Assembly: GCA_002762985.1 (NCBI GenBank) | Contig: PCXZ01000025.1 | Span: 1 to 62,535 of the forward strand | Length of the DNA: 62,535 bases | Source: Candidatus Woesearchaeota archaeon CG10_big_fil_rev_8_21_14_0_10_44_13 | GTDB lineage: Archaea; Nanobdellota; Nanobdellia; Woesearchaeales; UBA12501 | Reading direction: 5' to 3' | Shown here: positions 1 through 62,535 of the stretch, one piece after another | Layout: every line of letters begins with the position of its first letter | How positions within the stretch are numbered: the stretch's first letter is position 1 | Position numbers and translations under genes: made by a program | The notes under the pieces: generated by a model | Told to the model about the DNA's origin: nothing | What the model saw: only the letters and a program-made list of their open reading frames with translations | Database searches by the model: none

Positions 1-118
1 CGTGTTTGTAGGTTTATCATGAGGGTATAAAACAGAACTACTATATAAATTATGCGTTATTTTTGTCTTATACTATCATCTGAAAAACCTTTTATATTGG
101 CCCTCATTTTGCTTGGGT

Positions 119-1018
119 ATGCAATTGACATTTTTAGGGACATCGTGCATGGTGCCCACAAAGGAAAGGAATGTAAGCGCTGTTTTCCTTAGCTTCAAAA
201 CCGAAGGCATACTTTTTGACTGCGGCGAAGGGACCCAGAGGCAGATGAACATCGCGGGCATAAAAAGGACCTCAGTCACAAAAGTCCTGATAAGCCATTG
301 GCACGGGGATCATGTATCGGGGCTTGTGGGCCTCATACAGACAATGGGAAATGATGAAATCCCCCCTAATCTTGAGATATTCGGCCCAAGGGGGACTGAA
401 GAGCATATGGAACATCTCATGAAGATGTGCGATTTTGAGTCAAGGGTGAACCTGAAGATCTATGAGATAGATGTAGATGGCGTTGAGAAGGTCTTTGACG
501 GGGAAGATTTCATCATTGAAGCTGCCCCATTGAACCACAGCTCCCCATGCATAGGATATTCTTTCATAGAGAAAGACAGATGGAAGATAGACATGGCCTT
601 GCTGAAAAAGATGGGCGTGCCAGAGGGTAAACATCTGCAGCCATTGCAGGAAGGGAAATCCATAGAATGGAAAGGGAATAAGATAGATGCTGAGAAAGTG
701 ACTTCCATGGTGAAAGGTAAGAAGATATCATACATAATGGACACTGCCATGTGCAGCCCTGCAATCACTCTTGCAAAGGATTCAGACATACTCATCTGCG
801 AATCGGCTTACGCCAGCGATCTTGAAGAGAAAGCGAGATTACATAGGCATCTCACTGGAAAACAGGCAGGGATGATAGCGAACAATGCTAATGTGGGCAG
901 ATTATACTTGATGCATTTCTCCCAGAGATACAAATCGGCAAAAGAGATAGAGGAGGACGCAAAGGATGTGTTCTCAAAGACAGAGGCTGCTCATGATTTC
1001 ATGAAGGTAAAGCTTTAA
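119..1018 (+). CDS. rnz: Ribonuclease Z (tRNA 3' processing endonuclease)
   Basis: Zinc endonuclease of 299 residues that removes the 3' trailer of tRNA precursors in the cytoplasm. The metallo-beta-lactamase metal motif HWHGDH is at residues 60-65, preceded by the family segment FDCGEGTQRQ at 33-42; further likely ligands are the H of PLNHSS, the D of IMDTAM and the H of LMHFSQ. Length is normal for the short form. Start choice: TTTATATT at 91-98 centres about 25 bp before ATG 119, so a leaderless message from 119 is more likely than TTG 113. It stands alone on its strand. Assignment is firm. Confidence 0.95.
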   Translation: MQLTFLGTSCMVPTKERNVSAVFLSFKTEGILFDCGEGTQRQMNIAGIKRTSVTKVLISHWHGDHVSGLVGLIQTMGNDEIPPNLEIFGPRGTEEHMEHLMKMCDFESRVNLKIYEIDVDGVEKVFDGEDFIIEAAPLNHSSPCIGYSFIEKDRWKIDMALLKKMGVPEGKHLQPLQEGKSIEWKGNKIDAEKVTSMVKGKKISYIMDTAMCSPAITLAKDSDILICESAYASDLEEKARLHRHLTGKQAGMIANNANVGRLYLMHFSQRYKSAKEIEEDAKDVFSKTEAAHDFMKVKL

Positions 1019-1088
1019 AAATACTGAGATTATACAAACTTGATTACAGGCTTGATTAAACCTGATCCAAAGATAAAAGAGGCGTGAT

Positions 1089-1259
1089 TTGGCACAGAAC
1101 ATAAACATAAGCGAGATATTCAGGAAGATAGGCGATTTCTTCAGGAACCTGCCCAGCACGATAAAGAATGCCCCTATCGACGAGAAAGCGGCTTATGGAG
1201 CTTTCGGATTCGGATTCATCATTCTTATAGTGGGGATTGTGCTGACAGTTATTGCCTGA
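1089..1259 (+). CDS. Small single-span membrane protein, TTG start
   Basis: A 56-codon frame starting TTG that fills most of the otherwise empty 1019-1326 gap. The N-terminal 36 residues are polar (begins MAQNINISEIFRKIGDFF), followed by one hydrophobic helix (GFGFIILIVGIVLTVI) at the extreme C-terminus, the layout of a tail-anchored protein. A GAGG stretch lies just upstream. Size and topology recall archaeal Sec61-beta, but the sequence does not show a convincing family signature, so the function is unknown. Coding status is inferred from the clean hydrophobic segment and the absence of another explanation for the gap. Confidence 0.5.
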   Translation: MAQNINISEIFRKIGDFFRNLPSTIKNAPIDEKAAYGAFGFGFIILIVGIVLTVIA

Positions 1260-1326
1260 TCAGATTGTATGCATGTGGATATGGGCCTTGAAAAGATTTA
1301 AATAATGATCCTCAATCTGCATCATT

Positions 1327-1698
1327 ATGGAGCAATGCCCTAACAAGACAGAGAGATGCCTGAACTGCCATGACCATCACCAGCAGCTTAGGCCCCTGGT
1401 CAAGGAGATCATAACGACTAAGCATTTCTTCAAGGATGCCCCATCAATAAATCCTGAAAGCATAGTGAACTGCGAGCATGAGAACTTCACGCACCTGCAC
1501 AAATTCGAGGAGATCATAGACGGAAACTACATATTCAGGGCGCTGAAAGGAAAAACACATATAATATATGCCATCGACAAGGATCACAGGCTGATTTTCC
1601 TCAGGGCATTCGAGAACTTCGGCATGTACAAGAAATTCCTCAATGACAAGAAATCCATTGAAAAGATGATCATCGAAGCGGATAATGGAAAAAAATGA
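1327..1698 (+). CDS. Cys/His-rich hypothetical protein
   Basis: Protein of 123 residues, not recognised. The N-terminus carries a possible metal site (CPNKTERCLNCHDHHQQ, residues 4-20). The C-terminal half (about 60-115) has the strand-rich pattern of RelE/ParE toxins: a basic ALKGKTHIIYAI segment followed by DHRLIFLRAF and a final helix. That likeness is weak and no antitoxin gene is adjacent. TTTAAATA at 1297-1304 centres about 27 bp before the ATG, supporting a leaderless start. It ends back-to-back with the GTPase gene on the other strand with no intergenic space. Confidence 0.7.
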   Translation: MEQCPNKTERCLNCHDHHQQLRPLVKEIITTKHFFKDAPSINPESIVNCEHENFTHLHKFEEIIDGNYIFRALKGKTHIIYAIDKDHRLIFLRAFENFGMYKKFLNDKKSIEKMIIEADNGKK

Positions 1699-2424
1699 TT
1701 ATCTTATCTCCCCTCTCTGCCATTTCCTGACTATCTCCCTGGCCATCCTCTCGGTGTCTGCAACGCCGCCTTTCTTTATTATCTTCTTTTCCAATGCGAT
1801 ATCCTCAAGGGTCCCGTAAGGGTCGTCTTTTGGTTCTACGCCGTAATGCCTCTCGATCTTGCCTTTCAGCGTCTTCATCAGCTGCACAGCGCCATATTCC
1901 GGATCCTTCAGCTTGTCAGCATCGACTGCGCCTATTGCGACTAAGATGGCGCCTTTCACCCTTTTTTCAGGGAGGACTCCCGGCGTGTCTATCATCATTA
2001 TCCTTTCGCTTACCCTAAGTTTTTGCAGGCCTTTTGTAAAACCGCTTATGGGGCTTGTAGGCGCGCTTTTCCTCCCTTTCAGGGCATTAATCAGTGTTGA
2101 TTTCCCTGTGTTCGGGAATCCCACGACTCCGACGACGACATCCTTGCCTCTGGCTATCTCATTTATCTTCCTCAGGAGGATTGTCGTGCCAAGATGCCTG
2201 AGTGCGCTTATCCTTACAGAATTCGGAAGATTGAGCCTTTCAATCTCATTCTTCGGCACAAGGTCGCATTTGTTTATCACATAGATTAGCTTCTTGTTCT
2301 TCCTCTTTATCCTCGCTTCGGCTTCTGTGTTTATGCTTTCCCTTGCCTTCCTGGCATCAAGGACCATAAGGATTATATCTGCCTTATTGATCACTTTTTC
2401 CACGAGCTCAGTATAGTCTTTCAT
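1699..2424 (-). CDS. Circularly permuted GTPase, YlqF/RbgA-like
   Basis: GTPase of 241 residues with motifs in circularly permuted order: G4 NKCD at 51-54 comes before G1 GFPNTGKST at 102-110 and G3 DTPG at 146-149. This order defines the YlqF/YawG group, whose studied members act in large ribosomal subunit assembly. An upstream in-frame ATG at 2493 would add 23 unconserved residues; TTTATAAA at 2447-2454 centres about 26 bp from ATG 2424, so I take 2424 as a leaderless start. Target and partner cannot be told from the sequence. Confidence 0.88.
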   Translation of the reverse strand: MKDYTELVEKVINKADIILMVLDARKARESINTEAEARIKRKNKKLIYVINKCDLVPKNEIERLNLPNSVRISALRHLGTTILLRKINEIARGKDVVVGVVGFPNTGKSTLINALKGRKSAPTSPISGFTKGLQKLRVSERIMMIDTPGVLPEKRVKGAILVAIGAVDADKLKDPEYGAVQLMKTLKGKIERHYGVEPKDDPYGTLEDIALEKKIIKKGGVADTERMAREIVRKWQRGEIR

Positions 2425-2524
2425 GAGAAAAAGGTAGTTGGATGGGTTTATAAATGATTCGTTGCTGAGAGCATGTCGTTTATGGCATATCATCTATGAG
2501 TTGATTCTCAAGAGCACAATAAAT

Positions 2525-2944
2525 TCAGGCATAATATCTGGAATAAGAAGGGAACAGCATATTCTCTTCTATCTCTATCCTTTTCCAGACATTGTTCACT
2601 AGATCGGCAAAAGCCTTGTTGAATGCCATGTTCTTCCTCAATTTAGATATGTCTATATCCTTGTATTTTTCAAAAAAAGAAAAAAGGCCCTTGGCTATTC
2701 TTATCATCTCGACAGAGAACATGTCCCCTAATTTTTTCAGCTCTTCAAATTCTGATTTTTTCAGTTTTGAATAAATAAGCTTGTTTTCAAGATCGACATG
2801 GACAAGGAGAAAATCCTTCAATGCCCTGAAATCCCCTGCAAGGGTCATATTGACTATCCTTTTGTCTTCAATAGAGGATTGTATCTCGGAAAGCATCCTT
2901 TTTATCTCGATATGTTCCCCTTTAAACTGCCGTATTATGTCCAT
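2525..2944 (-). CDS. Hemerythrin-like HHE domain protein
   Basis: All-helical protein of 139 residues with the hemerythrin/HHE pattern: GEHIEIKR (H11), LLVHVDLENKLIY (H49, E53) and C-terminal RIEIEENMLFPSY. In the family these His and Glu residues hold a di-iron or other metal centre used for oxygen, NO or iron sensing. One expected His is less obvious here, so ligation may differ. A TATA-like TTTTTATATC around 2964-2974 lies about 26 bp before the ATG, indicating a leaderless monocistron. Confidence 0.75.
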   Translation of the reverse strand: MDIIRQFKGEHIEIKRMLSEIQSSIEDKRIVNMTLAGDFRALKDFLLVHVDLENKLIYSKLKKSEFEELKKLGDMFSVEMIRIAKGLFSFFEKYKDIDISKLRKNMAFNKAFADLVNNVWKRIEIEENMLFPSYSRYYA

Positions 2945-3003
2945 AAAATAAAAGGGTAAATAGAAGGATATAAAAAAGTATCTTAATTGGGCCAGTTTAT
3001 TGT

Positions 3004-3225
3004 CTAACCCTGCCTTGCAGCCAGCTTCACATCCCCGCTTTTGACAGTTTTCCTGCCCGCGTGCAATGCCAATTTGACTGCCTGCGATGCTATCTCATTC
3101 GCCTTGTCTTCCACAGCGTCTTTGAGCGCTGCCTTTGCCTTGTCAGAGACCCTTTCTGCGCCTGCCAGTTTCAGGACTTTTTCCATCGCTGCCAATGGCA
3201 GTAATCTCTTGCTTGGATTTGTCAT
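3004..3225 (-). CDS. Archaeal histone
   Basis: Single histone fold of 73 residues: helix 1 (PLAAMEKVLKLAGA), loop with RVSDKAK, long central helix (AKAALKDAVEDKANEIASQAVKLALHAG) and the RKTVKSGDVKLAA loop and final helix. Such proteins dimerise and wrap DNA into hypernucleosome-like fibres. There is a short N-terminal lead (MTNPSKR) and no eukaryotic-type tail. A GGGGGT stretch precedes the ATG at ribosome-binding distance. Downstream on the same strand is the hemerythrin gene, which has its own promoter. Confidence 0.95.
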   Translation of the reverse strand: MTNPSKRLLPLAAMEKVLKLAGAERVSDKAKAALKDAVEDKANEIASQAVKLALHAGRKTVKSGDVKLAARQG

Positions 3226-3340
3226 GCTCTTACCCCCAATGTTTTGATAAAGTTTATCTAATACTTTTATCTGATTATATAGTAATCAAAGCCCGATTTA
3301 TAAATATTTTGTTTTATAATGGCCTAAACGGGCTTTTTTT

Positions 3341-3385
3341 GGGTGAAAGGGGGTGGAAATGGGCTGTTTTGGCGTTGAAAGGGGG
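3341..3385 (+). other. G-rich intergenic tract with potential quadruplex
   Basis: Between the histone promoter and the end of the TrmB gene, the plus strand holds four guanine runs (GGG 3341, GGGGG 3349, GGG 3361, GGGGG 3381) and two copies of TGAAAGGGGG. The last loop is long (17 nt, with an inner GG), so quadruplex formation is only possible. I see no open frame of quality here. Confidence 0.35.
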
Positions 3386-3418
3386 TTTTGCACTGAACAG
3401 TATCCAGTAAAACGGCTG

Positions 3419-4129
3419 CTACTTTGCAATTTTCCATTGACCGAGAAAAAATTCCCTAAGTTGATCAGAGATTGTCTCACTTTCAATCTTTATAGCGGTA
3501 GGTGACTCGACCCAGGAAAGGATTACAACCTTGTTTCTGAATATAGTTATTCCCTGTGGTAAATTGAATTCAGTGTATTTTAATTTCAACTTTGTATGGC
3601 TCTCTTTTTTATAATGCTTGATATTTTTTAATAATCTTACATCTAATTTTTTGTCTTTTCTTCGTACAGCTAGGTTCTTGAAAAATAGGTTTACCTGCTC
3701 GTTTTTATTTTCTTCATCGATAGAAAAAATAAGATACAATTCGCCAGGTCTTGCGTCCCCTATCAGGTCCGTAAAGAGCGTGAAAATCGCTTTTTGACCC
3801 TCAAAGATCTCAACACTTTGTTTTTTGGAGAATTTTTGCTTTAAGAGCAGTTGTGGGATGATCTCCTCAATCCTCCTTTTTCTCTCTTCAATATAATTCA
3901 GCAATGTTTTAGGGTCAGACGCCTGATATTGCTTGATATTATTCTTGATGATATATGTCACAAATCCGCGTTTAATGAGTTTGTCAAGGATTTCATATAT
4001 TTTTGAGGAAGGGATGCCCGTCTTTTTTATGATATTGCCTACGCTAGATGAGCCCAATTCTAACAGGGAAGTATAGCAAATGCTTTCCCTCCTGTTAAGC
4101 CCCATCTCCTGCAATATCTCTTCGATCAT
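3419..4129 (-). CDS. TrmB-family transcription regulator
   Basis: Regulator of 236 residues. The N-terminal winged helix (residues 1-70) shows the TrmB signature: MGLNRRESICYTSLLELG, then GNIIKKTGIPSSKIYEILDKLIKRGFV as the recognition region, followed by a short coiled segment and an effector-like C-terminal domain. TrmB proteins are usually sugar-responsive repressors or activators; no sugar gene is near. It is divergent from the 4247 gene with a perfect palindrome at 4172-4190 between them. A TATA box at about 4151-4160 gives a leaderless start at 4129. Confidence 0.85.
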   Translation of the reverse strand: MIEEILQEMGLNRRESICYTSLLELGSSSVGNIIKKTGIPSSKIYEILDKLIKRGFVTYIIKNNIKQYQASDPKTLLNYIEERKRRIEEIIPQLLLKQKFSKKQSVEIFEGQKAIFTLFTDLIGDARPGELYLIFSIDEENKNEQVNLFFKNLAVRRKDKKLDVRLLKNIKHYKKESHTKLKLKYTEFNLPQGITIFRNKVVILSWVESPTAIKIESETISDQLREFFLGQWKIAK

Positions 4130-4171
4130 CAGCGCTAGATTGATTGTGTTCTTTATAAATTTTTCTTAATA

Positions 4172-4190
4172 CTACCCCTTTTAGGGGTAG
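4172..4190. promoter_or_regulatory. Palindromic operator candidate in TrmB divergent promoter
   Basis: CTACCCCTTTTAGGGGTAG: perfect 8-bp arms (CTACCCCT/AGGGGTAG) around TTT. It sits 12 bp upstream of the TATA box of the TrmB gene and directly before the AT-rich promoter of the 4247 gene, so one bound dimer could control both. Binding by the TrmB protein itself is inference. Confidence 0.65.
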
Positions 4191-4246
4191 AGATAATTTA
4201 TCATGTCTGGATTTATCCTTATTTTACAGATATTGGAGGTCAAAAA

Positions 4247-4750
4247 ATGGAATTAAAAATGAGCATAGGAAGACTGGATGATAAGGTTGGAGGTGAGTGT
4301 GTGTTACATGGCGAGGTATTTGCATATGTTGCAGATAGTGACCTAGGTAACCCTGCTTACACAATTTTTGTTGATACGACAGAATATGATAAACTTTGGA
4401 GAGAAACGACAAGTGGGTTTAACCCTCGTTCTGATTGGGGAGAATTGTTAAGAAAAAAATACGAAGAAAACCCAGGCCTAAAAGAAAGATTGTCTGATGA
4501 AAGAAAATATGGTGTTCCTGGAGAATTGTTGGATACCCCCCATCAAGAAGGAGGAGGACATGGGGATGTACGTTTAAGATACAGAAAAGCCAATGTTGTT
4601 TTTATGCCAATGAGTGATTATAATGGGTTCTTCAGAAATGACCCTGAATTTTTAGGGGCTTGTGAAATACTTTATGAATCAGGGAAATTCATCAAAGGGG
4701 GTAATGATTTGTTAAGAATGTTGGGAATTGAGATTAAAGAGTCTCTCTAA
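4247..4750 (+). CDS. Orphan protein divergent from TrmB regulator
   Basis: Protein of 167 residues, not recognised. Soluble and acidic, with no membrane segment or known motif; it has a glycine/histidine stretch (HQEGGGHGDVRLRY, about 103-116) and several aromatic patches. A strong GGAGGT lies 6-7 nt before the ATG, unlike the leaderless neighbours, so the transcript has a short leader. The gene is visibly richer in A/T than the ribosomal region and may be an acquired pair with the TrmB regulator across the palindrome at 4172-4190. Confidence 0.7.
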   Translation: MELKMSIGRLDDKVGGECVLHGEVFAYVADSDLGNPAYTIFVDTTEYDKLWRETTSGFNPRSDWGELLRKKYEENPGLKERLSDERKYGVPGELLDTPHQEGGGHGDVRLRYRKANVVFMPMSDYNGFFRNDPEFLGACEILYESGKFIKGGNDLLRMLGIEIKESL

Positions 4751-4794
4751 ATATGGGCATTTGCGAAGAGACAAGATGAAGATTATATGACCCT

Positions 4795-4811
4795 CACTGG
4801 ACACTGGACAT
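4795..4811 (+). promoter_or_regulatory. Repair-regulon box 1 (upstream of hjc)
   Basis: CACTGGACACTGGACAT, two tandem CACTGGA units plus CAT. Exactly 12 bp later comes TATTTAAA (4824-4831), then ATG 4855 of hjc 31 bp from the first TATA base. The 12-bp spacer ends in AAGG, resembling a BRE. Same arrangement as the boxes before hef, the Cas4-like gene and the 31983-32171 gene. Confidence 0.85.
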
Positions 4812-4854
4812 GCCGACACAAGGTATTTAAATCATGCTTGCTTATTAGGATGTT

Positions 4855-5274
4855 ATGTCAAAAAAGAGCAAAGGTATAGGCGCTGAAAGAGAATTACTGC
4901 ACAAATTCTGGGCCAATGGTTTTGTAGCCATGCGGGCTCCTGCATCCGGCGCGATAAAATACCCCTGCCCTGACCTCATCGTGGGCAACCAGCTCAGGAA
5001 ACTTGTGATAGAATGCAAGACTACGAGCGCAAAAAAGCAGTACATATCCAATGAGCAGATAAGCAACCTCAGGCAATTCAGCGAGATATTCGCAGCAGAG
5101 GCGTGGATTGCTGTCAAATTCGCGAAGGACGGCTGGTTCTTCATCAATCTTGAGGACCTGAAGCAGACTGAAGGCAACAATTATGTCATCTCTGTGGAGA
5201 ATGCCAGGAACAGGGGACTTTCATTCGAAGAGATAATAAAGACAGCAGATTACAGCATATCAAAAACTCAATAG
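4855..5274 (+). CDS. hjc: Holliday junction resolvase Hjc
   Basis: Archaeal four-way-junction endonuclease of 139 residues. The N-terminal KGIGAERELLHKFW matches the conserved Hjc start (catalytic E at 12), the core has DLIVGNQ and the VIECKTT metal motif (PD-(D/E)xK fold), followed by QISNLRQF and AWIAVKF. It resolves recombination intermediates, often with Hef and PCNA. The promoter is leaderless and is preceded by the 17-bp box that also precedes hef, suggesting coordinated control. Its end overlaps the end of the convergent Oxa1-like gene by 7 bp. Confidence 0.95.
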   Translation: MSKKSKGIGAERELLHKFWANGFVAMRAPASGAIKYPCPDLIVGNQLRKLVIECKTTSAKKQYISNEQISNLRQFSEIFAAEAWIAVKFAKDGWFFINLEDLKQTEGNNYVISVENARNRGLSFEEIIKTADYSISKTQ

Positions 5275-6122
5275 ACCTTGAGCAATTTTCTCATCAGCGT
5301 GCTGAACAGTATCGAGAATATGATGTAGCAGCCGAGCCATCCCAGCTTCCAGCCGAAAAGATTCATCACGATGAGCTTCCCCTGGTCGACCATTGTGCCT
5401 TTCACTATGCCGTCTTCGATCTTCTGCAATGGCTTGTCATAATCTGTCTTTGATACCAGTATATTCTGCGTGTAAGGTATATCTTTTCCATCAACATAAT
5501 AATCGACAAGATGCTCCCCTTCTTTCCCTGAGAGCTGCCAACCGGCATAATAAACCTCTTCTCCTTTCGCTATAAACCCGCCATAATTCTTTGATGTGAG
5601 GTATTGGTTATTGAAAGGGAGCTTTTCGTCCTTGCCTAAGGTCTTTATCTCGGCTTGAGCTGCTGACAGCAAAGTGACGCCTTCCTGGACATTTATGGTT
5701 ATGTTCTTTGGGAGGTTGCTTCCGTCAAAGAAGACATATGTCGAAAAATTATCCCCTGGCTGCACTGGCTCGTATGAGAAATTCATGTTGAGCCATCCGA
5801 AAATAAGTATGAGGGGGATGAATGTTATCAAAGTTGACTTGAAGGAATGTGTCATGAGCTTCATGTTCTTGTCCATGGCCTCTTTCTGGATCTTCAAGGA
5901 TTTTGACGGATTGTCTTTCAGCTTTTTCAGCTCCTGCTGCATCCTCTTTATATCATCCCTGAGGCTCTTCATGAGCTGCTGGTCAGTCGTCCATTTATAG
6001 ACCAATGTGACGATCAAGGAGACTACCAATGATACCAAGAATATTACATAGAACGGCCCGAGGATCTTCAATGGGCCCATGACAGGACCTATTATCCCAT
6101 TTATTATGTCGTAGATGCCCAT
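5268..6122 (-). CDS. Oxa1/YidC-type membrane insertase (DUF106)
   Basis: Membrane protein of 284 residues in the archaeal DUF106/EMC3-like branch of the YidC/Oxa1/Alb3 superfamily, which helps insert proteins into the membrane. Visible order: one transmembrane helix (about 22-42), a cytoplasmic coiled coil (LMKSLRDDIKRMQQELKKLK), a second helix (TLITFIPLILIFGWL), a long extracytoplasmic loop and a final helix near the C-terminus. It lies just downstream of secY, its usual archaeal neighbour. The 80-bp gap contains TTTAAATG-type boxes and GGGGG precedes the ATG, so it may also have its own promoter. Confidence 0.85.
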   Translation of the reverse strand: MGIYDIINGIIGPVMGPLKILGPFYVIFLVSLVVSLIVTLVYKWTTDQQLMKSLRDDIKRMQQELKKLKDNPSKSLKIQKEAMDKNMKLMTHSFKSTLITFIPLILIFGWLNMNFSYEPVQPGDNFSTYVFFDGSNLPKNITINVQEGVTLLSAAQAEIKTLGKDEKLPFNNQYLTSKNYGGFIAKGEEVYYAGWQLSGKEGEHLVDYYVDGKDIPYTQNILVSKTDYDKPLQKIEDGIVKGTMVDQGKLIVMNLFGWKLGWLGCYIIFSILFSTLMRKLLKVY

Positions 6123-6202
6123 TTTACCCCCTTTGATATTTTATTTTGACAATGCGCCGATAATTTATTCAGGCCATTTAAACTTAAATAACTACACTAG
6201 CC

Positions 6203-7594
6203 CTAAATCTCCATGAATTTCCTCATCATGGGGTTCATGTCGTAGAGGTGCTGCTTCGCTATGTCCTCATAAAGCCTGTACACTATCATCACTGTGAGCA
6301 GAAGGCTTGTGCCATTCACTAAAGACCCAGATACATCGGCAAGAGCTGCCAAAAAGCCTATCGTTATCGCGCCCATGACAGTCAATGGGCCTATGTACCT
6401 GTTTAGTATGCTTTCCATTATCCTCTCGTCTCTCCTGAAACCCGGTATCTGGAGCCCCGAAGCGATCATATGTTTTGCCTGCGATCTTGCGTCCATGCCT
6501 GCTGTCTGCACCCAGAACCAGCTGAACATGACTGCGCCTATGACCATTATGATAGTATAAATCATGGCTTGGCCTATATCCCCCAAGCTTATGCTGTGCG
6601 TGATTATCTTGTTAACAATGTTTGGTGAGGATATCCACGCCGCTATCCCGCTTATAGGGGTATTGCCTACAAATCTTCCGAGAATAGGGTGGCCCCAGTT
6701 CTGCATTAGCCTTGCCCAAAGCTGCACATTTGCAAGCAAAGCTGCAACTAATATTACGGGGATATTGCTTGTGTAGATGAATGACAAAGGCCATCTTATC
6801 CCCTGGCCTCTTATCCTGCCAAAAGACAATGGAATCTCAACTTTCATGGCCTGCGCATAGACTGCGACGGCAAAAACAACTATCGTCGATATTATGCCTG
6901 CAAGCATCAGTCCTGCTGTGATCGGGTCCCCTGCTGCAAGGCTTTGGAAAAGTGCGGGTATGGCCCCTGCAGAAACGCTGGGATTTGTCGGTGAAGGCAG
7001 GGGGCTTATCGCCCTTATGAACAAAGATTTTGAGACTCCTGCTGCGATGAAAAGGCTTATTCCTGAGCCGAAACCCCACTTGCTCACCACTTCATCCATG
7101 TACATTATGATCAGGCCGCCAAGGAAAAGCTGGAAAACAAGTATCAGCTCAAGCTGCAGATAGGCTGTTGTGCCTGCAAGCGATGCCTCTGGCGCAAGGC
7201 CGCCCATGAAAACATAGACTACTCCTTCGAACAATATGAAGAATATCGAAAGAAGCTTCTGCCATCCCTGGAAATTCTTCTTTCCTTCTGTTGAGTTCAG
7301 GTCAAACTTCACTATGCCTGAACCGTTTAGCAGCTGCATCACTATGGATGATGTGACCAAAGGGCCGATCCCTAATGAGATTATCGAGCCGAACTCTGCT
7401 CCAAGGATCAAAGAAAGGAATTCGAACTGCTGCAATGAATTCTGTCCGAGGCCGAAAAGGGGTATCAGGCCGAGGACGAAGAACAAACCCAGCACTATGC
7501 CTGTCCATTTGAGTTTTTCCTTGAAAGAAAGCCTCCTCTGGGTCGGCGCCTGGACTTCAGGCAGATTCATCAATATGTTTTTGAAAAAAGGCAT
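6203..7594 (-). CDS. secY: Protein translocase channel subunit SecY
   Basis: Central pore protein of the Sec translocon, 463 residues and about ten hydrophobic helices. Recognisable segments are the plug-region sequence near residues 45-75 (LGQNSLQQFEFLSLILGAEFGS region), GIGPLVTSSIVMQLL, the cytoplasmic loops with GFGSGISLFIAAGV and RIRGQGIRWPLSFIYTSNIP, and GLQIPGFRRDERIMES before the last helices. Last canonical member of the spc-type cluster here; uL15 ends 50 bp upstream and the Oxa1-like gene follows. Confidence 0.97.
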   Translation of the reverse strand: MPFFKNILMNLPEVQAPTQRRLSFKEKLKWTGIVLGLFFVLGLIPLFGLGQNSLQQFEFLSLILGAEFGSIISLGIGPLVTSSIVMQLLNGSGIVKFDLNSTEGKKNFQGWQKLLSIFFILFEGVVYVFMGGLAPEASLAGTTAYLQLELILVFQLFLGGLIIMYMDEVVSKWGFGSGISLFIAAGVSKSLFIRAISPLPSPTNPSVSAGAIPALFQSLAAGDPITAGLMLAGIISTIVVFAVAVYAQAMKVEIPLSFGRIRGQGIRWPLSFIYTSNIPVILVAALLANVQLWARLMQNWGHPILGRFVGNTPISGIAAWISSPNIVNKIITHSISLGDIGQAMIYTIIMVIGAVMFSWFWVQTAGMDARSQAKHMIASGLQIPGFRRDERIMESILNRYIGPLTVMGAITIGFLAALADVSGSLVNGTSLLLTVMIVYRLYEDIAKQHLYDMNPMMRKFMEI

Positions 7595-7644
7595 TTTTGT
7601 TAAGGCTCTTTTTTGTTTTTTTAAATGTTTCTGTAAAACCGGGC

Positions 7645-8139
7645 TTACTGCTCCTCAGCATCAGCCGTCTCAGGCTTCTTGTCATTCTTTGGCTCTTCCT
7701 TGATTGTGACTTCTACCTGTCCATGCGCCTCTTTGACAGCGGCTATTGCGCCTTCTGTTGCCCTCTCAACAACGATATGGATCTTCTTAGTGAGCCTGCC
7801 GGACCCTATGAGCTTGTTGTAGCCGAGCTTGCCGAGATCAACATGGTAATCGCCGCCTTTCATCTCCGCTTTCTTCTCATCTGCCCAGCTGACGATCCTC
7901 TCTTCGATGGTCTTTATGTTTATAGGATTGAGTGCCTGCTTGTTCTTCTTCTTGAAGCCTTTTTTGCCGAAATAATCCGTAGTCCAGATTGAGGGCTTCC
8001 TGGAGTCTCCTCTCTTGCCTGTGCCGGCCATCCCTCTGCCGCCCCTGTGGCCTCCTCCCCTTCTCTTCTTCTTGGCTCCTCCACCGTGGGTCTGAGAGCC
8101 GCGATACCTTGATGCCTTTTTCCTTCTTCTTGCAGTCAT
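7645..8139 (-). CDS. rpl15: Large subunit ribosomal protein uL15
   Basis: 164 residues. The Gly/Arg/Lys-rich N-terminus (RYRGSQTHGGGAKKKRRGGG) that threads into 23S rRNA is clear, followed by the globular part with IDLGKLG-like VDLGKLGYNK. The last 20 or so residues are an acidic/charged tail (EEPKNDKKPETADAEEQ) outside the family core. The start codon overlaps the uL30 stop as TAATG, indicating translational coupling. Confidence 0.95.
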   Translation of the reverse strand: MTARRRKKASRYRGSQTHGGGAKKKRRGGGHRGGRGMAGTGKRGDSRKPSIWTTDYFGKKGFKKKNKQALNPINIKTIEERIVSWADEKKAEMKGGDYHVDLGKLGYNKLIGSGRLTKKIHIVVERATEGAIAAVKEAHGQVEVTIKEEPKNDKKPETADAEEQ

Positions 8140-8591
8140 TATAACATCCTCATGATAAGATCGTTTATTTTTTCTCCCCTATAGCCGAGCGCTCCCCTTT
8201 TGTTGAAGAAAACTTTTATCCCCTTCCTGCCGAACCCTTTTCTTGGCGCATTCAGCCTGAAATAGGGCTTTGTCCTCGATGGATTATCAGGATTTTTTTC
8301 TGATCTTTTCTCAATCAAGGATTTTACAGTGGTCTCGTCAACCTCTCCCCATGTGATATAATCCTTGACTTTCTGGATCATCCCCATATTGCTCCGGGTA
8401 TTCTCGATGACTATGCAGACATTCTTTCTTTTCAGCCTCATCATTCCCAGTGTGTCTACTACTTTTTGGCTCGCGCCAATCGTCCCTCTGACAAGTATCA
8501 CCGCAATCATGCCCTTCTTGCCTTCTGTTTTGGCTTCCGGCTTAGCCTTCGGCTTTTCTGCTGTCTTCGGTTTATTGCTCGGAGAGTTCAT
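8139..8591 (-). CDS. rpl30: Large subunit ribosomal protein uL30
   Basis: 150 residues with the archaeal-length uL30 core beginning IAVILVRGTIGASQKVVDTL and containing GRKGIKVFFNKRGALGYRG. A 27-residue Lys/Pro/Ala-rich extension precedes the usual start; AAGGTAA before ATG 8591 supports the longer form, though ATG 8510 also has a purine-rich stretch. The long start overlaps the end of uS5 by 20 bp. Confidence 0.93.
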   Translation of the reverse strand: MNSPSNKPKTAEKPKAKPEAKTEGKKGMIAVILVRGTIGASQKVVDTLGMMRLKRKNVCIVIENTRSNMGMIQKVKDYITWGEVDETTVKSLIEKRSEKNPDNPSRTKPYFRLNAPRKGFGRKGIKVFFNKRGALGYRGEKINDLIMRML

Positions 8592-9501
8592 TTTCAGTTA
8601 CCTTCCCTATTTCCCCTTCTTTCATGCCAAGCATCTCTGCATGTTCTGGCATTGTCTTTACTTCCATGAGCTGCTTGAGAGCGTCACAGCATGCAAATAT
8701 GAGATTGATCTTGCTTCCTGTCTGGCCTCTTGCCTTAGCCCAGACATCCTTTATGCCTGAAAGCTTGAGTATCTTCTGGCATTCCTTCTCGACACAAAGG
8801 CCTTTTCCTTTTGGCGCCGGCATCAGCTTGATCCTGACTGAGCCGCATTTTCCTTCGACAGTGAATGGTATTGAGTGGGGCGTCTTGCATCCGCATTGCC
8901 ATGAGCCGCATCCGCGCCTTATCTTTATCAGGTTCAATTTTGCGTTCCTGAATGCTTTTTCCCTTGCAGGGACAGTCTCCTTCGCTTTGCCATATCCAAG
9001 GCCTATGATCCCATCTTTGTTGCCTATGACTGCGAATGTGGCGAACTTTGGCTTGTTGCCTTCCTTGGTCTTCTTCTGGGTCTGCTTGAATACCCTCCTC
9101 TGGCCTCCTCCGAATTTGCCCTTTGACTGCCCTATGAGCAGCAGGTCTGACTCCAGGTTCGGCATCAGTGCATCGGTTATCTCGGCCTCAAGTATCTTCT
9201 TCCCTGAATCCAGGATCTCGCCTATTGATTTTATCTCGCCGCTCTTCACTTTCCTTCCGAGCTCGGTCTTAGGCTTCCATTCATTGACATCGACTGCCTT
9301 CTTCTCAGCAGGGATTTTCTCAAGCTCTTCTTCTGTTATCGGAACTATTATGTCCTTTCCCACTTTCAATTCTACATCGGCGATCTTTTCAGCCTCAGCA
9401 GGTGCTTCTGCCACTGGCCCTTTATCCTCTGAAGGCGCAACCGCTTCTTTGGTCAATTCTGGTTCTTCTTCGGTTTTCGGTTTTTGTTTTTTATCTGTCA
9501 T
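8572..9501 (-). CDS. rps5: Small subunit ribosomal protein uS5
   Basis: 309 residues. The C-terminal two thirds are a normal uS5: the double-stranded RNA-binding part (KFATFAVIGNKDGIIGLGYG) and the S5 C-domain (KGLCVEKECQKILKLSGI). The first 70 or so residues are an acidic, Glu/Pro/Ala-rich low-complexity extension. A Cys cluster (RRGCGSWQCGC) is normal for archaeal uS5. AAGGA lies at proper distance from ATG 9501, so I prefer it to ATG 9507. Confidence 0.95.
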   Translation of the reverse strand: MTDKKQKPKTEEEPELTKEAVAPSEDKGPVAEAPAEAEKIADVELKVGKDIIVPITEEELEKIPAEKKAVDVNEWKPKTELGRKVKSGEIKSIGEILDSGKKILEAEITDALMPNLESDLLLIGQSKGKFGGGQRRVFKQTQKKTKEGNKPKFATFAVIGNKDGIIGLGYGKAKETVPAREKAFRNAKLNLIKIRRGCGSWQCGCKTPHSIPFTVEGKCGSVRIKLMPAPKGKGLCVEKECQKILKLSGIKDVWAKARGQTGSKINLIFACCDALKQLMEVKTMPEHAEMLGMKEGEIGKVTENELSEQ

Positions 9502-9558
9502 TTTCATCCTTCAATGTAATTTTTCAATCGTTTTTTAAATCTTCCCTGATTCTTCTGA

Positions 9559-10143
9559 TCATTCCTTCATTATCCTGCTTTTTATCTCCTCGAATGCCTC
9601 GCTTATCTTCTCCGGCGAAGCATCGCTCTTGATATATGATGAAAATTGCTTGTTATATCTTGCGCTGTCCTTCTTTATATTTTCAGCATAGGTCTTTATG
9701 TGCAGCCCTTTTATCCTCTCTTCCTTCGGGAATACCTCAGGTGAGCATGGGATCTTCATTCCGGCATCGACTGCGCCCTTCACTGCAGCATATATCCTTG
9801 AGCCTTTTGTAGACTGGTACAGGCCCATGTCCAATATCGCATCTGTGATGCCTTTCTTCTTGGATTTCCTGCCTATGAGCAATCCGGTTAGGTATGCTGC
9901 GACAAGGTTGCCCTTGCTGAATTTATAGCCGTATTTCTCAAGCTCCCTGGAGCTTGCGCTTGTTATTATCCTGTCCCCTTCAGGCGAATATTCAACTACC
10001 TGCGCGACGAGGTTATTGAGCGATCTCCTTATGACCAGCCTCCTTCCTCCTGATTTCAGGAGGGTTATCCTCTTCTTGTAGTTTGTCCTGCCTGACTTCT
10101 TCCTTCTCAACAGCACCGATTTGACTTTTCTGCTTTTTTTCAT
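9559..10143 (-). CDS. rpl18: Large subunit ribosomal protein uL18
   Basis: 194 residues, archaeal-type uL18 that binds 5S rRNA. Visible are RRKKSGRTNYKKRITLLKSG near the N-terminus, RLVIRRSLNNLVAQVVEY, and YLTGLLIGRKSKKKG with ILDMGLYQSTKGSRIYAAVKG. Position between eL19 and uS5 is canonical. The only 5S rRNA gene in the window lies 25 kb away and is unlinked. Confidence 0.95.
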   Translation of the reverse strand: MKKSRKVKSVLLRRKKSGRTNYKKRITLLKSGGRRLVIRRSLNNLVAQVVEYSPEGDRIITSASSRELEKYGYKFSKGNLVAAYLTGLLIGRKSKKKGITDAILDMGLYQSTKGSRIYAAVKGAVDAGMKIPCSPEVFPKEERIKGLHIKTYAENIKKDSARYNKQFSSYIKSDASPEKISEAFEEIKSRIMKE

Positions 10144-10213
10144 TTTAAGCCTTGATTGATCTTTGGTATATCATCTTTAATATATTTTATTGCGCTCCAT
10201 GATTTTGCATGCC

Positions 10214-10687
10214 TTATTTGGCCTTCTGTTTCGGCAATGGCTTCTTGGCGAGATTCTTCTCCTCTATAAAGAGCCTTATATGCCTCCTGCTCCTGAAGAA
10301 GCCGCCTTTGCATTTTGAATATAGCATCCTGTAATCCTTCCTGGAGATTATCTGCTCCTCTTTAAGGTATTTTATTAGGTCTCTCTGGGCCCTTATCATA
10401 TTTTTCCAGTTATCCTTCCTTGCAAGCCTTGCTCCTGCCTTCCCTTTCCTGCTGCCCTGGCCTTTTCTCCTGCCTTTGCTTTTCTGGACTCTCCTGTGCC
10501 TTGCTCTTCCCCTTGAGGTCACCTTGGCAGGCTTTATCCTTATCATGCCTTTGCTTATCAATGACCTCAGGTCTGCCTTTGTTATGGCTTCTTTTATCTC
10601 ATCGAGATGATCCTCGTCGAACCATACTCTCTTGGCAGAGCATTTAAGAACGTCTGCCGCAATCCTTTTCTGAACATTAAGCTCCAT
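10214..10687 (-). CDS. rpl19e: Large subunit ribosomal protein eL19
   Basis: 157 residues, a protein found only in archaea and eukaryotes. The N-terminal globular part (MELNVQKRIAADVLKCSAKRVWFD) is followed by an Arg/Lys/Gly-rich segment (HRRVQKSKGRRKGQGSRKG) and a long helical C-terminal arm. AAGGTG before the ATG acts as the ribosome binding site. Order eL32-eL19-uL18 is the archaeal standard. Confidence 0.95.
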   Translation of the reverse strand: MELNVQKRIAADVLKCSAKRVWFDEDHLDEIKEAITKADLRSLISKGMIRIKPAKVTSRGRARHRRVQKSKGRRKGQGSRKGKAGARLARKDNWKNMIRAQRDLIKYLKEEQIISRKDYRMLYSKCKGGFFRSRRHIRLFIEEKNLAKKPLPKQKAK

Positions 10688-10706
10688 CTTTCATCGCACC
10701 TTATTT

Positions 10707-11309
10707 TCAGCTTCTCTTCGTGAGCAGCTTGTCTTTCTCTTCCTTCTCCTTGTCTTTCTTCTCCTCGTCAGAGAGTGTTTCCTCAAGCTTCTTTTCCTTC
10801 TCTTTCTCTTCAGCCTTCTTCTTGAGCTCCTCTTTCTTCTTTTTCTTGAGCTCTTCCTTGCTCAATTTCTCTTCCTTCTTCTTCTTGAGCATATCCTCTA
10901 CGTTCTTCAGGTAAGATTCAGGGCTCTTTATGTTAAGGACCTTTATCTTTCTCCTCACGGCCTCCTTCAATATCGCTGTCCTGTTCTTAAGGCCTATCTT
11001 TGATGAGACTATTATGCCTTGCGTCTCAGCATTCACTGCGGCAAGTTTTTTCAGGTTATCGACAAGCACAGGGATAAGGCCTTCCTTGCTCAATCCCCTC
11101 ACTTCTTTGGGTGACCCGTAACCAGGAGAGACGTTCTTCCTGTGGCCTTTCTTATGGAGCCTCATCTTTGAATGCAGGCCGCGCGGCCTAATCCATTTCC
11201 TCTTCAGGCTCAGTATCTGGCCGTAGTTCTGCCTGAGGAATTCAGGCTTTCTCGACTTGATCTCCTTCCTGATCTTCAGCATCTTTTCCTTGTTTTTTTC
11301 TTTTGCCAT
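10707..11309 (-). CDS. rpl32e: Large subunit ribosomal protein eL32 with charged C-terminal tail
   Basis: 200 residues. The core (about 1-140) shows FLRQNYGQILSLKRKWIRPRG, the KMRLHKKGHRKNVSPGYGSP segment and GLIPVLVDNL, all typical of eL32. Residues after about 140 are a highly repetitive Lys/Glu coiled-coil-like tail rich in KKKEELKKK units. Family members normally end near 130 residues, so the tail is lineage-specific. Spacing to eL19 is 19 bp. Confidence 0.93.
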   Translation of the reverse strand: MAKEKNKEKMLKIRKEIKSRKPEFLRQNYGQILSLKRKWIRPRGLHSKMRLHKKGHRKNVSPGYGSPKEVRGLSKEGLIPVLVDNLKKLAAVNAETQGIIVSSKIGLKNRTAILKEAVRRKIKVLNIKSPESYLKNVEDMLKKKKEEKLSKEELKKKKKEELKKKAEEKEKEKKLEETLSDEEKKDKEKEEKDKLLTKRS

Positions 11310-11354
11310 TTTGATCGTGATTTTGTCTGTCTATCTTATGTTTTTACCTATATT

Positions 11355-11906
11355 TTAAACCATCATGTCTTTGCCGTCTTTGTTTATGATATAGATCCCG
11401 TCCTGGAATACCCTCCTGTCCCTGCCTTTTATCGTCGTCAGCTTCTCTATGTCTGCTGCTGTCTGGCCGGCAAGCTCCTTGTTGCATGAATCAACAACAA
11501 CCTCCTGGCCGTCTATCTTCACGCTCACTCCTTCCTTGAGCCTGAGCACGCGCGGTATTTTTTCTCCTAAAAAGTTCTTTACTATGAAATCCTTCCCGCT
11601 CATTGAAACATTCATCGGGAAATGGCCGGAGCATATCTTCAGCCTGTACTTATGGCCCTCTTTCGCCCCTTTGACCATATTCTTGATGTGGGCTATGAAT
11701 GACCCGATCATCTTCTTCTCCCTTTTTGTGGCGTTCTCTGCGAAGACTATGAGCTTGTTATCTTTTTTCTCTATGCTCACAGTCGGACATCTGAAGCTCT
11801 TTTTCAGCTCGCCCTTGCTGCCTTTTATGCTGATTATGGAGTTCTCTATGCTTGCCTGCATCCCGCCCGGGATTTCAACGCTGTCCTCCATTCGTTTGAG
11901 TTTCAT
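11355..11906 (-). CDS. rpl6: Large subunit ribosomal protein uL6
   Basis: 183 residues with two tandem uL6 folds; the first begins at EIPGGMQASIENSIISIKGS and the second carries GHYPMN-like SGHFPMNVSMSG and NFLGEKIPRVLRL. It sits near the sarcin-ricin loop and factor-binding site in known ribosomes. AAGGA precedes the ATG. Order uS8-uL6-eL32 is canonical. Confidence 0.96.
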   Translation of the reverse strand: MKLKRMEDSVEIPGGMQASIENSIISIKGSKGELKKSFRCPTVSIEKKDNKLIVFAENATKREKKMIGSFIAHIKNMVKGAKEGHKYRLKICSGHFPMNVSMSGKDFIVKNFLGEKIPRVLRLKEGVSVKIDGQEVVVDSCNKELAGQTAADIEKLTTIKGRDRRVFQDGIYIINKDGKDMMV

Positions 11907-11982
11907 TTTTTTCCTTCTGTTGATCTTGTTTCGTTTGTTGTTTTTTGGCCGTTTTTTGATCTTTTTGCGACATCTGGGTCGA

Positions 11983-12375
11983 TCAGTAGCAGTATGCTAT
12001 CAGCACGCCTCCTTCCTTGATCTCCTTTGCCTGTTTATGTGTCATCATCCCTTTTGAAGTCGATACGATGAGCATGCCGAAATCCTTTGCAGGCAGATAT
12101 CTCCTCTCGAATTTCTCATATTCTTCCACCGTGACAGGGTAGCGGGGCTTTATTGCGCCGCATTTGTTTATCTTGCCAAGCAGGTTCAGGACAAGCTGGC
12201 CTCCCCTGCCATCCTCTACAAGCTTGAAATCGCCTATATAATGGTTGTCCTTCATTATCTTGAATACTTCCCTTATCACCTTAGACTGGGGCTTTATCTT
12301 GCATTCAGCCCTGCCTATCTTCTCATTGTTCAGTATCAATGACAATGCATTCGCCAATGGATCATTTAATGACAT
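11983..12375 (-). CDS. rps8: Small subunit ribosomal protein uS8
   Basis: 130 residues, full length. Begins SLNDPLANALSLILNNEKIG, the conserved N-terminal helix, and ends with the rRNA-binding motif LIVSTSKGMMTHKQAKE and a C-terminal GGVLIAYCY. Binds helix 21 of 16S rRNA early in 30S assembly. AGGTAA provides the ribosome binding site. Confidence 0.96.
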   Translation of the reverse strand: MSLNDPLANALSLILNNEKIGRAECKIKPQSKVIREVFKIMKDNHYIGDFKLVEDGRGGQLVLNLLGKINKCGAIKPRYPVTVEEYEKFERRYLPAKDFGMLIVSTSKGMMTHKQAKEIKEGGVLIAYCY

Positions 12376-12444
12376 TTTTTTACCTCATTGCTTTGTTGTT
12401 GATCGTTATCGTTGATTATTCTATTTTCCTCGTTTTCGTTACCT

Positions 12445-12675
12445 TCAGCTGTATTTCTTGAAGCCTATGTGGGTCGCTACTTCCCTGAAGCACTGCCTGC
12501 AGAAATGCAGGCCATACTTGCTTATGTGCGCTCTTGCTCTTCCGCATCTCCTGCACCTGATCCTGTTTATGCCGCAGGTTCTCGGCTTAGGAGAGTTATG
12601 CTTCTTGTATTTCGCAAGTTTCAATGGCTTCATGCTGAGCTGCTTGAAGACTTTATCATAATTGCTGTAAGTCAT
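12445..12675 (-). CDS. rps14: Small subunit ribosomal protein uS14, zinc-binding type
   Basis: 76 residues. The C-terminal half contains the zinc ribbon [19 protein letters not shown] followed by RQCF, giving two CxxC pairs. An extra N-terminal stretch of about 20 residues ([20 protein letters not shown]) makes it longer than the typical 50-57 residue archaeal protein. AGGTGA lies before the ATG. Position between uL5 and uS8 is standard. Confidence 0.95.
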
Positions 12676-12685
12676 TCTTTTTCAC

Positions 12686-13213
12686 CTACTCCTCTTCTCC
12701 CATCTTGATATTGAACTTTGTCTTCATGAATTCGATCGCCTCTGCTTTTGTTATCCTGTGGGCCTTGGGTATCTTTGATTTGTAAACCCTCCTCTTCTTT
12801 ATCCTGAAGCCGGGCCTTTCAAGGGTTATGCATATCTGCAGGCCCATGACTCCTATCTCGGGATCATATTTTGCGTCCCTTATGTCGGTGTATTCCGGGA
12901 TGCCTATCGAAACGGTCCCGGATTCGTCAAAATTGCTATCATTTAGCGTGAATGATTTTGCATCCAGTATCCTGCTTATTATTGTCAAAGCCTTTTCGCC
13001 CCTTATCGTGGCCTTGCATCCCACAGGCAGGCCGGGCCTTAGTCCCCATTCAGGTATCCTTTTCTGCGTGAATGTCTTTATGGGCTTGACGCCGGCTATT
13101 GCGGTTATCAGCTTGAGCCCTTTCTCCAGCTTGGATTGGTCCTTGCCGGTCCCTATGTTGAGGGTGATCTTCTCGACCCTTATCTCCCTCATAGCATTTG
13201 TTTTTCCTTTCAT
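12686..13213 (-). CDS. rpl5: Large subunit ribosomal protein uL5
   Basis: 175 residues, binds 5S rRNA in the central protuberance. Core signatures are MREIRVEKITLNIGTG, GVKPIKTFTQKRIPEWGLRPG and GIPEYTDIRDAKYDPEIGVMG. The seven residues before MREI (MKGKTNA) may or may not be translated; ATG 13192 is the alternative. Canonical neighbours eS4 and uS14. Confidence 0.96.
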   Translation of the reverse strand: MKGKTNAMREIRVEKITLNIGTGKDQSKLEKGLKLITAIAGVKPIKTFTQKRIPEWGLRPGLPVGCKATIRGEKALTIISRILDAKSFTLNDSNFDESGTVSIGIPEYTDIRDAKYDPEIGVMGLQICITLERPGFRIKKRRVYKSKIPKAHRITKAEAIEFMKTKFNIKMGEEE

Positions 13214-13275
13214 TTTGTTCTCTTATTTTTTGTCAGTTTGATTTTTACTTTATTCCCTTGATTTTGATGCTACCT

Positions 13276-13986
13276 TCAGTTATTATCCTCTGCCTGAACG
13301 TTCAATGTGATGGATGGTTTTTCCCTGCCTACCACGAAAGCATAGGATTTTGCGGTCTCATAAGCCGTTTTGCCGGATTTCAGCCTGATCTTCGAGCCTT
13401 CTATTGATTCGATCATCCCGACTTCACCCATATGTTTTCCGCCGATGAGGTAAGCGCACATTCCCTTCTCAAGCTTCAGTTGCTCTTTTATATCCTGTTT
13501 CGGCAATGACAGCATCAGCGTATCGCCGACATTGTATTTCCCATCCTTGACTATCATATTCCTTCCGTCTATCAGGTTGAGCTGCATGAGGCCTTTCTTG
13601 AGCAGGGTCTTGTTGATTATCCTGCTTGGCTTGATCAATGCCTCTTTCTGCTCTATCTTGACTATTGTAAGCTTTCCCTTCCTGCTCAGTATGACCCTGT
13701 AATATTCACCGATCTCCTTTATGCTTATGGTATCCATCAGCCCGACCATGAACTTCTCATCCTTTCTCCTGACCCCGTCAACAAGTATCTCCTTATGATG
13801 GAGTATGCTCTTGACTTCCCTGTTCGTCTGTGCGCAGTTTATCATGTCGGTCATGGCCGTAGATAATGATATCCCGAACAGCATCTTGTGGGCTCCAGGA
13901 TTAGGCCTTGCTATGTACACATTATCCTTTCTTGCTATCGCCCATGTCCTTGGCGCTGCTAATCTTTTTAAGTGACTTTTTGCCAT
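13276..13986 (-). CDS. rps4e: Small subunit ribosomal protein eS4
   Basis: 236 residues, archaeal/eukaryotic eS4. Starts MAKSHLKRLAAPRTWAIARK, has an S4-type RNA-binding domain (REVKSILHHKEILVDGVRRKD, about 58-80) and a KOW segment near the C-terminus (GGKHMGEVGMIESIEGSKIRL). AGGAAG before the ATG is the ribosome binding site; only 2 bp separate it from uL24. Confidence 0.96.
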   Translation of the reverse strand: MAKSHLKRLAAPRTWAIARKDNVYIARPNPGAHKMLFGISLSTAMTDMINCAQTNREVKSILHHKEILVDGVRRKDEKFMVGLMDTISIKEIGEYYRVILSRKGKLTIVKIEQKEALIKPSRIINKTLLKKGLMQLNLIDGRNMIVKDGKYNVGDTLMLSLPKQDIKEQLKLEKGMCAYLIGGKHMGEVGMIESIEGSKIRLKSGKTAYETAKSYAFVVGREKPSITLNVQAEDNN

Positions 13987-13988
13987 TT

Positions 13989-14393
13989 TTATTCTTCCTT
14001 CCTGTTTTTCCTCTTCATCTTCTTGTCCCTTTTCTTATCTCCGAGATCCAGTTCGATTATCATGAGATTTGACGGATCGATGTAAGGCTTGACCTTTGAG
14101 CCGTCTTTCTTCGTTATCTCTATGCCCGCAATGCTCACCTTGAGGCTTTTCAGGTCGACTTCATCTATCTTGCCTGTCTTACCCCTTGAGTTGCCGACGA
14201 GGATCTTGACCTTGTCCCCTTTCCTCAGCGGGATTGCCCTTATGCCGTGTTTTTTCCTCAACTCTGGTGAGAGATGGCAGCTGATCATCTTATGCTTTAC
14301 ATGCAGAGGGGCATTAGACCTGTATTTCCTCTGCTTCTTAGGCTTTTTGCTCGCATTCCATGCGCTTGACCATTTCTTGTGTACGTTTTCCAT
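13989..14393 (-). CDS. rpl24: Large subunit ribosomal protein uL24
   Basis: 134 residues. The KOW motif is GDKVKILVGNSRGKTGKIDE at about residues 59-78; the N-terminal archaeal part (KKWSSAWNASKKPKKQRKYR) and MISCHLSPELRKKHGIRAIP are conserved. A short Lys/Arg/Asp tail ends the protein. It sits near the exit tunnel and initiates 50S assembly in studied systems. Confidence 0.95.
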   Translation of the reverse strand: MENVHKKWSSAWNASKKPKKQRKYRSNAPLHVKHKMISCHLSPELRKKHGIRAIPLRKGDKVKILVGNSRGKTGKIDEVDLKSLKVSIAGIEITKKDGSKVKPYIDPSNLMIIELDLGDKKRDKKMKRKNRKEE

Positions 14394-14435
14394 TTTTATT
14401 ACCGTCTGATCATCTTATCATATCATCCATACGAT

Positions 14436-14837
14436 TCATACGATTATGCTTGCTGCCTTGGCGACATTCGGCCATCTGTCGCACGCCTCTTTCGCTATCG
14501 GGCCCTTGAATATCGTGCCTTTTGGGTTCCCTTTCTCATCTTTTGAGATGATTGCGGCATTGTCCTCGAACTTTATCCTCATCCCGTCAGGCCTCCTGTA
14601 CTCCCTCTTCTGCCTGACTATTATCGCGAAAACGACCTGCTTCCTCATGTCAGGCCTTCCTTTCTTGACTACAGCCATGCAGATGTCGCCTACTGCTGCC
14701 GCCTGCCTTCTCCTCCTGACTGTGTTAAGGCCTATGACTGAAAATATCTTGATTACCTTCGCTCCTGAATTGTCGCAGGTCTCAACATAGCTTCCAAGCG
14801 GAAGTGCTCTTGTGATCGTGGCCTTTAAAGCATGCAT
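14436..14837 (-). CDS. rpl14: Large subunit ribosomal protein uL14
   Basis: 133 residues, the usual length. Conserved ALPLGSYVETCDNSGAKVIK, the VGDICMAVVKKGRPDMRKQV strand region and RIKFEDNAAIISKDEKGNPKGT are clear. A GAGGTAATG element overlaps the region just before the ATG. The protein is part of the subunit interface. Canonical position between uS17 and uL24. Confidence 0.97.
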   Translation of the reverse strand: MHALKATITRALPLGSYVETCDNSGAKVIKIFSVIGLNTVRRRRQAAAVGDICMAVVKKGRPDMRKQVVFAIIVRQKREYRRPDGMRIKFEDNAAIISKDEKGNPKGTIFKGPIAKEACDRWPNVAKAASIIV

Positions 14838-14849
14838 TTTTCATTACCT

Positions 14850-15344
14850 CTATTCGTTCTTTTTCTCCTTGCCTTCCTTTTTAGGCTCTTCTTTCCTGTG
14901 ATCTTTCTTCTCCTCGGGCCGTGCAGTGGCGTCCTCGCCCCTTATCTCCTCTTTCTTCCCTAATTTCTGGACTATGATGAAATGTTTTGTCTTGCTCAAT
15001 GGCCTGCATTCCATGATATTGACTATTTCGCCTTCGGCTGCGTTTATGCACGGCGGATTGTGCACCTGGATCTTCGTCTTCCTCCTCTCATACCTCCCAT
15101 ATTTAGGGAGGTAATACATCCTTTCCCATGAGACTGTTGCGGTTTTCTGGGATTTGCTCCTTGTCACGATGCCTGTGAATGTCCTTCCTCTGACTTTGGT
15201 ATCTCCATGGAAAGGGCATTTTGAGTCGCTGCAGCTCTCGCTCGGCGCAACCATGCCCAGCCCGATGTTCTTCGCAGGGCTTCCTTTAGCTTCTGCGCCC
15301 TTCTTTGCCTTTTCCTTTGTTTCAGTTTTTTTCTCCAATTTCAT
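14850..15344 (-). CDS. rps17: Small subunit ribosomal protein uS17 with charged tails
   Basis: 164 residues. The OB-fold core (about 38-125) includes the archaeal segment DSKCPFHGDTKVRGRTFTG and MYYLPKYGRYERRKTKIQVH. Both ends carry extra low-complexity sequence: a Lys/Glu/Ala N-terminus of about 25 residues and a 35-residue Lys/Glu tail. Archaeal uS17 proteins are usually near 110 residues. It follows the Rpp29 gene. Confidence 0.95.
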   Translation of the reverse strand: MKLEKKTETKEKAKKGAEAKGSPAKNIGLGMVAPSESCSDSKCPFHGDTKVRGRTFTGIVTRSKSQKTATVSWERMYYLPKYGRYERRKTKIQVHNPPCINAAEGEIVNIMECRPLSKTKHFIIVQKLGKKEEIRGEDATARPEEKKDHRKEEPKKEGKEKKNE

Positions 15345-15434
15345 CGCCTTTATCTTTCAGATTTTTTTTGATATTTGCTGATTGTGATCTACCTGTATTT
15401 TTTTGATTGTTTTTATTTTTTGATTTTATGTTTT

Positions 15435-15686
15435 TTATATCTTCTTTTTTATCCTGTCTTCAGGCCTTCCGACCAGGAGCTTCCCATCGATCGTTATCTT
15501 CTCCCTGAGCAGTTTTATCCTTATCTCCTCTTTTATAAGCTTTTTTGATCCTTTTTTTGTTGATATCGTGATCATATTTTTTGTTTCGTCGATGATCTTG
15601 CCTTCGATCCCTTCATTGGTTTTGTTTTTTGCCTCTACTATCCTTATCTCCTTGCCTATGAGTTCTTTTTTGAGCGTATCTTTCAT
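15435..15686 (-). CDS. rnp1: RNase P protein subunit Rpp29/Pop4
   Basis: 83 residues, the archaeal RNase P component 1. It has the Sm-like barrel pattern: ELIGKEIRIVEAKNKTNEGIEG, KIIDETKNMITIST and KEEIRIKLLREKITIDGKLL, ending GRPEDRIKKK as in homologues. The protein helps the RNase P RNA cleave the 5' leader of pre-tRNA. Its place between aIF1 and uS17 is typical for archaea. Confidence 0.93.
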   Translation of the reverse strand: MKDTLKKELIGKEIRIVEAKNKTNEGIEGKIIDETKNMITISTKKGSKKLIKEEIRIKLLREKITIDGKLLVGRPEDRIKKKI

Positions 15687-15714
15687 CGTCAGTTCTTCTT
15701 TTTTGCCTTATCTT

Positions 15715-16023
15715 TTACCTTATCTCGATTGTTTCCGGGGCAAATCCCATCTGGACAAGTATCGCCTTTGCCTTATGCTTGTGGTCGCCCTGAAGCTCGA
15801 TCTTTCCTCCTTTTGCGGCCCCTCCGCATGCGAGCTTGCTTTTCAGGTTCTTCATGAGCTCCCTCATGTTGACCTCCTTCTCGTCTATGCCTTCGATCAC
15901 AGTGTAAGTCTTGTTGAATTTCCTGTCCTCGGTTTTCACTACGATCCTCTGGCTCTCTTTTGCTATAGACTCGCAAACGCACAGCTCTTTCGGGAGTCCG
16001 CATGTGGCGCATACACCGGTCAT
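15715..16023 (-). CDS. Translation initiation factor aIF1 (SUI1)
   Basis: 102 residues. The SUI1 fold is seen in RKFNKTYTVIEGIDEKEVNM, SKLACGGAAKGGKIELQGDH and the C-terminal AKAILVQMGFAPETIEI. The N-terminus has CATCGLPKELCVC, a possible zinc knuckle common in archaeal versions. The factor checks start-codon pairing on the 30S subunit. The start overlaps the uL29 stop by 4 bp. Confidence 0.95.
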   Translation of the reverse strand: MTGVCATCGLPKELCVCESIAKESQRIVVKTEDRKFNKTYTVIEGIDEKEVNMRELMKNLKSKLACGGAAKGGKIELQGDHKHKAKAILVQMGFAPETIEIR

Positions 16024-16259
16024 GCTTTTTTGACCTCCGTTTTCTTGCCGAAAAGCTTTTCTTCCATCTCTTTCTTGTTTAGTATCATGAGCAGCCTTGC
16101 AATCATCCTTCTCATGTTCCTTATACTTGTGGAATTTTTAGGGGGGGTACCTGTCGCGACCTGCGCATTGAGCTTTATCAGCTCCTTGTTCAGCTCAGTC
16201 ATCTTCTTATTGAGCTCGTCCTTGCCCATCGATTCCATATCCTTCAGTTTCTTTGACAT
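16020..16259 (-). CDS. rpl29: Large subunit ribosomal protein uL29
   Basis: 79 residues forming a helical hairpin: MESMGKDELNKKMTELNKEL and the second helix RNMRRMIARLLMILNKKEM, with the family arginine-rich RRMIAR turn. It sits by the peptide exit tunnel and takes part in the SRP docking site in known ribosomes. It overlaps aIF1 by 4 bp. Confidence 0.93.
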   Translation of the reverse strand: MSKKLKDMESMGKDELNKKMTELNKELIKLNAQVATGTPPKNSTSIRNMRRMIARLLMILNKKEMEEKLFGKKTEVKKA

Positions 16260-16294
16260 TTTTTACCTTGATCAGATTTATTCTCTTGATATCA

Positions 16295-17089
16295 TCATTC
16301 AGTTTTCTTTTCGTCCGGGGCAGCTTCACTAACGGCTTCGCCGGCATCTTCCGTTGCAATTTCCTCTTTCTTAGGCTCTTCTTTCTTGTGATCCTTCTTA
16401 TCTTCTTCCTTCTTTGCCTCTTTCTTCCTTGGTTTCTTCGCCTTCTTCTTGATCTCCTCTTCAAGAGGCTTCTCTTCGATCACATTGATGGCTTCGTCGC
16501 TCACTTCCATGTCGTCAGGCAGTTTCGTTGTCGGTGGCATTATGCTCACTTTCACGCCAACCACGCCTGATTTGAGGTTCGCTGAAGCATGGGACTTGTT
16601 GATGCCTGTCAATGCGATATCGCCGCATTTTTTCAGGTAACCTTTGTAAAATCTCCATGATTTTGCCCTTGTGCTCGGGATCTTGCCGTTTATGACTATC
16701 TCTATCCCGAATGCGCCTGCGCCCATCACATCCTGCATGACCTTGTGCGCGATGCCTTTGAAATTTGATGATCCGTATCTCTCCAATGATGCCGCAATCC
16801 TCTCTGCGACTATCTGAGAGTCAAGGTTCACGTCGCCCACCTCGCTTATCTCGAGCTGGGGGTTTTCAAGATTGAATTTGTTCTTCAGGTCTGATGTCAG
16901 CTTCTTTATGTTCTGGCCTTTCCTCCCTACGATCAATCCTGGTCTTGAAGCGAATATGACTACTTTCTCGCCCAGAGGGGTTCTCTGCACTTTTGTGTGG
17001 CTGTGGCCGCTGTTCTTCAGGTTACCTGAGATGTACTCTTCTATCTGGTACTCCTTTATCTTCTCTGCCACAATCTTCCTCTCGATCAT
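16295..17089 (-). CDS. rps3: Small subunit ribosomal protein uS3
   Basis: 264 residues. N-terminal MIERKIVAEKIKEYQIEEYI, KH domain with VIFASRPGLIVGRKGQNIKK (about 48-67), and the C-domain KSWRFYKGYLKKCGDIALT with GVKVSIMPP. The final 50 residues are a Lys/Glu-rich low-complexity tail ending in an acidic stretch. Start overlaps the uL22 stop by 4 bp (ATGA). Confidence 0.96.
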   Translation of the reverse strand: MIERKIVAEKIKEYQIEEYISGNLKNSGHSHTKVQRTPLGEKVVIFASRPGLIVGRKGQNIKKLTSDLKNKFNLENPQLEISEVGDVNLDSQIVAERIAASLERYGSSNFKGIAHKVMQDVMGAGAFGIEIVINGKIPSTRAKSWRFYKGYLKKCGDIALTGINKSHASANLKSGVVGVKVSIMPPTTKLPDDMEVSDEAINVIEEKPLEEEIKKKAKKPRKKEAKKEEDKKDHKKEEPKKEEIATEDAGEAVSEAAPDEKKTE

Positions 17090-17676
17090 TTTTTCACCTT
17101 TGATTCTTGTTCCGGTCTTTCAGATTTTTCATGCTTGTCAGTTGTTGCTTTCTCATCTGTCTTTTTTTGTTCTGGTATGTTTGATTTTGATTTTGCCAGG
17201 GACTTATTGCTGGATTTCTCTGGTCTCTCCGACTGCTCGGATTCCACTGCCACAAGTTCGATATGCGTCCTTTTTGCCTGCAATCCCCTCATCCTGCCGT
17301 ATCTCGGCGGCCTTGATGCCTTGTTTGCGCACGCATGTTTTATTATGAGAGCGGAGGTATTCAGGCCTTTCTGCTGGGCATTCGCCTCTATACTGTTCAG
17401 CAGTCCCAAAATCTCCCCTGAAGCCTTTATAGGGTATCTTCCGCCAGCAATCTTCCCTCTCTTGTGGCCTGCCCCTTCAGTGAATCTTTTGAAAGGCACA
17501 GGTGTCTTCATCTTGATGACTGCCTCCATGATCTCTTTTGCCTTTTCGAGCTTCCTGCCCTTTATGAAATTGCATATCTCTATGGACTGTTTAGTGGAGA
17601 TAGGGAGGTCCCTGCCGACTACCTTAGCCATCTTCTCCTTGTCATATCCCTGGAATGCATAGTTGTGCGCTGACAT
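17086..17676 (-). CDS. rpl22: Large subunit ribosomal protein uL22
   Basis: 196 residues. The core shows DLPISTKQSIEICNFIKGRK, VPFKRFTEGAGHKRGKIAGG with RYPIKASGEIL, and the tunnel loop region RPPRYGRMRGLQAKRTHIEL. About 45 additional residues at the C-terminus are Ser/Lys/Glu-rich low complexity. The long beta hairpin lines the exit tunnel in known ribosomes. Confidence 0.95.
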   Translation of the reverse strand: MSAHNYAFQGYDKEKMAKVVGRDLPISTKQSIEICNFIKGRKLEKAKEIMEAVIKMKTPVPFKRFTEGAGHKRGKIAGGRYPIKASGEILGLLNSIEANAQQKGLNTSALIIKHACANKASRPPRYGRMRGLQAKRTHIELVAVESEQSERPEKSSNKSLAKSKSNIPEQKKTDEKATTDKHEKSERPEQESKVKK

Positions 17677-17770
17677 TTTGTTTTTTGTTCCTATTTTTTT
17701 GTTCCGGATTTTTTATCTTTTGATTTTCTTATTTCACATTTTTTCTGCTTTATCCTGCTGATTATCCCAT

Positions 17771-18154
17771 CTACCTCACTGAGACGCTTGCGCTTGACCT
17801 TGTTGCCCCGATGCCTGGCGCAGAGTGCTTGACTCCTTTCCTTGTGAAAGCGAATTCCCCGAGATAATGCCCTATCATGTGGGGCGCTATGCTGACAAGC
17901 ACGAACTCTTTTCCATTGTAGATCTTGATTATGCTGTTGACCATCTCAGGCAATATGACCATGTCCCTGCACTGGGTCTTCAGGTTAGGGTCTTTTTTCT
18001 TGACTTTCGCCAGCACTTTCTTGTGCTGATCAGGCAGGCCCCTTGTCAGGGATCTCCTCTGTCTTGATGGCAGCAGCTTTATGAAATCCTTGAGGCTCAT
18101 CGCCTGAAGCTCCTCTAATGATTTTCCGCGATATGTGAAATCTTTTTTAGCCAT
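17771..18154 (-). CDS. rps19: Small subunit ribosomal protein uS19
   Basis: 127 residues, archaeal length. Starts MAKKDFTYRGKSLEELQAMS, has FIKLLPSRQRRSLTRGL and the conserved core CRDMVILPEMVNSIIKIYNG, KEFVLVSIAPHMIGHYLGEF and the C-terminal TRKGVKHSAPGIGATRSSAS. It contacts tRNA and 16S rRNA in the head of the 30S subunit. No unusual extension. Confidence 0.97.
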   Translation of the reverse strand: MAKKDFTYRGKSLEELQAMSLKDFIKLLPSRQRRSLTRGLPDQHKKVLAKVKKKDPNLKTQCRDMVILPEMVNSIIKIYNGKEFVLVSIAPHMIGHYLGEFAFTRKGVKHSAPGIGATRSSASVSVR

Positions 18155-18239
18155 TTTGCCACCTTGTATCCTGTTGTTTCATGATTTTTTGCTTTGATTT
18201 TTGTTTATTTTTATTTTATTGCCGTTTATTGCGAATTTA

Positions 18240-18986
18240 TCATTGCTGATTGCTCTGCTTGATTATTGCCTCTTTCTTCGCCCTTCCGCTCTTCCTCGGC
18301 CTTATCATTCCCACATTCCTTCCTGGCGGAGCGTGCCTTGGCGCTGTAGTAGGCCTTCCTTTCTTCGTCGAGTGCTTGCCTCCGAATGGATGGTCTACTG
18401 CGTTCATGGATGTTCCTGATACGCTAGGCCATAGCTTGTTCTTGGCCATCATCTTATAATACTTATTGCCTGCTTTCATGAAAGGCTTCTCTATCCTTCC
18501 CCCTCCTGCTATGACCCCTATGCAGGCCCTGCATTCAGGATTGAACTCCCTCTCTTTTTTCGAGGGCAGCTGGACGATGACCTTATCTTTCATCTTTGCG
18601 ACTACCCTTGCGAATGTGCCTGAGGCCCTTACGAATTTGCCTCCGTCTCCTGGCTGTGATTCAAGATTATATACTATCGTGCCTTCAGGAAGGTTCTTCA
18701 GGGAAGTCGTGTTGCCAACCTCTGCCTGCGCTTCGCTTCCTGATTCGACCATGTCCCCCACTTTCATACCCTCGGCAGCAATCAATAAGCATGTCTCGCC
18801 GTCGTCATACCTTATCTGGACCAATGGAGCTGAATGGCCCTGGCAGTGGATTATGTCTGTTATCTGGCCTTTTGTGGTCTTCTCGTCAAGAGTCCTGTGG
18901 CTGGCCCTGCCTTCATACCTGAAGCTTGGGGCCCTGTAAGTAGGTCCGCCTTTTCCACGTGCCTGCTGAATTAAATTTTTACCCAT
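18240..18986 (-). CDS. rpl2: Large subunit ribosomal protein uL2
   Basis: 248 residues, needed for peptidyl-transferase function and subunit joining. Conserved features are the GDMVESG and VYNLESQPGDGGKFVRASGT region, PECRACIGVIAGGGRIEKPF, and the C-terminal NAVDHPFGGKHSTKKGRPTT loop near the catalytic centre. Length is normal; the C-terminus ends in a short Gln-rich stretch. Confidence 0.97.
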   Translation of the reverse strand: MGKNLIQQARGKGGPTYRAPSFRYEGRASHRTLDEKTTKGQITDIIHCQGHSAPLVQIRYDDGETCLLIAAEGMKVGDMVESGSEAQAEVGNTTSLKNLPEGTIVYNLESQPGDGGKFVRASGTFARVVAKMKDKVIVQLPSKKEREFNPECRACIGVIAGGGRIEKPFMKAGNKYYKMMAKNKLWPSVSGTSMNAVDHPFGGKHSTKKGRPTTAPRHAPPGRNVGMIRPRKSGRAKKEAIIKQSNQQ

Positions 18987-19041
18987 GAGTCACCTTAAGC
19001 ATGATATCCATATTGTTTTTATCCGGGAGATTACTCCAGTA

Positions 19042-19302
19042 TTACATCAGCCCCAGCTGTGTCGCTATATCTATAGCCGGAGTCTCGGCGCTGAATTTTA
19101 TGTATGCCCTCTTCTGGCCTTTGCATGTCATGAATGTGTTGACTTTCTCCACTTTTGCCTTGAACATATCCTCGATTGCCTTCTTCACGTCATCCTTTGT
19201 CGCCCTTATATCTACTACGAAGATGAGCTTGTTCTCGCTTTCCATCAGTCTTATCGATTTTTCCGTCGAAAGCGGGTGTTTTATGACTTCTCTTTGTTCC
19301 AT
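19042..19302 (-). CDS. rpl23: Large subunit ribosomal protein uL23
   Basis: 86 residues. Family motif HPLSTEKSIRLMESENKLIF at the start, then DIRATKDDVKKAIEDMFKAK and VNTFMTCKGQKRAYIKFS. It frames the peptide exit and the SRP and translocon docking site. Short, with no extra tails. Canonical position between uL4 and uL2. Confidence 0.97.
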   Translation of the reverse strand: MEQREVIKHPLSTEKSIRLMESENKLIFVVDIRATKDDVKKAIEDMFKAKVEKVNTFMTCKGQKRAYIKFSAETPAIDIATQLGLM

Positions 19303-19357
19303 TTTGACCTTTTGATGATTTCAGTTGATTATTTTTAACATTAATGGATTATGGCCT

Positions 19358-20326
19358 TTATTTTTTTGCTGCGGGTTTTTTTGCAGACTGTTTTTGCGCG
19401 GGCGCCTTCGCTTTTTGTCTGACTGCCGCTTTCTTTGCATCCTTCTGCTGGGCCATCTGCTGCTTTATCATGGCCGCCTTCTGCTCTTTCTTCTGCTGCA
19501 TATTCTCTCCATGATAATCTGATGTGAAGAGCTTTTCTTTTGCGATCCTCTCTATGGCCCCATCAGTGAATATCGTCAATCTGCCGATGTGAGTCCCGGG
19601 AGCAAGAAGCTCTGCGTTCAGGTTCTGCACTTCGACGACATCCACTCCAGGTATGTTGTTTCCTGTCTTGAGCAGTGCGCATTTCCTTGAGACTACGATC
19701 AATGGGCCTTTTTTCTGTATGTATTTCCTTCCCCTCAGCCTGCCTTTTCCTGCCCTGAAGCTCCTCTCCGATATCCTGTCAAGCTCTCCGCCGAATCCGA
19801 GCCTTTCAAGCGCTACTGTAACCTCTTTTGTCTTCTTTATGTCTTCGATGCCTTTCTGGACTATGAATGGATAATCCTGGGGGACTATGTGGCCTCTCTT
19901 TGCCACGATCTCCCTTATGACTGTGCATGCCATCGCAGACCTTATCGCTTTCCTTCTCTCTTTCCTGTTTATCTTCTTCTCCCATATCTTCTCTGATTTA
20001 GGCGGATGGGCCTTTCTTCCACCGACTGTCCCTGGAGCGACTGCGCCAACGAAGTAGAACTGTGTGCCGCGCCTGTTGAGCGTTTTTCTTGGCACCCTGC
20101 TTATCCCCTTGCCGTACGAGCCCTTGTAATCCCTCCTTCTCCTGGAGAGTTTCGCTGAAGCCCTCTGGCCTGCACCGAATTTTGCTCCATAAGGCTGCCT
20201 CCTGTTCGATTGGACTGCCTCTACAGCCCTCTTTATCAGGTCAGGCCTTACAAGCTCGCTGAACTGCGGAGGCAGATCAACTGTTCCTGTTGCGGCTTTG
20301 CTTTGCGTGTATATCTTGAGTTTCAT
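19358..20326 (-). CDS. rpl4: Large subunit ribosomal protein uL4 with Ala/Lys-rich tail
   Basis: 322 residues. The N-terminal part has PQFSELVRPDLIKRAVEAVQ and the tunnel loop FGAGQRASAKLSRRRRDYKG, followed by GGRKAHPPKSEKIWEKKINR and the archaeal C-domain. The last 50 residues are a Gln/Lys/Ala-rich low-complexity tail (KAPAQKQSAKKPAAKK at the end). uL4 is an autoregulator in bacteria; no such evidence is visible here. Confidence 0.96.
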   Translation of the reverse strand: MKLKIYTQSKAATGTVDLPPQFSELVRPDLIKRAVEAVQSNRRQPYGAKFGAGQRASAKLSRRRRDYKGSYGKGISRVPRKTLNRRGTQFYFVGAVAPGTVGGRKAHPPKSEKIWEKKINRKERRKAIRSAMACTVIREIVAKRGHIVPQDYPFIVQKGIEDIKKTKEVTVALERLGFGGELDRISERSFRAGKGRLRGRKYIQKKGPLIVVSRKCALLKTGNNIPGVDVVEVQNLNAELLAPGTHIGRLTIFTDGAIERIAKEKLFTSDYHGENMQQKKEQKAAMIKQQMAQQKDAKKAAVRQKAKAPAQKQSAKKPAAKK

Positions 20327-20412
20327 TTTTTATTCGCCGATGATTTTTGTTTTTGTTGATTTTTGTTTTTTATTGTTTTTTATTTCCTTTTCATCTATGC
20401 ATTGCTTCAGGA

Positions 20413-21390
20413 TTATGATGATAATATTATCTGCTGTATCGCTGGCGCTTCTTTCGCCATCCTCTTGTTCTCGCGCGTGGCCTTGCACAGTCTCACAATC
20501 CTTTTCTTGGCTCCTGTGACCGAGCCTTTTATGAGTATGCAAGGGTTGTTGACTATGCCATACCTGTTGAATCCGCCTGCAGGATTCACTTTTGAAGGGT
20601 CTTTCTCTATCTTTATTATCTGCTTGTTGTAATCCAGCCTAGTGTGGTAACCCATCTGGCCTGCGTGAGCTACCCTGTACATCATATGTCCCTGGCCGCA
20701 CCAGCTTCCCAGGCTTGCAGGACCCCTCTTTGTCTTCTCTGCCTTATGCGATCTTATCGTCACGCCGAACCTCTTGACCGGGCCCTGGAATCCTTTTCCT
20801 TTTGATACTGCATGGATGTCGACCTGCTGCCCTTCCTGGAATACACCCCCCACAGTTATCTCCTTGCCGAGCATGTTTTTTGCATAATCGAATTTTGTCT
20901 TTATGTTCCCGCCGAGGCCTATCTCAAAGACATCGGGCTTTTTCTTGCCTAAGCCTGTAAGCTTCGGCTGCGTATATACAAGAAGTGTGATATCTGCATA
21001 TTCATCGGGATTTATCTTTGCCAGCTCTGACTCGTTTGTTTTCTTCGGCAAAGGCAGCTTCCTTTCAAGCTCTTTGTCCACTTTTCCCATGATCTCGTTC
21101 GTGACCTTGAGGCCATAGGGTGTTTTTTTGTAGAATTTGATAGAAGAGACTTTCAATGGCGGGCATTCGACAATCGTAACGGGCATGCTTATGTCCTGCC
21201 CTTTGGTCTGTGAGAATTTCCTGTTGTCAGTTGCTATGATGTGGGCCATGCCTGCCTTATATCCTGCAAATCCGAGGGGTTTGGCATCTGGCGCACTAGC
21301 CCAAGACCTGACTCTAGCGTAATGTCTCCTTGCCCTTTTCCTGGGCCAAAACTGCATTGAACCCTTTCTTGGTTGGCTTCTCTTTGGCAT
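20413..21390 (-). CDS. rpl3: Large subunit ribosomal protein uL3
   Basis: 325 residues, the first gene of the supercluster. Archaeal/eukaryotic hallmarks include the N-terminal basic arm (SMQFWPRKRARRHYARVRSW), GFAGYKAGMAHI, the KGKGFQGPVKRFGV segment and GSWCGQGHMMYRVAHAGQMG. It is one of the proteins that start 50S assembly. A CGGGAT stretch precedes the ATG. Promoter elements for the whole operon must lie in the 370-bp region upstream. Confidence 0.96.
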   Translation of the reverse strand: MPKRSQPRKGSMQFWPRKRARRHYARVRSWASAPDAKPLGFAGYKAGMAHIIATDNRKFSQTKGQDISMPVTIVECPPLKVSSIKFYKKTPYGLKVTNEIMGKVDKELERKLPLPKKTNESELAKINPDEYADITLLVYTQPKLTGLGKKKPDVFEIGLGGNIKTKFDYAKNMLGKEITVGGVFQEGQQVDIHAVSKGKGFQGPVKRFGVTIRSHKAEKTKRGPASLGSWCGQGHMMYRVAHAGQMGYHTRLDYNKQIIKIEKDPSKVNPAGGFNRYGIVNNPCILIKGSVTGAKKRIVRLCKATRENKRMAKEAPAIQQIILSS

Positions 21391-21760
21391 TTTATCCCGT
21401 TTATCTTATCCTATATTATATGGGTTATTATATGGATTTAAGGTTTTAAAGATAAAATAGGCTATTTTTGCCTAAATAAGGCCATTCTGCTGTCCTTTTT
21501 AGTAAATAAGCCTATTTATAAAGCCTCTCCTTCCAGAATAAGTTTATAACCAAACTTGTGCTGAAAGGCTTTTTTTCAGGCTTGTTTGAACCTTTTCCCG
21601 TATTTAAACTTGAAATTACGCGTTTAAACACCTTATTTGCGTTTTTTTTATAATTTTTCTAGTGTATATAAATATTTTGGTGGTTTTATTTTTGAGAGGC
21701 ATTTGAATGGCATCAATCACCATCAAAAGATATTTAAATAAGGCATTATAAGGCAGGTTT
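21391..21760. promoter_or_regulatory. Divergent control region of the ribosomal operon and the 21761 gene
   Basis: No gene found. Several TATA-like boxes point toward uL3 (TTTATAAA near 21530, TTATAAAC near 21546, and weaker ones nearer the gene), so a leader of up to about 110 nt is possible. On the minus strand that leader could form a short stem TAGGC-AAAAATA-GCCTA (about 21459-21475). Toward the plus strand a TATTTAAATA box at about 21731-21740 fits a leaderless start at 21761. Confidence 0.5.
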
Positions 21761-22435
21761 ATGAAAAAGCAATATTTCATAATAATCATGGCAATCGTGT
21801 TTCTTTCAGTTATGTCAATCCCTGTTTCAGCAGCCCCTGCATGGAAGAAAACTTCCAATGCTCCTGCGACAACTACTACTGCAACCCAGCCGCAGGTCAT
21901 TGAAAAGGTCATAATACAGAACAACACAGTCGTGCAGCAGTCAGCTGCTCCTAAAACTAATTGGTATGAGGACTGGAATTTCATAGCTATCGTCATCGCA
22001 GTGATAGGCGCTCTGGGAGGATGGCTTATATCGAGGAAAATAAGGGGCAAGACGGCAAAATACATGACTGAGATAGACCATGCTTACAGAACCTACAGGA
22101 AGAACGCGAATAAATGCGAGGCAGAGCTTGCCGGCGTCAGGGAGAAGATCGAGGATGATTTCAAGAAAGGGAAGCTGAATGACAACAGCCTTGCGATACT
22201 TGATGCCAGGATAGACAAGTATTCCAAGGAACTCAGGAATGAAGTGATAGACAAGGGATTCAAACTGCCCCCTGACCTCAACAAGAAGATAAAGCATATG
22301 CTTTCCGACGGAATCATAACGAAAGAGGAATATGGGCATTTCGCCAAGGGCATAGAGAATGAGCAGCTAAGCAAGCAGGACAAGGAAGAATTGAATAAGC
22401 TGATGAAGAAATGGAGAGATGAGGATAAGAGATGA
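21761..22435 (+). CDS. Membrane-anchored protein with SHOCT-like C-terminal motifs
   Basis: 224 residues, not assigned to a known family. It starts with a clear signal sequence (YFIIIMAIVFLSVMSIPVSA, cleavage likely after about residue 26), then a Thr/Ala linker, one transmembrane helix (about 67-89) and a long charged cytoplasmic helical region. The C-terminal MLSDGIITKEEYGHF resembles the SHOCT motif used for oligomerisation. It ends directly against the convergent primase gene with no spacer. Role unknown. Confidence 0.75.
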   Translation: MKKQYFIIIMAIVFLSVMSIPVSAAPAWKKTSNAPATTTTATQPQVIEKVIIQNNTVVQQSAAPKTNWYEDWNFIAIVIAVIGALGGWLISRKIRGKTAKYMTEIDHAYRTYRKNANKCEAELAGVREKIEDDFKKGKLNDNSLAILDARIDKYSKELRNEVIDKGFKLPPDLNKKIKHMLSDGIITKEEYGHFAKGIENEQLSKQDKEELNKLMKKWRDEDKR

Positions 22436-23830
22436 TCATTCTTTTTTTGTAGTGTCCTTTTCCGGGCTTTCGGCCTTTGCGGATTTTTTCGTCTTTTTCT
22501 TGTTCGTCTTATCCTTCTCCCTATTCAGATAATAGACCTTCCTCTTGGAATAATTCACTGGATTCTTAACCCTGCTGCAAAGGTTGTCAGGCAGGCAGAT
22601 GTGCATGTCCTTGTAGTACATCCCGTTGTCGCAGTTCGGCGGCAGGATCTTTTTCTTCTGCTGCTTGTGGTACCTGAGCTGGCCCACTAATATGGTCTCC
22701 CTCAGCTGATCCTTGTTCCTCTTGTTCCATTCGTGCAGCTCCTTCTCTATCTGGTCATGGTCCCATCCGACTGAACTCAGGAAATTAACAAGCATGAACA
22801 TGAACCTTTTTTTGCCGTCTTCCATTCCTTTCAGCCCGGCCTTTATGCATGGGGGGAAGAATTCCACAGGTATCGCCTCCTGCAATGCATCAAAATCCCC
22901 ATATCTTCTTCCGGAAGATGATCTCTTCTCCTCTTCCTCCTTCTGCTTCTTCGCCCCGAAGTCGAATGCCTGCACAATGAGGTCTTTAGCCTCATTTGGG
23001 TTCGCTTTGCTGCGGTCTATGAAGACAAGATTATTGCTGATCTTCACCTTTTCGGGCTTTGCATCCTCCTTGCTGAAATCAAGGACTGATTCCGGGTCTA
23101 TGGGGACCGAGACCAGGCCGGATTTCTCATTGAAGCTGTACGGCATGCGATAGAGATGCCTTGAGGATATCAGGAGCGTGTCTATGCTGAGCACAGTGAA
23201 TGGGTCGAATTCGCCGTCCTTGACGATCTCGTTGAATTTCTTCCCTGATTTCACCGCTATCTTGTTGATGTCCTCCCTTTTCAGGAGCTCTTTCGCAAGA
23301 TGCTTCTTTATCATCTCTTTGAGATAGAATGCGATCTTCCTCGGAGCCTCGGGGAACAGCAGCCTCGTCTCCATGTTATGCACATTTTCTGGGAACGCCT
23401 CGAACGGCACTGCTATATGGAATCCGTGGTTGCCAGAGAATTTGCATGTCAATGACATTATCCCATGATGCCTGAGAGCCTTTATTATGAAATCCCCTGC
23501 GATCTTGCTGTAGTCCAGGAACTGGCAGTCGATATCTATCACAAGATCCCATCCTTTCCTTAGGTTGTCGATCTCCTGCCGCTTCATCATCGGATCGAGC
23601 TGCAGTGGATTCTTCCATAGCTCCTCTGATGCGTGGAAGGACGTTGCCCCCTGCCTTGCCAGCTCGAGAATGTCATTAGGGTATTGGATCGTGTCAGGCC
23701 TTTTTCCGAATCCCTTATCGCCGAACTTGACAGCGACTTCCTTGTCCTTTGCATGCTGGACTATCGCTTCCTGCACATCTTTCCTCTTATAGTACATAAG
23801 AAGTGTGCTTATGCTTAGGTTATTCTCCAT
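22436..23830 (-). CDS. Single-chain DNA primase (PriS core fused to PriL-type Fe-S domain)
   Basis: 464 residues from ATG 23830. The catalytic AEP core has WDLVIDIDCQ (D99 and D101), SGNHGFH (132-138) and a RHLYRMPYSFNEKSGLV segment near 245. The remainder resembles the PriL C-terminal domain: FPPC near 328, then PPNC near 401 and two more cysteines near 409 and 417, enough for a 4Fe-4S cluster, in the PriL order. Single-chain primases of this kind are known from Nanoarchaeum and other DPANN. A Lys/Thr-rich tail follows. Alternative start is ATG 23848; AGGGGG favours 23830. No separate priL is in the window. Confidence 0.88.
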   Translation of the reverse strand: MENNLSISTLLMYYKRKDVQEAIVQHAKDKEVAVKFGDKGFGKRPDTIQYPNDILELARQGATSFHASEELWKNPLQLDPMMKRQEIDNLRKGWDLVIDIDCQFLDYSKIAGDFIIKALRHHGIMSLTCKFSGNHGFHIAVPFEAFPENVHNMETRLLFPEAPRKIAFYLKEMIKKHLAKELLKREDINKIAVKSGKKFNEIVKDGEFDPFTVLSIDTLLISSRHLYRMPYSFNEKSGLVSVPIDPESVLDFSKEDAKPEKVKISNNLVFIDRSKANPNEAKDLIVQAFDFGAKKQKEEEEKRSSSGRRYGDFDALQEAIPVEFFPPCIKAGLKGMEDGKKRFMFMLVNFLSSVGWDHDQIEKELHEWNKRNKDQLRETILVGQLRYHKQQKKKILPPNCDNGMYYKDMHICLPDNLCSRVKNPVNYSKRKVYYLNREKDKTNKKKTKKSAKAESPEKDTTKKE

Positions 23831-23972
23831 TTTCCCCCTGATGGCCATATTATATAGGCGATTATTTAAGTTTTTGGGTATTTTGACTAAATCTTTTGGT
23901 TTTTGTTTCTTTGGCTGATTGCTGTGCTTGTTTTCAGTTAAATTTTTATATCTGGCTGAAGGGGGATATTAA

Positions 23973-24170
23973 ATGAAAACCATACTCAAGAACAGCGTGA
24001 AAAAAGCATTGGGCATAGCTCTCATACTCCTTGGCATAATCGGCCTTTTTGTTCCCATCCTGCAGGGCATACTCCTCATCCTCGCGGGTCTTCTGCTGCT
24101 GGAATATAAGCCTGTAACAAAGTTTGTGCATTCTCTCAAGGAAAAATGGAAAAAAAGAAGGAAGAGCTGA
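23973..24170 (+). CDS. Small two-helix membrane protein (PGPGW/DUF454-like)
   Basis: 65 residues: two hydrophobic helices separated by a Pro turn (ALGIALILLGIIGLFVPILQ, then GILLILAGLLLLEYKP), with basic ends. The GxxGLFVPILQGILLxxxGLLL pattern matches small membrane proteins of the PGPGW type; function unknown. AGGGGGA precedes the ATG and an AT-rich TATA-like box lies about 27 bp upstream. First gene of an overlapping three-gene operon with the TOPRIM and LEA14-like genes. Confidence 0.7.
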   Translation: MKTILKNSVKKALGIALILLGIIGLFVPILQGILLILAGLLLLEYKPVTKFVHSLKEKWKKRRKS

Positions 24171-24502
24171 TTGAATGGACGAGAAAGCTTGCTGAATCTG
24201 GCAAGGCGATAATCGTCGAGGGGCAGAAAGACAGGAAGTCATTGGAATTCTTCGGCATAAAGGATATAGTAACATTAAAAAAACCGTTATACTTAATAGC
24301 AGAAGAGATTGCCGAAAAGAGCAAAGAAGCCATAATACTCACTGATTTTGACAGGAAAGGAAAAGAGCTGTATGGCAGGCTGAAAAAAGACCTGGAGAGG
24401 AACGGCGTAAAAGTAGACAATTATTTCAGGGAGTTCCTCCAGAAGAACACAAAACTGAGCCATATCGAGGGATTGAGGACTTATGTGGGGAATCTTGGAT
24501 GA
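24146..24502 (+). CDS. Stand-alone TOPRIM domain protein (UPF0292-like)
   Basis: 118 residues consisting almost only of a TOPRIM fold: the Glu motif AIIVEGQKDRKSLEFFG (E25) and the DxD motif AIILTDFDRKGKELYGRL. TOPRIM folds occur in topoisomerases, DnaG primase, RNase M5 and OLD nucleases and bind divalent metal. The archaeal stand-alone UPF0292 group has no settled function; RNA or DNA cleavage is a reasonable guess. It overlaps the preceding gene by 25 bp and the next by 4 bp. Confidence 0.82.
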   Translation: MEKKKEELIEWTRKLAESGKAIIVEGQKDRKSLEFFGIKDIVTLKKPLYLIAEEIAEKSKEAIILTDFDRKGKELYGRLKKDLERNGVKVDNYFREFLQKNTKLSHIEGLRTYVGNLG

Positions 24503-25029
24503 AAACCGGATATAAAATCATAATAGGCATATTAGCTTTGATTATCATAATTGCCGCAGGAAGCGCATATTATTACATCCATGCGATAAAATCCGTCAGC
24601 GTGAAAGATTTCCGGATAACCTCCCTGAGCAATATGACCCAGGAAGGGTTCATGATTGATGGAAGGATAATACTACATAATCCTTCTCTGATCAATATAA
24701 GGATATATGAATCCAAAGTCCAGTTCTTTAAAAAAGATAACAATGCCCTGCTGGCCACAGGCATGATAAAAGAGAATGTCCTCAAGCCCGAGTCAGACAC
24801 ACAGATGGATTTCTCAGGAGAGGTGAAGTTTTCCAATACCCTTGATCTTGCCTTGGATGTGATGGGGAAAAACGAGACCATAGTCGTAGCCAAAGGCAAC
24901 ATATTGGTCTCGAAATCCATGGACGTCTCAGTGCCATTCAGCGTTGAGTTTGACATAAACAGGCAGCTCAAGGATTATGCAGACAGCAAAATCAACCGAT
25001 TGCTTGATTATTTCGGTTTGAGCGTCTGA
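24499..25029 (+). CDS. Membrane-anchored LEA14/WHy domain protein
   Basis: 176 residues. An N-terminal transmembrane anchor (about 5-27) is followed by a WHy/LEA type 2 beta-sandwich: VKDFRITSLSNMTQEGFMID, GRIILHNPSLINIRIYESKV and a second strand set to the end. LEA14-like proteins are linked to stress or desiccation, but in archaea the role is open. The ATGA overlap with the TOPRIM gene indicates coupled translation. Confidence 0.8.
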   Translation: MKTGYKIIIGILALIIIIAAGSAYYYIHAIKSVSVKDFRITSLSNMTQEGFMIDGRIILHNPSLINIRIYESKVQFFKKDNNALLATGMIKENVLKPESDTQMDFSGEVKFSNTLDLALDVMGKNETIVVAKGNILVSKSMDVSVPFSVEFDINRQLKDYADSKINRLLDYFGLSV

Positions 25030-25097
25030 TGATCGGCATGCGATAGATGCCATAAAAATCATAAAATATATAAACAGGATTTGCTGCGTTCAACAGG

Positions 25098-25964
25098 GTG
25101 GCAAAAATGGCAATACTAAACCAATTCAAAACGGTGATAATCCTCGGCCTGCTTGCAGGCCTGCTCATGGGGGTAGGATGGCTCATAGGGGGCTATCAGG
25201 GGCTTACTATAGGGCTGATATTCGCCATAGTCATGAATTTCGGGACTTACTGGTTCTCTGACAGGATTGTCTTATGGATGTACAAGGCGCAGGAGGCAAA
25301 AAAATCAGAGTATCCTGAGCTGTATAAGATGGTTTCTGATGTGGCGAAACTTGCAGGCATACCTATGCCAAAAGTGTATATCATGCAGAATCCGACGCCG
25401 AATGCATTTGCAACAGGCAGGAATCCTAAGCATGCTGTCGTCGCATGCACGACAGGGATAATGGAATTGCTAAATAAAGAAGAATTGAAAGGAGTCATAG
25501 CTCACGAGATAAGCCATATCAGGAACAGGGACATACTCATACAGACTATTGCAGCGACAATTGCTGCTGTGATCTCATACGTTGCCATGATGACAAGATA
25601 CGCAGCAATATTCGGCGGAGTTGGAGGCAAGGATGATAGGGATGGGGGCGGAATACTAGGATTTTTGCTTCTTGCAATAGTCACTCCATTGATAGCTATG
25701 CTTCTTCAGTTGGCATTGTCAAGATCAAGAGAATATCTTGCTGATGAATCAGGAGCAAAGATAATAAAGAATCCTTCAGCTCTTGCAAGCGCTCTTGCAA
25801 AGCTTGAGACTGGCGTTAAGAATAATCCTATGAGGATAGGGAGCCCAGCGACATCATCATTGTTCATAGTGAATCCTTTTTCGGCAAAGGGTCTGACGTC
25901 TTTGCTTTCGACGCATCCGCCTATGGATGAGAGGATAAAGAGATTGAAGGACATGAGGGTCTGA
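25098..25964 (+). CDS. htpX: HtpX-like membrane zinc protease (M48)
   Basis: 288 residues. Two N-terminal membrane helices, then the catalytic HEISHIRNRD motif (HExxH) followed by two more helices (TIAATIAAVISYVAM and LGFLLLAIVTPLIAMLLQL) and the third zinc ligand region SREYLADESGAKI. The family degrades damaged membrane proteins. TATATAAA at 25067-25074 centres about 27 bp before GTG 25098, suggesting a leaderless GTG start; ATG 25107 is the alternative. Monocistronic. Confidence 0.93.
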   Translation: MAKMAILNQFKTVIILGLLAGLLMGVGWLIGGYQGLTIGLIFAIVMNFGTYWFSDRIVLWMYKAQEAKKSEYPELYKMVSDVAKLAGIPMPKVYIMQNPTPNAFATGRNPKHAVVACTTGIMELLNKEELKGVIAHEISHIRNRDILIQTIAATIAAVISYVAMMTRYAAIFGGVGGKDDRDGGGILGFLLLAIVTPLIAMLLQLALSRSREYLADESGAKIIKNPSALASALAKLETGVKNNPMRIGSPATSSLFIVNPFSAKGLTSLLSTHPPMDERIKRLKDMRV

Positions 25965-26010
25965 AACAAAAGGATAATAAATGGGTTCTTTTCCGGAAAT
26001 AATATGGGGA

Positions 26011-28230
26011 TTATAGTTTATATTCACCATTAAGGACTTTCTGCAGCTCTTTGGCCTTCTTCTCGCCTATCTTTTCCACTTTCTGCAGCTCTTCCTCAGA
26101 GGCATTCACGAAGTTTTTTATGGATTTGAAATGCCTCAGCAGGGGCTTTGCCAGCGAAGAGCCTATGCCTGGGAAAGAAGAGATGATGTATTCCTGCTGC
26201 TCTTTCAGTGAGAGGGGTTTTGAAGTATGCATGTCAAAGCCTTTCCTTCCTTCATCATGCTCCCTTTTCGCTATTATCGCCAACAGCGCAGCAGTCTCTT
26301 TTGATGTCTTTGTCTGTATTATCGGGACGCCATAGTTCACAGTTATGGCTGCAAGCATGCCTCGTATGGCATTTGGATGTATCTTCCTCATCGAATATAT
26401 GTCCTCGTCGCCTTCGACAACCACCAAGGGCTTATCGTAACATTGTCTTAATTCCTTGACCTGCTGCAGCAATCTTCCGTCTATTATCGAATCGACGAAA
26501 TCAGGCACTTTCTTGTATTCAACGGCGCATCTTGAGCTCAGGATATAATCGCCTGTCTCCATTCGTCTTGTGTTTATCTTTATGCCCAATTCGACCAATT
26601 CCTTCACAACGCCGTTCTTCTCCCTGTCATCTGCATAGATCTCCAGATCGAGTTCCGGCGCAATATATCTGTCTAAGTTTTCCTTCTGCCTCTCCAATGT
26701 GCTGAAGCTTGTCTTCAGGTCTTTAAGGGTCCTGTGCATCCTCTTCTCCTTATGGAATGCGCTCCATTTGAAGCCTTCATCCCTTGTGCCTCTTGTGACA
26801 AGGACAAAGACCTTGCCCTTCTCCAGCCTTCCTGTCCTTCCTCTGCGCTGGATATGCCTTATTGCAGAGGGTATAGGCTCGTAGAATATGACTACATCGA
26901 CTTTCGGGATATCCAGGCCTTCTTCTGCGACTGAAGTGGCTATAAGGATATTGAACTGGCTTGTGCTGAATTCTTCCAGCATCTCTTTCTGCTGCTTCTG
27001 GCTCAATCCTGTGCCGTTCTTCTTTGCCTGGCCTACGAATATCTTCGCCTTGACCCGTTCCATGGAGTTGATCTCCTGCTCGATCTTCGATGCAGTATCC
27101 CTGTACTGCGTGAAGATAATCATCTTTGTGCCGTCGTTCAGCTCTGCAGCGATGAGCCTTTTCAGCTCCTCTGTCTTAGGGTGCTCTATCCCCTGCTCGA
27201 ACAATGCCCTTGTCTTTATGAAAGCGGATTTGAAATTGAGGTCCCTCACAAGATTCTGGACAGCCTTGCTCTTCGTGCTGGATGATTCCTCCTCAACTTT
27301 CTCGAAATATTTGTATAATGGCGTTATGCCCTGCGTCTCGAGAAGCTCTAAAGCGTGCTGCACTTTTATGGCCTCAGAAGCCAATGATATCGATTTCAGG
27401 ACCTCGAATTCCTTATTGCCTTTTGATATCTCAGAATGAAGCAGGCCCTGCAATCTCAACAAGTCAAGTTTCCCTACATTCCTGCCTTTCTCCCTGTTCA
27501 GGTAGCCGTACTTGTTCATCTCTGCAAGCTTTGACTTGGAGCAGTTCTGCAGGAAGACCTGGATCTGCTTCATTTCCTCGGGAAGGTTTACTTTCACCCA
27601 TTCCATTTTGACTTCCTGGATATATGGCTTCACATCAGGGTCGCTGTCTGTCCTTATCTCGACTGCCTCTATATGGAGATTTTTGCAGACTTCGGCTATC
27701 GTCTCTGTCTCAGAGCCAGGGGATGCAGTAAGGCCCAATATCTTTGGGTATTTCGCCAGCCTGTTGTACTGTTTTGCCACGAAGACATATGCGTAATCGC
27801 CTGTTGCCTTATGTGCTTCATCGAATATGACCAAAGAGACTTCCTCAAGGTTTATCCTCCGGCTTATGATGTCGTTTTCTAATCCTTGAGGTGTTGAGAA
27901 GATGATCTTTGCATCCTTCCACAATACTGCCCTTTTCTCAGGGCTTACGAAGCCTGTGAAGACGGCCATGCTGCTTTCGTCTATGTCCATGTATTTCCTG
28001 AAGGTCTCGATATGCTGTTCGACTAATGGCCTTGTAGGCGCAAGAAGGAGCACTTTTGAGTTCGGGAAGTTCTTCAGTCTTTGGGCAGCGAGCATCAGTG
28101 CGATTGTGGTCTTGCCCATGCCTGTCGGAAGGACGACGAGGCAGTTGGCCTTGTTGCAGGTGTCAAATATGGTCTCCTGGTAAAGCCTCGGCTTCATGTC
28201 CTTCAGGTTGTAATTACATGTTTCAAGCAT
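26011..28230 (-). CDS. hef: Hef-type helicase/nuclease (FANCM-XPF family)
   Basis: 739 residues. N-terminal SF2 helicase: LPTGMGKTT (34-42), FDEAHKATGDY (near 136), and helicase C motifs TSVAEEGLDIP and HIQRRGRTGR. The ERCC4 nuclease domain starts near 527 with IYADDREKNG and GDYILSS; two helix-hairpin-helix units (FPGIGSSLAKPLL, VEKIGEKKAKEL) end the protein. The usual ERKxxxD nuclease motif reads EYKKVPD near 570. Hef remodels and cuts stalled forks. TATATAAA at 28254-28261 gives a leaderless ATG at 28230, preceded by the 17-bp box shared with hjc. Confidence 0.94.
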   Translation of the reverse strand: MLETCNYNLKDMKPRLYQETIFDTCNKANCLVVLPTGMGKTTIALMLAAQRLKNFPNSKVLLLAPTRPLVEQHIETFRKYMDIDESSMAVFTGFVSPEKRAVLWKDAKIIFSTPQGLENDIISRRINLEEVSLVIFDEAHKATGDYAYVFVAKQYNRLAKYPKILGLTASPGSETETIAEVCKNLHIEAVEIRTDSDPDVKPYIQEVKMEWVKVNLPEEMKQIQVFLQNCSKSKLAEMNKYGYLNREKGRNVGKLDLLRLQGLLHSEISKGNKEFEVLKSISLASEAIKVQHALELLETQGITPLYKYFEKVEEESSSTKSKAVQNLVRDLNFKSAFIKTRALFEQGIEHPKTEELKRLIAAELNDGTKMIIFTQYRDTASKIEQEINSMERVKAKIFVGQAKKNGTGLSQKQQKEMLEEFSTSQFNILIATSVAEEGLDIPKVDVVIFYEPIPSAIRHIQRRGRTGRLEKGKVFVLVTRGTRDEGFKWSAFHKEKRMHRTLKDLKTSFSTLERQKENLDRYIAPELDLEIYADDREKNGVVKELVELGIKINTRRMETGDYILSSRCAVEYKKVPDFVDSIIDGRLLQQVKELRQCYDKPLVVVEGDEDIYSMRKIHPNAIRGMLAAITVNYGVPIIQTKTSKETAALLAIIAKREHDEGRKGFDMHTSKPLSLKEQQEYIISSFPGIGSSLAKPLLRHFKSIKNFVNASEEELQKVEKIGEKKAKELQKVLNGEYKL

Positions 28231-28273
28231 AGCTTAAAATAAGCTATAAGTGGTTTATATACCTTATGCCGCC

Positions 28274-28290
28274 ATGTCCAGTGTCCAGTG
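28274..28290 (-). promoter_or_regulatory. Repair-regulon box 2 (upstream of hef)
   Basis: Minus-strand CACTGGACACTGGACAT, identical to the hjc box. It ends exactly 12 bp before TATATAAA (28261-28254), and ATG 28230 is 31 bp from the first TATA base. The spacer GGCGGCATAAGG resembles the hjc spacer GCCGACACAAGG. Confidence 0.85.
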
Positions 28291-28337
28291 GTGGGGTTTA
28301 AAAGGGGTATAAGAGGGGGCGAGAGAAAAGGTATCTC

Positions 28338-28351
28338 ATTTTTCGAAAAAT
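28338..28351. promoter_or_regulatory. Palindrome overlapping the lipoprotein promoter
   Basis: ATTTTTCGAAAAAT, a perfect 14-bp palindrome that touches the TATA-like TATTTAAT starting at 28351. It could be a repressor site for the lipoprotein gene or simply AT-rich promoter sequence. Confidence 0.35.
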
Positions 28352-28389
28352 ATTTAATGGTGTTGCACTCTGGGCTGTTAGGTGATATT

Positions 28390-28980
28390 ATGAAACTTGC
28401 CATGATCTTAGCAATTCTCCTTATGCTTGTCGGAGGATGCTCGACAGCACAAGACTCACCAATATCGGGAACCCAGGACCTTGTGCTCAATGAACAGGAC
28501 CTTCAGCAGCTGGGGGTTACACGCAATCTTAATGCACAAAATCTTCAGCAGCTTGGGATCACAGAGAATGGGACTAATTGCCACACAGAGGGAAATTATT
28601 CAAATATTGTAGATTCATCACAGGGACAATATAGCATCTGCATTTACCTCATCCCAAGCTTGAATGGCACTGAAGTGATAATCCAGCTGCAGAAATTTGC
28701 AGATTACGAAGCCCTGAACGGCTCATACCAATATGATTCCTCTCACCTGTACAGTGTCGAAGGGCTCATAAGCGAGAATGATTTCGGGGACCAGAGCAGA
28801 TTCCGTGTCAACAATGTGAATGATTACGGCGGCCAGTTCAATGAGCCTGGCATGTATTATTATCATCTCTGGTTCACGAAAGGCCTATACCTTGTCCACA
28901 TCACTTCCAGCGGAAGAAGCAAGGAAGCCAAAGAGTATATTGCGGAGATAGGGCGGATGGTTTTGGAGAAGTTTGGGTGA
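28390..28980 (+). CDS. Secreted lipoprotein of unknown function
   Basis: 196 residues. A signal peptide ends in the lipobox LVGGC (Cys 17), so a membrane-anchored extracytoplasmic lipoprotein is expected. After it, two near repeats (DLQQLGVTRN, NLQQLGITEN) precede an N-glycosylation-rich globular part. No enzyme motif seen. AGGTGAT lies 3 nt before ATG 28390, so the upstream in-frame codons from 28288 are not used. Divergent from hef. Confidence 0.78.
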   Translation: MKLAMILAILLMLVGGCSTAQDSPISGTQDLVLNEQDLQQLGVTRNLNAQNLQQLGITENGTNCHTEGNYSNIVDSSQGQYSICIYLIPSLNGTEVIIQLQKFADYEALNGSYQYDSSHLYSVEGLISENDFGDQSRFRVNNVNDYGGQFNEPGMYYYHLWFTKGLYLVHITSSGRSKEAKEYIAEIGRMVLEKFG

Positions 28981-29000
28981 AGGGTGTACTTGACGGCGAC

Positions 29001-29011
29001 ATGTCCAGTGG
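29001..29011 (-). promoter_or_regulatory. Half-length copy of the repair-regulon box
   Basis: Minus-strand CCACTGGACAT, one unit of the tandem element. Twelve bases further on the minus strand the sequence is TACACCCT, where the other boxes have TATATAAA. No gene start follows, so it looks like a decayed promoter lying between the 3' ends of two convergent genes, at the edge of the restriction island. Confidence 0.5.
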
Positions 29012-29097
29012 ATAAAAAGCTGTTTTTGGGTAAAAATGTCAGAATTTGTAGAAAATAGTTTAGTCGTTCGTGGGAGAATTCAGTATCAATCTTAAAT

Positions 29098-30093
29098 CTA
29101 AAGATTTGAACTGTAGGGTAATGATTTTACATAATTCTCCATAAATTGCCAATCAGGAGCATTATCTTTAGTTACTGGAAGTTTAATTATTGAAGTTGGC
29201 ATTCTTGTTGGTCTCCATTTTCTTCCGTATGCCCATCTAAATTTTTCTAATTCAATTAATGAACAAATAAACATCGCGATATATTCATTCCAATCCCGAT
29301 TTTTCAAATAAAGAACATTTATATCATGGGAACAAGTAAACTCTTTTGTTTGATAAAATGCATAGCCAACAGAACCGTTATTTGAAACTGTCACACAATT
29401 ACCTTTAAAGATTTTCTTATTAATATTATGTTCTGAACTTCGTTCATCTTTATGGGTATTTTCGATATTTTCTATTGTGCAATAACCAGTTATTCCATTA
29501 TGGTATTCTGTTGCTCCAATAAAGGGTATCTCGGCATTTTCAGTAATTTCTGGTTTCTTGTTATAGTAGCCATTTTTTATTTCAAATATTTCATGATAAT
29601 GGAAAGGTTTCCATTTTGATAAATTTAATTTACTCTTCTTTTTTAAGAGTGGTTGTTTATTAAATGGTATTTTGGAAGTGATCTTCTTTATCTTTTTTGG
29701 TATTTCATTTGGTGAAGGAACAAGAATATCTTTAAGAGTACTATTTGCTTGTCTTCCATAATTGTATTTATACTTATTTTTTTCAATTGCAGTACAATAA
29801 TAAATCATTTCTGATTCTGTAAGTTCAATTAATGGGTAAAGGCAAGCGATATGAAATGATGTATAAAAAGGTTTTTCTTGAAAAAATGAAGACAATACAG
29901 AACCCCCTAATGCTACAGTTATAGCATATCCGGGCATAGGGACAATTTCATCTTTAATTTTTATTCTTGATACCATCCCATTATTATTAGACGTTCTTGA
30001 AATAAAGGGGATTCCATTTTCGTCTTCTTCACAGTTAATTAACTCTAAATCAGTCCCATATTTTATATCAAATATTTCGTTTAGTTTTTTCAC
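29098..30093 (-). CDS. Restriction-modification specificity subunit (HsdS-like)
   Basis: 331 residues with two target-recognition half domains that echo each other: first half LNEIFDIKYGTDLELI with GIPFISRTSNNNG, second half YHEIFEIKNGYYNKKP with IPFIGATEYHNGITGY. This is the layout of S subunits that recognise a bipartite DNA site. GTG start overlaps the stop of the methylase gene as TAGTG, so the two are translationally coupled. The gene is AT-rich relative to the chromosome around it, consistent with transfer. Confidence 0.85.
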   Translation of the reverse strand: MKKLNEIFDIKYGTDLELINCEEDENGIPFISRTSNNNGMVSRIKIKDEIVPMPGYAITVALGGSVLSSFFQEKPFYTSFHIACLYPLIELTESEMIYYCTAIEKNKYKYNYGRQANSTLKDILVPSPNEIPKKIKKITSKIPFNKQPLLKKKSKLNLSKWKPFHYHEIFEIKNGYYNKKPEITENAEIPFIGATEYHNGITGYCTIENIENTHKDERSSEHNINKKIFKGNCVTVSNNGSVGYAFYQTKEFTCSHDINVLYLKNRDWNEYIAMFICSLIELEKFRWAYGRKWRPTRMPTSIIKLPVTKDNAPDWQFMENYVKSLPYSSNL

Positions 30094-31931
30094 TACTGCA
30101 CCTTATTTAAAAATTTAAACGCGATATAGTCATTCATCTTCCTTTCAAAATCCAAATCAGAAAGTGTTGAATAATCAGTTTCCATATATGCTTCAGCACA
30201 CCACTCGTCTATCTCAGTTACTTCAGATTTAATTGATAAACCAGAAATTTCATCTAAATTATTATATGCTTTTATCCATCTGTCTTTTATTTCAGCCCAT
30301 TTTGTTCTTGCATCAATTCGGCCTTTATGTTTGCGCTTTTCAAATCCGTCATTTTTAAAATATCCGAACCATGTCTTTTTATTTTCGTTCTTTTCTCCCG
30401 CCCTAAAAACCATAATTGTAGTTACAACCCCCACAGGATAAAATAAGTCGTCAGGCATTGATAAGGAGGCGATTAATCTATGTCTTTCCAAAATTCTTTT
30501 TTTGATAGTAATTAATTCCTTTTCATTTTTAATTGCACAACTCATTTGAACAATAGCAACTACAATTCCATTTTGGAGTGCAACTACATTTAAAGCATGT
30601 TCTATAAACCGCATTTGTCCAGCATTTCCAACATCATATGGGGGATTTAAAAACGCAACATTAGGTTTATGGTTTTTCATTATTAATTTTTCTAAACTAA
30701 AACAATCGCCACAATAAATATTTGATTTTCCATCACCTCGCATCATCATATTTGAACAAGCATAAGTAAACATAGACGGACGTAACTCTACACCAATTAA
30801 TTGATGAGATTTTATTGCTAATTTTTTGCTTTCTTTATTTCCTGCCAGTTTAATCATTCGTTTCATTCCAGCAATCAAAAATCCACCCGTGCCACAACAA
30901 GGATCATATAATACACTATTTTCATTAATTTTTGCTAAATCGCAAAATAAATCAGTTATATGAAATGGGGTTAAAACTAAACCTTGACTTTGCTCACTTC
31001 CTGCATATCGGATAAATTCGGTATAAAAACGACCTAGAACATCAAATCCACTTTGTTCCATATCAATGAGTGGGTAAACATTTTCATGAATGTAATTTAT
31101 AATCTCTTTATTAATCGCAATCGAATCTTTATATTCTTTTTCATCTTTATGTTTTATTTTATTTTCTTTAAACAAAGGTTCATTCAATATTTTATTATAT
31201 TCTCCGATCATTTCATTTTTACATTTTACATTATGTTTAGAAAGAACATTCTCAATTGCAGATAACATTGATTTAGCAAGAGAGATTGATGAATTATATT
31301 TAGAATAACTACTTCTAAAAGGGTCGTCAAGCAATGATACTAAAATTGCACTAATAATAGTACATCTTGTTGTTTCGGTAACAGAATATGATTGATACAA
31401 TTCATTTAGATATATTGCTTTTTGAATTATATCTACATTCTTTAAGTTTTCAGCAAATTGAGTATTGTTAAATAGTTTTAAATATTCATTGATAGAACAT
31501 AAACTCTTATCTTCTTTAATTTCTTTGTAGGTTTTATTTTGCTTTCTAAAAATAAAATGTGATACTAACATCTCTTGAGATGTTTCTCCACTCACTGCGA
31601 TTGCAATTACATTGAAACTTTCAGACAATTTTTTGGCATAATGAAGAACACCATCAACTGCATATTCTTTTGGATTATTTAATTGTTTACTGCGATGATA
31701 AATTGGAGATGCTTTACATTCCACTATAATTAAATAATCCATATCCCCTGAAGGAAATGTAATTAAAAATTCTGGTTTTCCCACACCATTTCCTGATTTA
31801 GAAGCCGACTGTAAAATATCATTAATTCTTTTACTAGATGATTTTTGTTCCTCTAATTTGAGAATGTTAGATAATGGATCCTTTTTAAAATGATTTCTTA
31901 CAAACTCTTCAGTTATCCTTTCATTAGACAT
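30093..31931 (-). CDS. Fused restriction nuclease/N6-adenine methyltransferase
   Basis: 612 residues. The N-terminal region has a PD-(D/E)xK-like nuclease signature: KPEFLITFPSGDMDYLIIV followed by ECK at 71-73. The methyltransferase half carries motif I YDPCCGTGGFLIAG near 345 and the catalytic FLNPPYD near 429, with an HsdM-like helical part between. Together with the separate S subunit this is a two-gene BcgI-like (type IIB/IIG) system without an HsdR translocase. AGAGGT precedes ATG 31931, as for a gene inside an operon; the 31983-32171 gene lies upstream under a repair-type box. AT-rich. Confidence 0.87.
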   Translation of the reverse strand: MSNERITEEFVRNHFKKDPLSNILKLEEQKSSSKRINDILQSASKSGNGVGKPEFLITFPSGDMDYLIIVECKASPIYHRSKQLNNPKEYAVDGVLHYAKKLSESFNVIAIAVSGETSQEMLVSHFIFRKQNKTYKEIKEDKSLCSINEYLKLFNNTQFAENLKNVDIIQKAIYLNELYQSYSVTETTRCTIISAILVSLLDDPFRSSYSKYNSSISLAKSMLSAIENVLSKHNVKCKNEMIGEYNKILNEPLFKENKIKHKDEKEYKDSIAINKEIINYIHENVYPLIDMEQSGFDVLGRFYTEFIRYAGSEQSQGLVLTPFHITDLFCDLAKINENSVLYDPCCGTGGFLIAGMKRMIKLAGNKESKKLAIKSHQLIGVELRPSMFTYACSNMMMRGDGKSNIYCGDCFSLEKLIMKNHKPNVAFLNPPYDVGNAGQMRFIEHALNVVALQNGIVVAIVQMSCAIKNEKELITIKKRILERHRLIASLSMPDDLFYPVGVVTTIMVFRAGEKNENKKTWFGYFKNDGFEKRKHKGRIDARTKWAEIKDRWIKAYNNLDEISGLSIKSEVTEIDEWCAEAYMETDYSTLSDLDFERKMNDYIAFKFLNKVQ

Positions 31932-31982
31932 TTTTTACCTCTTTATTTATAGATGGGGACATCTCTTAATAAATATTACTGT

Positions 31983-32171
31983 TTATTTTCTGGTTGCAAT
32001 AAATGTAACAACCGCCAGGATAACAAAACATACAATTCCTGCAAACAATCGTTTAAAGAAACCTGGGACTCCTAATGCTTGTGCGAAGCTATCACTAAAC
32101 CAAAATAGTACTCCAAATATTCCTAAAAATAAATCAACGATTATTGCGGTGCTTATTTTCATATCAAACAT
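31983..32171 (-). CDS. Small two-helix membrane protein heading the RM operon
   Basis: 62 residues with two hydrophobic helices (IIVDLFLGIFGVLFWF and LFAGIVCFVILAVVTFIAT) joined by a short loop; function unknown. TATATAAA at 32196-32203 gives a leaderless ATG at 32171, and the 17-bp repair-regulon box sits 12 bp further upstream. The methylase gene follows after 51 bp with its own ribosome binding site but no obvious TATA box, so the small protein and RM genes probably form one transcript. Confidence 0.75.
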   Translation of the reverse strand: MFDMKISTAIIVDLFLGIFGVLFWFSDSFAQALGVPGFFKRLFAGIVCFVILAVVTFIATRK

Positions 32172-32215
32172 TTTATTTATGAGTGGGTTTAGTAGTTTAT
32201 ATACTTTATGGGTAT

Positions 32216-32232
32216 ATGTCCAGTGTCCAGTG
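32216..32232 (-). promoter_or_regulatory. Repair-regulon box 3 (upstream of the RM operon)
   Basis: Minus-strand CACTGGACACTGGACAT, identical to the hjc and hef boxes. The spacer to TATATAAA (32203-32196) is again exactly 12 bp (ATACCCATAAAG), and ATG 32171 is 32 bp from the first TATA base. Confidence 0.85.
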
Positions 32233-32275
32233 GGGGGAGGGGGGAAGTTGGGGTGAAGAGGGTAGTTGAGGGGGA
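32232..32275 (+). other. G-quadruplex-capable tract
   Basis: Plus strand holds five guanine runs: G6 at 32232, G6 at 32239, G4 at 32250, G3 at 32260 and G5 near 32270, with loops of 1, 5, 6 and 7 nt. This satisfies the usual quadruplex pattern. It begins at the upstream edge of repair box 3. Confidence 0.6.
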
Positions 32276-32478
32276 TGGTGGTGGTTCATGAAATTTTTCA
32301 TTCCTCATCTTTTGTTGTGATGATTGATTGCACTGCACTCTCTTACACTTCGTTTCAATCAAGTCGGCTAACGGCGTGTATATATTAAATACAATTGAGT
32401 TTGAGTTTTTTAACTAAATAAAAGAAGTCATCTTCAGTAAAAACATTTATATATCAATCAAATTTAACTTGGATTAAT

Positions 32479-33381
32479 ATGACAATCCCCGATTATCAAA
32501 CATTAATGCTCCCTCTGTTAAAAAATATTTCTGATGGAATGGAGCATAAAACTAAAGAGGTTGTTAATTCTTTATCTAATGAATACCATTTAACTGAAGA
32601 AGAGAAAAGAGAATTATTACCTTCAGGTCAACAACCAATAATAGATAACCGTATTGGATGGGCAAGAACATATCTACTTAAGGCAGGGTTATTGTCTTCT
32701 CCAAGAAGAGGATATATTAAGATAACTGAAAAAGGCTTAGAAGTATTAAAACAAAAGCCAAACAGAGTTGATATTAAATTTCTTGAGAAATTTCCTGAAT
32801 TTATAGAGTTTAGAACAATAAAAAAAGAAACTTCTAAGGAAACTGTTAAAGACAAGGAAGAGGTTGAAGATGTAACCCCTGATGAATTGATGGAAAAGGG
32901 GTATAATTCTATCAATGCAAGTTTGACCCAGGAATTACTGGAGAAGTTAAGAAATATTGATCCCTATTTTTTCGAAGATGTTGTGGGTGAATTACTTACT
33001 GTTATGGGATATGGAAGATTTGAAGCTACGCCTGGTTCTGGAGATGAAGGAATTGATGGTATAGTCTACCAAGATAAATTAGGATTAGATAAAATATTTT
33101 TTCAGGCAAAAAGGTATGGTGAAGGAAACTCTGTTTCTGCAAGAGATGTAAGAGATTTTGTTGGAACATTAGATTTACATGGAGTAAGTAAAGGAATTTT
33201 TATTACAACTTCTCGATTTCCAAAAGACACAAGTGATATTCTTAAAAAAACACCTAAAAACATAATCTTGATAGATGGACCTAAACTTGCAAAATTAATG
33301 ATTGAGCACGATGTTGGGGTAAGCACACAAAAAACGTATAAAATTAAAAAAATAGATACTGACTTCTTCCCAGAGGAATAA
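32479..33381 (+). CDS. mrr: Mrr-like type IV restriction endonuclease
   Basis: 300 residues. An N-terminal winged-helix Mrr_N part (IGWARTYLLKAGLLSSPRRG, then ITEKGLEVLK) is followed by the catalytic domain with FFEDVVGELLTVMGYG, GSGDEGIDG near 186 and the FFQAKRY motif near 208 (Q in place of E, as in many Mrr enzymes). Mrr enzymes cut methylated foreign DNA. TTTATATA at 32446-32453 suggests a nearly leaderless start. The gene is AT-rich and sits beside, but divergent from, the RM operon. Confidence 0.9.
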   Translation: MTIPDYQTLMLPLLKNISDGMEHKTKEVVNSLSNEYHLTEEEKRELLPSGQQPIIDNRIGWARTYLLKAGLLSSPRRGYIKITEKGLEVLKQKPNRVDIKFLEKFPEFIEFRTIKKETSKETVKDKEEVEDVTPDELMEKGYNSINASLTQELLEKLRNIDPYFFEDVVGELLTVMGYGRFEATPGSGDEGIDGIVYQDKLGLDKIFFQAKRYGEGNSVSARDVRDFVGTLDLHGVSKGIFITTSRFPKDTSDILKKTPKNIILIDGPKLAKLMIEHDVGVSTQKTYKIKKIDTDFFPEE

Positions 33382-33427
33382 AACGGCGGCTTTTTTATGT
33401 TTTAATTGATAATACTACGCCACCCCT

Positions 33428-33997
33428 TCAATACTCATGCCCACCCGCAAGTATCTTATAATTATACTCCACCAGCTTCAATATCGACGCATTAATCATC
33501 CCTGGCGCCGACGTCGGCAGATCCGTCCTTCCTAACATCTTCTTCCCGAACAAAGTATCGCCCGTGAACAGCACTTTCTCCTGCTTGTACCATAAACAAA
33601 CAGAACCTCTCGTATGCCCAGGCGTCTTTATCACTTCCAATCCGGCGATCTCAGAAGGCAGAGGATAAAGCTTGACTTTAAACTTCTCAGCCATGTTCTC
33701 GTCCATGATTGCCTTCGCACGGTTATTGTCAAGCTCAGCGATCTCCTCAGCAGACGCAAACAGCTTCGCGTTCTTGAACAGATCGAAATTCCCGATGTGG
33801 TCGTAATGCAGATGAGTGAATATAACCTTATGCACAGATCCAAAATCAACAACTTTCCCGAAGAGAGCAACATACTCCTGCCTGTCTGACCTATTCCCTG
33901 CATCAATAATAACTTTCTCACCCACATCCAAATAGTAAGAATTAGACTTATCAGTTCCTGTAAATCTCCAGAGATTAGGCAGTATCCTAGTTATCAC
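33428..33997 (-). CDS. Metallo-beta-lactamase fold hydrolase
   Basis: 189 residues from GTG 33997. Metal motif THLHYDHIG, the conserved TPGHTRGSVCLWY and FTGDTLFG, and a C-terminal LAGGHEY give a complete glyoxalase II-like dinuclear zinc site. Substrate unknown. GTG is chosen because it overlaps the upstream stop as GTGA and is preceded by GAGGAT; starting at 34072 would add 25 unlikely residues. Third gene of a likely operon with the 33994 and 34316 membrane genes. Confidence 0.85.
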   Translation of the reverse strand: MITRILPNLWRFTGTDKSNSYYLDVGEKVIIDAGNRSDRQEYVALFGKVVDFGSVHKVIFTHLHYDHIGNFDLFKNAKLFASAEEIAELDNNRAKAIMDENMAEKFKVKLYPLPSEIAGLEVIKTPGHTRGSVCLWYKQEKVLFTGDTLFGKKMLGRTDLPTSAPGMINASILKLVEYNYKILAGGHEY

Positions 33998-34314
33998 TTC
34001 AATATCCTCTTCCCGTGCAGATACCAGCTTATGGCCACGCCTGCGACAAAGCAGAACAGGTTCACACGCCAATTGCCGTATCTTGAGCCTATGACATACC
34101 CTATTAACAGTCCTACTACAACGAGATAGAACGGGAATGCTATCTTCCTGTAATTCAGGAACCTTCCCGCCATCCCGCCGAAAAGGAATATCACGACATA
34201 GCTGAAAAAGGCGCTGCCTATCGCAACTGAAACTACAAATCCTATTATAAGCATCACCAAAAAAAAGAACTCTGCCCAGCTGTCCAGGAAATTTATGCCT
34301 TTCTTATTCATCAT
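33994..34314 (-). CDS. Small polytopic membrane protein
   Basis: 106 residues, hydrophobic throughout with about three to four helices (FFFLVMLIIGFVVSVAIGSA, YVVIFLFGGMAGRFL, FPFYLVVVGLLIGYVIGS, VNLFCFVAGVAISWYL). No known family recognised. GGTGAT within the end of the preceding gene spaces well to ATG 34314, which I prefer to TTG 34332. Overlaps the MBL hydrolase gene by 4 bp. Confidence 0.7.
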   Translation of the reverse strand: MMNKKGINFLDSWAEFFFLVMLIIGFVVSVAIGSAFFSYVVIFLFGGMAGRFLNYRKIAFPFYLVVVGLLIGYVIGSRYGNWRVNLFCFVAGVAISWYLHGKRILK

Positions 34315-34315
34315 T

Positions 34316-35071
34316 TCAATCACCTTTTTCAAAAAATATATAGGTCAATAGCCACAATACTGCTGCCAAGACCACACCCAAGACAAGGGATAGTGTTATG
34401 CTCAGGAAATACAATGATAAGCATAGGCCGATTATGAAACCATACACAAAGACATAGCTGAGCCTTGAGGCGAAGAACATGTGCGAGCCGTCAAGAGGAG
34501 GTATGGGCAGCATAGTGAGCACTGCATACCATATGTTGAATACCATCGCCTTGATGAGCAGGGGATTTGTAGGGGATACATAAAGCAGCAATTTGAAGAA
34601 TACTGCCAAAAAGACACTGGCTACGGGCCCGGCAAGCCCTACAAGGCCCAAAGGCCAGTAATTGAGGCCATACCTGAAACTTCCTAATCTGTGGCCCGCC
34701 ATGTGATAGACTATTACGCCTCCCGGGACTATGAACCAGAGCCTGCCCCTTGAAACTATAGCCAGGATCAACGCCAATGCCAATCCGTACATCCATGGCC
34801 TGTATTCTACCTTGAATCCAGAGAACAATGCCATGACCCTCTGGGCTGAGACGTGGATCAGGAAAGACAGAAGGATTATCAGTATCGCATTGAAAAGGTT
34901 CCTAAGGCCATAGAAAAGATTGAACTGGTCAATGCCCCATTCATTGAATGAGATTGCTATTGCGAGGACAATGATGCCCGCAGCCAAACCCCTCAATTCC
35001 TCTCCCTTGAATCCGTAGTACTTCCTTATATCGTAATAAAGGCTCCTTAGATTTGAGGACGTTATGGCCAT
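34316..35071 (-). CDS. Site-2-protease (M50) homologue with degenerate active site
   Basis: 251 residues, mostly membrane-embedded. The position of the M50 zinc motif HExxH reads HVSAQ (residues 73-77, in SFLIHVSAQRVMALFSGF), so both the catalytic Glu and second His are missing. The downstream partner motif is intact: a N in NIWYAVL and LPIPPLDGSHMF (the NxxPxPxLDG element). It may act as a chaperone or adaptor, or hold a different role. A TTTAAATAA box near 35092-35100 gives a leaderless start. Confidence 0.8.
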   Translation of the reverse strand: MAITSSNLRSLYYDIRKYYGFKGEELRGLAAGIIVLAIAISFNEWGIDQFNLFYGLRNLFNAILIILLSFLIHVSAQRVMALFSGFKVEYRPWMYGLALALILAIVSRGRLWFIVPGGVIVYHMAGHRLGSFRYGLNYWPLGLVGLAGPVASVFLAVFFKLLLYVSPTNPLLIKAMVFNIWYAVLTMLPIPPLDGSHMFFASRLSYVFVYGFIIGLCLSLYFLSITLSLVLGVVLAAVLWLLTYIFFEKGD

Positions 35072-35127
35072 ATTTGCATTTAAAGCTCTTTTATTTAAAA
35101 AATTTACTTATTTGAGGAACATATATC

Positions 35128-35856
35128 TTATCCTCCCACCGTGAACTCATAAGTCACTTTTTCCATGTCTTCCTTCTCTGCTATCATCGCGATAAGCTCT
35201 TTTTCATGGCCTGCGCCTACGACTGCAAGGATTTCCTTGCCGGGATTCTGCTGCATTATCGCAAAGATCCTCCTTGCCATGAACATGTTCCTCTCTTCGA
35301 CCAATACCTTGTAGGCATTAGGATAGCTCTTTTTCATCTCAGACATGAGCTTCTGTATCAGCTCTTCCTGCGGAACTTTAGAAAGGTCAAAGTCATTTAT
35401 GCCCAGCCTTTTCATCTCCCTCTTCCTGAAGAAGATGGCTTTCAGGACATCATAAAAAAATCTCAGCTTCTCTTTGAGGGTTATGAATCTTGAAAGCCTG
35501 TTCAAAGTGATCCTTATGTCCTGATCGATGAGCTCTAGCCTTATCTTGCTCCTGTTCGCCAGCTTCACTGCAGCGAGCATCTCTGCCCCGGGATCAACGC
35601 CTACGATGCTGCCGAGCTTTTTCTGGGCCCATGCCCCTATGACTGCAAAGACAAAGCCTGTGACTCCTATCCGGAATATGTCCATTACCCTTATCTTGGT
35701 CGTTTTCCTGCTTTTCAGGCCTTGCAGCCTCGGTTTATCGAGCTCTACAGCCACTATATGCGGCTTTTTCGCTATGGCTGCCTTTACCTCGTTTATGCTC
35801 TGCCTTGCTATATGGCTTGTGCCCATAAGCGTCAGATTATTGTATTTGATGGCCAT
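35128..35856 (-). CDS. TraB/PrgY-family protein
   Basis: 242 residues. Family motifs: LMGTSHIARQSINEV near the start, VAVELDKPRLQGL, VDPGAEMLAAV, and the C-terminal VVGAGHEKELI. TraB proteins relate to TIKI and the erythromycin esterase-like metal enzymes and are implicated in pheromone processing in enterococci; the archaeal role is unknown. One short hydrophobic segment occurs near 65-80. The start at 35856 lies about 26 bp from the palindromic TATA box it seems to share with the 5S rRNA gene. Confidence 0.87.
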   Translation of the reverse strand: MAIKYNNLTLMGTSHIARQSINEVKAAIAKKPHIVAVELDKPRLQGLKSRKTTKIRVMDIFRIGVTGFVFAVIGAWAQKKLGSIVGVDPGAEMLAAVKLANRSKIRLELIDQDIRITLNRLSRFITLKEKLRFFYDVLKAIFFRKREMKRLGINDFDLSKVPQEELIQKLMSEMKKSYPNAYKVLVEERNMFMARRIFAIMQQNPGKEILAVVGAGHEKELIAMIAEKEDMEKVTYEFTVGG

Positions 35857-35877
35857 AAGGCTTTATAAACCGAAAGT

Positions 35878-35885
35878 TTTATAAA
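35878..35885. promoter_or_regulatory. Palindromic TATA box shared by 5S rRNA and traB-like gene
   Basis: TTTATAAA, self-complementary. Its centre is 26-27 bp from the expected 5S rRNA 5' end at 35908 on the plus strand and 26 bp from ATG 35856 on the minus strand, so one box can serve both directions. Another TTTATAAA at 35862-35869 is too close to ATG 35856 for a leaderless start. Confidence 0.65.
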
Positions 35886-35907
35886 TATGTCCTTTTCAGG
35901 ATGATAT

Positions 35908-36020
35908 TGAACGGCCATAGTGGCGTGGTTTACCCGTTCCCATTCCGAACACGGAAGTCAAGAACGCCAACGTTCTCAGGTGTACTGCACTTGTGTGTGG
36001 GAAACTGAGAAAGCTGTTCA
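35908..36020 (+). rRNA. rrf: 5S ribosomal RNA
   Basis: About 113 nt. The 5' TGAACGGC (35908-35915) pairs with GCTGTTCA (36013-36020) as helix I, and the centre has the universal CCCGTTCCCATTCCGAACACG with GGAAGTCAAG of loops B-C. No 16S, 23S or tRNA gene is near, so the 5S gene is unlinked, as in several DPANN and Thermoplasmata. T-rich stretches after the gene (CTTTTCTAATCTTTT) are probable termination signals. Ends may shift by one or two bases. Confidence 0.96.
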
Positions 36021-36105
36021 CCTTTTCTAATCTTTTGGTTTCCAAAAAGTCTTGTCTGCAAAGTGCTGGATTTTCTTAAGCCTTTCCCTGCTGCTTTTTT
36101 TGGAG

Positions 36106-37221
36106 CTAAACCTCAACCACAATCTTCTTGTCTTTCTCATTGACTGATCTTATCACTTTATGCCCTTTCAGCCTTTCTTTTATCTCTTTCCAATCATACT
36201 TTTCCCTGGCTTTGTTCATCTCATCGAGTATTCCCTTGATGAGGATATATTTCTCATAGATCATCTCGCCTTTTTTCTGGTTATCCTCTGCAGTCTTCTG
36301 CACCTCGACAAGGCCTTTCTCCTGCTCGTCAATTATGCGCTGGATCTTCATGGCCTTCAGGTCTGCCTGCTGCTTGGCCTCTTCATGCTCTGGCTCGCCT
36401 GAGTAATTCTCAAGGACGAAATCAAGGCCTTCATTGAATTTTGGGAATCCCTTGGTTTCCAATCCCTTATAGACCTCAAGAGGGAAAGGGGTCAGATTGA
36501 CGGGTTTTCCTTCCTTGAAGACGAGCTGCGGATCAATCTTCCTTGAGAGCAGCTCCTGCAATGAGCTGAACAATCTTTCAATTTCCTTGCCTGAAAGTTC
36601 AGAAGGGCTTGTCTTCTTGTCTATGCCTGACAGAGTGCAGATCTCCTCTGCATATACCCCCCCTATGCCGAACTCTATCGCCAATGCCTTGACAAGGACT
36701 TCCTGCTTTGACTCTTTTATCGATCTGAATTCTTCAGGCTTGAGCTCAAACAGGTTTATCGGCTTCTGAGGAGGGATGTACTTGACCTCTTTCTGCGCTG
36801 AATCGCTAAGTTTCTCCCTGTCGAGCACAGCTATTATGATATCATTAGTGTCGCACAGGATGACGTTGCCTCTGCCGAAGAGCTCTATGTAAACCCTGTA
36901 CTCCTGGTCGTTCTTCTCAAGCACTATCCTGACTACCCTCTCTGAACCTATCTGGCTGAGGGACTTCAGGAAGAAGAAAGGTATGTATTTCCTCAGCCTC
37001 ATGACAAAATTATGCGGCTCGTGGGCAGGGGCCCTCTGGCCTGTCAGATAGAAATACCTGCCAGGCACTATCCTTAAGGTGAAATTGCCTTTTCCGCTCG
37101 CAAAAAACTGCAGGAAAACCTCTCTTTCCTTCTGGATGATCTTGTCTAATCTTGCATGCCCGAGAAACTGCATCTCTTCGATGATGTGCTTCAGCTCTAT
37201 AGAAGATATTTCCTTTTTCAT
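36106..37221 (-). CDS. RqcH/NEMF-family protein lacking the NFACT-R domain
   Basis: 371 residues from ATG 37221. The NFACT-N domain is clear (SIELKHIIEEMQFLGHARLD, LTGQRAPAHEPHNFVMRLRK, VYIELFGRGNVILCD), followed by the HhH part (FGIGGVYAEEICTLSGID) and a coiled coil (about 285-350). It ends where the NFACT-R domain normally begins; homologues are about 550-700 residues. Family members bind the split 50S subunit and add Ala tails to stalled peptides. The usual DR motif near 105 reads ER (QIGSERVVRI). No NFACT-R gene is adjacent. Confidence 0.83.
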   Translation of the reverse strand: MKKEISSIELKHIIEEMQFLGHARLDKIIQKEREVFLQFFASGKGNFTLRIVPGRYFYLTGQRAPAHEPHNFVMRLRKYIPFFFLKSLSQIGSERVVRIVLEKNDQEYRVYIELFGRGNVILCDTNDIIIAVLDREKLSDSAQKEVKYIPPQKPINLFELKPEEFRSIKESKQEVLVKALAIEFGIGGVYAEEICTLSGIDKKTSPSELSGKEIERLFSSLQELLSRKIDPQLVFKEGKPVNLTPFPLEVYKGLETKGFPKFNEGLDFVLENYSGEPEHEEAKQQADLKAMKIQRIIDEQEKGLVEVQKTAEDNQKKGEMIYEKYILIKGILDEMNKAREKYDWKEIKERLKGHKVIRSVNEKDKKIVVEV

Positions 37222-37256
37222 GGTTCTCTGAACTTCTCTGGATAGGAGGTGTTTAG

Positions 37257-37673
37257 CTATCCCCAGACTTCGCCTGCGAGCCTGCATGCCTTCCCTATCT
37301 TTGTGAAGCCGCAGATCTGCTGCCTGAGGCTCTGCACATCACGATAACCTGTTATCAGGACAGTATCGTTGTGCATCAATATGAGCCCCGGGGTGAACCC
37401 TGGCTCGTCATATCTCGCTTTGTAGAATTTCAGGCCTGACTTGGCTATTGTATCCCTTATCTCTGGCTCAACATTTTTGCATACGCTGCATTTGTCTGAA
37501 TAGAGGAATATTGCTGCATCACCCATGCTCATCCTGCCTATCACAAGAAAAAGAGCTATCATCAGGAGTGCTACTATGGCTATTATCATGAAAAAACTTG
37601 GGTTTAGGGCAGGATTGCGACGATGTGCGTTCCTTTTGCCCTCTGATTTTTTAGCTGGTTGGCTGGTCTTCAT
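37257..37673 (-). CDS. Membrane-anchored thioredoxin-fold protein
   Basis: 138 residues. A basic N-terminus, one membrane helix (FFMIIAIVALLMIALFLVI, about 27-45) and a compact thioredoxin-like domain with CSVC at about 62-65 in the helix-1 position (IFLYSDKCSVCKNVEPEI). Two further cysteines lie in QQICGFTKIGKACR. An extracytoplasmic disulfide role is likely. It overlaps the larger thioredoxin-fold gene by 23 bp and the RqcH gene follows, so the three form one operon. Confidence 0.78.
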   Translation of the reverse strand: MKTSQPAKKSEGKRNAHRRNPALNPSFFMIIAIVALLMIALFLVIGRMSMGDAAIFLYSDKCSVCKNVEPEIRDTIAKSGLKFYKARYDEPGFTPGLILMHNDTVLITGYRDVQSLRQQICGFTKIGKACRLAGEVWG

Positions 37674-38811
37674 TTTGTCCTGCTGAAAGTAAAGATTCTA
37701 TAACTGATATGAACTCGTTTTTTTCAGATGCGAGGTCATTGTCCGCCTCATAGGCATTGCCTATCCTCGCATATTTGCAGCCGAAAACATAGAAAGGCAC
37801 TCCGCCCTGCGAGTTGTATTCTTTCAGTATATCAATCTCCCCTTGGGGCATGCTGCTCTCGATCTCGTCTGTAAGGGTGTTGTCTCCTGTATCGATGTCC
37901 CAATGATATGCTGTAATCATGCCTTTCTCCATATATTCTTTTGCCACGGCATCGAATGTGTCTTTTATCCATGTGCAATGCGGGCATGTTGTTGTTGAAT
38001 ACATCCTTATTATTGGTTTGCCGCCTTCATAGCATATCGGGCTGCCTGTATCTGTAAAAGAGCTGCCCGGCAGTTTATCCTCTTCTATGTTCTCGAGGTA
38101 GATGATTATCCTGGAATCCTGCCTTAATTTTTCGATGTAATCCTTTATCTCCTGCTGCTGCTTGTCGTTCGCAAGATAAGACCTTATCTGCTCCCTCATC
38201 TCTTCAAGGCCAAGGGTCTGGTTTCCGAGGGTGAATGAATCCTTGTTCTCTTCATAGAATGCTGCTATCTCTTCCTCTGTGACCTCAGGGATGCCCAATG
38301 TCCCGTTAATGAATTTTATTATCCTGAGCCTTTTTGAGTAGAATTCGACAAACTCGCCATAATCCATGTTCTGCTCAGCAAGCTGCTTATCGAGCTCCTC
38401 TCTTGTCATGCCGCTCTGGCCCATGAATGAGCTGATGAATTCCTCTGCTTCTTCTTTTGATGCCTTCACGCCTTTCTTTTCGGCTTCCTGGAGCAGCATC
38501 AGCTCAGGTATCATCGTCTGGTTCAGGAAGAATGCTTTCGGCAGGATGGCCTTGTATTCTGCTGATACAAGCTTGTTGTACTGGTCGTTCAGCTCATCTA
38601 CTGTTATCTTCTGGCCATTGACTTCTGCGACTATCGAGCTGTCGCCAGGACCGGTCATCCTGTTGCTGTATGCTATTATGAATATAAGAACGATTATGCC
38701 TATTATCGCAAGTATGCTCTTTGTCTTTGTGTTCAGCCATTCCTTTTTTTTTGGTTCATGCCTGCTGGCCCTGGCCTCATGGGCCTTTTTATGGGTTTTC
38801 TTTCCTGCCAT
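37651..38811 (-). CDS. Membrane-anchored SurA-N/thioredoxin-fold chimera
   Basis: 386 residues. After a basic cytoplasmic tail and one anchor helix (ILAIIGIIVLIFIIAYS, about 33-49), a SurA_N-type chaperone domain follows (VAEVNGQKITVDELNDQYNK, MTREELDKQL, VTEEEIAAFYEEN) but no rotamase domain. The C-terminal third is a DsbA/thioredoxin-like domain with TTTCPHC. The combination suggests one exported protein doing folding assistance and disulfide exchange. ATG 38811 is preferred over 38862; TTATTAA-type sequence lies about 27-30 bp upstream. Operon with the 37257 and RqcH genes. Confidence 0.8.
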   Translation of the reverse strand: MAGKKTHKKAHEARASRHEPKKKEWLNTKTKSILAIIGIIVLIFIIAYSNRMTGPGDSSIVAEVNGQKITVDELNDQYNKLVSAEYKAILPKAFFLNQTMIPELMLLQEAEKKGVKASKEEAEEFISSFMGQSGMTREELDKQLAEQNMDYGEFVEFYSKRLRIIKFINGTLGIPEVTEEEIAAFYEENKDSFTLGNQTLGLEEMREQIRSYLANDKQQQEIKDYIEKLRQDSRIIIYLENIEEDKLPGSSFTDTGSPICYEGGKPIIRMYSTTTCPHCTWIKDTFDAVAKEYMEKGMITAYHWDIDTGDNTLTDEIESSMPQGEIDILKEYNSQGGVPFYVFGCKYARIGNAYEADNDLASEKNEFISVIESLLSAGQNEDQPTS

Positions 38812-38939
38812 AACGATAAAAAGCAGATGTCGGTTAATAAATCTTTTGTTTGACCGGCTCATCAGGGGGCAATGGCCTTTAATTGTTACTATTTAGTTTT
38901 GATAAAAGTTTATATTAAAAATTAGGTTAGCAGGGCTTT

Positions 38940-41537
38940 ATGTATGATGTTGTCATAGGAAGGAGCGAAAAGGACAGGGAAAAGTATGGGTTGAAGGGCA
39001 CTGTGCTTCTGGGAAAGCATTACATAAAGATGGGAAGGGTAACCTCTTTGTCAAATAACATATATCTTGATGTAGCCTCGTCCCACGTCGTTTTCATCTG
39101 TGGAAAAAGGGGTGGCGGAAAATGCCTGCATGAGGATACCCTAATAACATTGGATGACGGCTCCCAGATCCCAATAAAAGATGTTGAGAATGACAAAAGG
39201 GAGATCATGGCCTTAGGTGATGACTTCAAGATCTCAAGGGCAAGAAAGACAGAATTCTTCAAGAGGCCGGTCAAGAGGTTGCTTAGATTGAGATTAAGGA
39301 GCGGAAAAGAGGTCAAGCTGACTCCGGAACATCCCCTTCTTACAGTCAAAGGGTGGGTGCCTGCTGAGAAGCTTAGCATAAGCTCAAGAATAGCCACACC
39401 CAGGAGAATAAACGCATTCGGCGACAGCATGATGAGAGAGTGCGAGGTGAAATTGCTCGCTTATCTCATAGCTGAAGGCCATCTCAGCAACGGATTTGTG
39501 CTTTTCGCAAACATGGACAGGAAGATAGTTGATGATTTTAATAACTGCATAAAAGAGTTTGATGACAATCTTACAGTAAAAGAGCATAGCAAACCTGGTT
39601 GTTTCAGGGTGATAAAAAAATATGGCAAGAGATCGGTCGATGATAACGGAAGAGATAGCAGAGGGATGTTCAAGAAAGGGGTGATTTTTGACTCAAAAAG
39701 CCCAATCAGGAAATGGCTGGATAGGATGAAAATCTATAGCAAACTATCAAAGGAAAAACATGTGCCTGACGCACTCTTCAATTCTACAAAGGCCAACCTC
39801 GGTCTGTTCCTGAACAGGATTTTCAGCTGTGATGGCACGATATATTTTGATAAAAATGCCATGGTTTGGAGGATATCCTACGCTTCTGTATCTGGAAAAC
39901 TCATAAGGCATGTGCAGCATCTGCTCCTTAGATTTGGCATATTATCCGTCATAAGGGAGAAAAAACATGGATTTGAGATTGAGATAAGGGGGGATAACAT
40001 ATCCTTATTTCTTAGAGAAATAGGATTCTATGGGACCAAAGAAGAAAGGGCAAAAAAAGCGGTTAAGGAATCACTAAACATAACAAGGAACCCTAATCTA
40101 GACACAATCCCTAAAGGAGTATGGGACATATACAGGCCCGAGAACTGGGCTATTGTGGGCAAGGAGATGGGCTATTCTAATCCGAAAAGCCTTAGGAGCA
40201 GCATAGACTATTCCCCCTCTAGACAGAAGCTGCTTCAGATAGCAAGAGTTGACGAAAATGAACTGATGGAAAAGCTTGCTTCATCTGACATATTCTGGGA
40301 TGAGATTGTCTCGATTGAAGAGATGAAGGGGGATTTTATCGTCTATGATATAAGCGTCCCTGAAAAGCATAATTTTGTCGCAAATGATATAATAGTGCAC
40401 AACAGCTACACCATGGGCGCGATAGCAGAAGGCCTTGCAGACGCGCCGAAAGATGTGAAACAGAACCTCAGTTTCATCATGCTTGACACCATGGGGATAT
40501 ACTGGGCCATGAAATACCCCAACAAACCTGATGAGGCATTGCTGGCTGAATGGGGTTTCAAGCCGAAGGGGCTTGATGTGAAGATATACACTCCAATCAT
40601 GTATTTCAAGCAATACAAGGACCAGGGCATCCCTACGGATTTCCCTTTCTCGATAAAGCCTTCAGAGCTTGATTCCTCTGACTGGCAGATGACATTTGAC
40701 ATAAGCCCCAATGACCCTATAGGCGTCCTGATAGAGAGAGTGATATACAGGCTGAAGAAAGAGAAAGGAGAATATTCTATCGATGATATAACAAAAGCGA
40801 TAAGGAATGATGACAGGTCAGAGAGGAATGTAAAGGATGCTGCTGAGAACAGGTTCTTGGGCACAGAGACATGGGGGGTCTTCAGCGAGAAAGGAACGCC
40901 ATTGAGGGATCTTGCAGCCGGCGGCCAGGTCACTGTACTTGATGTCAGCTGCTATGCTACGATGCCAAATGGCTGGAAGATAAAGGCATTGATAGTAGGG
41001 TTGGTCGCACAGAAGCTTTTCGTTCAGAGGATGATAGCAAGGAAATACGAGGAATATGCATCTATAAAATCAGCGATACATTACTTCACGGAGGAAGAGA
41101 AGCCTGAAAAGCTCGATATGCCCATGGTGTGGCTCATAATTGACGAGGCCCATGAGTTCTTGCCGAGGGAGGGCAAGGTCGCTTCTTCTGATGCCTTGAT
41201 CACTATCCTGAGGGAAGGAAGGCAGCCCGGTATCTCGCTGATACTTGCGACTCAGCAGCCCGGTAAGATACATACTGATGTGATGACACAGTCTGACACT
41301 GTGCTGAGCCACAGGATAACTGCAAAGATGGATGTTGAGGCATTGGGCATGCTGATGCAGAGCTATATGAGGGAAGGCCTCAATACCCAGATAGACAATC
41401 TGCCGAGGGTGAAAGGAGCTGCGGTGCTTTTCGATGATACCAATGAGAGGCTTTATCCGATGAAAGTGAGGCCAAGATTCACGTGGCATGGCGGCTCATC
41501 GCCTTATGCCATCCCTGAGCAGAAGAAGGAGCTTTGA
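38940..41537 (+). CDS. herA: HerA-like DNA translocase ATPase interrupted by an intein
   Basis: 865 codons: 438 extein residues and a 427-residue intein. The host is a HerA/FtsK-superfamily hexameric ATPase (DUF87): P-loop GKRGGGK-SYT split by the intein, Walker B LIIDEAHEFLPREG near 734, and the sensor region ILREGRQPGISLILATQQPG. HerA works with NurA, Mre11 and Rad50 in DNA end resection; none of these is adjacent. TTTATATT near 38909-38916 gives a leaderless ATG at 38940. Without splicing the ATPase would be inactive because the P-loop lacks its Ser. Confidence 0.92.
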   Translation: MYDVVIGRSEKDREKYGLKGTVLLGKHYIKMGRVTSLSNNIYLDVASSHVVFICGKRGGGKCLHEDTLITLDDGSQIPIKDVENDKREIMALGDDFKISRARKTEFFKRPVKRLLRLRLRSGKEVKLTPEHPLLTVKGWVPAEKLSISSRIATPRRINAFGDSMMRECEVKLLAYLIAEGHLSNGFVLFANMDRKIVDDFNNCIKEFDDNLTVKEHSKPGCFRVIKKYGKRSVDDNGRDSRGMFKKGVIFDSKSPIRKWLDRMKIYSKLSKEKHVPDALFNSTKANLGLFLNRIFSCDGTIYFDKNAMVWRISYASVSGKLIRHVQHLLLRFGILSVIREKKHGFEIEIRGDNISLFLREIGFYGTKEERAKKAVKESLNITRNPNLDTIPKGVWDIYRPENWAIVGKEMGYSNPKSLRSSIDYSPSRQKLLQIARVDENELMEKLASSDIFWDEIVSIEEMKGDFIVYDISVPEKHNFVANDIIVHNSYTMGAIAEGLADAPKDVKQNLSFIMLDTMGIYWAMKYPNKPDEALLAEWGFKPKGLDVKIYTPIMYFKQYKDQGIPTDFPFSIKPSELDSSDWQMTFDISPNDPIGVLIERVIYRLKKEKGEYSIDDITKAIRNDDRSERNVKDAAENRFLGTETWGVFSEKGTPLRDLAAGGQVTVLDVSCYATMPNGWKIKALIVGLVAQKLFVQRMIARKYEEYASIKSAIHYFTEEEKPEKLDMPMVWLIIDEAHEFLPREGKVASSDALITILREGRQPGISLILATQQPGKIHTDVMTQSDTVLSHRITAKMDVEALGMLMQSYMREGLNTQIDNLPRVKGAAVLFDDTNERLYPMKVRPRFTWHGGSSPYAIPEQKKEL
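39123..40403 (+). mobile_element. Intein with LAGLIDADG homing endonuclease, inserted in HerA P-loop
   Basis: Runs from Cys 62 to Asn 488 of the precursor (427 residues). Splicing blocks: N-terminal CLHEDTLITLDDGS, block B KLTPEHPLLTVKGW (TPEH), C-terminal YDISVPEKHNFVANDIIVHN, then extein Ser at +1. Two LAGLIDADG-like helices are visible, KLLAYLIAEGHLS and FLNRIFSCDGTIYF, with acidic residues E and D at the catalytic positions, so the endonuclease may be active. The insertion separates GKRGGGK from SYT of the Walker A motif. Confidence 0.93.
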
Positions 41538-41552
41538 TTTTTCAGTCGGTAG

Positions 41553-41621
41553 CCCGAAAATTCTCCGGATGCTACTGTTTTTCCCGAAAAGATTCCGATT
41601 CTGGATGCTAAAACCCGAAAA
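41553..41621. repeat. Threefold CCCGAAAA repeat downstream of herA
   Basis: CCCGAAAA occurs at 41553, 41583 and 41614, spaced 30 and 31 bp. Each copy is followed by a TTCTCCGGAT/GATTCCGATT/CCTTACGGAT-like block and a T-rich end, and GGATGCTA appears twice. It looks like three degenerate copies of a roughly 30-bp unit, possibly termination or protein-binding signals. Confidence 0.55.
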
Positions 41622-41685
41622 CCTTACGGATTTTTCTGCGAAAGGCATATTAAAAACAGGATATTAATTTTTTCTGGTGATAAAC

Positions 41686-41991
41686 ATGCATTACAAGACA
41701 TTTCCAAGGACAGTGGATGGAAGCAATTACCCTGTATGGGAAGAGGTTGCGCTTTCAGACAAGGAAGAGTTCATAGAGGAAGAGAAGGCGAAGAGGGAGA
41801 ACCTGAAGATGATGAAGAAGTGCATCAGCGAAGCGAAGAGATTCCTCGAAGAGGAAGGCATGAGGGAATACCAGTCGGATATCCTTAATGTTGCCCTTTC
41901 ATTGTTCAGGAAGCAGGCCTCCCATGTTGTCTATTGGAAGGACAACAGGTGCAAGGAGAAGTTTGACATGAAGAATAGGAAGAACAGTTGA
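41686..41991 (+). CDS. Small hydrophilic protein of unknown function
   Basis: 101 residues, strongly charged and mostly helical; not recognised. Segment KEEFIEEEKAKRENLKMMKK is likely coiled coil and NVALSLFRKQASHVVYWKDN follows. GGTGAT at 41676-41681 sets the start at ATG 41686 rather than at the GTG 41677 inside it. Convergent with the phosphohistidine-domain gene. Confidence 0.65.
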   Translation: MHYKTFPRTVDGSNYPVWEEVALSDKEEFIEEEKAKRENLKMMKKCISEAKRFLEEEGMREYQSDILNVALSLFRKQASHVVYWKDNRCKEKFDMKNRKNS

Positions 41992-42006
41992 GAAAATATT
42001 TTTATT

Positions 42007-43185
42007 TTATTGTTTTTTGTTTTTTATCTTTTCCACAATGCCTTTGTTTGCATCTATGCTTACATGATCCCCTTCTCTCAGCATTTTAGTGGCATTTCCT
42101 GTTCCGATTATGCATGGTATGTTGAACTCCCTGCTGACGATCGCAGCATGACATAACATCCCGCCTTCATCTGTCACGATTGCTGATGCCTTCTCTATTG
42201 CCAGCATCATGTCCGGGGAAGTGTTTGTAGCTACCAGGATATCCCCTTTGTTCATCCTTCTCATCTGTTCTGCCAAAACCCCCCCTAAAGATTCCCTTAA
42301 TATGAAAACCCTGCCCTGGGCTTTGCCCGGGTTCGCGCATTGCCCTTTTATATCCTCAATCAGGCCTTCTTCATCACCCCCTTCATGCCCTGTTGTGATC
42401 CTGAACCCCCCATCAGTGTATTCGAACATGAAAGAACTTATCCTCTTTTGAATCTCTTCTTTGTCTGGCTTTTTCCGGCCAAGCAAAAATCCCTTTATTT
42501 CTGAAGAGAGGCAGTTTTTCACCTCCAGGCTCGATAGATTGATCCTTTTCCCTATCTCCTCAAAGAGATTTTCTGCCCTTATGAAGGAATTGAGCCATGT
42601 GCCGTGCATCTCGAACCTTCTCCTGCCTATCTTATGCAAATTTAGGGCCAGAGCCTTCAGTTTCTGGTCTATTTCTAAGCTTATTTTATCATGTTCGTTG
42701 TTCAGGAGCATTGACATTATCTCTTCTTTCGGCTCAGGTATCTTTTCCTTGAGATATTCTGTCAGAAGCCCGTAAAAATCCTGCCTTGTGCACCTGTATG
42801 CAGCTACCATGGATGAATACCTGTCGAAGAATTCGAGATAGAGGTCCAATAATCCTTCATCTGTCTCCTGTTTCAGGTCTGCCTCATTTATCGCCTTTAT
42901 CAGGCTGCCGATGCTGTCTTCCACCATTCTTGTATGGCTGCAGAATTGATCTACAAATTCCTGATCAGTGAATCTTCTTTTCCCGTGCTGTCTTGCCCTT
43001 TCAGAGATATCTCTGTTCCTGTAGAAAACCGCTGTCTGGCCTTTCACATGGAATCTGTGGCCCCCATACTTCATTCCGAAGATGCATTCCATCTTGTGGG
43101 TGTCGCCATTGTGCAGGGCCTCGATCCATAGGAGAGGGACATCCCTCACTTCCCACATCTTTTCATGGGTTTCCATATCAAACAT
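42007..43185 (-). CDS. PEP-utilising mobile (phosphohistidine) domain protein
   Basis: 392 residues. The C-terminal third is a phosphohistidine swivelling domain like that of PEP synthase and rifampin phosphotransferase: ILVATNTSPDMMLAIEKASA, then TDEGGMLCHAAIVSREFNIP with the acceptor His, and GDHVSIDANKGIV. The N-terminal 280 residues are helical and I see no ATP-grasp motif, so the phosphate donor is unclear. It overlaps the preceding low-molecular-weight phosphatase gene by 8 bp, the last gene of a three-gene operon facing a TrmB-like regulator. Confidence 0.8.
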   Translation of the reverse strand: MFDMETHEKMWEVRDVPLLWIEALHNGDTHKMECIFGMKYGGHRFHVKGQTAVFYRNRDISERARQHGKRRFTDQEFVDQFCSHTRMVEDSIGSLIKAINEADLKQETDEGLLDLYLEFFDRYSSMVAAYRCTRQDFYGLLTEYLKEKIPEPKEEIMSMLLNNEHDKISLEIDQKLKALALNLHKIGRRRFEMHGTWLNSFIRAENLFEEIGKRINLSSLEVKNCLSSEIKGFLLGRKKPDKEEIQKRISSFMFEYTDGGFRITTGHEGGDEEGLIEDIKGQCANPGKAQGRVFILRESLGGVLAEQMRRMNKGDILVATNTSPDMMLAIEKASAIVTDEGGMLCHAAIVSREFNIPCIIGTGNATKMLREGDHVSIDANKGIVEKIKNKKQ

Positions 43186-43936
43186 CGGAAAGTTCTTTCC
43201 TTACCTGATATGAAAGGTTATTGCAACCTCCCTTTATAGTCTCATATATCTCATTAAATCCCCTGATATCCAATTTCCCGTCTTCAAGGCTTATTGCACC
43301 AAGAGACCCTTTCATCTCCACACCGGCAAGATCATCAAAGCAGAAGATTTTGCTGTCCTCTCCGGCTTCCTTCACCCTCTTTCCCACTTTCTCAGCATGC
43401 TTCCTTTCCATCGGCACATAAGCCCAGCTATTGTCCGGAGCAAACTGCCTTGGATCCCCTTTTGGATAGATCAGATTATGTTCGGCCAGGGCGAGCATTG
43501 TAGAGGCCCTGTCGAACTGCTCAACAAGCTGATAGACGTTTCCGGCAGCTATGTTCAGCTCTCTCCTGTACAAAGGATCATTGTCATGGCTTTGTTTTGC
43601 GGCCTTTTCGTCGCCGATGACCTGCTCAACAAAACCCTTATAATTGCTCATCGTATGGATTCCGTTATTGTAAGCCACTTTCAGGACTTTCATGATAGTG
43701 TCCCATTTGAACTCCTTTGTTCCCCCTTTTTCATCTGTTTTGCCCCACTCATGAATATCATCAACCTGCATTCCGCTGGATCTTGCTTCCAATATCTTGC
43801 CTTCCAGCCCGAACTTGTCCATGCCTGCCTTTTCCCATTGGCTTATCGTATCCTGCATTATCGCCTGGGCCATCCTGCTCCTGCAGCTGTTGCCAGTGCA
43901 GATGAAATGGATTGCGTATAGTTCATTATTTTCCAT
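43178..43936 (-). CDS. Low-molecular-weight phosphatase-like protein with extended C-terminus
   Basis: 252 residues. The P-loop FICTGNSCRSRMAQAI (CX5R, residues 12-18 region) opens the protein as in low-molecular-weight tyrosine/arginine phosphatases and arsenate reductases. The usual DP motif region is replaced or displaced by a long insertion, and an acid such as that in IFCFDDLAGVE could serve as proton donor. Family proteins are normally about 150 residues. GGAGG sits before ATG 43936. Middle gene of the operon. Confidence 0.75.
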   Translation of the reverse strand: MENNELYAIHFICTGNSCRSRMAQAIMQDTISQWEKAGMDKFGLEGKILEARSSGMQVDDIHEWGKTDEKGGTKEFKWDTIMKVLKVAYNNGIHTMSNYKGFVEQVIGDEKAAKQSHDNDPLYRRELNIAAGNVYQLVEQFDRASTMLALAEHNLIYPKGDPRQFAPDNSWAYVPMERKHAEKVGKRVKEAGEDSKIFCFDDLAGVEMKGSLGAISLEDGKLDIRGFNEIYETIKGGCNNLSYQVRKELSDV

Positions 43937-44306
43937 TTTGGTCGCCTCCGTCTGGTTTAATCTCATCTTTTAAGATTATTAACTCAAGTTTTCTTATGAT
44001 ATCATCTTTTTTCTCAATTAAATAATTTTTTTCAACAATCAAGCCCATATGGTCGTAACCTAACGCCGCTAAGAAAGAAATATTTATATCTCTGCTGTCT
44101 AACTGCGCCAGATTAGAAAGATGGCTTTGAATATAATGCACTGTTCCTTGGTATGCCCCACCACAATACTCTCCCATCGCTCTAGCTACATCCTCTGTTA
44201 AATTAATGAGATAGTAGCATGCTACACCAAAAGCAAGCATTCTTACTAACCCCTTCCAATCATCATTTCCATCTGGTTTTAAATTGTAAAGTTCATTATT
44301 TTCCAT
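43926..44306 (-). CDS. Small protein of unknown function, first gene of phosphatase operon
   Basis: 126 residues, not recognised. One hydrophobic stretch (LVRMLAFGVACYYLINL, about 22-38) and an amphipathic C-terminal helix. Its first residues MENNELY and the DNA around its start duplicate those of the phosphatase gene (AGTTCATTATTTTCCAT on the plus strand at both starts), suggesting a local duplication of the translation start. GGTGGAG precedes ATG 44306. Overlaps the phosphatase gene by 11 bp. Confidence 0.7.
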   Translation of the reverse strand: MENNELYNLKPDGNDDWKGLVRMLAFGVACYYLINLTEDVARAMGEYCGGAYQGTVHYIQSHLSNLAQLDSRDINISFLAALGYDHMGLIVEKNYLIEKKDDIIRKLELIILKDEIKPDGGDQNGK

Positions 44307-44369
44307 CTTTATTTTCTCCACCAAACACCCACAACCAAGTGATAACTTTCCATTATATTTATATTTATG

Positions 44370-44390
44370 TTGTCACATACATGATGACAA
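44370..44390. promoter_or_regulatory. Inverted-repeat operator candidate between phosphatase operon and TrmB-like gene
   Basis: TTGTCA (44370-44375) and TGACAA (44385-44390) with a 9-bp spacer. It lies between the TATA-like TATATAAT near 44404 of the TrmB-like gene and the AT-rich boxes near 44356-44367 of the divergent operon, so it could control both. Recognition by the neighbouring regulator is inference. Confidence 0.65.
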
Positions 44391-44430
44391 AACCACAATC
44401 CTTATATAATCAGACATATCCAACCATGAT

Positions 44431-45156
44431 ATGAACACCTCAGATCTCGAAAAACTGGGCCTAACTAAGAACGAATCCAAGGTATACCTTGCCTTGTTGG
44501 AGCTAGGCTCAATCAATGCAGACCCAATCATAAAGAAGACTGGCCTGCACAGGAACATCGTCTATGACAACCTTGACAAACTGGCAAAGAAAGGCCTAGC
44601 AGGATTTGTAGTGAAGAACAACAGGAAGTATTTTGAGGCCTCGCAGCCAGGCCAAATCCTTGAATGGATAAGGCAGAAGAAGGCAGAAGCTATAGATAAC
44701 GAAAAGCTTGCAGAGAGCATTATGCCGGATATAGAAAGCCTCAGGAAGCTCAGCAAGGAGAAGAAAGAGGCGATTGTCCTCAGCGGCGTAAAAAGCGTTA
44801 TGGCTCTAGTCATAGATATGCCTGAAGAAGGGAATTTTGACATGTTTGCGACTGGCTACGGCATGAGGACTTTATTCCCCGTACAATACAAGAGGTTTAA
44901 TGATAATATAGCCAAATACAAACGAAAAGTCAGGGCCATAATATCAGAAAACTTAAGGCACGAAGACCAGGGCTCATCAATCAATAGGTTTCTGCCTGAA
45001 TACCATATGCTGCCCGTGAACACAAGCATATTAAAAGACAGGGTGAACATAATAATCTTCGAAAAGGACCCTATCGCGATACAGATAAGGAGCAGAGAAG
45101 TCGCTGATTCTTACAGGACTTACTTTAATTTCATGTGGAGCATTGCTAAAAAATGA
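44431..45156 (+). CDS. TrmB-like transcription regulator
   Basis: 241 residues. The winged-helix N-terminus is LEKLGLTKNESKVYLALLEL with DPIIKKTGLHRNIVYDNLDKLAKKGL as the recognition segment, closely like the first TrmB protein of the window. The C-terminal domain (about 105-241) is likely the effector part, ending SYRTYFNFMWSIAKK, a signature also seen in the other TrmB protein (LREFFLGQWKIAK). It faces the phosphatase operon across the inverted repeat at 44370-44390 and has an almost leaderless start. Confidence 0.85.
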   Translation: MNTSDLEKLGLTKNESKVYLALLELGSINADPIIKKTGLHRNIVYDNLDKLAKKGLAGFVVKNNRKYFEASQPGQILEWIRQKKAEAIDNEKLAESIMPDIESLRKLSKEKKEAIVLSGVKSVMALVIDMPEEGNFDMFATGYGMRTLFPVQYKRFNDNIAKYKRKVRAIISENLRHEDQGSSINRFLPEYHMLPVNTSILKDRVNIIIFEKDPIAIQIRSREVADSYRTYFNFMWSIAKK

Positions 45157-45183
45157 TTGAATAAACTGCTAGTTTATTTCTTA

Positions 45184-45414
45184 TCATCTCTTCTTTTTCG
45201 AGGCTTCGTCCAGCTTGATCTGTGAGTCCGCAGGGGCCTTGCTCATTGATATCATCAATGCTATGAACATCAATCCGAACACCACGATGAACGTGAATGC
45301 CCAGTCATCCCCTATCTTGCCCCAATAGAATGCCGTTATCAATAACCCCAATATGCTCGTCAGGAAAAAGCTGCTTGGCAGCGGCGCTGCCTTGAATCTT
45401 TTCAATAATCCCAT
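45184..45414 (-). CDS. Small two-helix membrane protein
   Basis: 76 residues with two hydrophobic helices (FFLTSILGLLITAFYWG, then FTFIVVFGLMFIALMISM) and a charged C-terminus ending KKKR. No family recognised. AGAGGTG precedes the ATG and a TTTAAAT box lies at about 45450. Convergent with the TrmB-like gene. Confidence 0.7.
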   Translation of the reverse strand: MGLLKRFKAAPLPSSFFLTSILGLLITAFYWGKIGDDWAFTFIVVFGLMFIALMISMSKAPADSQIKLDEASKKKR

Positions 45415-45474
45415 ATTGCACCTCTTTTAGGTTATATTGGGGTGGGAATTTAAATAGTTTTTCATAACCCTTAA

Positions 45475-45798
45475 GCAAATTCTTAGTGGAGTATGGTCGT
45501 TTTTGAATCCACATAAACTTATAAAATCCTCATTCCATTCACACGCAATAGTCTTGTTTATTGGACCCGCCATCAAGGACCACATCCTCGCTGCGCTCGG
45601 AGTGGTCCGAATAATTCATGTAAATAGAATAATCTTATCAGCATCTGCACAATGTGCACAAACCTGGCACAACAGCTCTCTCGCTAGCTTCCTCAGCAGG
45701 AGGGGGTGCTGGGGAACCTTGGTTCCCCCCTAAATTATGATGATTTAAGATGATATCAATGATAAGAACATGATAAAAATAACAGAAATAACTCAATA
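45475..45798. other. Gene-free region with two strong hairpins
   Basis: No convincing coding sequence. Plus-strand hairpin A is 45577-45608: GGACCAC pairs with GTGGTCC, with inner TCC/GGA and a GC-rich loop. Hairpin B, 45711-45728, is the perfect palindrome GGGGAACCTTGGTTCCCC. TTATAAAA near 45530 could drive a plus-strand RNA from about 45557. A minus-strand open stretch encodes ELLCQVCAHCADADKIILFT but lacks a start codon. It could be a structured RNA or a decayed element. Confidence 0.4.
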
Positions 45799-46920
45799 CT
45801 AATCCTTCCCAATAAACCTACCAATCTCTTTCTTCGCCTTCTGCCTGTTCTCGTGGTGTTTCTTCAGGAATAAGCTCATCTTATCGATAAGCACCTGCTT
45901 GAGTTCGCCAGTGAGCATCTTTCCGGATTTGTAATCATCATATATCTGTTTCAGCTTTCTGTCATCAGGCTCAAAGAAGCACTTCAGGTACTGGAATGAG
46001 ACATCTATGTCCGGATCCCCCCCGAGCTTCCTGTGCTCTTCGATGGTATCCCTGCCGCCAGAGAACGCATATCTCTTTATCTTTGTCTCTGCCTCTTTCG
46101 ACGTGTCAGTAAGCGCTATGAAACTGGACGGGTCTGATGCTGACATCTTGCCTCCCTTAAGTCCCGGCATGAAGATGTGGTATGATGAGCTAAGCTGCAT
46201 GAACTTGGGGTCCTTTATCCTCTGGGAGATGTCTCTTGCGATCCTCAGATGCGGGTCCTGGTCAGGGCCTACTGGCACAAGGACTGGCAGCGGCTTGCCT
46301 TCAAACTCAGGAAGCTGCGCATGCAGCATGTCTGCGGCCTGCAGCAATGAGGACACCATCTTCCCCGGCGTCACATCGCCATAGACTGCCTTGAACTCAT
46401 TGAATGTTATGTGCCTTGCTAGGATGTTCTGGAGCCTGTAGAATGCGTTGGCTTTTTTTGCGTCATCTGAACGGTTGCTCTGGAAATAGATCTCGCAATT
46501 CTTTGGTTTCAGGCCGAGGGCGATGTAGTTTGTTATGTATTCTTCTATAGCTATCTTCCTGCTCTCCTCAAGGCCCTGGTTCCTTGTGTTATAAGCCTCT
46601 ACATCAGCGACCGCGATGTAGAGTTTTGCCCCAAGGTTCTGCCAGAATATCATCTGCTCTGCGAGGAGCATGTGGCCTAGGTGGAATTTCCCGGTGGGCA
46701 TGAGCCCGGTCATCATGGCAAAAGGCTTCTTGTTCCTTACAGCATCGAGTATCCTCTGGATGTCCCTGTGCGCAAAGATCACTTTCCTCCTGAAAAGCAC
46801 ATTCTCATTGAATTCCTTCGGGAGATTTTCCAGCGGGGAAAGCCCGAATTCTTCGATCAGTTTCTTGTAGTCGATGCTTCCCTTGACTTCCCACGGCGTG
46901 ATTGTCGCATTGCCTGCCAT
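45799..46920 (-). CDS. trpS: Tryptophanyl-tRNA synthetase
   Basis: 373 residues, archaeal/eukaryotic-type class I TrpRS. HIGH element TGKFHLGHM (HLGH at 80-83), KMSKS element GGKMSASDPS near 257, and the tryptophan pocket sequence VGPDQDPHLRIARDI are all present. It charges tRNA-Trp with tryptophan. The N-terminal NATITPWEVKGSIDYKKLIEEFG matches homologues, fixing the start at 46920. Monocistronic or followed only by non-coding sequence. Confidence 0.97.
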   Translation of the reverse strand: MAGNATITPWEVKGSIDYKKLIEEFGLSPLENLPKEFNENVLFRRKVIFAHRDIQRILDAVRNKKPFAMMTGLMPTGKFHLGHMLLAEQMIFWQNLGAKLYIAVADVEAYNTRNQGLEESRKIAIEEYITNYIALGLKPKNCEIYFQSNRSDDAKKANAFYRLQNILARHITFNEFKAVYGDVTPGKMVSSLLQAADMLHAQLPEFEGKPLPVLVPVGPDQDPHLRIARDISQRIKDPKFMQLSSSYHIFMPGLKGGKMSASDPSSFIALTDTSKEAETKIKRYAFSGGRDTIEEHRKLGGDPDIDVSFQYLKCFFEPDDRKLKQIYDDYKSGKMLTGELKQVLIDKMSLFLKKHHENRQKAKKEIGRFIGKD

Positions 46921-46978
46921 AACCTGCCTAAATCCTCGTGTTTTTTTAAAGCTTTTGAATTATTTTAATGGGCAGATA

Positions 46979-47512
46979 TCAATTGCCCCATCCACCTCTT
47001 GTCGCTGTTTCCATGTACTTCCCGAATGTGGGGCTTGCCCTTGCTTTTTCCTGCGGTTTTTCCTGCAAGGCCGGCTTGGGCGCAGCTTCTATGTATTCCG
47101 CCTCTAAGCCGTGTTTTTGCACCTGCTTTATGCCGACAAGCTCATACCCCATCAATGCCTGCAGTTTTTCAAGGAATTTTCTGCCGCCCCTGCTTCTTCC
47201 GGATAACACTATCAATGAACCCTCCTGGAATACAAAGGACACAGATTCTTCAGTGATCCCTACCTCCTTTCTGTCATAGCAATGCCTGTAAGATGCTTTC
47301 CCGTCAAATACAAATCTCCCTCTTTCGACGGTTTCGCTATTGTGGCTGACTTCGGCAAGAGACAGCTCCAATCCCCCACTCATTGCGGTATCTGCTGCCG
47401 CAGACAAGGCTATCCTGATTTTTGCTGAAACTTCAGAATACCTCTGATAATCAAGCTGAGGACAGCTGTTTACAGGCATCATCTCAGCGAATCTTATTTG
47501 GTTGTTCATCAT
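46979..47512 (-). CDS. Hypothetical protein with disordered C-terminus
   Basis: 177 residues, not recognised. A mixed alpha/beta N-terminal part (about 1-140) includes SVSFVFQEGSLIVLSGRSRG followed by FLEKLQALMGYELVGIKQV; the last 35 residues are Pro/Ala/Lys-rich and likely disordered. GGAGGC lies 6 nt before the ATG. It lies upstream of trpS on the same strand with a 58-bp gap. Confidence 0.7.
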   Translation of the reverse strand: MMNNQIRFAEMMPVNSCPQLDYQRYSEVSAKIRIALSAAADTAMSGGLELSLAEVSHNSETVERGRFVFDGKASYRHCYDRKEVGITEESVSFVFQEGSLIVLSGRSRGGRKFLEKLQALMGYELVGIKQVQKHGLEAEYIEAAPKPALQEKPQEKARASPTFGKYMETATRGGWGN

Positions 47513-47614
47513 TTTATTGCCTCCATCCCGTTGTTTTTCCTGATCTTGGTTCCCGGTTCCTGAAAAAGAAAAAAATTTATTTTTTGTTTTGTATAGGTTT
47601 TAAAAGCATAGAAC

Positions 47615-47700
47615 TAACGCCAGCACCAATATGTCATGGGATTGGCAAAAGAATACGGATATAAATAGAAAAAACTCAGAAATTTAACGCCACCGACAAT
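47615..47700 (+). repeat. Pair of TAACGCC repeats 70 bp apart in an intergenic gap
   Basis: TAACGCCAGCACCAAT at 47615-47630 and TAACGCCACCGACAAT at 47685-47700 match at 13 of 16 positions. Between them lies ATG 47631 with an 18-codon frame ending TAA. TTTTAAAA near 47600 could be a TATA box for a short RNA or micro-ORF. Function unknown. Confidence 0.35.
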
Positions 47701-47714
47701 CGCTCTTTGACATT

Positions 47715-47978
47715 TTAAACGATATCCTCTTCAGCTATTACCATGAAATCTCCCACCGCTATGACTGCTGAGAACGGGATGAGTATATTCCCTTCCTTGT
47801 CCTTCTCAAGCTCAAGCTTCTGCGCATAAGGAGTAGGGTTCTGGAGTATCATATGTATCAATTCGCCTGATTTGGTCTCGAAGATCACGTCACCTAATTC
47901 ACCGAACCTTTTCCCTGTCTTGCTTATAACTGTCTTCCCGAGAAGCTCTTTTGAAAATTTTTTTTCTTCGTCAGCCAT
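47715..47978 (-). CDS. PRC-barrel domain protein
   Basis: 87 residues forming one PRC-barrel: ELLGKTVISKTGKRFGELGD, VIFETKSGELIHMILQNPTP and the final strands ILIPFSAVIAVGDFMVIAEE. In euryarchaea small PRC-barrel proteins associate with the division protein FtsZ (CdpB family) and others with RimM-like roles; which applies here is not clear. GAGGACTG precedes the ATG and a TTATAAAA box near 48023 suggests a short leader. Confidence 0.87.
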   Translation of the reverse strand: MADEEKKFSKELLGKTVISKTGKRFGELGDVIFETKSGELIHMILQNPTPYAQKLELEKDKEGNILIPFSAVIAVGDFMVIAEEDIV

Positions 47979-48094
47979 TTTCAGTCCTCTTTTGGTTTTT
48001 ATATGATTTTGGTGCTACTCTTTTATAACTCTGTTATAGTTATAGCTTAACTTAAGTAATATTTAAATCTTTCGCATTTGCCCGTTATAAGGCC

Positions 48095-48970
48095 TTATCT
48101 GGCCTTAGGCAGGGCTTCTAACCTTTCTTTGAGGAAAACCTCATCATAACAGTTTTCTTTCAGGCCGCAGGCTGAACATTTGTTCTCATTGCCGCAGAAA
48201 TCCGGCAGTTTGCCTGAGTTCAGCATTGCATTGGTCTTTGAAACGAGCTCTTTTATCTCTTTTTCAGCGAAAGGGTTTAGGGTTATGTTCACGACCTTGT
48301 CTGAATCAAGGTATATTATCTTCCCTTCTTTGACATCCTTTGCTGAACTAGACCCGTCCATCCGCTCAGAAAGCATCAGGAGGTATGCGAGAAGCTGTAT
48401 CCTGTGGGACGGCCATGCTCCTTCATTGGGGCTTTTCCCTGTCTTAAGCTCTATCGGGACAACAATATCATCATAGACCTCGACCTGGTCTATCCTGCCT
48501 TTCAGGCCGAGATTCTCTGACATTATGTTAAGCTCTGATACCAGCTTCGGCGTCAGTTTCGCCCACAATTCCTCGCCTGAAAGGCCTGTTCTTTCCATGA
48601 AACTAAAGACATTATTTGCGCGCTTATCCGCCTCCTTCACAATCAAAGGCCAATTCTTCTTGAATATCTCTTTGGGCTCTAGCTTCAGGTCTGAAAGTAT
48701 CCTGCCGTATTTGCCTATTGTCTTCATGAGCAGCTCAGAATATTCTTTCCTGTAAATTTCCAATACATCCTCGAATGATGATCTTTCCTTTATGCCTTTC
48801 ACGATCCTCTCTTCAATATTGTTTATGTATTCATAGACCTCGTGCCTGAGTCCTCCAAGGACCAATGTCTCTTTTGGCGGCTCGACGATCCGGAGGACGC
48901 ATTCAAGGTAGAGCTTTCTTGCACAGTAGAGATAGCTCGAAAGAAATGTCACGCTTATGGTCTTTCCCAT
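48095..48970 (-). CDS. Cas4/RecB-family nuclease with iron-sulfur cysteines
   Basis: 291 residues. Cas4-like layout: N-terminal SYLYCARKLYLE (first Cys), a His in GLRHEVYEY, nuclease motifs LKGRIDQVEV (D) and VPIELKTGK (ExK), QLLAYLLML, and a C-terminal Cys cluster CGNENKCSACGLKENC. Such enzymes make 3' overhangs and are used in repair or CRISPR adaptation. There is no CRISPR array or other cas gene in the window, and the promoter carries the box shared with hjc and hef, so repair is favoured. Leaderless ATG at 48970, TATATAAA at 48993-49000. Confidence 0.88.
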   Translation of the reverse strand: MGKTISVTFLSSYLYCARKLYLECVLRIVEPPKETLVLGGLRHEVYEYINNIEERIVKGIKERSSFEDVLEIYRKEYSELLMKTIGKYGRILSDLKLEPKEIFKKNWPLIVKEADKRANNVFSFMERTGLSGEELWAKLTPKLVSELNIMSENLGLKGRIDQVEVYDDIVVPIELKTGKSPNEGAWPSHRIQLLAYLLMLSERMDGSSSAKDVKEGKIIYLDSDKVVNITLNPFAEKEIKELVSKTNAMLNSGKLPDFCGNENKCSACGLKENCYDEVFLKERLEALPKAR

Positions 48971-49012
48971 GCATTTTTCTTTTTAGCCAGAGTTTATATA
49001 GTTTTTGTGGGT

Positions 49013-49029
49013 ATGTCCAGTGGCCAGTG
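49013..49029 (-). promoter_or_regulatory. Repair-regulon box 4 (upstream of Cas4-like nuclease)
   Basis: Minus-strand CACTGGCCACTGGACAT, one mismatch from the other three boxes. Exactly 12 bp separate it from TATATAAA (49000-48993), and ATG 48970 is 30 bp from the first TATA base. The box begins 3 bp beyond the stop codon of the upstream HEAT-like gene. Confidence 0.85.
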
Positions 49030-49032
49030 GGT

Positions 49033-49992
49033 TCAAAATCTTACATTATCATAGAAACCTTTTTGAGCATCGCACCCATATATAAAAATCAGCTTCTTAA
49101 GCAACTTCCCTCTTTCCTTCGGATTCCCTTTGTATTGCCCGCTTGCCAATAAACCTGCATTGAGCGATATCCATTCATCCAAGGCTATGTGCGCCCAGTG
49201 CTGCACTTCTTCCATCGGATGGCTGAATCCTGCTTTTATACCCTCGAGGGCATCTAATGTACTTATCTTGCCAAGGGCCCTCAGACAATAATTAGGCATC
49301 CAGTCGCCCTGGCTGACATCAAGCTCATGGCCGAAACCCTCGTGGCCTGTAGGGACATATGCTCTCTCTTCATATGCTTCTCTCAGCGGTCTTACTGAGT
49401 TCTGAGAAGGGTGCATGTAAAGTTTATTTGCCGCAAGCTCCCTTAATCTTATTTTCTCGTCCTTGTCATTCAGCTTATCGCATAATGCCGAGGGAATCCT
49501 ATCTCCGCTTAATTGTGAGATGGATTCTATGGCTTGGTGTCTCATCTCATAACTAAGGTCATGCAGCATCACTTCTCTTAATTCATGCAGCGCCTGCTCA
49601 AATCCTAAATCGCCGGCAAGCCAGACCAGCCACTGCCTTCCGAAATCATATACTCCATAAACAGTGTACTCATCCTCATCTACCCCAAGAACAAGGTGAT
49701 CAGGGAATGATTCATCTGCAATCAGCCCTTTCATCATCTCCATCTTCATCCTGTCTGCGTCACGGAAATTCATTTTTCTAAAATGGTCTCTTGTTTTGTA
49801 TTTGTTGGATACATATAAGCTCCTACTCTGGTTCAATCTTTGAAATATGGGGCACAATCTATCATCATAATATTTCCTTCTCGACTCTTCAAAAGATAAA
49901 GAAGTTTCAAGCTCTTCAGGACCTACTGCCCTCTTATCAAATATCCACCCATTGAATATTACTCCGTCCCTGGTTTCAGCTATCCCCCCCAT
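49033..49992 (-). CDS. HEAT-repeat-like protein
   Basis: 319 residues. The second half looks like HEAT/PBS-lyase repeats: LREVMLHDLSYEMRHQAIES, IPSALCDKLNDKDEKIRLRE with LAANKL, and DALEGIKAGFSHPMEEVQHW with AHIALDEW. The first part is unrecognised. Such repeats usually mediate protein binding. TTTAAATA at 50016-50023 centres about 27 bp from ATG 49992, so I take that start over ATG 50001. Upstream of, but separately transcribed from, the Cas4-like gene. Confidence 0.75.
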   Translation of the reverse strand: MGGIAETRDGVIFNGWIFDKRAVGPEELETSLSFEESRRKYYDDRLCPIFQRLNQSRSLYVSNKYKTRDHFRKMNFRDADRMKMEMMKGLIADESFPDHLVLGVDEDEYTVYGVYDFGRQWLVWLAGDLGFEQALHELREVMLHDLSYEMRHQAIESISQLSGDRIPSALCDKLNDKDEKIRLRELAANKLYMHPSQNSVRPLREAYEERAYVPTGHEGFGHELDVSQGDWMPNYCLRALGKISTLDALEGIKAGFSHPMEEVQHWAHIALDEWISLNAGLLASGQYKGNPKERGKLLKKLIFIYGCDAQKGFYDNVRF

Positions 49993-50097
49993 AACGGGCA
50001 TAAATCCTCTTCAATATTTAAAGTTTTGTGGGTCATAGTCGTTATTGTTTTGAAATCATATAAAAATATTTAAATAAAAGAGGATAATAAGCAGATT

Positions 50098-51174
50098 ATG
50101 GACATACAATCAAGGCTTGATCTCATAAGGCAGGTCGGCGAGGAGATCATAACAGAGGAGGACCTTAAGCAGCTTCTTGAGACAAAATCAAAGCCCATAG
50201 CCTATGACGGCTTCGAGCCTTCTGGAAGGATCCACATCGCGCAGGCAGTCCTAAGGGCCATCAACATAAACAAGATGACAAAGGCAGGCTGCCATTTCAA
50301 GATGTGGGTCGCTGACTGGTTCGCCTGGATGAACAACAAGATGGGCGGCGACCTTGAAAAGATAAGGGTTGCAGGAGATTACATGCTTGAAGTATGGAAG
50401 GCATGCGACCTTGATTTCAAGAACATTGATTTTGTATGGGCCAAGGATGTTGTCACAAAGGAAGACCACTGGAAGACCACGATAGACATAGCAAGGAATT
50501 CCACTGTCAAAAGGATAATCAAGTGCGCACAGATAATGGGAAGGAAGGAGAGCGACAACCTGAGCGCCGCACAGATAATCTACCCGTGCATGCAGGCTGC
50601 TGACATCTTTCACCTGAAATGTGACATTGCGCAGCTGGGCATGGACCAGAGAAAAGTCAATATGCTCGCAAGAGAAGTCGGTCCTAAACTAGGGTTCTGG
50701 AAGCCCGTTGTTGTTTCTCACCACATGCTTATGGGCCTTGGCAAGCCTCCAGCATCGATGGCTGACCCTATGGAGAGAGCAATGGAGATGAAGATGTCAA
50801 AATCAAAGCCCGATTCAGCCATATTCATGACAGATTCAGAAAACGAGATAAAGATGAAGATATCAAAAGCATACTGTCCTGAAAAGAATATTGAAGAGAA
50901 CCCCATACTTGAATACTGCAGATATATCATATTCGAGAGATTCAAAGAGATGGATATAGAGCGGCCTGAGAAATTCGGGGGCAACCTGTCTTTCGGCAGC
51001 TATAAAGAGCTCGAGGAGGTTTTTGCAAAAGGAGAATTGCATCCTATGGACCTGAAGCAGGCAACTGCCGTCTACATCGACAGGCTTGTGAAGCCCGTAA
51101 GGGACCATTTCGATAAGAACGCAAAAGCAAAAAAGCTGCTTGAGCAGGTAAAGGGATTTGAAGTGACAAGATGA
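50098..51174 (+). CDS. tyrS: Tyrosyl-tRNA synthetase
   Basis: 358 residues, archaeal TyrRS. HIGH element RIHIAQA (46-49), KMSKS near 232 (EMKMSKSKPDS), and the tyrosine pocket region MQAADIFHLKCDIAQLGMDQ. TATTTAAA at 50067-50074 centres 27 bp before ATG 50098 (leaderless). The stop overlaps the start of the M24 peptidase gene as ATGA, so the two form an operon. Confidence 0.97.
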   Translation: MDIQSRLDLIRQVGEEIITEEDLKQLLETKSKPIAYDGFEPSGRIHIAQAVLRAININKMTKAGCHFKMWVADWFAWMNNKMGGDLEKIRVAGDYMLEVWKACDLDFKNIDFVWAKDVVTKEDHWKTTIDIARNSTVKRIIKCAQIMGRKESDNLSAAQIIYPCMQAADIFHLKCDIAQLGMDQRKVNMLAREVGPKLGFWKPVVVSHHMLMGLGKPPASMADPMERAMEMKMSKSKPDSAIFMTDSENEIKMKISKAYCPEKNIEENPILEYCRYIIFERFKEMDIERPEKFGGNLSFGSYKELEEVFAKGELHPMDLKQATAVYIDRLVKPVRDHFDKNAKAKKLLEQVKGFEVTR

Positions 51175-52232
51175 GGGTCAAGGAATTCCAGGATTTCTTA
51201 AGAGAAGAAAAGATTTCATGCGCCATACTGTTCAACTTCGATGATAATCTCAACCCTAATTTCGATTATTTCGCCGGTTTTGAGGGGAATGGCTGTTTCA
51301 TAATCCCGAAGAAAGGCAGGCCTGTGCTGCTCGTCCCCCAGATGGAAGAGGAGAAGGCGAGAAAGACAAGGAACAAGGTCATCATCTACAAGAAAGACTT
51401 CTGGAAAAAGGCAAAAAAGCACATCAAAGGAAGAAGGATAGGAATTGATTTCTACACTGTAACCCTGATGATGCAAAGGTCGCTGAAAAAGAACCTTGGA
51501 AAGAGGAGATTGGTCTCGATCTCAGAGAGATGCTCTGAGCTGAGGGCAATAAAGACGAAAAAAGAGCTTTCAAACCTGAAAGAAGCGTGCAGGATAACCG
51601 ACGAGATAATGGGAAAATGCTTTGGTGGCTTCAGGAGACATAGATTCAGGACCGAGAAGGATGTTGTCGATTTCTTTGATGAGGAGACAAGGAAAAAAGG
51701 GTGTGAATTCTCATTCTCGCCTGTTGTCGCTTCCGGACATGGGTCCTCGCAGCCGCATTATGTCCCGAAAGATGTGAAGCTGAGGAAAGGCTTCTGCGTC
51801 ATTGATTTCGGAGTGAAGTATAAAGGGTATTGCGCGGACATGACAAGGACGATATATCTTGGAAAACCCAAAAAAAAGGAGACAGATATGTACAATCTGC
51901 TGCTCAAGGTGCAGGAAGATCTGATAAAAGAGCTGAAGGCCGGCCAGAGATGCTCTGAAACATACAATAACTGCGTGAAAAAACTGGGAAAATACGGAAA
52001 AAACTTCATCCACGGCCTTGGGCATGGCGTCGGCCTTGAGATCCATGAGCTTCCTAACCTCAGGCCGTCGTCAAATGAGACCATAGAAGAGGATATTGTG
52101 TTCACTATTGAGCCAGGGATCTATTTTAGGGGCAGGTTCGGGATAAGGATCGAAGACACCATCCTGATGGGGAAAAAACCGATTATACTGACTAAAACAC
52201 CAAAAGATTTATTAAGGATGAGAGATAAATGA
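51171..52232 (+). CDS. M24-family aminopeptidase (Xaa-Pro dipeptidase type)
   Basis: 353 residues. N-terminal creatinase-like domain, then the pita-bread catalytic domain with all metal ligands visible: VIDFGVKYKGYCADMTRTIY (two Asp), FIHGLGHGVGLEIHE (His), FTIEPGIYF (Glu) and IRIEDTILM (Glu). It cleaves the bond before proline in dipeptides in characterised homologues. Translationally coupled to tyrS. Confidence 0.93.
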   Translation: MRVKEFQDFLREEKISCAILFNFDDNLNPNFDYFAGFEGNGCFIIPKKGRPVLLVPQMEEEKARKTRNKVIIYKKDFWKKAKKHIKGRRIGIDFYTVTLMMQRSLKKNLGKRRLVSISERCSELRAIKTKKELSNLKEACRITDEIMGKCFGGFRRHRFRTEKDVVDFFDEETRKKGCEFSFSPVVASGHGSSQPHYVPKDVKLRKGFCVIDFGVKYKGYCADMTRTIYLGKPKKKETDMYNLLLKVQEDLIKELKAGQRCSETYNNCVKKLGKYGKNFIHGLGHGVGLEIHELPNLRPSSNETIEEDIVFTIEPGIYFRGRFGIRIEDTILMGKKPIILTKTPKDLLRMRDK

Positions 52233-52274
52233 ACGCTATTAGGTTAGAAAATTAAAAAAGTAAAGGGTGATTGA

Positions 52275-52499
52275 ATGGCAACAAAAGTAGAAAAATGCGG
52301 GATAAAGAGGGAGAAAGGATGGCTATACTTCCTTGATAAGAATGGGAACGTAGCAAGAGCAAAGATGGTCAGGGGAAGGAAGAAAGGCAAGCAGAAACAG
52401 GAAGTTCTTGTGAGATGCGGCGTCAAGAGACAAGATGGTTACCTCTACTTCATAGACAAGCAGGGAGACGTAGCCATGACAAAGATGGCAAGGAAGTAA
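52275..52499 (+). CDS. Small protein of two tandem 30-residue repeats
   Basis: 74 residues made of two copies of one unit: EKCGIKREKGWLYFLDKNGN with VARAKM, and VRCGVKRQDGYLYFIDKQGD with VAMTKM, joined by a basic linker (RGRKKGKQKQE). Each unit has one Cys and a W/Y-LYF-DK-G-V beta-hairpin pattern, suggesting a small beta barrel or swapped dimer; nucleic-acid binding is plausible from the charge. GGGTGAT precedes the ATG. Not in an obvious operon, 42 bp after the M24 gene. Confidence 0.75.
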   Translation: MATKVEKCGIKREKGWLYFLDKNGNVARAKMVRGRKKGKQKQEVLVRCGVKRQDGYLYFIDKQGDVAMTKMARK

Positions 52500-52565
52500 A
52501 TTCCTTGTTTTTTTTTCTTTTTTTATTATTTCTATTTTCTGAGAATTAAGTTGTAAATAGAAAAC

Positions 52566-53639
52566 TTAAGAATAACCCTTCCATTTCCCGTTCTTCATGA
52601 CAAGCTTGTCATCAAAATAGACCTCTCCGCCGTTCCTCATATCCTTTATCATGTCCCAATGCAGCGCAGATTTGTTCTCCCCGCCCGTCTCCTTGTACGC
52701 CCTTCCAAGGGCAAAATGTATTGTGCCGCCGATCTTCTCATCGAAAAGTATCTGCTTGACGAATCTCTTTATCCCATAATTCAGCCCTATGCCGAACTCT
52801 CCTATGTAGCTTGCACCAGGGTCCATTTTGATCATTGTGTTGAGGTAATTCTCATTCTTCTCTGCAGTCGCTTTGACAACCTTGCCGTTCCTGAACTCAA
52901 GCCTTATGCCATCAACTTCCCTTCCGCCCTTGATTGCGGGGAAAGAATACCTTATGTAGCCATTGACTGAATGCTTGACGGGCTCTGTGAACACCTCACC
53001 ATCAGGCATGTTCCTTGTGCCGGCGCATTCCTTCGCCTTCTTGCCCTTTATCGAGAATGTAAGGTCAGTGTCCTTGTGTTTTATCCTCACTTTTTTTGTC
53101 CTATGCAGGAGATTCACGATCTTCTTCTGCTTCCTGGCCTCTTTTTTCCAGTCAAGCAGGCATGAATTATACACAAAATCCTCAAAATCCTCAAGCGACA
53201 TCTCTGCATCCTGCGCCAATGCATTCGTTGGGTATTCAAATATGACCCAGTTGTTCTTATTGACTATGTGATCTGATAATTTCCTTGTCACCTTGCTCCT
53301 TATGGCCATCTTTTTCGGGTCAATGCCTGATAGCTCTTTCGTGTTCGTTTCTGTGCCGATCGAGATTGACGCCTGCGTGTTCTTCGCTTCATACATCGCT
53401 ATCTTAGGGAACCTTTTCAGTATGTCATTGCTCGCATACTTGTAATAGACATTTGCATATCCCTCTATCCCCGTCCTCACAAGAGGTATCGCCCCTTTCT
53501 TAAGGATTAGCTTTGATATCTCAAGGACCAATGGCTTCGCTTCAGGGCCGCAGCTTATCTCTACTGTGTCACCTTTCTTTATCCTGACAGAATAATTCAC
53601 GAAGATTTCAGCCAGCTTTTTTGCTCTCGGGTCAGTCAT
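52566..53639 (-). CDS. M29-family (thermophilic) aminopeptidase
   Basis: 357 residues. Family features: DTVEISCGPEAKPLVLEISK near the start, GTRNMPDGEVFTEP, and the metal-binding C-terminal part GASYIGEFGIGLNYG (Glu), GGTIHFALGRAY (His) and SALHWDMIKDM (His, Asp). It removes N-terminal residues using two metal ions. ATTTAAAT near 53662-53669 centres about 26 bp from ATG 53639, giving a leaderless start; upstream in-frame codons to 53771 run into the divergent PAN gene. Confidence 0.92.
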   Translation of the reverse strand: MTDPRAKKLAEIFVNYSVRIKKGDTVEISCGPEAKPLVLEISKLILKKGAIPLVRTGIEGYANVYYKYASNDILKRFPKIAMYEAKNTQASISIGTETNTKELSGIDPKKMAIRSKVTRKLSDHIVNKNNWVIFEYPTNALAQDAEMSLEDFEDFVYNSCLLDWKKEARKQKKIVNLLHRTKKVRIKHKDTDLTFSIKGKKAKECAGTRNMPDGEVFTEPVKHSVNGYIRYSFPAIKGGREVDGIRLEFRNGKVVKATAEKNENYLNTMIKMDPGASYIGEFGIGLNYGIKRFVKQILFDEKIGGTIHFALGRAYKETGGENKSALHWDMIKDMRNGGEVYFDDKLVMKNGKWKGYS

Positions 53640-53739
53640 GTTTTTCATCATATCGGGCTTATATTTAAATGTTGCTGTGGTTTTTCCTGCAATCCAAAAC
53701 AGGCAAAGCTTTATAAAGCAGGACTTTGAAGGGATATTA

Positions 53740-54885
53740 ATGGAAGTTAAAGATAAGGAAGTATTGGACAAGGTAATATCCTCTTATAGCATCGATATAA
53801 GCGGTCTTGAGGAGGAAAACAGGGTTTTGAAGCAGACATTGCAGGGCCTCAAGGAAGAATTGAACAGGTTCCAGAAAACGCCGCTGCTCGTGGCTGAAGT
53901 CAGGGATGTGCATGGGGAGAACATGGTAGTAAGGCTTCCGAACGGCAACGAATTCTTTGTTGAAAGCTCAATAGGCTGCAAAGACATAACCCCGGGGGAT
54001 TCTGTCCTTGTCGAGCAGAAAAACCTGACAATAGTCAGGAAGATAGACACGCGAAAGAGGTTCAATGTAGAGAATTTCCTGATCATAGAAAAACCGAGCA
54101 TCAAATGGGAGAATGTCGGTGGCTTGAAGAAGCAGGAGGAAGAGATAAAAGAGGTAATAGAGCTGCCATTGAAGAATCCTGCATTGTTCAAGAAGATAGG
54201 GATACATCCCCCGAAAGGCATACTTCTCTACGGGCCGCCCGGCACAGGGAAGACCCTGCTGGCAAAGGCCGTAGCTGCGTCTACAAACTCCACATTTATA
54301 GAGATTGTCGGATCAGAGCTTGTGCAAAAATTCATAGGCGAAGGCGCAAAGCTCGTGAAGGAAGTCTTCCAGCTGGCGAGGGAAAAAGCCCCTTCGATAG
54401 TATTCATTGATGAGATGGACGCGATTGCTGCACAAAGGGTGGATATAGGCACTTCTGGCGAAAGGGAAGTGCAGAGGACATTCATGCAGCTATTGGCTGA
54501 AATCGACGGTTTCAAGAGCCTGGGCAATGTGAAGATCATTGGATGCACGAACAGGAGGGATATACTTGATCCTGCCGTCACAAGGCCAGGAAGACTGGAC
54601 AGGCTCATCTATGTGCCATTGCCGGAAAAAGAGGGCATAGAACAGATATTCAAGATCCACACTAAAGACATGAAGATGGGCAGAAGCATAAAGCTTGGCG
54701 CTATCTTCAAGCTCATGGAAGGATTTTCTGGAGCAGAGATAAAAGCAGTTGCGACAGAGGCAGGATACTTCGCCATAAGGGCGAAGAGGACAGGGATAAC
54801 AGAGAAGGACCTGATAGAGGCCATAAAGAAAGTCAAAGAGCACGAGTCAGAAGAAGGCAAGGATTACCTTGGCATGTTTGGATGA
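53740..54885 (+). CDS. pan: Proteasome-activating nucleotidase PAN
   Basis: 381 residues, AAA+ unfoldase that feeds proteins to the archaeal 20S proteasome. N-terminal coiled coil (SGLEEENRVLKQTLQGLKEE), OB ring (LLVAEVRDVHGENMVVRLPN), Walker A GPPGTGKT near 164, Walker B VFIDEMDA near 221 and the arginine fingers in VTRPGRLDR. The C-terminus is MFG where the proteasome-docking HbYX motif is expected, so Tyr is replaced by Phe. TTTATAAA at 53710-53717 gives a leaderless ATG at 53740. Proteasome genes are not in the window. Confidence 0.95.
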   Translation: MEVKDKEVLDKVISSYSIDISGLEEENRVLKQTLQGLKEELNRFQKTPLLVAEVRDVHGENMVVRLPNGNEFFVESSIGCKDITPGDSVLVEQKNLTIVRKIDTRKRFNVENFLIIEKPSIKWENVGGLKKQEEEIKEVIELPLKNPALFKKIGIHPPKGILLYGPPGTGKTLLAKAVAASTNSTFIEIVGSELVQKFIGEGAKLVKEVFQLAREKAPSIVFIDEMDAIAAQRVDIGTSGEREVQRTFMQLLAEIDGFKSLGNVKIIGCTNRRDILDPAVTRPGRLDRLIYVPLPEKEGIEQIFKIHTKDMKMGRSIKLGAIFKLMEGFSGAEIKAVATEAGYFAIRAKRTGITEKDLIEAIKKVKEHESEEGKDYLGMFG

Positions 54886-54959
54886 ATAGGATAATGCGCT
54901 ACAAAAATGCGCATACAATGAGGTTAAGAGAAAAAGCGCAAATACTTTTTCTTGATAAA

Positions 54960-56252
54960 ATGGAAAAATTCAGAAGATTAGGGATAATAGAGCCTGTTTT
55001 GAGGGCTATAAAAGAAGAGGGGTTCGAAGAGCCCAGCGAGATACAAGAGAAAGCAATACCTCTTGTGCTGGAAGGGAAGGATGTTATTGCAGGATCAGCT
55101 ACCGGTTCAGGGAAAACCCTTGTATTCGGAGCAGGGATAATAAGGGATGTTGAGAAGGGCAAAGGCATACAGGCATTGGTATTGACCCCTACAAGGGAGC
55201 TTGCTGAGCAGGTTGCTGTTGCATTGAGGAGATTCTCAAAGCATAAGCCTTTGAACATAACCATGGTCTATGGTGGGGTTTCGATAAACCCCCAGATTGA
55301 TGCTTTGAGGGCTGCTGATGTAGTTGTAGGCACGCCAGGAAGGATATTGGACCATATGGAAAGGAGGACGATAAACTTCAATCATGTGAAGATCCTTGTC
55401 CTTGATGAGGCAGACAGGATGTTTGACATGGGATTCAGGGATGATGTTGAAAGGATAATAAGGGTATGCCCTAAACCCAGGCAGACTTTGCTGTTCTCTG
55501 CGACATTGTCAGAAGAGGGGTCTAGGCTGGCTGACAAGCATATGAAAAATCCTGTTGAAGTAGCTGCCGAGACATATGTTGATCCTTCAAAACTCAGGCA
55601 AGTTTACTATGATGTCCCGAACAACATGAAATTCTCCTTGCTTGTGCATCTGCTTAGGAATGAGCATGCCGGCCTGGTCATGATCTTCTGCAACACGAGG
55701 CAGACGACTGATTTTGTCGCAAAAAACCTTAAGCATAACGAGGTGCCTGCACAGGCGATCCATGGCGGATTCTCCCAGGGCAAGAGGAGCAGGACAATGG
55801 AGCAGTTCCATTCAAAGGATGTGTATGTCCTGGTATGCACTGATGTCGCTGCAAGAGGCCTTGACATAAAAGGGGTCTCACATGTGTACAATTATGACAC
55901 GCCGAAGGACAGCAAGCAGTATATCCACAGGATAGGAAGGACTGCACGGGCAGGAAAGGAAGGGATTGCTGTAACCTTGCTTTCAGACAGGGATTATGAG
56001 AACTTTGACAGGGTATTGAGGGACAATGCTGTTGAGATAGCAAGGGAAGAAGTGCCCCAGATCGAGAGGGTAAGGATGGACATCGGGGACAGAGGCAGAG
56101 GTAATTTCCGCGGAGGCAGGGACAGGGATTTCAGGCCTGGCCAAGGGCATGGCGGCCATGGAGGGAGGCAGAGAAACTATCCTCGGCAGGAAAGGAATGA
56201 GCATGGCAACCGTGGACCAAGAAACAGCGGAAGGGCAAGGTATAATGTATAG
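54960..56252 (+). CDS. DEAD-box RNA helicase with RGG-type tail
   Basis: 430 residues. Complete motifs: Q-motif region GFEEPSEIQEKAIP, motif I AGSATGSGKT, PTRELAEQ, DEAD in VLDEADRMFDMGF, SAT, and the C-domain TDVAARGLDIKGV with YIHRIGRTARAGK. The last 65 residues are Arg/Gly/His-rich (RGRGNFRGGRDRD and similar), typical of RNA-annealing helicases. ATG 54882 overlaps the PAN stop, but 54960 gives the standard N-terminus MEKFRRLGI, so the start is uncertain between them. Confidence 0.93.
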   Translation: MEKFRRLGIIEPVLRAIKEEGFEEPSEIQEKAIPLVLEGKDVIAGSATGSGKTLVFGAGIIRDVEKGKGIQALVLTPTRELAEQVAVALRRFSKHKPLNITMVYGGVSINPQIDALRAADVVVGTPGRILDHMERRTINFNHVKILVLDEADRMFDMGFRDDVERIIRVCPKPRQTLLFSATLSEEGSRLADKHMKNPVEVAAETYVDPSKLRQVYYDVPNNMKFSLLVHLLRNEHAGLVMIFCNTRQTTDFVAKNLKHNEVPAQAIHGGFSQGKRSRTMEQFHSKDVYVLVCTDVAARGLDIKGVSHVYNYDTPKDSKQYIHRIGRTARAGKEGIAVTLLSDRDYENFDRVLRDNAVEIAREEVPQIERVRMDIGDRGRGNFRGGRDRDFRPGQGHGGHGGRQRNYPRQERNEHGNRGPRNSGRARYNV

Positions 56253-56316
56253 GGGCATGCTCCGGGATTAAATAAATTGCCATTATATTTTTTTATATTT
56301 TATTTAGGTTCTCTTC

Positions 56317-56805
56317 TTATATCTTCCTTCTCATCTCGACATGATAATCGAAGAAACCCCATCTCCCGTAGATCTTGTGGGCGTGAGCATTCTGAGGATA
56401 GACGCAGATTGATGCATATCTTATTCCTTTCTTCCTGAACCAACTTATCGCAATGTCTTTCAGCCTAGAGCTTATCTTTCTGTTCCTGTAAGGTTTTTTC
56501 AGGTACAGGTCGCTTATATAGCCTAATCTTCTGAGTTTGAATATGGGGTTGTTCTTTTTTATGAGAATAAATAAGTAACCTACGAGCTTTCCTTTATCCT
56601 CAACGACAAAAACATCTCCGTCTTTGGATTTTATGTTTTTTCTTATGTACTTGCTGAATAGGGCATTTGCGTTCTTCCTTATTGCAAGATGCGGCTTGAG
56701 TTTTTTGTTTTTCCTGAAAACTATTTCGGAGTGATCATTCATGAAATCATCAGACAGGCCGATTATTGCCTGTACATCCTTCAGGACAGCTTTCCTTATC
56801 TTCAT
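56317..56805 (-). CDS. GNAT-family N-acetyltransferase
   Basis: 162 residues. Acetyl-CoA fold visible: MKIRKAVLKDVQAIIGLSDD, VFVVEDKGKLVGYLFILI, GYISDLYLKKPYRNRKISSR as the pyrophosphate loop, and YPQNAHAHKIYGRWGF at the end. The loop lacks the usual Gly pair (RNRKIS in place of RGxGxG/A). Substrate unknown; possibly protein N-termini or a small amine. It follows the flavin-reductase-like gene after 4 bp, so the two are cotranscribed. Confidence 0.87.
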   Translation of the reverse strand: MKIRKAVLKDVQAIIGLSDDFMNDHSEIVFRKNKKLKPHLAIRKNANALFSKYIRKNIKSKDGDVFVVEDKGKLVGYLFILIKKNNPIFKLRRLGYISDLYLKKPYRNRKISSRLKDIAISWFRKKGIRYASICVYPQNAHAHKIYGRWGFFDYHVEMRRKI

Positions 56806-56809
56806 TTTT

Positions 56810-57382
56810 TCATATCTTTTTTACATCAATTCCTGTATCAACCGTCTTCCCTTTTATGGTGCAAAAAACTCTCCCTTTTGTGACATGATAAGCAGCATCG
56901 CTTCCCATCCTTGTTTTCATCTCATCCTCATTGATGAGCTTATCATCGAAATGAGCCCTGATTATCTTCACTATAACGACCACCGAATCACCGACATCCT
57001 CAAAAATGCCATGAAGAACGCACTCATAATTCACAATAGCCTCATCAATCATCGGTGCCTTGACTTTTTCTGCTTCTATGGGAGTAAGGCCTGCCTTCTC
57101 AAATTCAGATATGCCATAAGGATAAGGTTTCCCCGATATTGAGATCTTATCAGCAATGCCTATCGGGATCAGAGAGATGACGCATTCTTTTGTTTCCCTA
57201 AGATTTTTCAGTGAGTCTCTCTTCTTGTCCATGCCAATTGTCATAAAATTGCCATAAAGCTTTGAGAACTCGCAGTAAGGGGCAGAATTCATGCTCCCAT
57301 CTTTGCCTCTTGTCGAGACCATGACGCAAAGCCTCGGCGGCAGCAAAAGGAATGATCTTTCTATCTTCTCTTTATTTTCCAT
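56810..57382 (-). CDS. Flavin reductase-like FMN-binding protein
   Basis: 190 residues from ATG 57382. Flavin reductase-like split barrel: RSFLLLPPRLCVMVSTRGKD, NSAPYCEFSKLYGNFMTIGM, KKRDSLKNLRETKECVISLI, and a Cys-containing VNYECVLHGIF. Members bind FMN and reduce it or act as small oxidoreductases. If transcribed from the TTATAAAA box near 57517-57524 the leader would be about 110 nt, long for this genome. First gene of a pair with the GNAT gene. Confidence 0.83.
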   Translation of the reverse strand: MENKEKIERSFLLLPPRLCVMVSTRGKDGSMNSAPYCEFSKLYGNFMTIGMDKKRDSLKNLRETKECVISLIPIGIADKISISGKPYPYGISEFEKAGLTPIEAEKVKAPMIDEAIVNYECVLHGIFEDVGDSVVVIVKIIRAHFDDKLINEDEMKTRMGSDAAYHVTKGRVFCTIKGKTVDTGIDVKKI

Positions 57383-57533
57383 CTTTATCAGCTTCTGAAA
57401 GGATTTGCACACAGCTCAGCAGTTACTTCCGTATCCCTTTGAAGAGACTGGTGTTCACTTAATCATCGCTGTGTTGTGCTTCCCGGCTATCGCCACCATA
57501 AAGATAGGCCTGTTATTTTATAAGGTTTTCTAT

Positions 57534-57545
57534 AATAGGCCTATT
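57534..57545. promoter_or_regulatory. Palindrome upstream of the 57593 methyltransferase gene
   Basis: AATAGGCCTATT, a perfect 12-bp palindrome 20 bp before the TATA-like TTTTTAAAA (57564-57572). A related copy, ATAGGCCTGTTAT, lies at 57504-57516 near a minus-strand TATA box. Together they could be a paired operator between the two divergent genes. Confidence 0.45.
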
Positions 57546-57592
57546 GCAATCCCGGGGCAAAGTTTTTAAAATTGGTGTTTTTCGCTGGACAT

Positions 57593-58345
57593 ATGGAAGA
57601 GAATAGAGTTGTTCAGGTCCTCAAAGAGATAGGATTTACGCCTCTGTCATGGGGTGAATATCTTAATTCAGTCAAGGGAGAGTTAAAGAAGCGCAATAAA
57701 AGCAGGGACTTCAGTAAAATGAAGCCGAATGCATTGAATAGGCTTGTGCAAGGCATGGCTGCTGCCCGGCCTGAATTTTTTGAGAGGCACATAAGGGTGA
57801 ATCATCCTAATCTGTTCATCAAAAACTTAAAGGGAGTAGTTGATGCTATTGAGGATTATAAACGGGAGAATAGGCCGGATGATATCTGGTTCCTGGAATG
57901 CGGGTGCGGTGTTGCATTATTCCTTGCTGCGCTCGGCAAACTATACCGCAATGAAGATATCTTATTCCAAGGGTATGAATCAAATGGAGCATTCTTGAGA
58001 TATTCCCTGGATAGGGTAGCAAGAGAAAAGCTTGAAGAGAAAGTTCAGATCAACCCATCCCAATTGACACATGACAAGATAAAGCTGCATTATTCAGAGG
58101 GCGATTTCGATATAGTGGTATGTCATGGCAGTTTGGAGCTTAATGATAACAAGAGCTTAAGGTCGATCCTCAGCATGGTGGGCGAGAAAGGGGTTTTCAT
58201 TTTTTATGGCCTGGAAAAGATGAAAGAAGGCCCTATAAGGGCAAAAATCGAGGCAGAGGGCTTCAATTGCAGGTATTTCTCATCAACGCCTTTCGAGAAA
58301 AAACCATTGGAATATGTTGTTGCAAAATTCCAGAGGGATTCATGA
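57593..58345 (+). CDS. SAM-dependent methyltransferase-like protein
   Basis: 250 residues. The C-terminal two thirds have a class I Rossmann layout: motif I FLECGCGVALFLAALG (the acidic residue E precedes CGCG), YESNGAFLRYSLDRVA as motif II region, FDIVVCHGSLELND as motif IV, and a final strand pair. The N-terminal 100 residues are helical and unrecognised. Substrate unknown. TTTTTAAAA at 57564-57572 supports a leaderless ATG at 57593 rather than TTG 57572. Confidence 0.75.
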   Translation: MEENRVVQVLKEIGFTPLSWGEYLNSVKGELKKRNKSRDFSKMKPNALNRLVQGMAAARPEFFERHIRVNHPNLFIKNLKGVVDAIEDYKRENRPDDIWFLECGCGVALFLAALGKLYRNEDILFQGYESNGAFLRYSLDRVAREKLEEKVQINPSQLTHDKIKLHYSEGDFDIVVCHGSLELNDNKSLRSILSMVGEKGVFIFYGLEKMKEGPIRAKIEAEGFNCRYFSSTPFEKKPLEYVVAKFQRDS

Positions 58346-58360
58346 TATCCCCTTCCTTCT

Positions 58361-59185
58361 TCATAAAACCCTGAAATCTACAACTGCCCTGTACTTCCTC
58401 GGCCCGTACATCCCGCACTTTCTCCAGCCTACAACCTTAAATTTCTTCCTGGCTTTCCTGCAGGCCTTCTCTATCTTCTCGACGGCCTTGCCTGGAAGAT
58501 CGTCCTCGTGCTCAAAATCATAGAAATGTACAATGCCTTTTTTCTTTATCACCTTCAATGCCACGCCCAGGAAATCCTCAGCAGACTTCGGCAAAGGCAT
58601 CAATACCCTGTCAAACCTCTTCTTCAGTCTTGGGACAACCTTCCTGACATCACCTAAGAAAACCTTTGCATTAATTATCTTATTCAACGCAATGTTTTTC
58701 TCTGCATATCTGTGCGCAATAGGATTTATCTCGATGCCATAGACCTCTCTTGCCTGTGTGTTCTTCGCTATGACACAGACATAGGGCCCGCAGCCTGAGA
58801 ACATCACAAGCACGGATTCCCCTCTCTTGACAAGGTCCGATATCCTCTTCCTTTCCGTGGAAAGTCGTGGGGAGAAATAAACTTTCTCGACATTGAGCAG
58901 AAGCCTGACATTGTTCTCCTTGTATTCTGTCTCTTTTGTTTTTTTGCCTGCGATGACCTTCAGTTTCTGCAGCCTGAACTCACCTGAGTGTATCCCTACT
59001 TTCTTCGCTACCGTCGTTATGTTGTGGTGTATTTTCATCAGCGCTTCTGCTATCAGCCCCTCTTTTTTGACAAGTCCAGGAGGAATCTCTATTATCGCGA
59101 TGCTGCCGACAGTGTCAAAGCCCGTCTTGAGCGCCGAAATCTCCTTCTCGTCCAGCTTTTCCTGCAATAAATCCCTTATTTTCAT
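58361..59185 (-). CDS. trm5: tRNA (guanine-37 N1) methyltransferase, Trm5 family
   Basis: 274 residues. Trm5 signatures: FDTVGSIAIIEIPPGL near the start, KVYFSPRLSTERKRISDLV, motif I VLVMFSGCGPYVCVIAKN, VYGIEINPIAHRYAEKNIAL and RVLMPLPKSAEDFL in place of the usual NLP. The C-terminal WRKCGMYGPRKYRAVVDFRV fits the family. The enzyme protects reading frame by methylating G37. Lacking the N-terminal D1 domain, it is the short archaeal type. Follows fen1 in an operon (32-bp gap). Confidence 0.9.
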   Translation of the reverse strand: MKIRDLLQEKLDEKEISALKTGFDTVGSIAIIEIPPGLVKKEGLIAEALMKIHHNITTVAKKVGIHSGEFRLQKLKVIAGKKTKETEYKENNVRLLLNVEKVYFSPRLSTERKRISDLVKRGESVLVMFSGCGPYVCVIAKNTQAREVYGIEINPIAHRYAEKNIALNKIINAKVFLGDVRKVVPRLKKRFDRVLMPLPKSAEDFLGVALKVIKKKGIVHFYDFEHEDDLPGKAVEKIEKACRKARKKFKVVGWRKCGMYGPRKYRAVVDFRVL

Positions 59186-59217
59186 AAAACACCAGGATTG
59201 ACTATCTCATCTCTTTT

Positions 59218-60258
59218 TCATCTCTTGCCGAAGAAATCCCCTAATCCTTTCTGAGTCTTCTTCTCTTTTTCCTTGCCAAGCTTTTCAAGGGAATCCTCCA
59301 CCCTTTTCAGCGAGAAATCATGCTCGTCGCATAACAGCCTGATCAATCTTTCCCTGTCAGGCTCTTTCCATTCCAGATCGTAACTGTCTGTCACTGGCAT
59401 CTTCTTTATTGTATCGAATACGTCCTCCCATGGGAGATCAAAATGCTCCTTCCATTTCACCTCACTGAAGAGCTTGCTGAAATCCTTATGCTCTTTCACG
59501 AGCTTAAGGGCATTCTTCGGGCCTATCCCTTTTATGCCATTAGGGTTATAATCTGTTCCCATGAGCATGCATAAGGCGATCAGCTGATCCTGCGTGATAC
59601 CAAGGTTCCTTAGGTTTTCCTCAAGGTCGATAAGCTCTGGTTTCACCTCTACAAATGCCATCTTGCCCGGCAATTTCCTCCTTTCTGAGACAGTAAGGTT
59701 CCTTATGAGCCTTGGGACCCCGAACATCATGCAGTCAAAATCCTGGCTTATCTCCGCATATGCATGCCCTTGGCGGACTATATGGGCTGCTTGGGCTTCT
59801 CCTTCTGAAGGGGCCTGTATGACGGGCATCCCCATCGCCTTGATCAGCTTCTTTGCATCCTCAACCATCTCTGGGGTCAATCTCGAGGTCCTTGCAGCAT
59901 ATTTCTTCATCGCTTCCACATCTTCCTCTTCTTTCGCCTTCTCATATTCCTTGGCGGCCTCTTCCTTGATGCTCCTCCTCCTTTGCCTTTCCCTTTCCTT
60001 CAGCAAAGGGGCCTTTCCGTCGAAAACAAAGGCCAGTTTGACCCCTCTCTGCATAAGATTCATGCTCCTGCTGAACAGCCCAGTGAGATGGGATGTCACA
60101 TTCCCTTTGGAATCAGTCAGCAGAGAGCCATCCTTCATCCTTATCGTCGTTAGGAACTGGTACATCACATTATAAGAATCCACTACAAGCCTCTTTCCGG
60201 CCATATCCTCGATAGAAATCTCTTTTTTGAGCGTTATTTCCTTCAGCTTGGTTCCCAT
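59218..60258 (-). CDS. fen: Flap endonuclease FEN-1
   Basis: 346 residues, removes 5' flaps in lagging-strand and repair synthesis. Active-site acids are seen in LVVDSYNVMY, FVFDGKAPLLK, QAPSEGEAQAAHI, SQDFDCMMFG and MGTDYNPNGIKGIGPKNAL (the H2TH region). The C-terminus QKGLGDFF is a proper PIP box for PCNA. TTTATATT near 60282-60289 centres 27 bp before ATG 60258, giving a leaderless start. The promoter does not carry the 17-bp repair box. Confidence 0.96.
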   Translation of the reverse strand: MGTKLKEITLKKEISIEDMAGKRLVVDSYNVMYQFLTTIRMKDGSLLTDSKGNVTSHLTGLFSRSMNLMQRGVKLAFVFDGKAPLLKERERQRRRSIKEEAAKEYEKAKEEEDVEAMKKYAARTSRLTPEMVEDAKKLIKAMGMPVIQAPSEGEAQAAHIVRQGHAYAEISQDFDCMMFGVPRLIRNLTVSERRKLPGKMAFVEVKPELIDLEENLRNLGITQDQLIALCMLMGTDYNPNGIKGIGPKNALKLVKEHKDFSKLFSEVKWKEHFDLPWEDVFDTIKKMPVTDSYDLEWKEPDRERLIRLLCDEHDFSLKRVEDSLEKLGKEKEKKTQKGLGDFFGKR

Positions 60259-60327
60259 AAAGAAAAAAGAAAGATAAAGAAAATATAAAGTTTATTGTTT
60301 TATTAGCCGGGGATGCTGATTATCTGC

Positions 60328-60957
60328 CTATTTTATCTTTATTGTGAGCAGATCGCCGTCATCATTGTACCTGTCCCAGAACCTTGGTGAAGACTCGTAC
60401 TCGACTAAGACCTCAAAGGTGTAGCTTCCTGGAACAGTCTTGCTGGAAGTTGATATCTCCGGCCCGACTTCGATTATGAGAGGGACAACCCTTGATTCCC
60501 CTGCCTTGAGCTGGATCGTATCAAACCTGTTTCTTGCAAGCCAGTTATCTATTGTCGCATCAGTATGGATGAGATTTGAGATGCCTGGTGATTTTGCATC
60601 ATCAAGATTAGGCTTGAGCCTGAAGTTGTTTGTTGTTGGGTTCCCGTTCTTTATGCCCACTCCGAACGTATAGACATCTCCGACATTCAGATATTTCATT
60701 GACGTCGATACTGCGACTCTCTCGCCTGTTTTCATCTTATCCTCGGCAAGCTTCTGCTCTTGTGCAGATAAGGTTGTCACCATAAGGCCTTGTGGCTGTG
60801 TTGTCTGTGTGCCTGAACCCTGTGTTGCTGTTGAACCGCTGGCTCCTGTGCCAGTGCCTCCTGCGCCATTGCCAGAAATGACCTGCTGGTCATCTTTCCC
60901 GCTGCAACCCGCCAAAAGCAGGCTTAAAACAGCCAAAAGAACAAATAATCTTTTCAT
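60328..60957 (-). CDS. Secreted lipoprotein
   Basis: 209 residues. Signal peptide with lipobox LLAGC (Cys 18), a Gly/Ser/Thr/Gln-rich linker (about 20-58) and a beta-sandwich-like C-terminal domain (VGDVYTFGVGIKNGNPTTNN, SRVVPLIIEVGPEI, SYTFEVLVEYESS). Function unknown; likely an extracytoplasmic structural or binding protein. A TATA-like CATATAAA lies 27 bp before the ATG, with a palindrome just upstream of it. Confidence 0.8.
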   Translation of the reverse strand: MKRLFVLLAVLSLLLAGCSGKDDQQVISGNGAGGTGTGASGSTATQGSGTQTTQPQGLMVTTLSAQEQKLAEDKMKTGERVAVSTSMKYLNVGDVYTFGVGIKNGNPTTNNFRLKPNLDDAKSPGISNLIHTDATIDNWLARNRFDTIQLKAGESRVVPLIIEVGPEISTSSKTVPGSYTFEVLVEYESSPRFWDRYNDDGDLLTIKIK

Positions 60958-60993
60958 TTTATACCCCCATTTTGACTTTTTTTATATGATATA

Positions 60994-61008
60994 CTAAACC
61001 CCGTTTAG
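60994..61008. promoter_or_regulatory. Palindrome upstream of the lipoprotein promoter
   Basis: CTAAACCCCGTTTAG: 6-bp arms around CCC. It lies 6 bp upstream of the minus-strand TATA box (about 60981-60988) of the lipoprotein gene, a usual place for an archaeal activator or repressor site. Confidence 0.45.
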
Positions 61009-61061
61009 GGTTGGTTTTTTATATATTTTGTGTTTTTAAGAAGATCATTTAATCAGAATCG

Positions 61062-62012
61062 TCAAATAAGCAGAATAAACAGATACCCTATAATGCAACC
61101 TATGCTGAGAAAAGGCATTGCAGGGTAGAACCTGTCTTCCTTTGATCTTAAAAGAAGCATAAGCAGTGCCAAGCTCACAAAAAGAGGGATTATTAATGTC
61201 TTGGCAAAACCCATAAAAACTGTTGTTTTGAGCATGAGGCCTTTCATGACGACGCCTGCAAAAAGCAAAGGAAACCCAATATCCCCTCCGCCGAGTATGG
61301 CGCTCTTAATCCCTGGTTTTTGTGCCCCTGATGCATGTCCGCTCTTTGGCAGCCTTGAGGTCTTTGCAGCAATCTTGCCTGAACTCCCTGAACTTGTTGT
61401 TTTTTCTACTGTTTTTGACCTGTAGGGGATTAACAGGCCGGCAAAAAGCTTCGATTCTGACTGGAATTTGGCCATCTTTACCATATGCTTCGAATGCCAG
61501 ACTGCATACATATCATACAGTGATATCAATATCAGCAGGATAATCACTGCAGACAGGTCCATTATGGGCACGAGTATTGCAGCAAGGCCTCCATATACGA
61601 GAGTCTCGGTAAGATTATGTATGTAGACATTCGGCTTGTAGATCTTCAGGAAAGCCAGCGCAAATGCCGCGAAAAGGGCAACATATCTGTTGATGAATGC
61701 TGAGATGGATATCGTAAGGCATATCAGGACCGCCAGGAAGAACCACAGCTTCCACAGCCTGTACGCTTTAGTCTTGATCAGGAGGAATACGAGCAGCGTG
61801 CCAATTATTATCGCAGCAAATATGTACATGAATGAGCTGGATTCCTTGACATCAGGCCGTTGGATATCCAGCGGCAGATCGACCCATGTCACATTGCCTG
61901 TCTGCTCGGTGGTCTTGTGGTCTATGTAGCTGTTCGTGACGAGCAACCCTATGACCTGCGAGAAAAAGAATAATAATACAAGAATTAGGGTTATCCTGAG
62001 TGTGTGCTTCAT
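61062..62012 (-). CDS. Presenilin/signal-peptide-peptidase family aspartyl protease
   Basis: 316 residues with about eight to nine membrane helices. The two catalytic aspartates are in LYDMYAVW (YD motif, near 165) and GGGDIGFPLL (GxGD motif, near 241); the PAL region reads PAMPFL near 298. A cytoplasmic Ser/Lys-rich loop lies between the two catalytic helices. It cleaves peptides within the membrane. Its leaderless start lies 27 bp from a palindromic TATA box shared with the divergent DUF54 gene. Confidence 0.9.
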   Translation of the reverse strand: MKHTLRITLILVLLFFFSQVIGLLVTNSYIDHKTTEQTGNVTWVDLPLDIQRPDVKESSSFMYIFAAIIIGTLLVFLLIKTKAYRLWKLWFFLAVLICLTISISAFINRYVALFAAFALAFLKIYKPNVYIHNLTETLVYGGLAAILVPIMDLSAVIILLILISLYDMYAVWHSKHMVKMAKFQSESKLFAGLLIPYRSKTVEKTTSSGSSGKIAAKTSRLPKSGHASGAQKPGIKSAILGGGDIGFPLLFAGVVMKGLMLKTTVFMGFAKTLIIPLFVSLALLMLLLRSKEDRFYPAMPFLSIGCIIGYLFILLI

Positions 62013-62035
62013 AGCACGGAAAAAATGAGGAAGTT

Positions 62036-62043
62036 ATTTAAAT
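62036..62043. promoter_or_regulatory. Palindromic TATA box shared by presenilin-type and DUF54 genes
   Basis: ATTTAAAT. Its centre is about 27 bp from ATG 62012 on the minus strand and about 29 bp from ATG 62069 on the plus strand, so a single box can serve both genes, as at the 5S rRNA/traB-like pair. Confidence 0.6.
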
Positions 62044-62068
62044 GTATTGTTTATGCCATGGTGGGATT

Positions 62069-62521
62069 ATGAAGTTCGCACATAATATAAGCGTGAAGGT
62101 GTTCTGCAAACCAGAGGACGATGAATCTGAGGTAAAGAGATCGCTCACATCGTTGTTCCCTTTTGATCTGGAAAAAGAGAAGGTCATTCTGGACGAGCAG
62201 AATGCCGCTGGTTTCAATGACAGGAAGATAACTATATTCGAGATAAGGATAAGAAAAGACAGCCAGATGAACCCTTTCCTGAAAGGCCTCAAGAAAAATC
62301 TTGGAGGTGTTTGCGAAACTATTGCAAATGAGGCAGAATCCAGGGTAGATGATGAATTCTATTTCTTCATAAGGCTGGATAAGGATAAGCTGATGAAAGA
62401 AGGAGAGTATTACCTCACTGATTCGGGCAACTGCTTCCATATCAGGATCAGCCTTGCTGTGTTCCCGAAAAAAAAGGAGAATGCGATCTCCCTAGTGAAG
62501 GGGTTCTTTAAAACTTTTTGA
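62069..62521 (+). CDS. DUF54 RNA-binding protein
   Basis: 150 residues resembling the archaeal RNA-binding DUF54/COG1325 group, predicted accessory to the exosome. The N-terminal strand AHNISVKVFCKPEDD, a basic central segment (IFEIRIRKDSQMNPFLKGLK) and the FYFFIRLDKDKLMKEGEYYL strand fit that fold. GGTGGGAT lies just before ATG 62069, which I choose over ATG 62042. It is complete, ending 14 bp before the window edge. Confidence 0.75.
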   Translation: MKFAHNISVKVFCKPEDDESEVKRSLTSLFPFDLEKEKVILDEQNAAGFNDRKITIFEIRIRKDSQMNPFLKGLKKNLGGVCETIANEAESRVDDEFYFFIRLDKDKLMKEGEYYLTDSGNCFHIRISLAVFPKKKENAISLVKGFFKTF

Positions 62522-62535
62522 CGCCGTAGTATAAG

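Follow-up and report, generated by a model that had tools for sequence, protein, structure and literature searches.

A restriction-modification operon of probable bacterial origin behind a putative SOS-like repair promoter in a woesearchaeal archaeon

The window analyzed here is a 62,535-nucleotide stretch of contig PCXZ01000025.1 from Candidatus Woesearchaeota archaeon CG10_big_fil_rev_8_21_14_0_10_44_13 (genome G000). On its minus strand, a restriction-modification (RM) gene pair follows the gene of a small membrane protein. The first RM gene (30093 to 31931) encodes a fused restriction-methyltransferase, in which the PADLOC model REase_MTase_IIG matches residues 30 to 609 (2.1e-98), Pfam N6_Mtase matches at 2e-27, and the motifs PD-ExK (...DYLIIVECK), DPCCGTGGF, and NPPY can be read in the protein. 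The predicted nuclease and N6-methylase share one polypeptide, as in type IIG enzymes, and the adjoining gene (29098 to 30093, minus strand) encodes a specificity (S) subunit with two stretches matching Methylase_S (1.5e-28). The S gene overlaps the RM stop through the common letters TAGTG at 30095 to 30091, and the fused gene begins 51 bp after the membrane protein gene (gap at 31932 to 31982, minus strand), with an AGAGGT ribosome site ahead of its ATG; on both points the initial annotation was accurate. That annotation saw no evident TATA box ahead of the RM gene, which is nearly right: a TATA-like sequence, AATATTTATTAAGA, does lie in the gap at 31977 to 31964, and its score of 4.4 is far under those of the promoters discussed below. 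The pair resembles BcgI-like type IIG systems, which have a fused nuclease-methylase and a separate S protein. The kind of enzyme is ordinary; what sets this RM system apart is the promoter that it uses.

Several features mark the surroundings of the RM island. A stretch, ATAGTTTAGTCGTTCRTGRGRGAAATTC, is shared by the window (29053 to 29083) and two relatives (G261:C6:223627-223647 and G250:C204:810-830); in two genomes it lies beside the RM genes, and it is possibly the end of a mobile element. A 35-bp match between 28965 to 28999 and 32241 to 32275 was considered as a pair of direct repeats flanking the cassette and was rejected as not significant, because its score of 21 is exceeded by shuffled sequences, which reach 23. 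Just beyond the 3' end of the island, a lone half box, CACTGGACAT, without a TATA box (29001 to 29010, minus strand) is perhaps a relic. On the other side, outside the operon, a divergent gene (32479 to 33381, plus strand) encodes a type IV Mrr endonuclease with Mrr_N and Mrr_cat domains; it has its own TATA 14-mer at 32442 (score, 8.1) and no box.

The first gene of the operon (31983 to 32171, minus strand) encodes a 62-residue protein with two hydrophobic segments (19-residue means of 2.17 and 2.76). Homologues were found in G101 (93% identical, family f21), G054 (60%), and G166 (58%). The dN/dS ratio between G000 and G101 is 0.03, which indicates strong purifying selection. In G101, two CACTGGAC repeats, more widely spaced than in the window, precede the gene, with the proximal repeat 10 bp from a TATA box, and the gene is followed by a small open reading frame (ORF), a C5/Eco57I methylase gene, and a 395-residue ORF. 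No box precedes the homologues in G054 and G166. The conservation, the dN/dS ratio, and the G101 operon argue that the gene is real and stands first in two unrelated, predicted methylase or RM operons.

Ahead of this gene lies a tandem 7-bp direct repeat, CACTGGACACTGGACAT (32216 to 32232, minus strand), identical to the box found elsewhere in the genome. A search with ATGTCCAGTG, allowing up to one mismatch, returned 9 matches against 2.98 expected, a number equaled in none of 100 shuffles. Ten base pairs downstream of the 15-mer box is a BRE/TATA 14-mer, AAAGTATATAAACT (32194 to 32207, minus strand). The third box that the initial annotation had placed before a two-helix protein of 62 residues thus has a strong TATA box beside it and a conserved gene behind it. 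From the end of the box to the ATG is 46 nucleotides, a distance that suggests a leaderless-type transcript.

We gathered 146 distinct boxes from relatives for promoter analysis. In 142 of them, a spacing of 10 or 12 bp separates the box from the start of the best-scoring TATA 14-mer (consensus, GAGGTATATAAACG). AAAGTATATAAACT scores 15.2 with the TATA position weight matrix (PWM), compared with a median of 14.8 for the 146 box promoters; these scores are not independent, since the matrix was trained on the same 146 sites, and the confinement of the TATA box to two spacings remains informative. The start codon often lies 44 to 46 nucleotides from the end of the box, which would fit leaderless or nearly leaderless mRNAs. 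The exact motif occurred in 88 of 199 genomes of the same order and in 1 of 172 from other orders in a sample of the phylum (the split was counted from listed kinship), a distribution that points to an order-specific promoter element. A less strict half-box plus TATA pattern recovered all six known sites and one more in the window's own genome, and many sites, against four reversed-control matches, in eight genomes. These matches suggest that where full boxes are scarce in a genome, half or degenerate boxes serve instead. No published account of the box was found in the open-licence papers searched. A box with a TATA box also precedes a 206-residue ORF on a 116-kb viral contig (L294:224-260, IMGVR_UViG_3300035698_013589), and the virus may therefore share the same switch.

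Which genes use the box in the window's genome? The 1.5-Mb genome holds five exact 15-mers and one variant that differs at a single base; the reversed control gave close to 0. Besides the RM operon, exact boxes precede hjc, hef, the radA operon, and a pair of small ORFs. The hjc box (4795 to 4811, plus strand) lies before hjc at 4855 to 5274 (Hjc, NF040854, 1.1e-40). The hef box (28274 to 28290, minus strand; exact 15-mer at 28276 to 28290) lies before hef at 26011 to 28230 (Hef nuclease, NF010337, 8.7e-274), and the hef and RM promoters match at 83% over 47 nucleotides. The variant, CACTGGCCACTGGACAT (49013 to 49029, minus strand; 15-mer at 49015), precedes a gene at 48095 to 48970 for a Cas4/Dna2-like nuclease (Cas4-type match, 1.2e-26). 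The remaining exact boxes are on other contigs: on C3, the box is followed by a LAGLIDADG ORF, which intervenes (L010:2722-5119) before the genes for a 94-residue protein and radA; on C24, it is followed by two small ORFs and a Sua5 gene. The Sua5-linked pair (L011:3025-3039) is conserved behind boxes in about ten relatives and consists of an ORF of about 37 to 45 residues with TIxxLFxxQIKxLT and an acidic ORF of about 50 residues ending in EEAFMxGYLxx. On contig C35, a box-like site (L014:85-284) precedes a 37-residue remnant with SPPYNI, a DNA-methylase-like motif; a Pfam search of the remnant returned no match, so it is only suggestive as a methylase. The initial annotation placed the RM system under the same control as hjc and hef, and the presence of the same exact box supports this at the level of sequence.

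The products of the first genes after boxes include Hef, Cas4-like nucleases, XerA-type recombinases, BRO-N/DinD proteins, RNase H-like nucleases, MCM, RadC, RadA with its 94-residue partner, UvrB, DUF763, and a radical-SAM/HHH protein. The putative operator keeps its place in the promoter ahead of several repair genes that are not linked to one another, as in a regulon, and the gene set looks SOS-like. From gene content, we infer that these genes would be induced by damage. As in the bacterial SOS regulon (LexA/RecA), copies of a short operator are scattered ahead of genes for recombinases, resolvases, nucleases, DinD, and UvrB. The box is no LexA box, however: it is a tandem 7-bp direct repeat rather than a palindrome, and it lies upstream of an archaeal TATA box. 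We considered as its regulator a single-copy, winged-helix-like family of 155 residues (alignment A2), present in 82 of 98 relatives (L064, L047, L055, L149, and others), which has neither a Pfam match nor a PDB relative. The family is box-controlled in several families and box free in many, and it is missing from G000 and G005, both of which have boxes; it was rejected as the regulator and is a regulon member only.

Are RM genes found behind boxes elsewhere, as the initial annotation proposed to check? A IIG-model search of 353 genomes across the order gave matches in nine genomes. All six close homologues with visible upstream DNA, the window's included, have a box (four full, two half or degenerate), which in the copies of relatives is immediately upstream, where the cut for a close homologue was chosen after the results were seen. 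Full boxes precede the IIG genes of G155 (TATA spacing, 10) and G127 (weak TATA) and a truncated IIG remnant in G047; G261 has a half box (spacing, 12), and G250 has a degenerate box, CACTGGACAACTAGAC (spacing, 10). The surroundings of the boxed copies differ between genomes. More distant IIG copies (the second copy of G261, G264, G111, and G188) have no box within the DNA seen, and nearly all of the weaker HsdM-like matches are likewise without one in the DNA seen. Other kinds of RM or methylase genes also lie behind boxes: besides the C5/Eco57I operon of G101, the box of G076 is followed by all the genes of a type I operon (HsdR, RHH-like ORF, HsdS, BRO-like gene, and HsdM, in that order) and that of G064 by a small ORF and an N6/N4 methylase.

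The window's RM protein has its closest relatives in bacteria (Flavobacteriales, 74%; Prevotellaceae, 69 to 72%). In a maximum-likelihood (ML) tree, it groups with a Flavobacteriales copy (97/99), whereas the boxed RMs of G155, G261, G127, and G250 form a separate clade (100/100). This placement with Bacteroidota and the GC content of the island (27 to 33%, compared with about 45%) agree with the proposal of an AT-rich, acquired system. The box-RM link required two changes on the tree, and a single origin was seen in none of 200 bootstrap trees. The tree, which sets the window's RM among Bacteroidota and apart from the clade of the other boxed archaeal copies, indicates at least two origins of the link, in two distinct RM lineages. 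The box as a passenger brought along with a bacterial RM was considered and rejected, as the Bacteroidota homologues have neither a box nor the 62-residue gene upstream.

Our data suggest that an acquired RM system probably sits behind an SOS-like repair-regulon promoter (32194 to 32232), where it is most likely cotranscribed with the gene for the 62-residue protein. A putative factor would bind the tandem CACTGGN repeat that directly precedes BRE/TATA and would control the radA operon, hjc, hef, the Cas4-like nuclease, and others, whose common element is seen as sequence; the signal for the regulon would be DNA damage. The location of the box upstream of the TATA box favors activation. The type IIG pair was, according to the tree, acquired from a Bacteroidota-like source and now sits behind the promoter's first gene. 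The 62-residue gene and the RM gene lie 51 bp apart with no second TATA box of good quality between them, the S start overlaps, and RM genes of relatives appear to be box driven, all of which favors joint transcription. The cell would then raise restriction-modification together with recombination repair. Several observations count against this reading: the poor TATA box at the G127 RM box, the half or degenerate boxes of G261 and G250, the more distant IIG copies and nearly all weaker HsdM-like matches, which have no box nearby, and the 62-residue gene without a box in G054 and G166.

Could the box promoter serve the 62-residue gene only, with the RM genes placed behind it incidentally and transcribed from their own promoter in the 51-bp gap? 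AATATTTATTAAGA lies 33 to 46 nucleotides ahead of the RM ATG, a distance workable with the AGAGGT site, and the 62-residue gene is found elsewhere without RM genes. We nevertheless consider this unlikely, since the gap TATA box scores 4.4, a level that occurs by chance about 2.9 times per kilobase in the RM coding DNA, compared with 15.2 for the box promoter, and in relatives the box appears to drive RM genes directly and the box with the 62-residue gene recurs ahead of another RM operon. Alternatively, the box could give strong expression that is constitutive or tied to growth, instead of responding to DNA damage, given that MCM, XerA, and Sua5-linked genes also lie behind boxes. This seems rather unlikely to us: the box genes are concentrated on RadA, Hef, Hjc, UvrB, DinD, RadC, and nucleases, the box occurs on few promoters per genome, and genes for ribosomal proteins or metabolism do not stand out among them.

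The joining of RM genes to boxes might also reflect insertion bias: mobile genes (homing endonucleases, integrases, and RM) would land preferentially at box promoters, with no regulatory benefit. Boxes are followed directly by genes for at least 11 LAGLIDADG (homing endonuclease) proteins, including many in relatives, and the RM genes are patchy and acquired. The RM contexts vary, however, and are away from native repair-gene promoters; the RM genes of relatives have their own box at regulon spacing; and the 62-residue gene is under strong purifying selection. We regard insertion bias as an improbable explanation. An extension of the repair-promoter reading, which we think quite improbable, is that the box, the membrane protein, and the RM genes make up a mobile defense module triggered by damage. 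If so, healthy cells would show little restriction; DNA breaks would raise it along with the repair genes, the enzyme might then cut an invader or the cell's own genome if under-methylated, and the membrane protein would be a working part.

Damage-responsive promoters are known from other archaea. The accessible text of PMC2556686 describes a Halobacterium UV-B motif, TTTCACTTTCA, about 50 bases ahead of the start codon and upstream of the TATA box in the radA1 promoter. Like the box, it is short and contains an internal direct repeat; it differs in sequence and is described there for four genes, in halophiles, with no RM genes reported under it in that text. A Sulfolobales hexanucleotide motif marks a damage-responsive promoter (PMC5817253), and Orc1-2 is a damage regulator (PMC9738581). 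The Sulfolobales promoters share with ours a nonpalindromic element upstream of the core promoter, although their element is a single hexanucleotide from another phylum (PMC5817253). No damage regulon was found for these small, DPANN-type archaea in the open-licence papers searched. The box offers a sequence handle on a candidate damage regulon across 88 sampled genomes, one to which restriction genes from different sources appear to have been joined repeatedly. It also singles out an uncharacterized membrane protein of 62 residues that may be a partner of the RM system, and it makes a coupling of defense to DNA damage in archaea directly testable.
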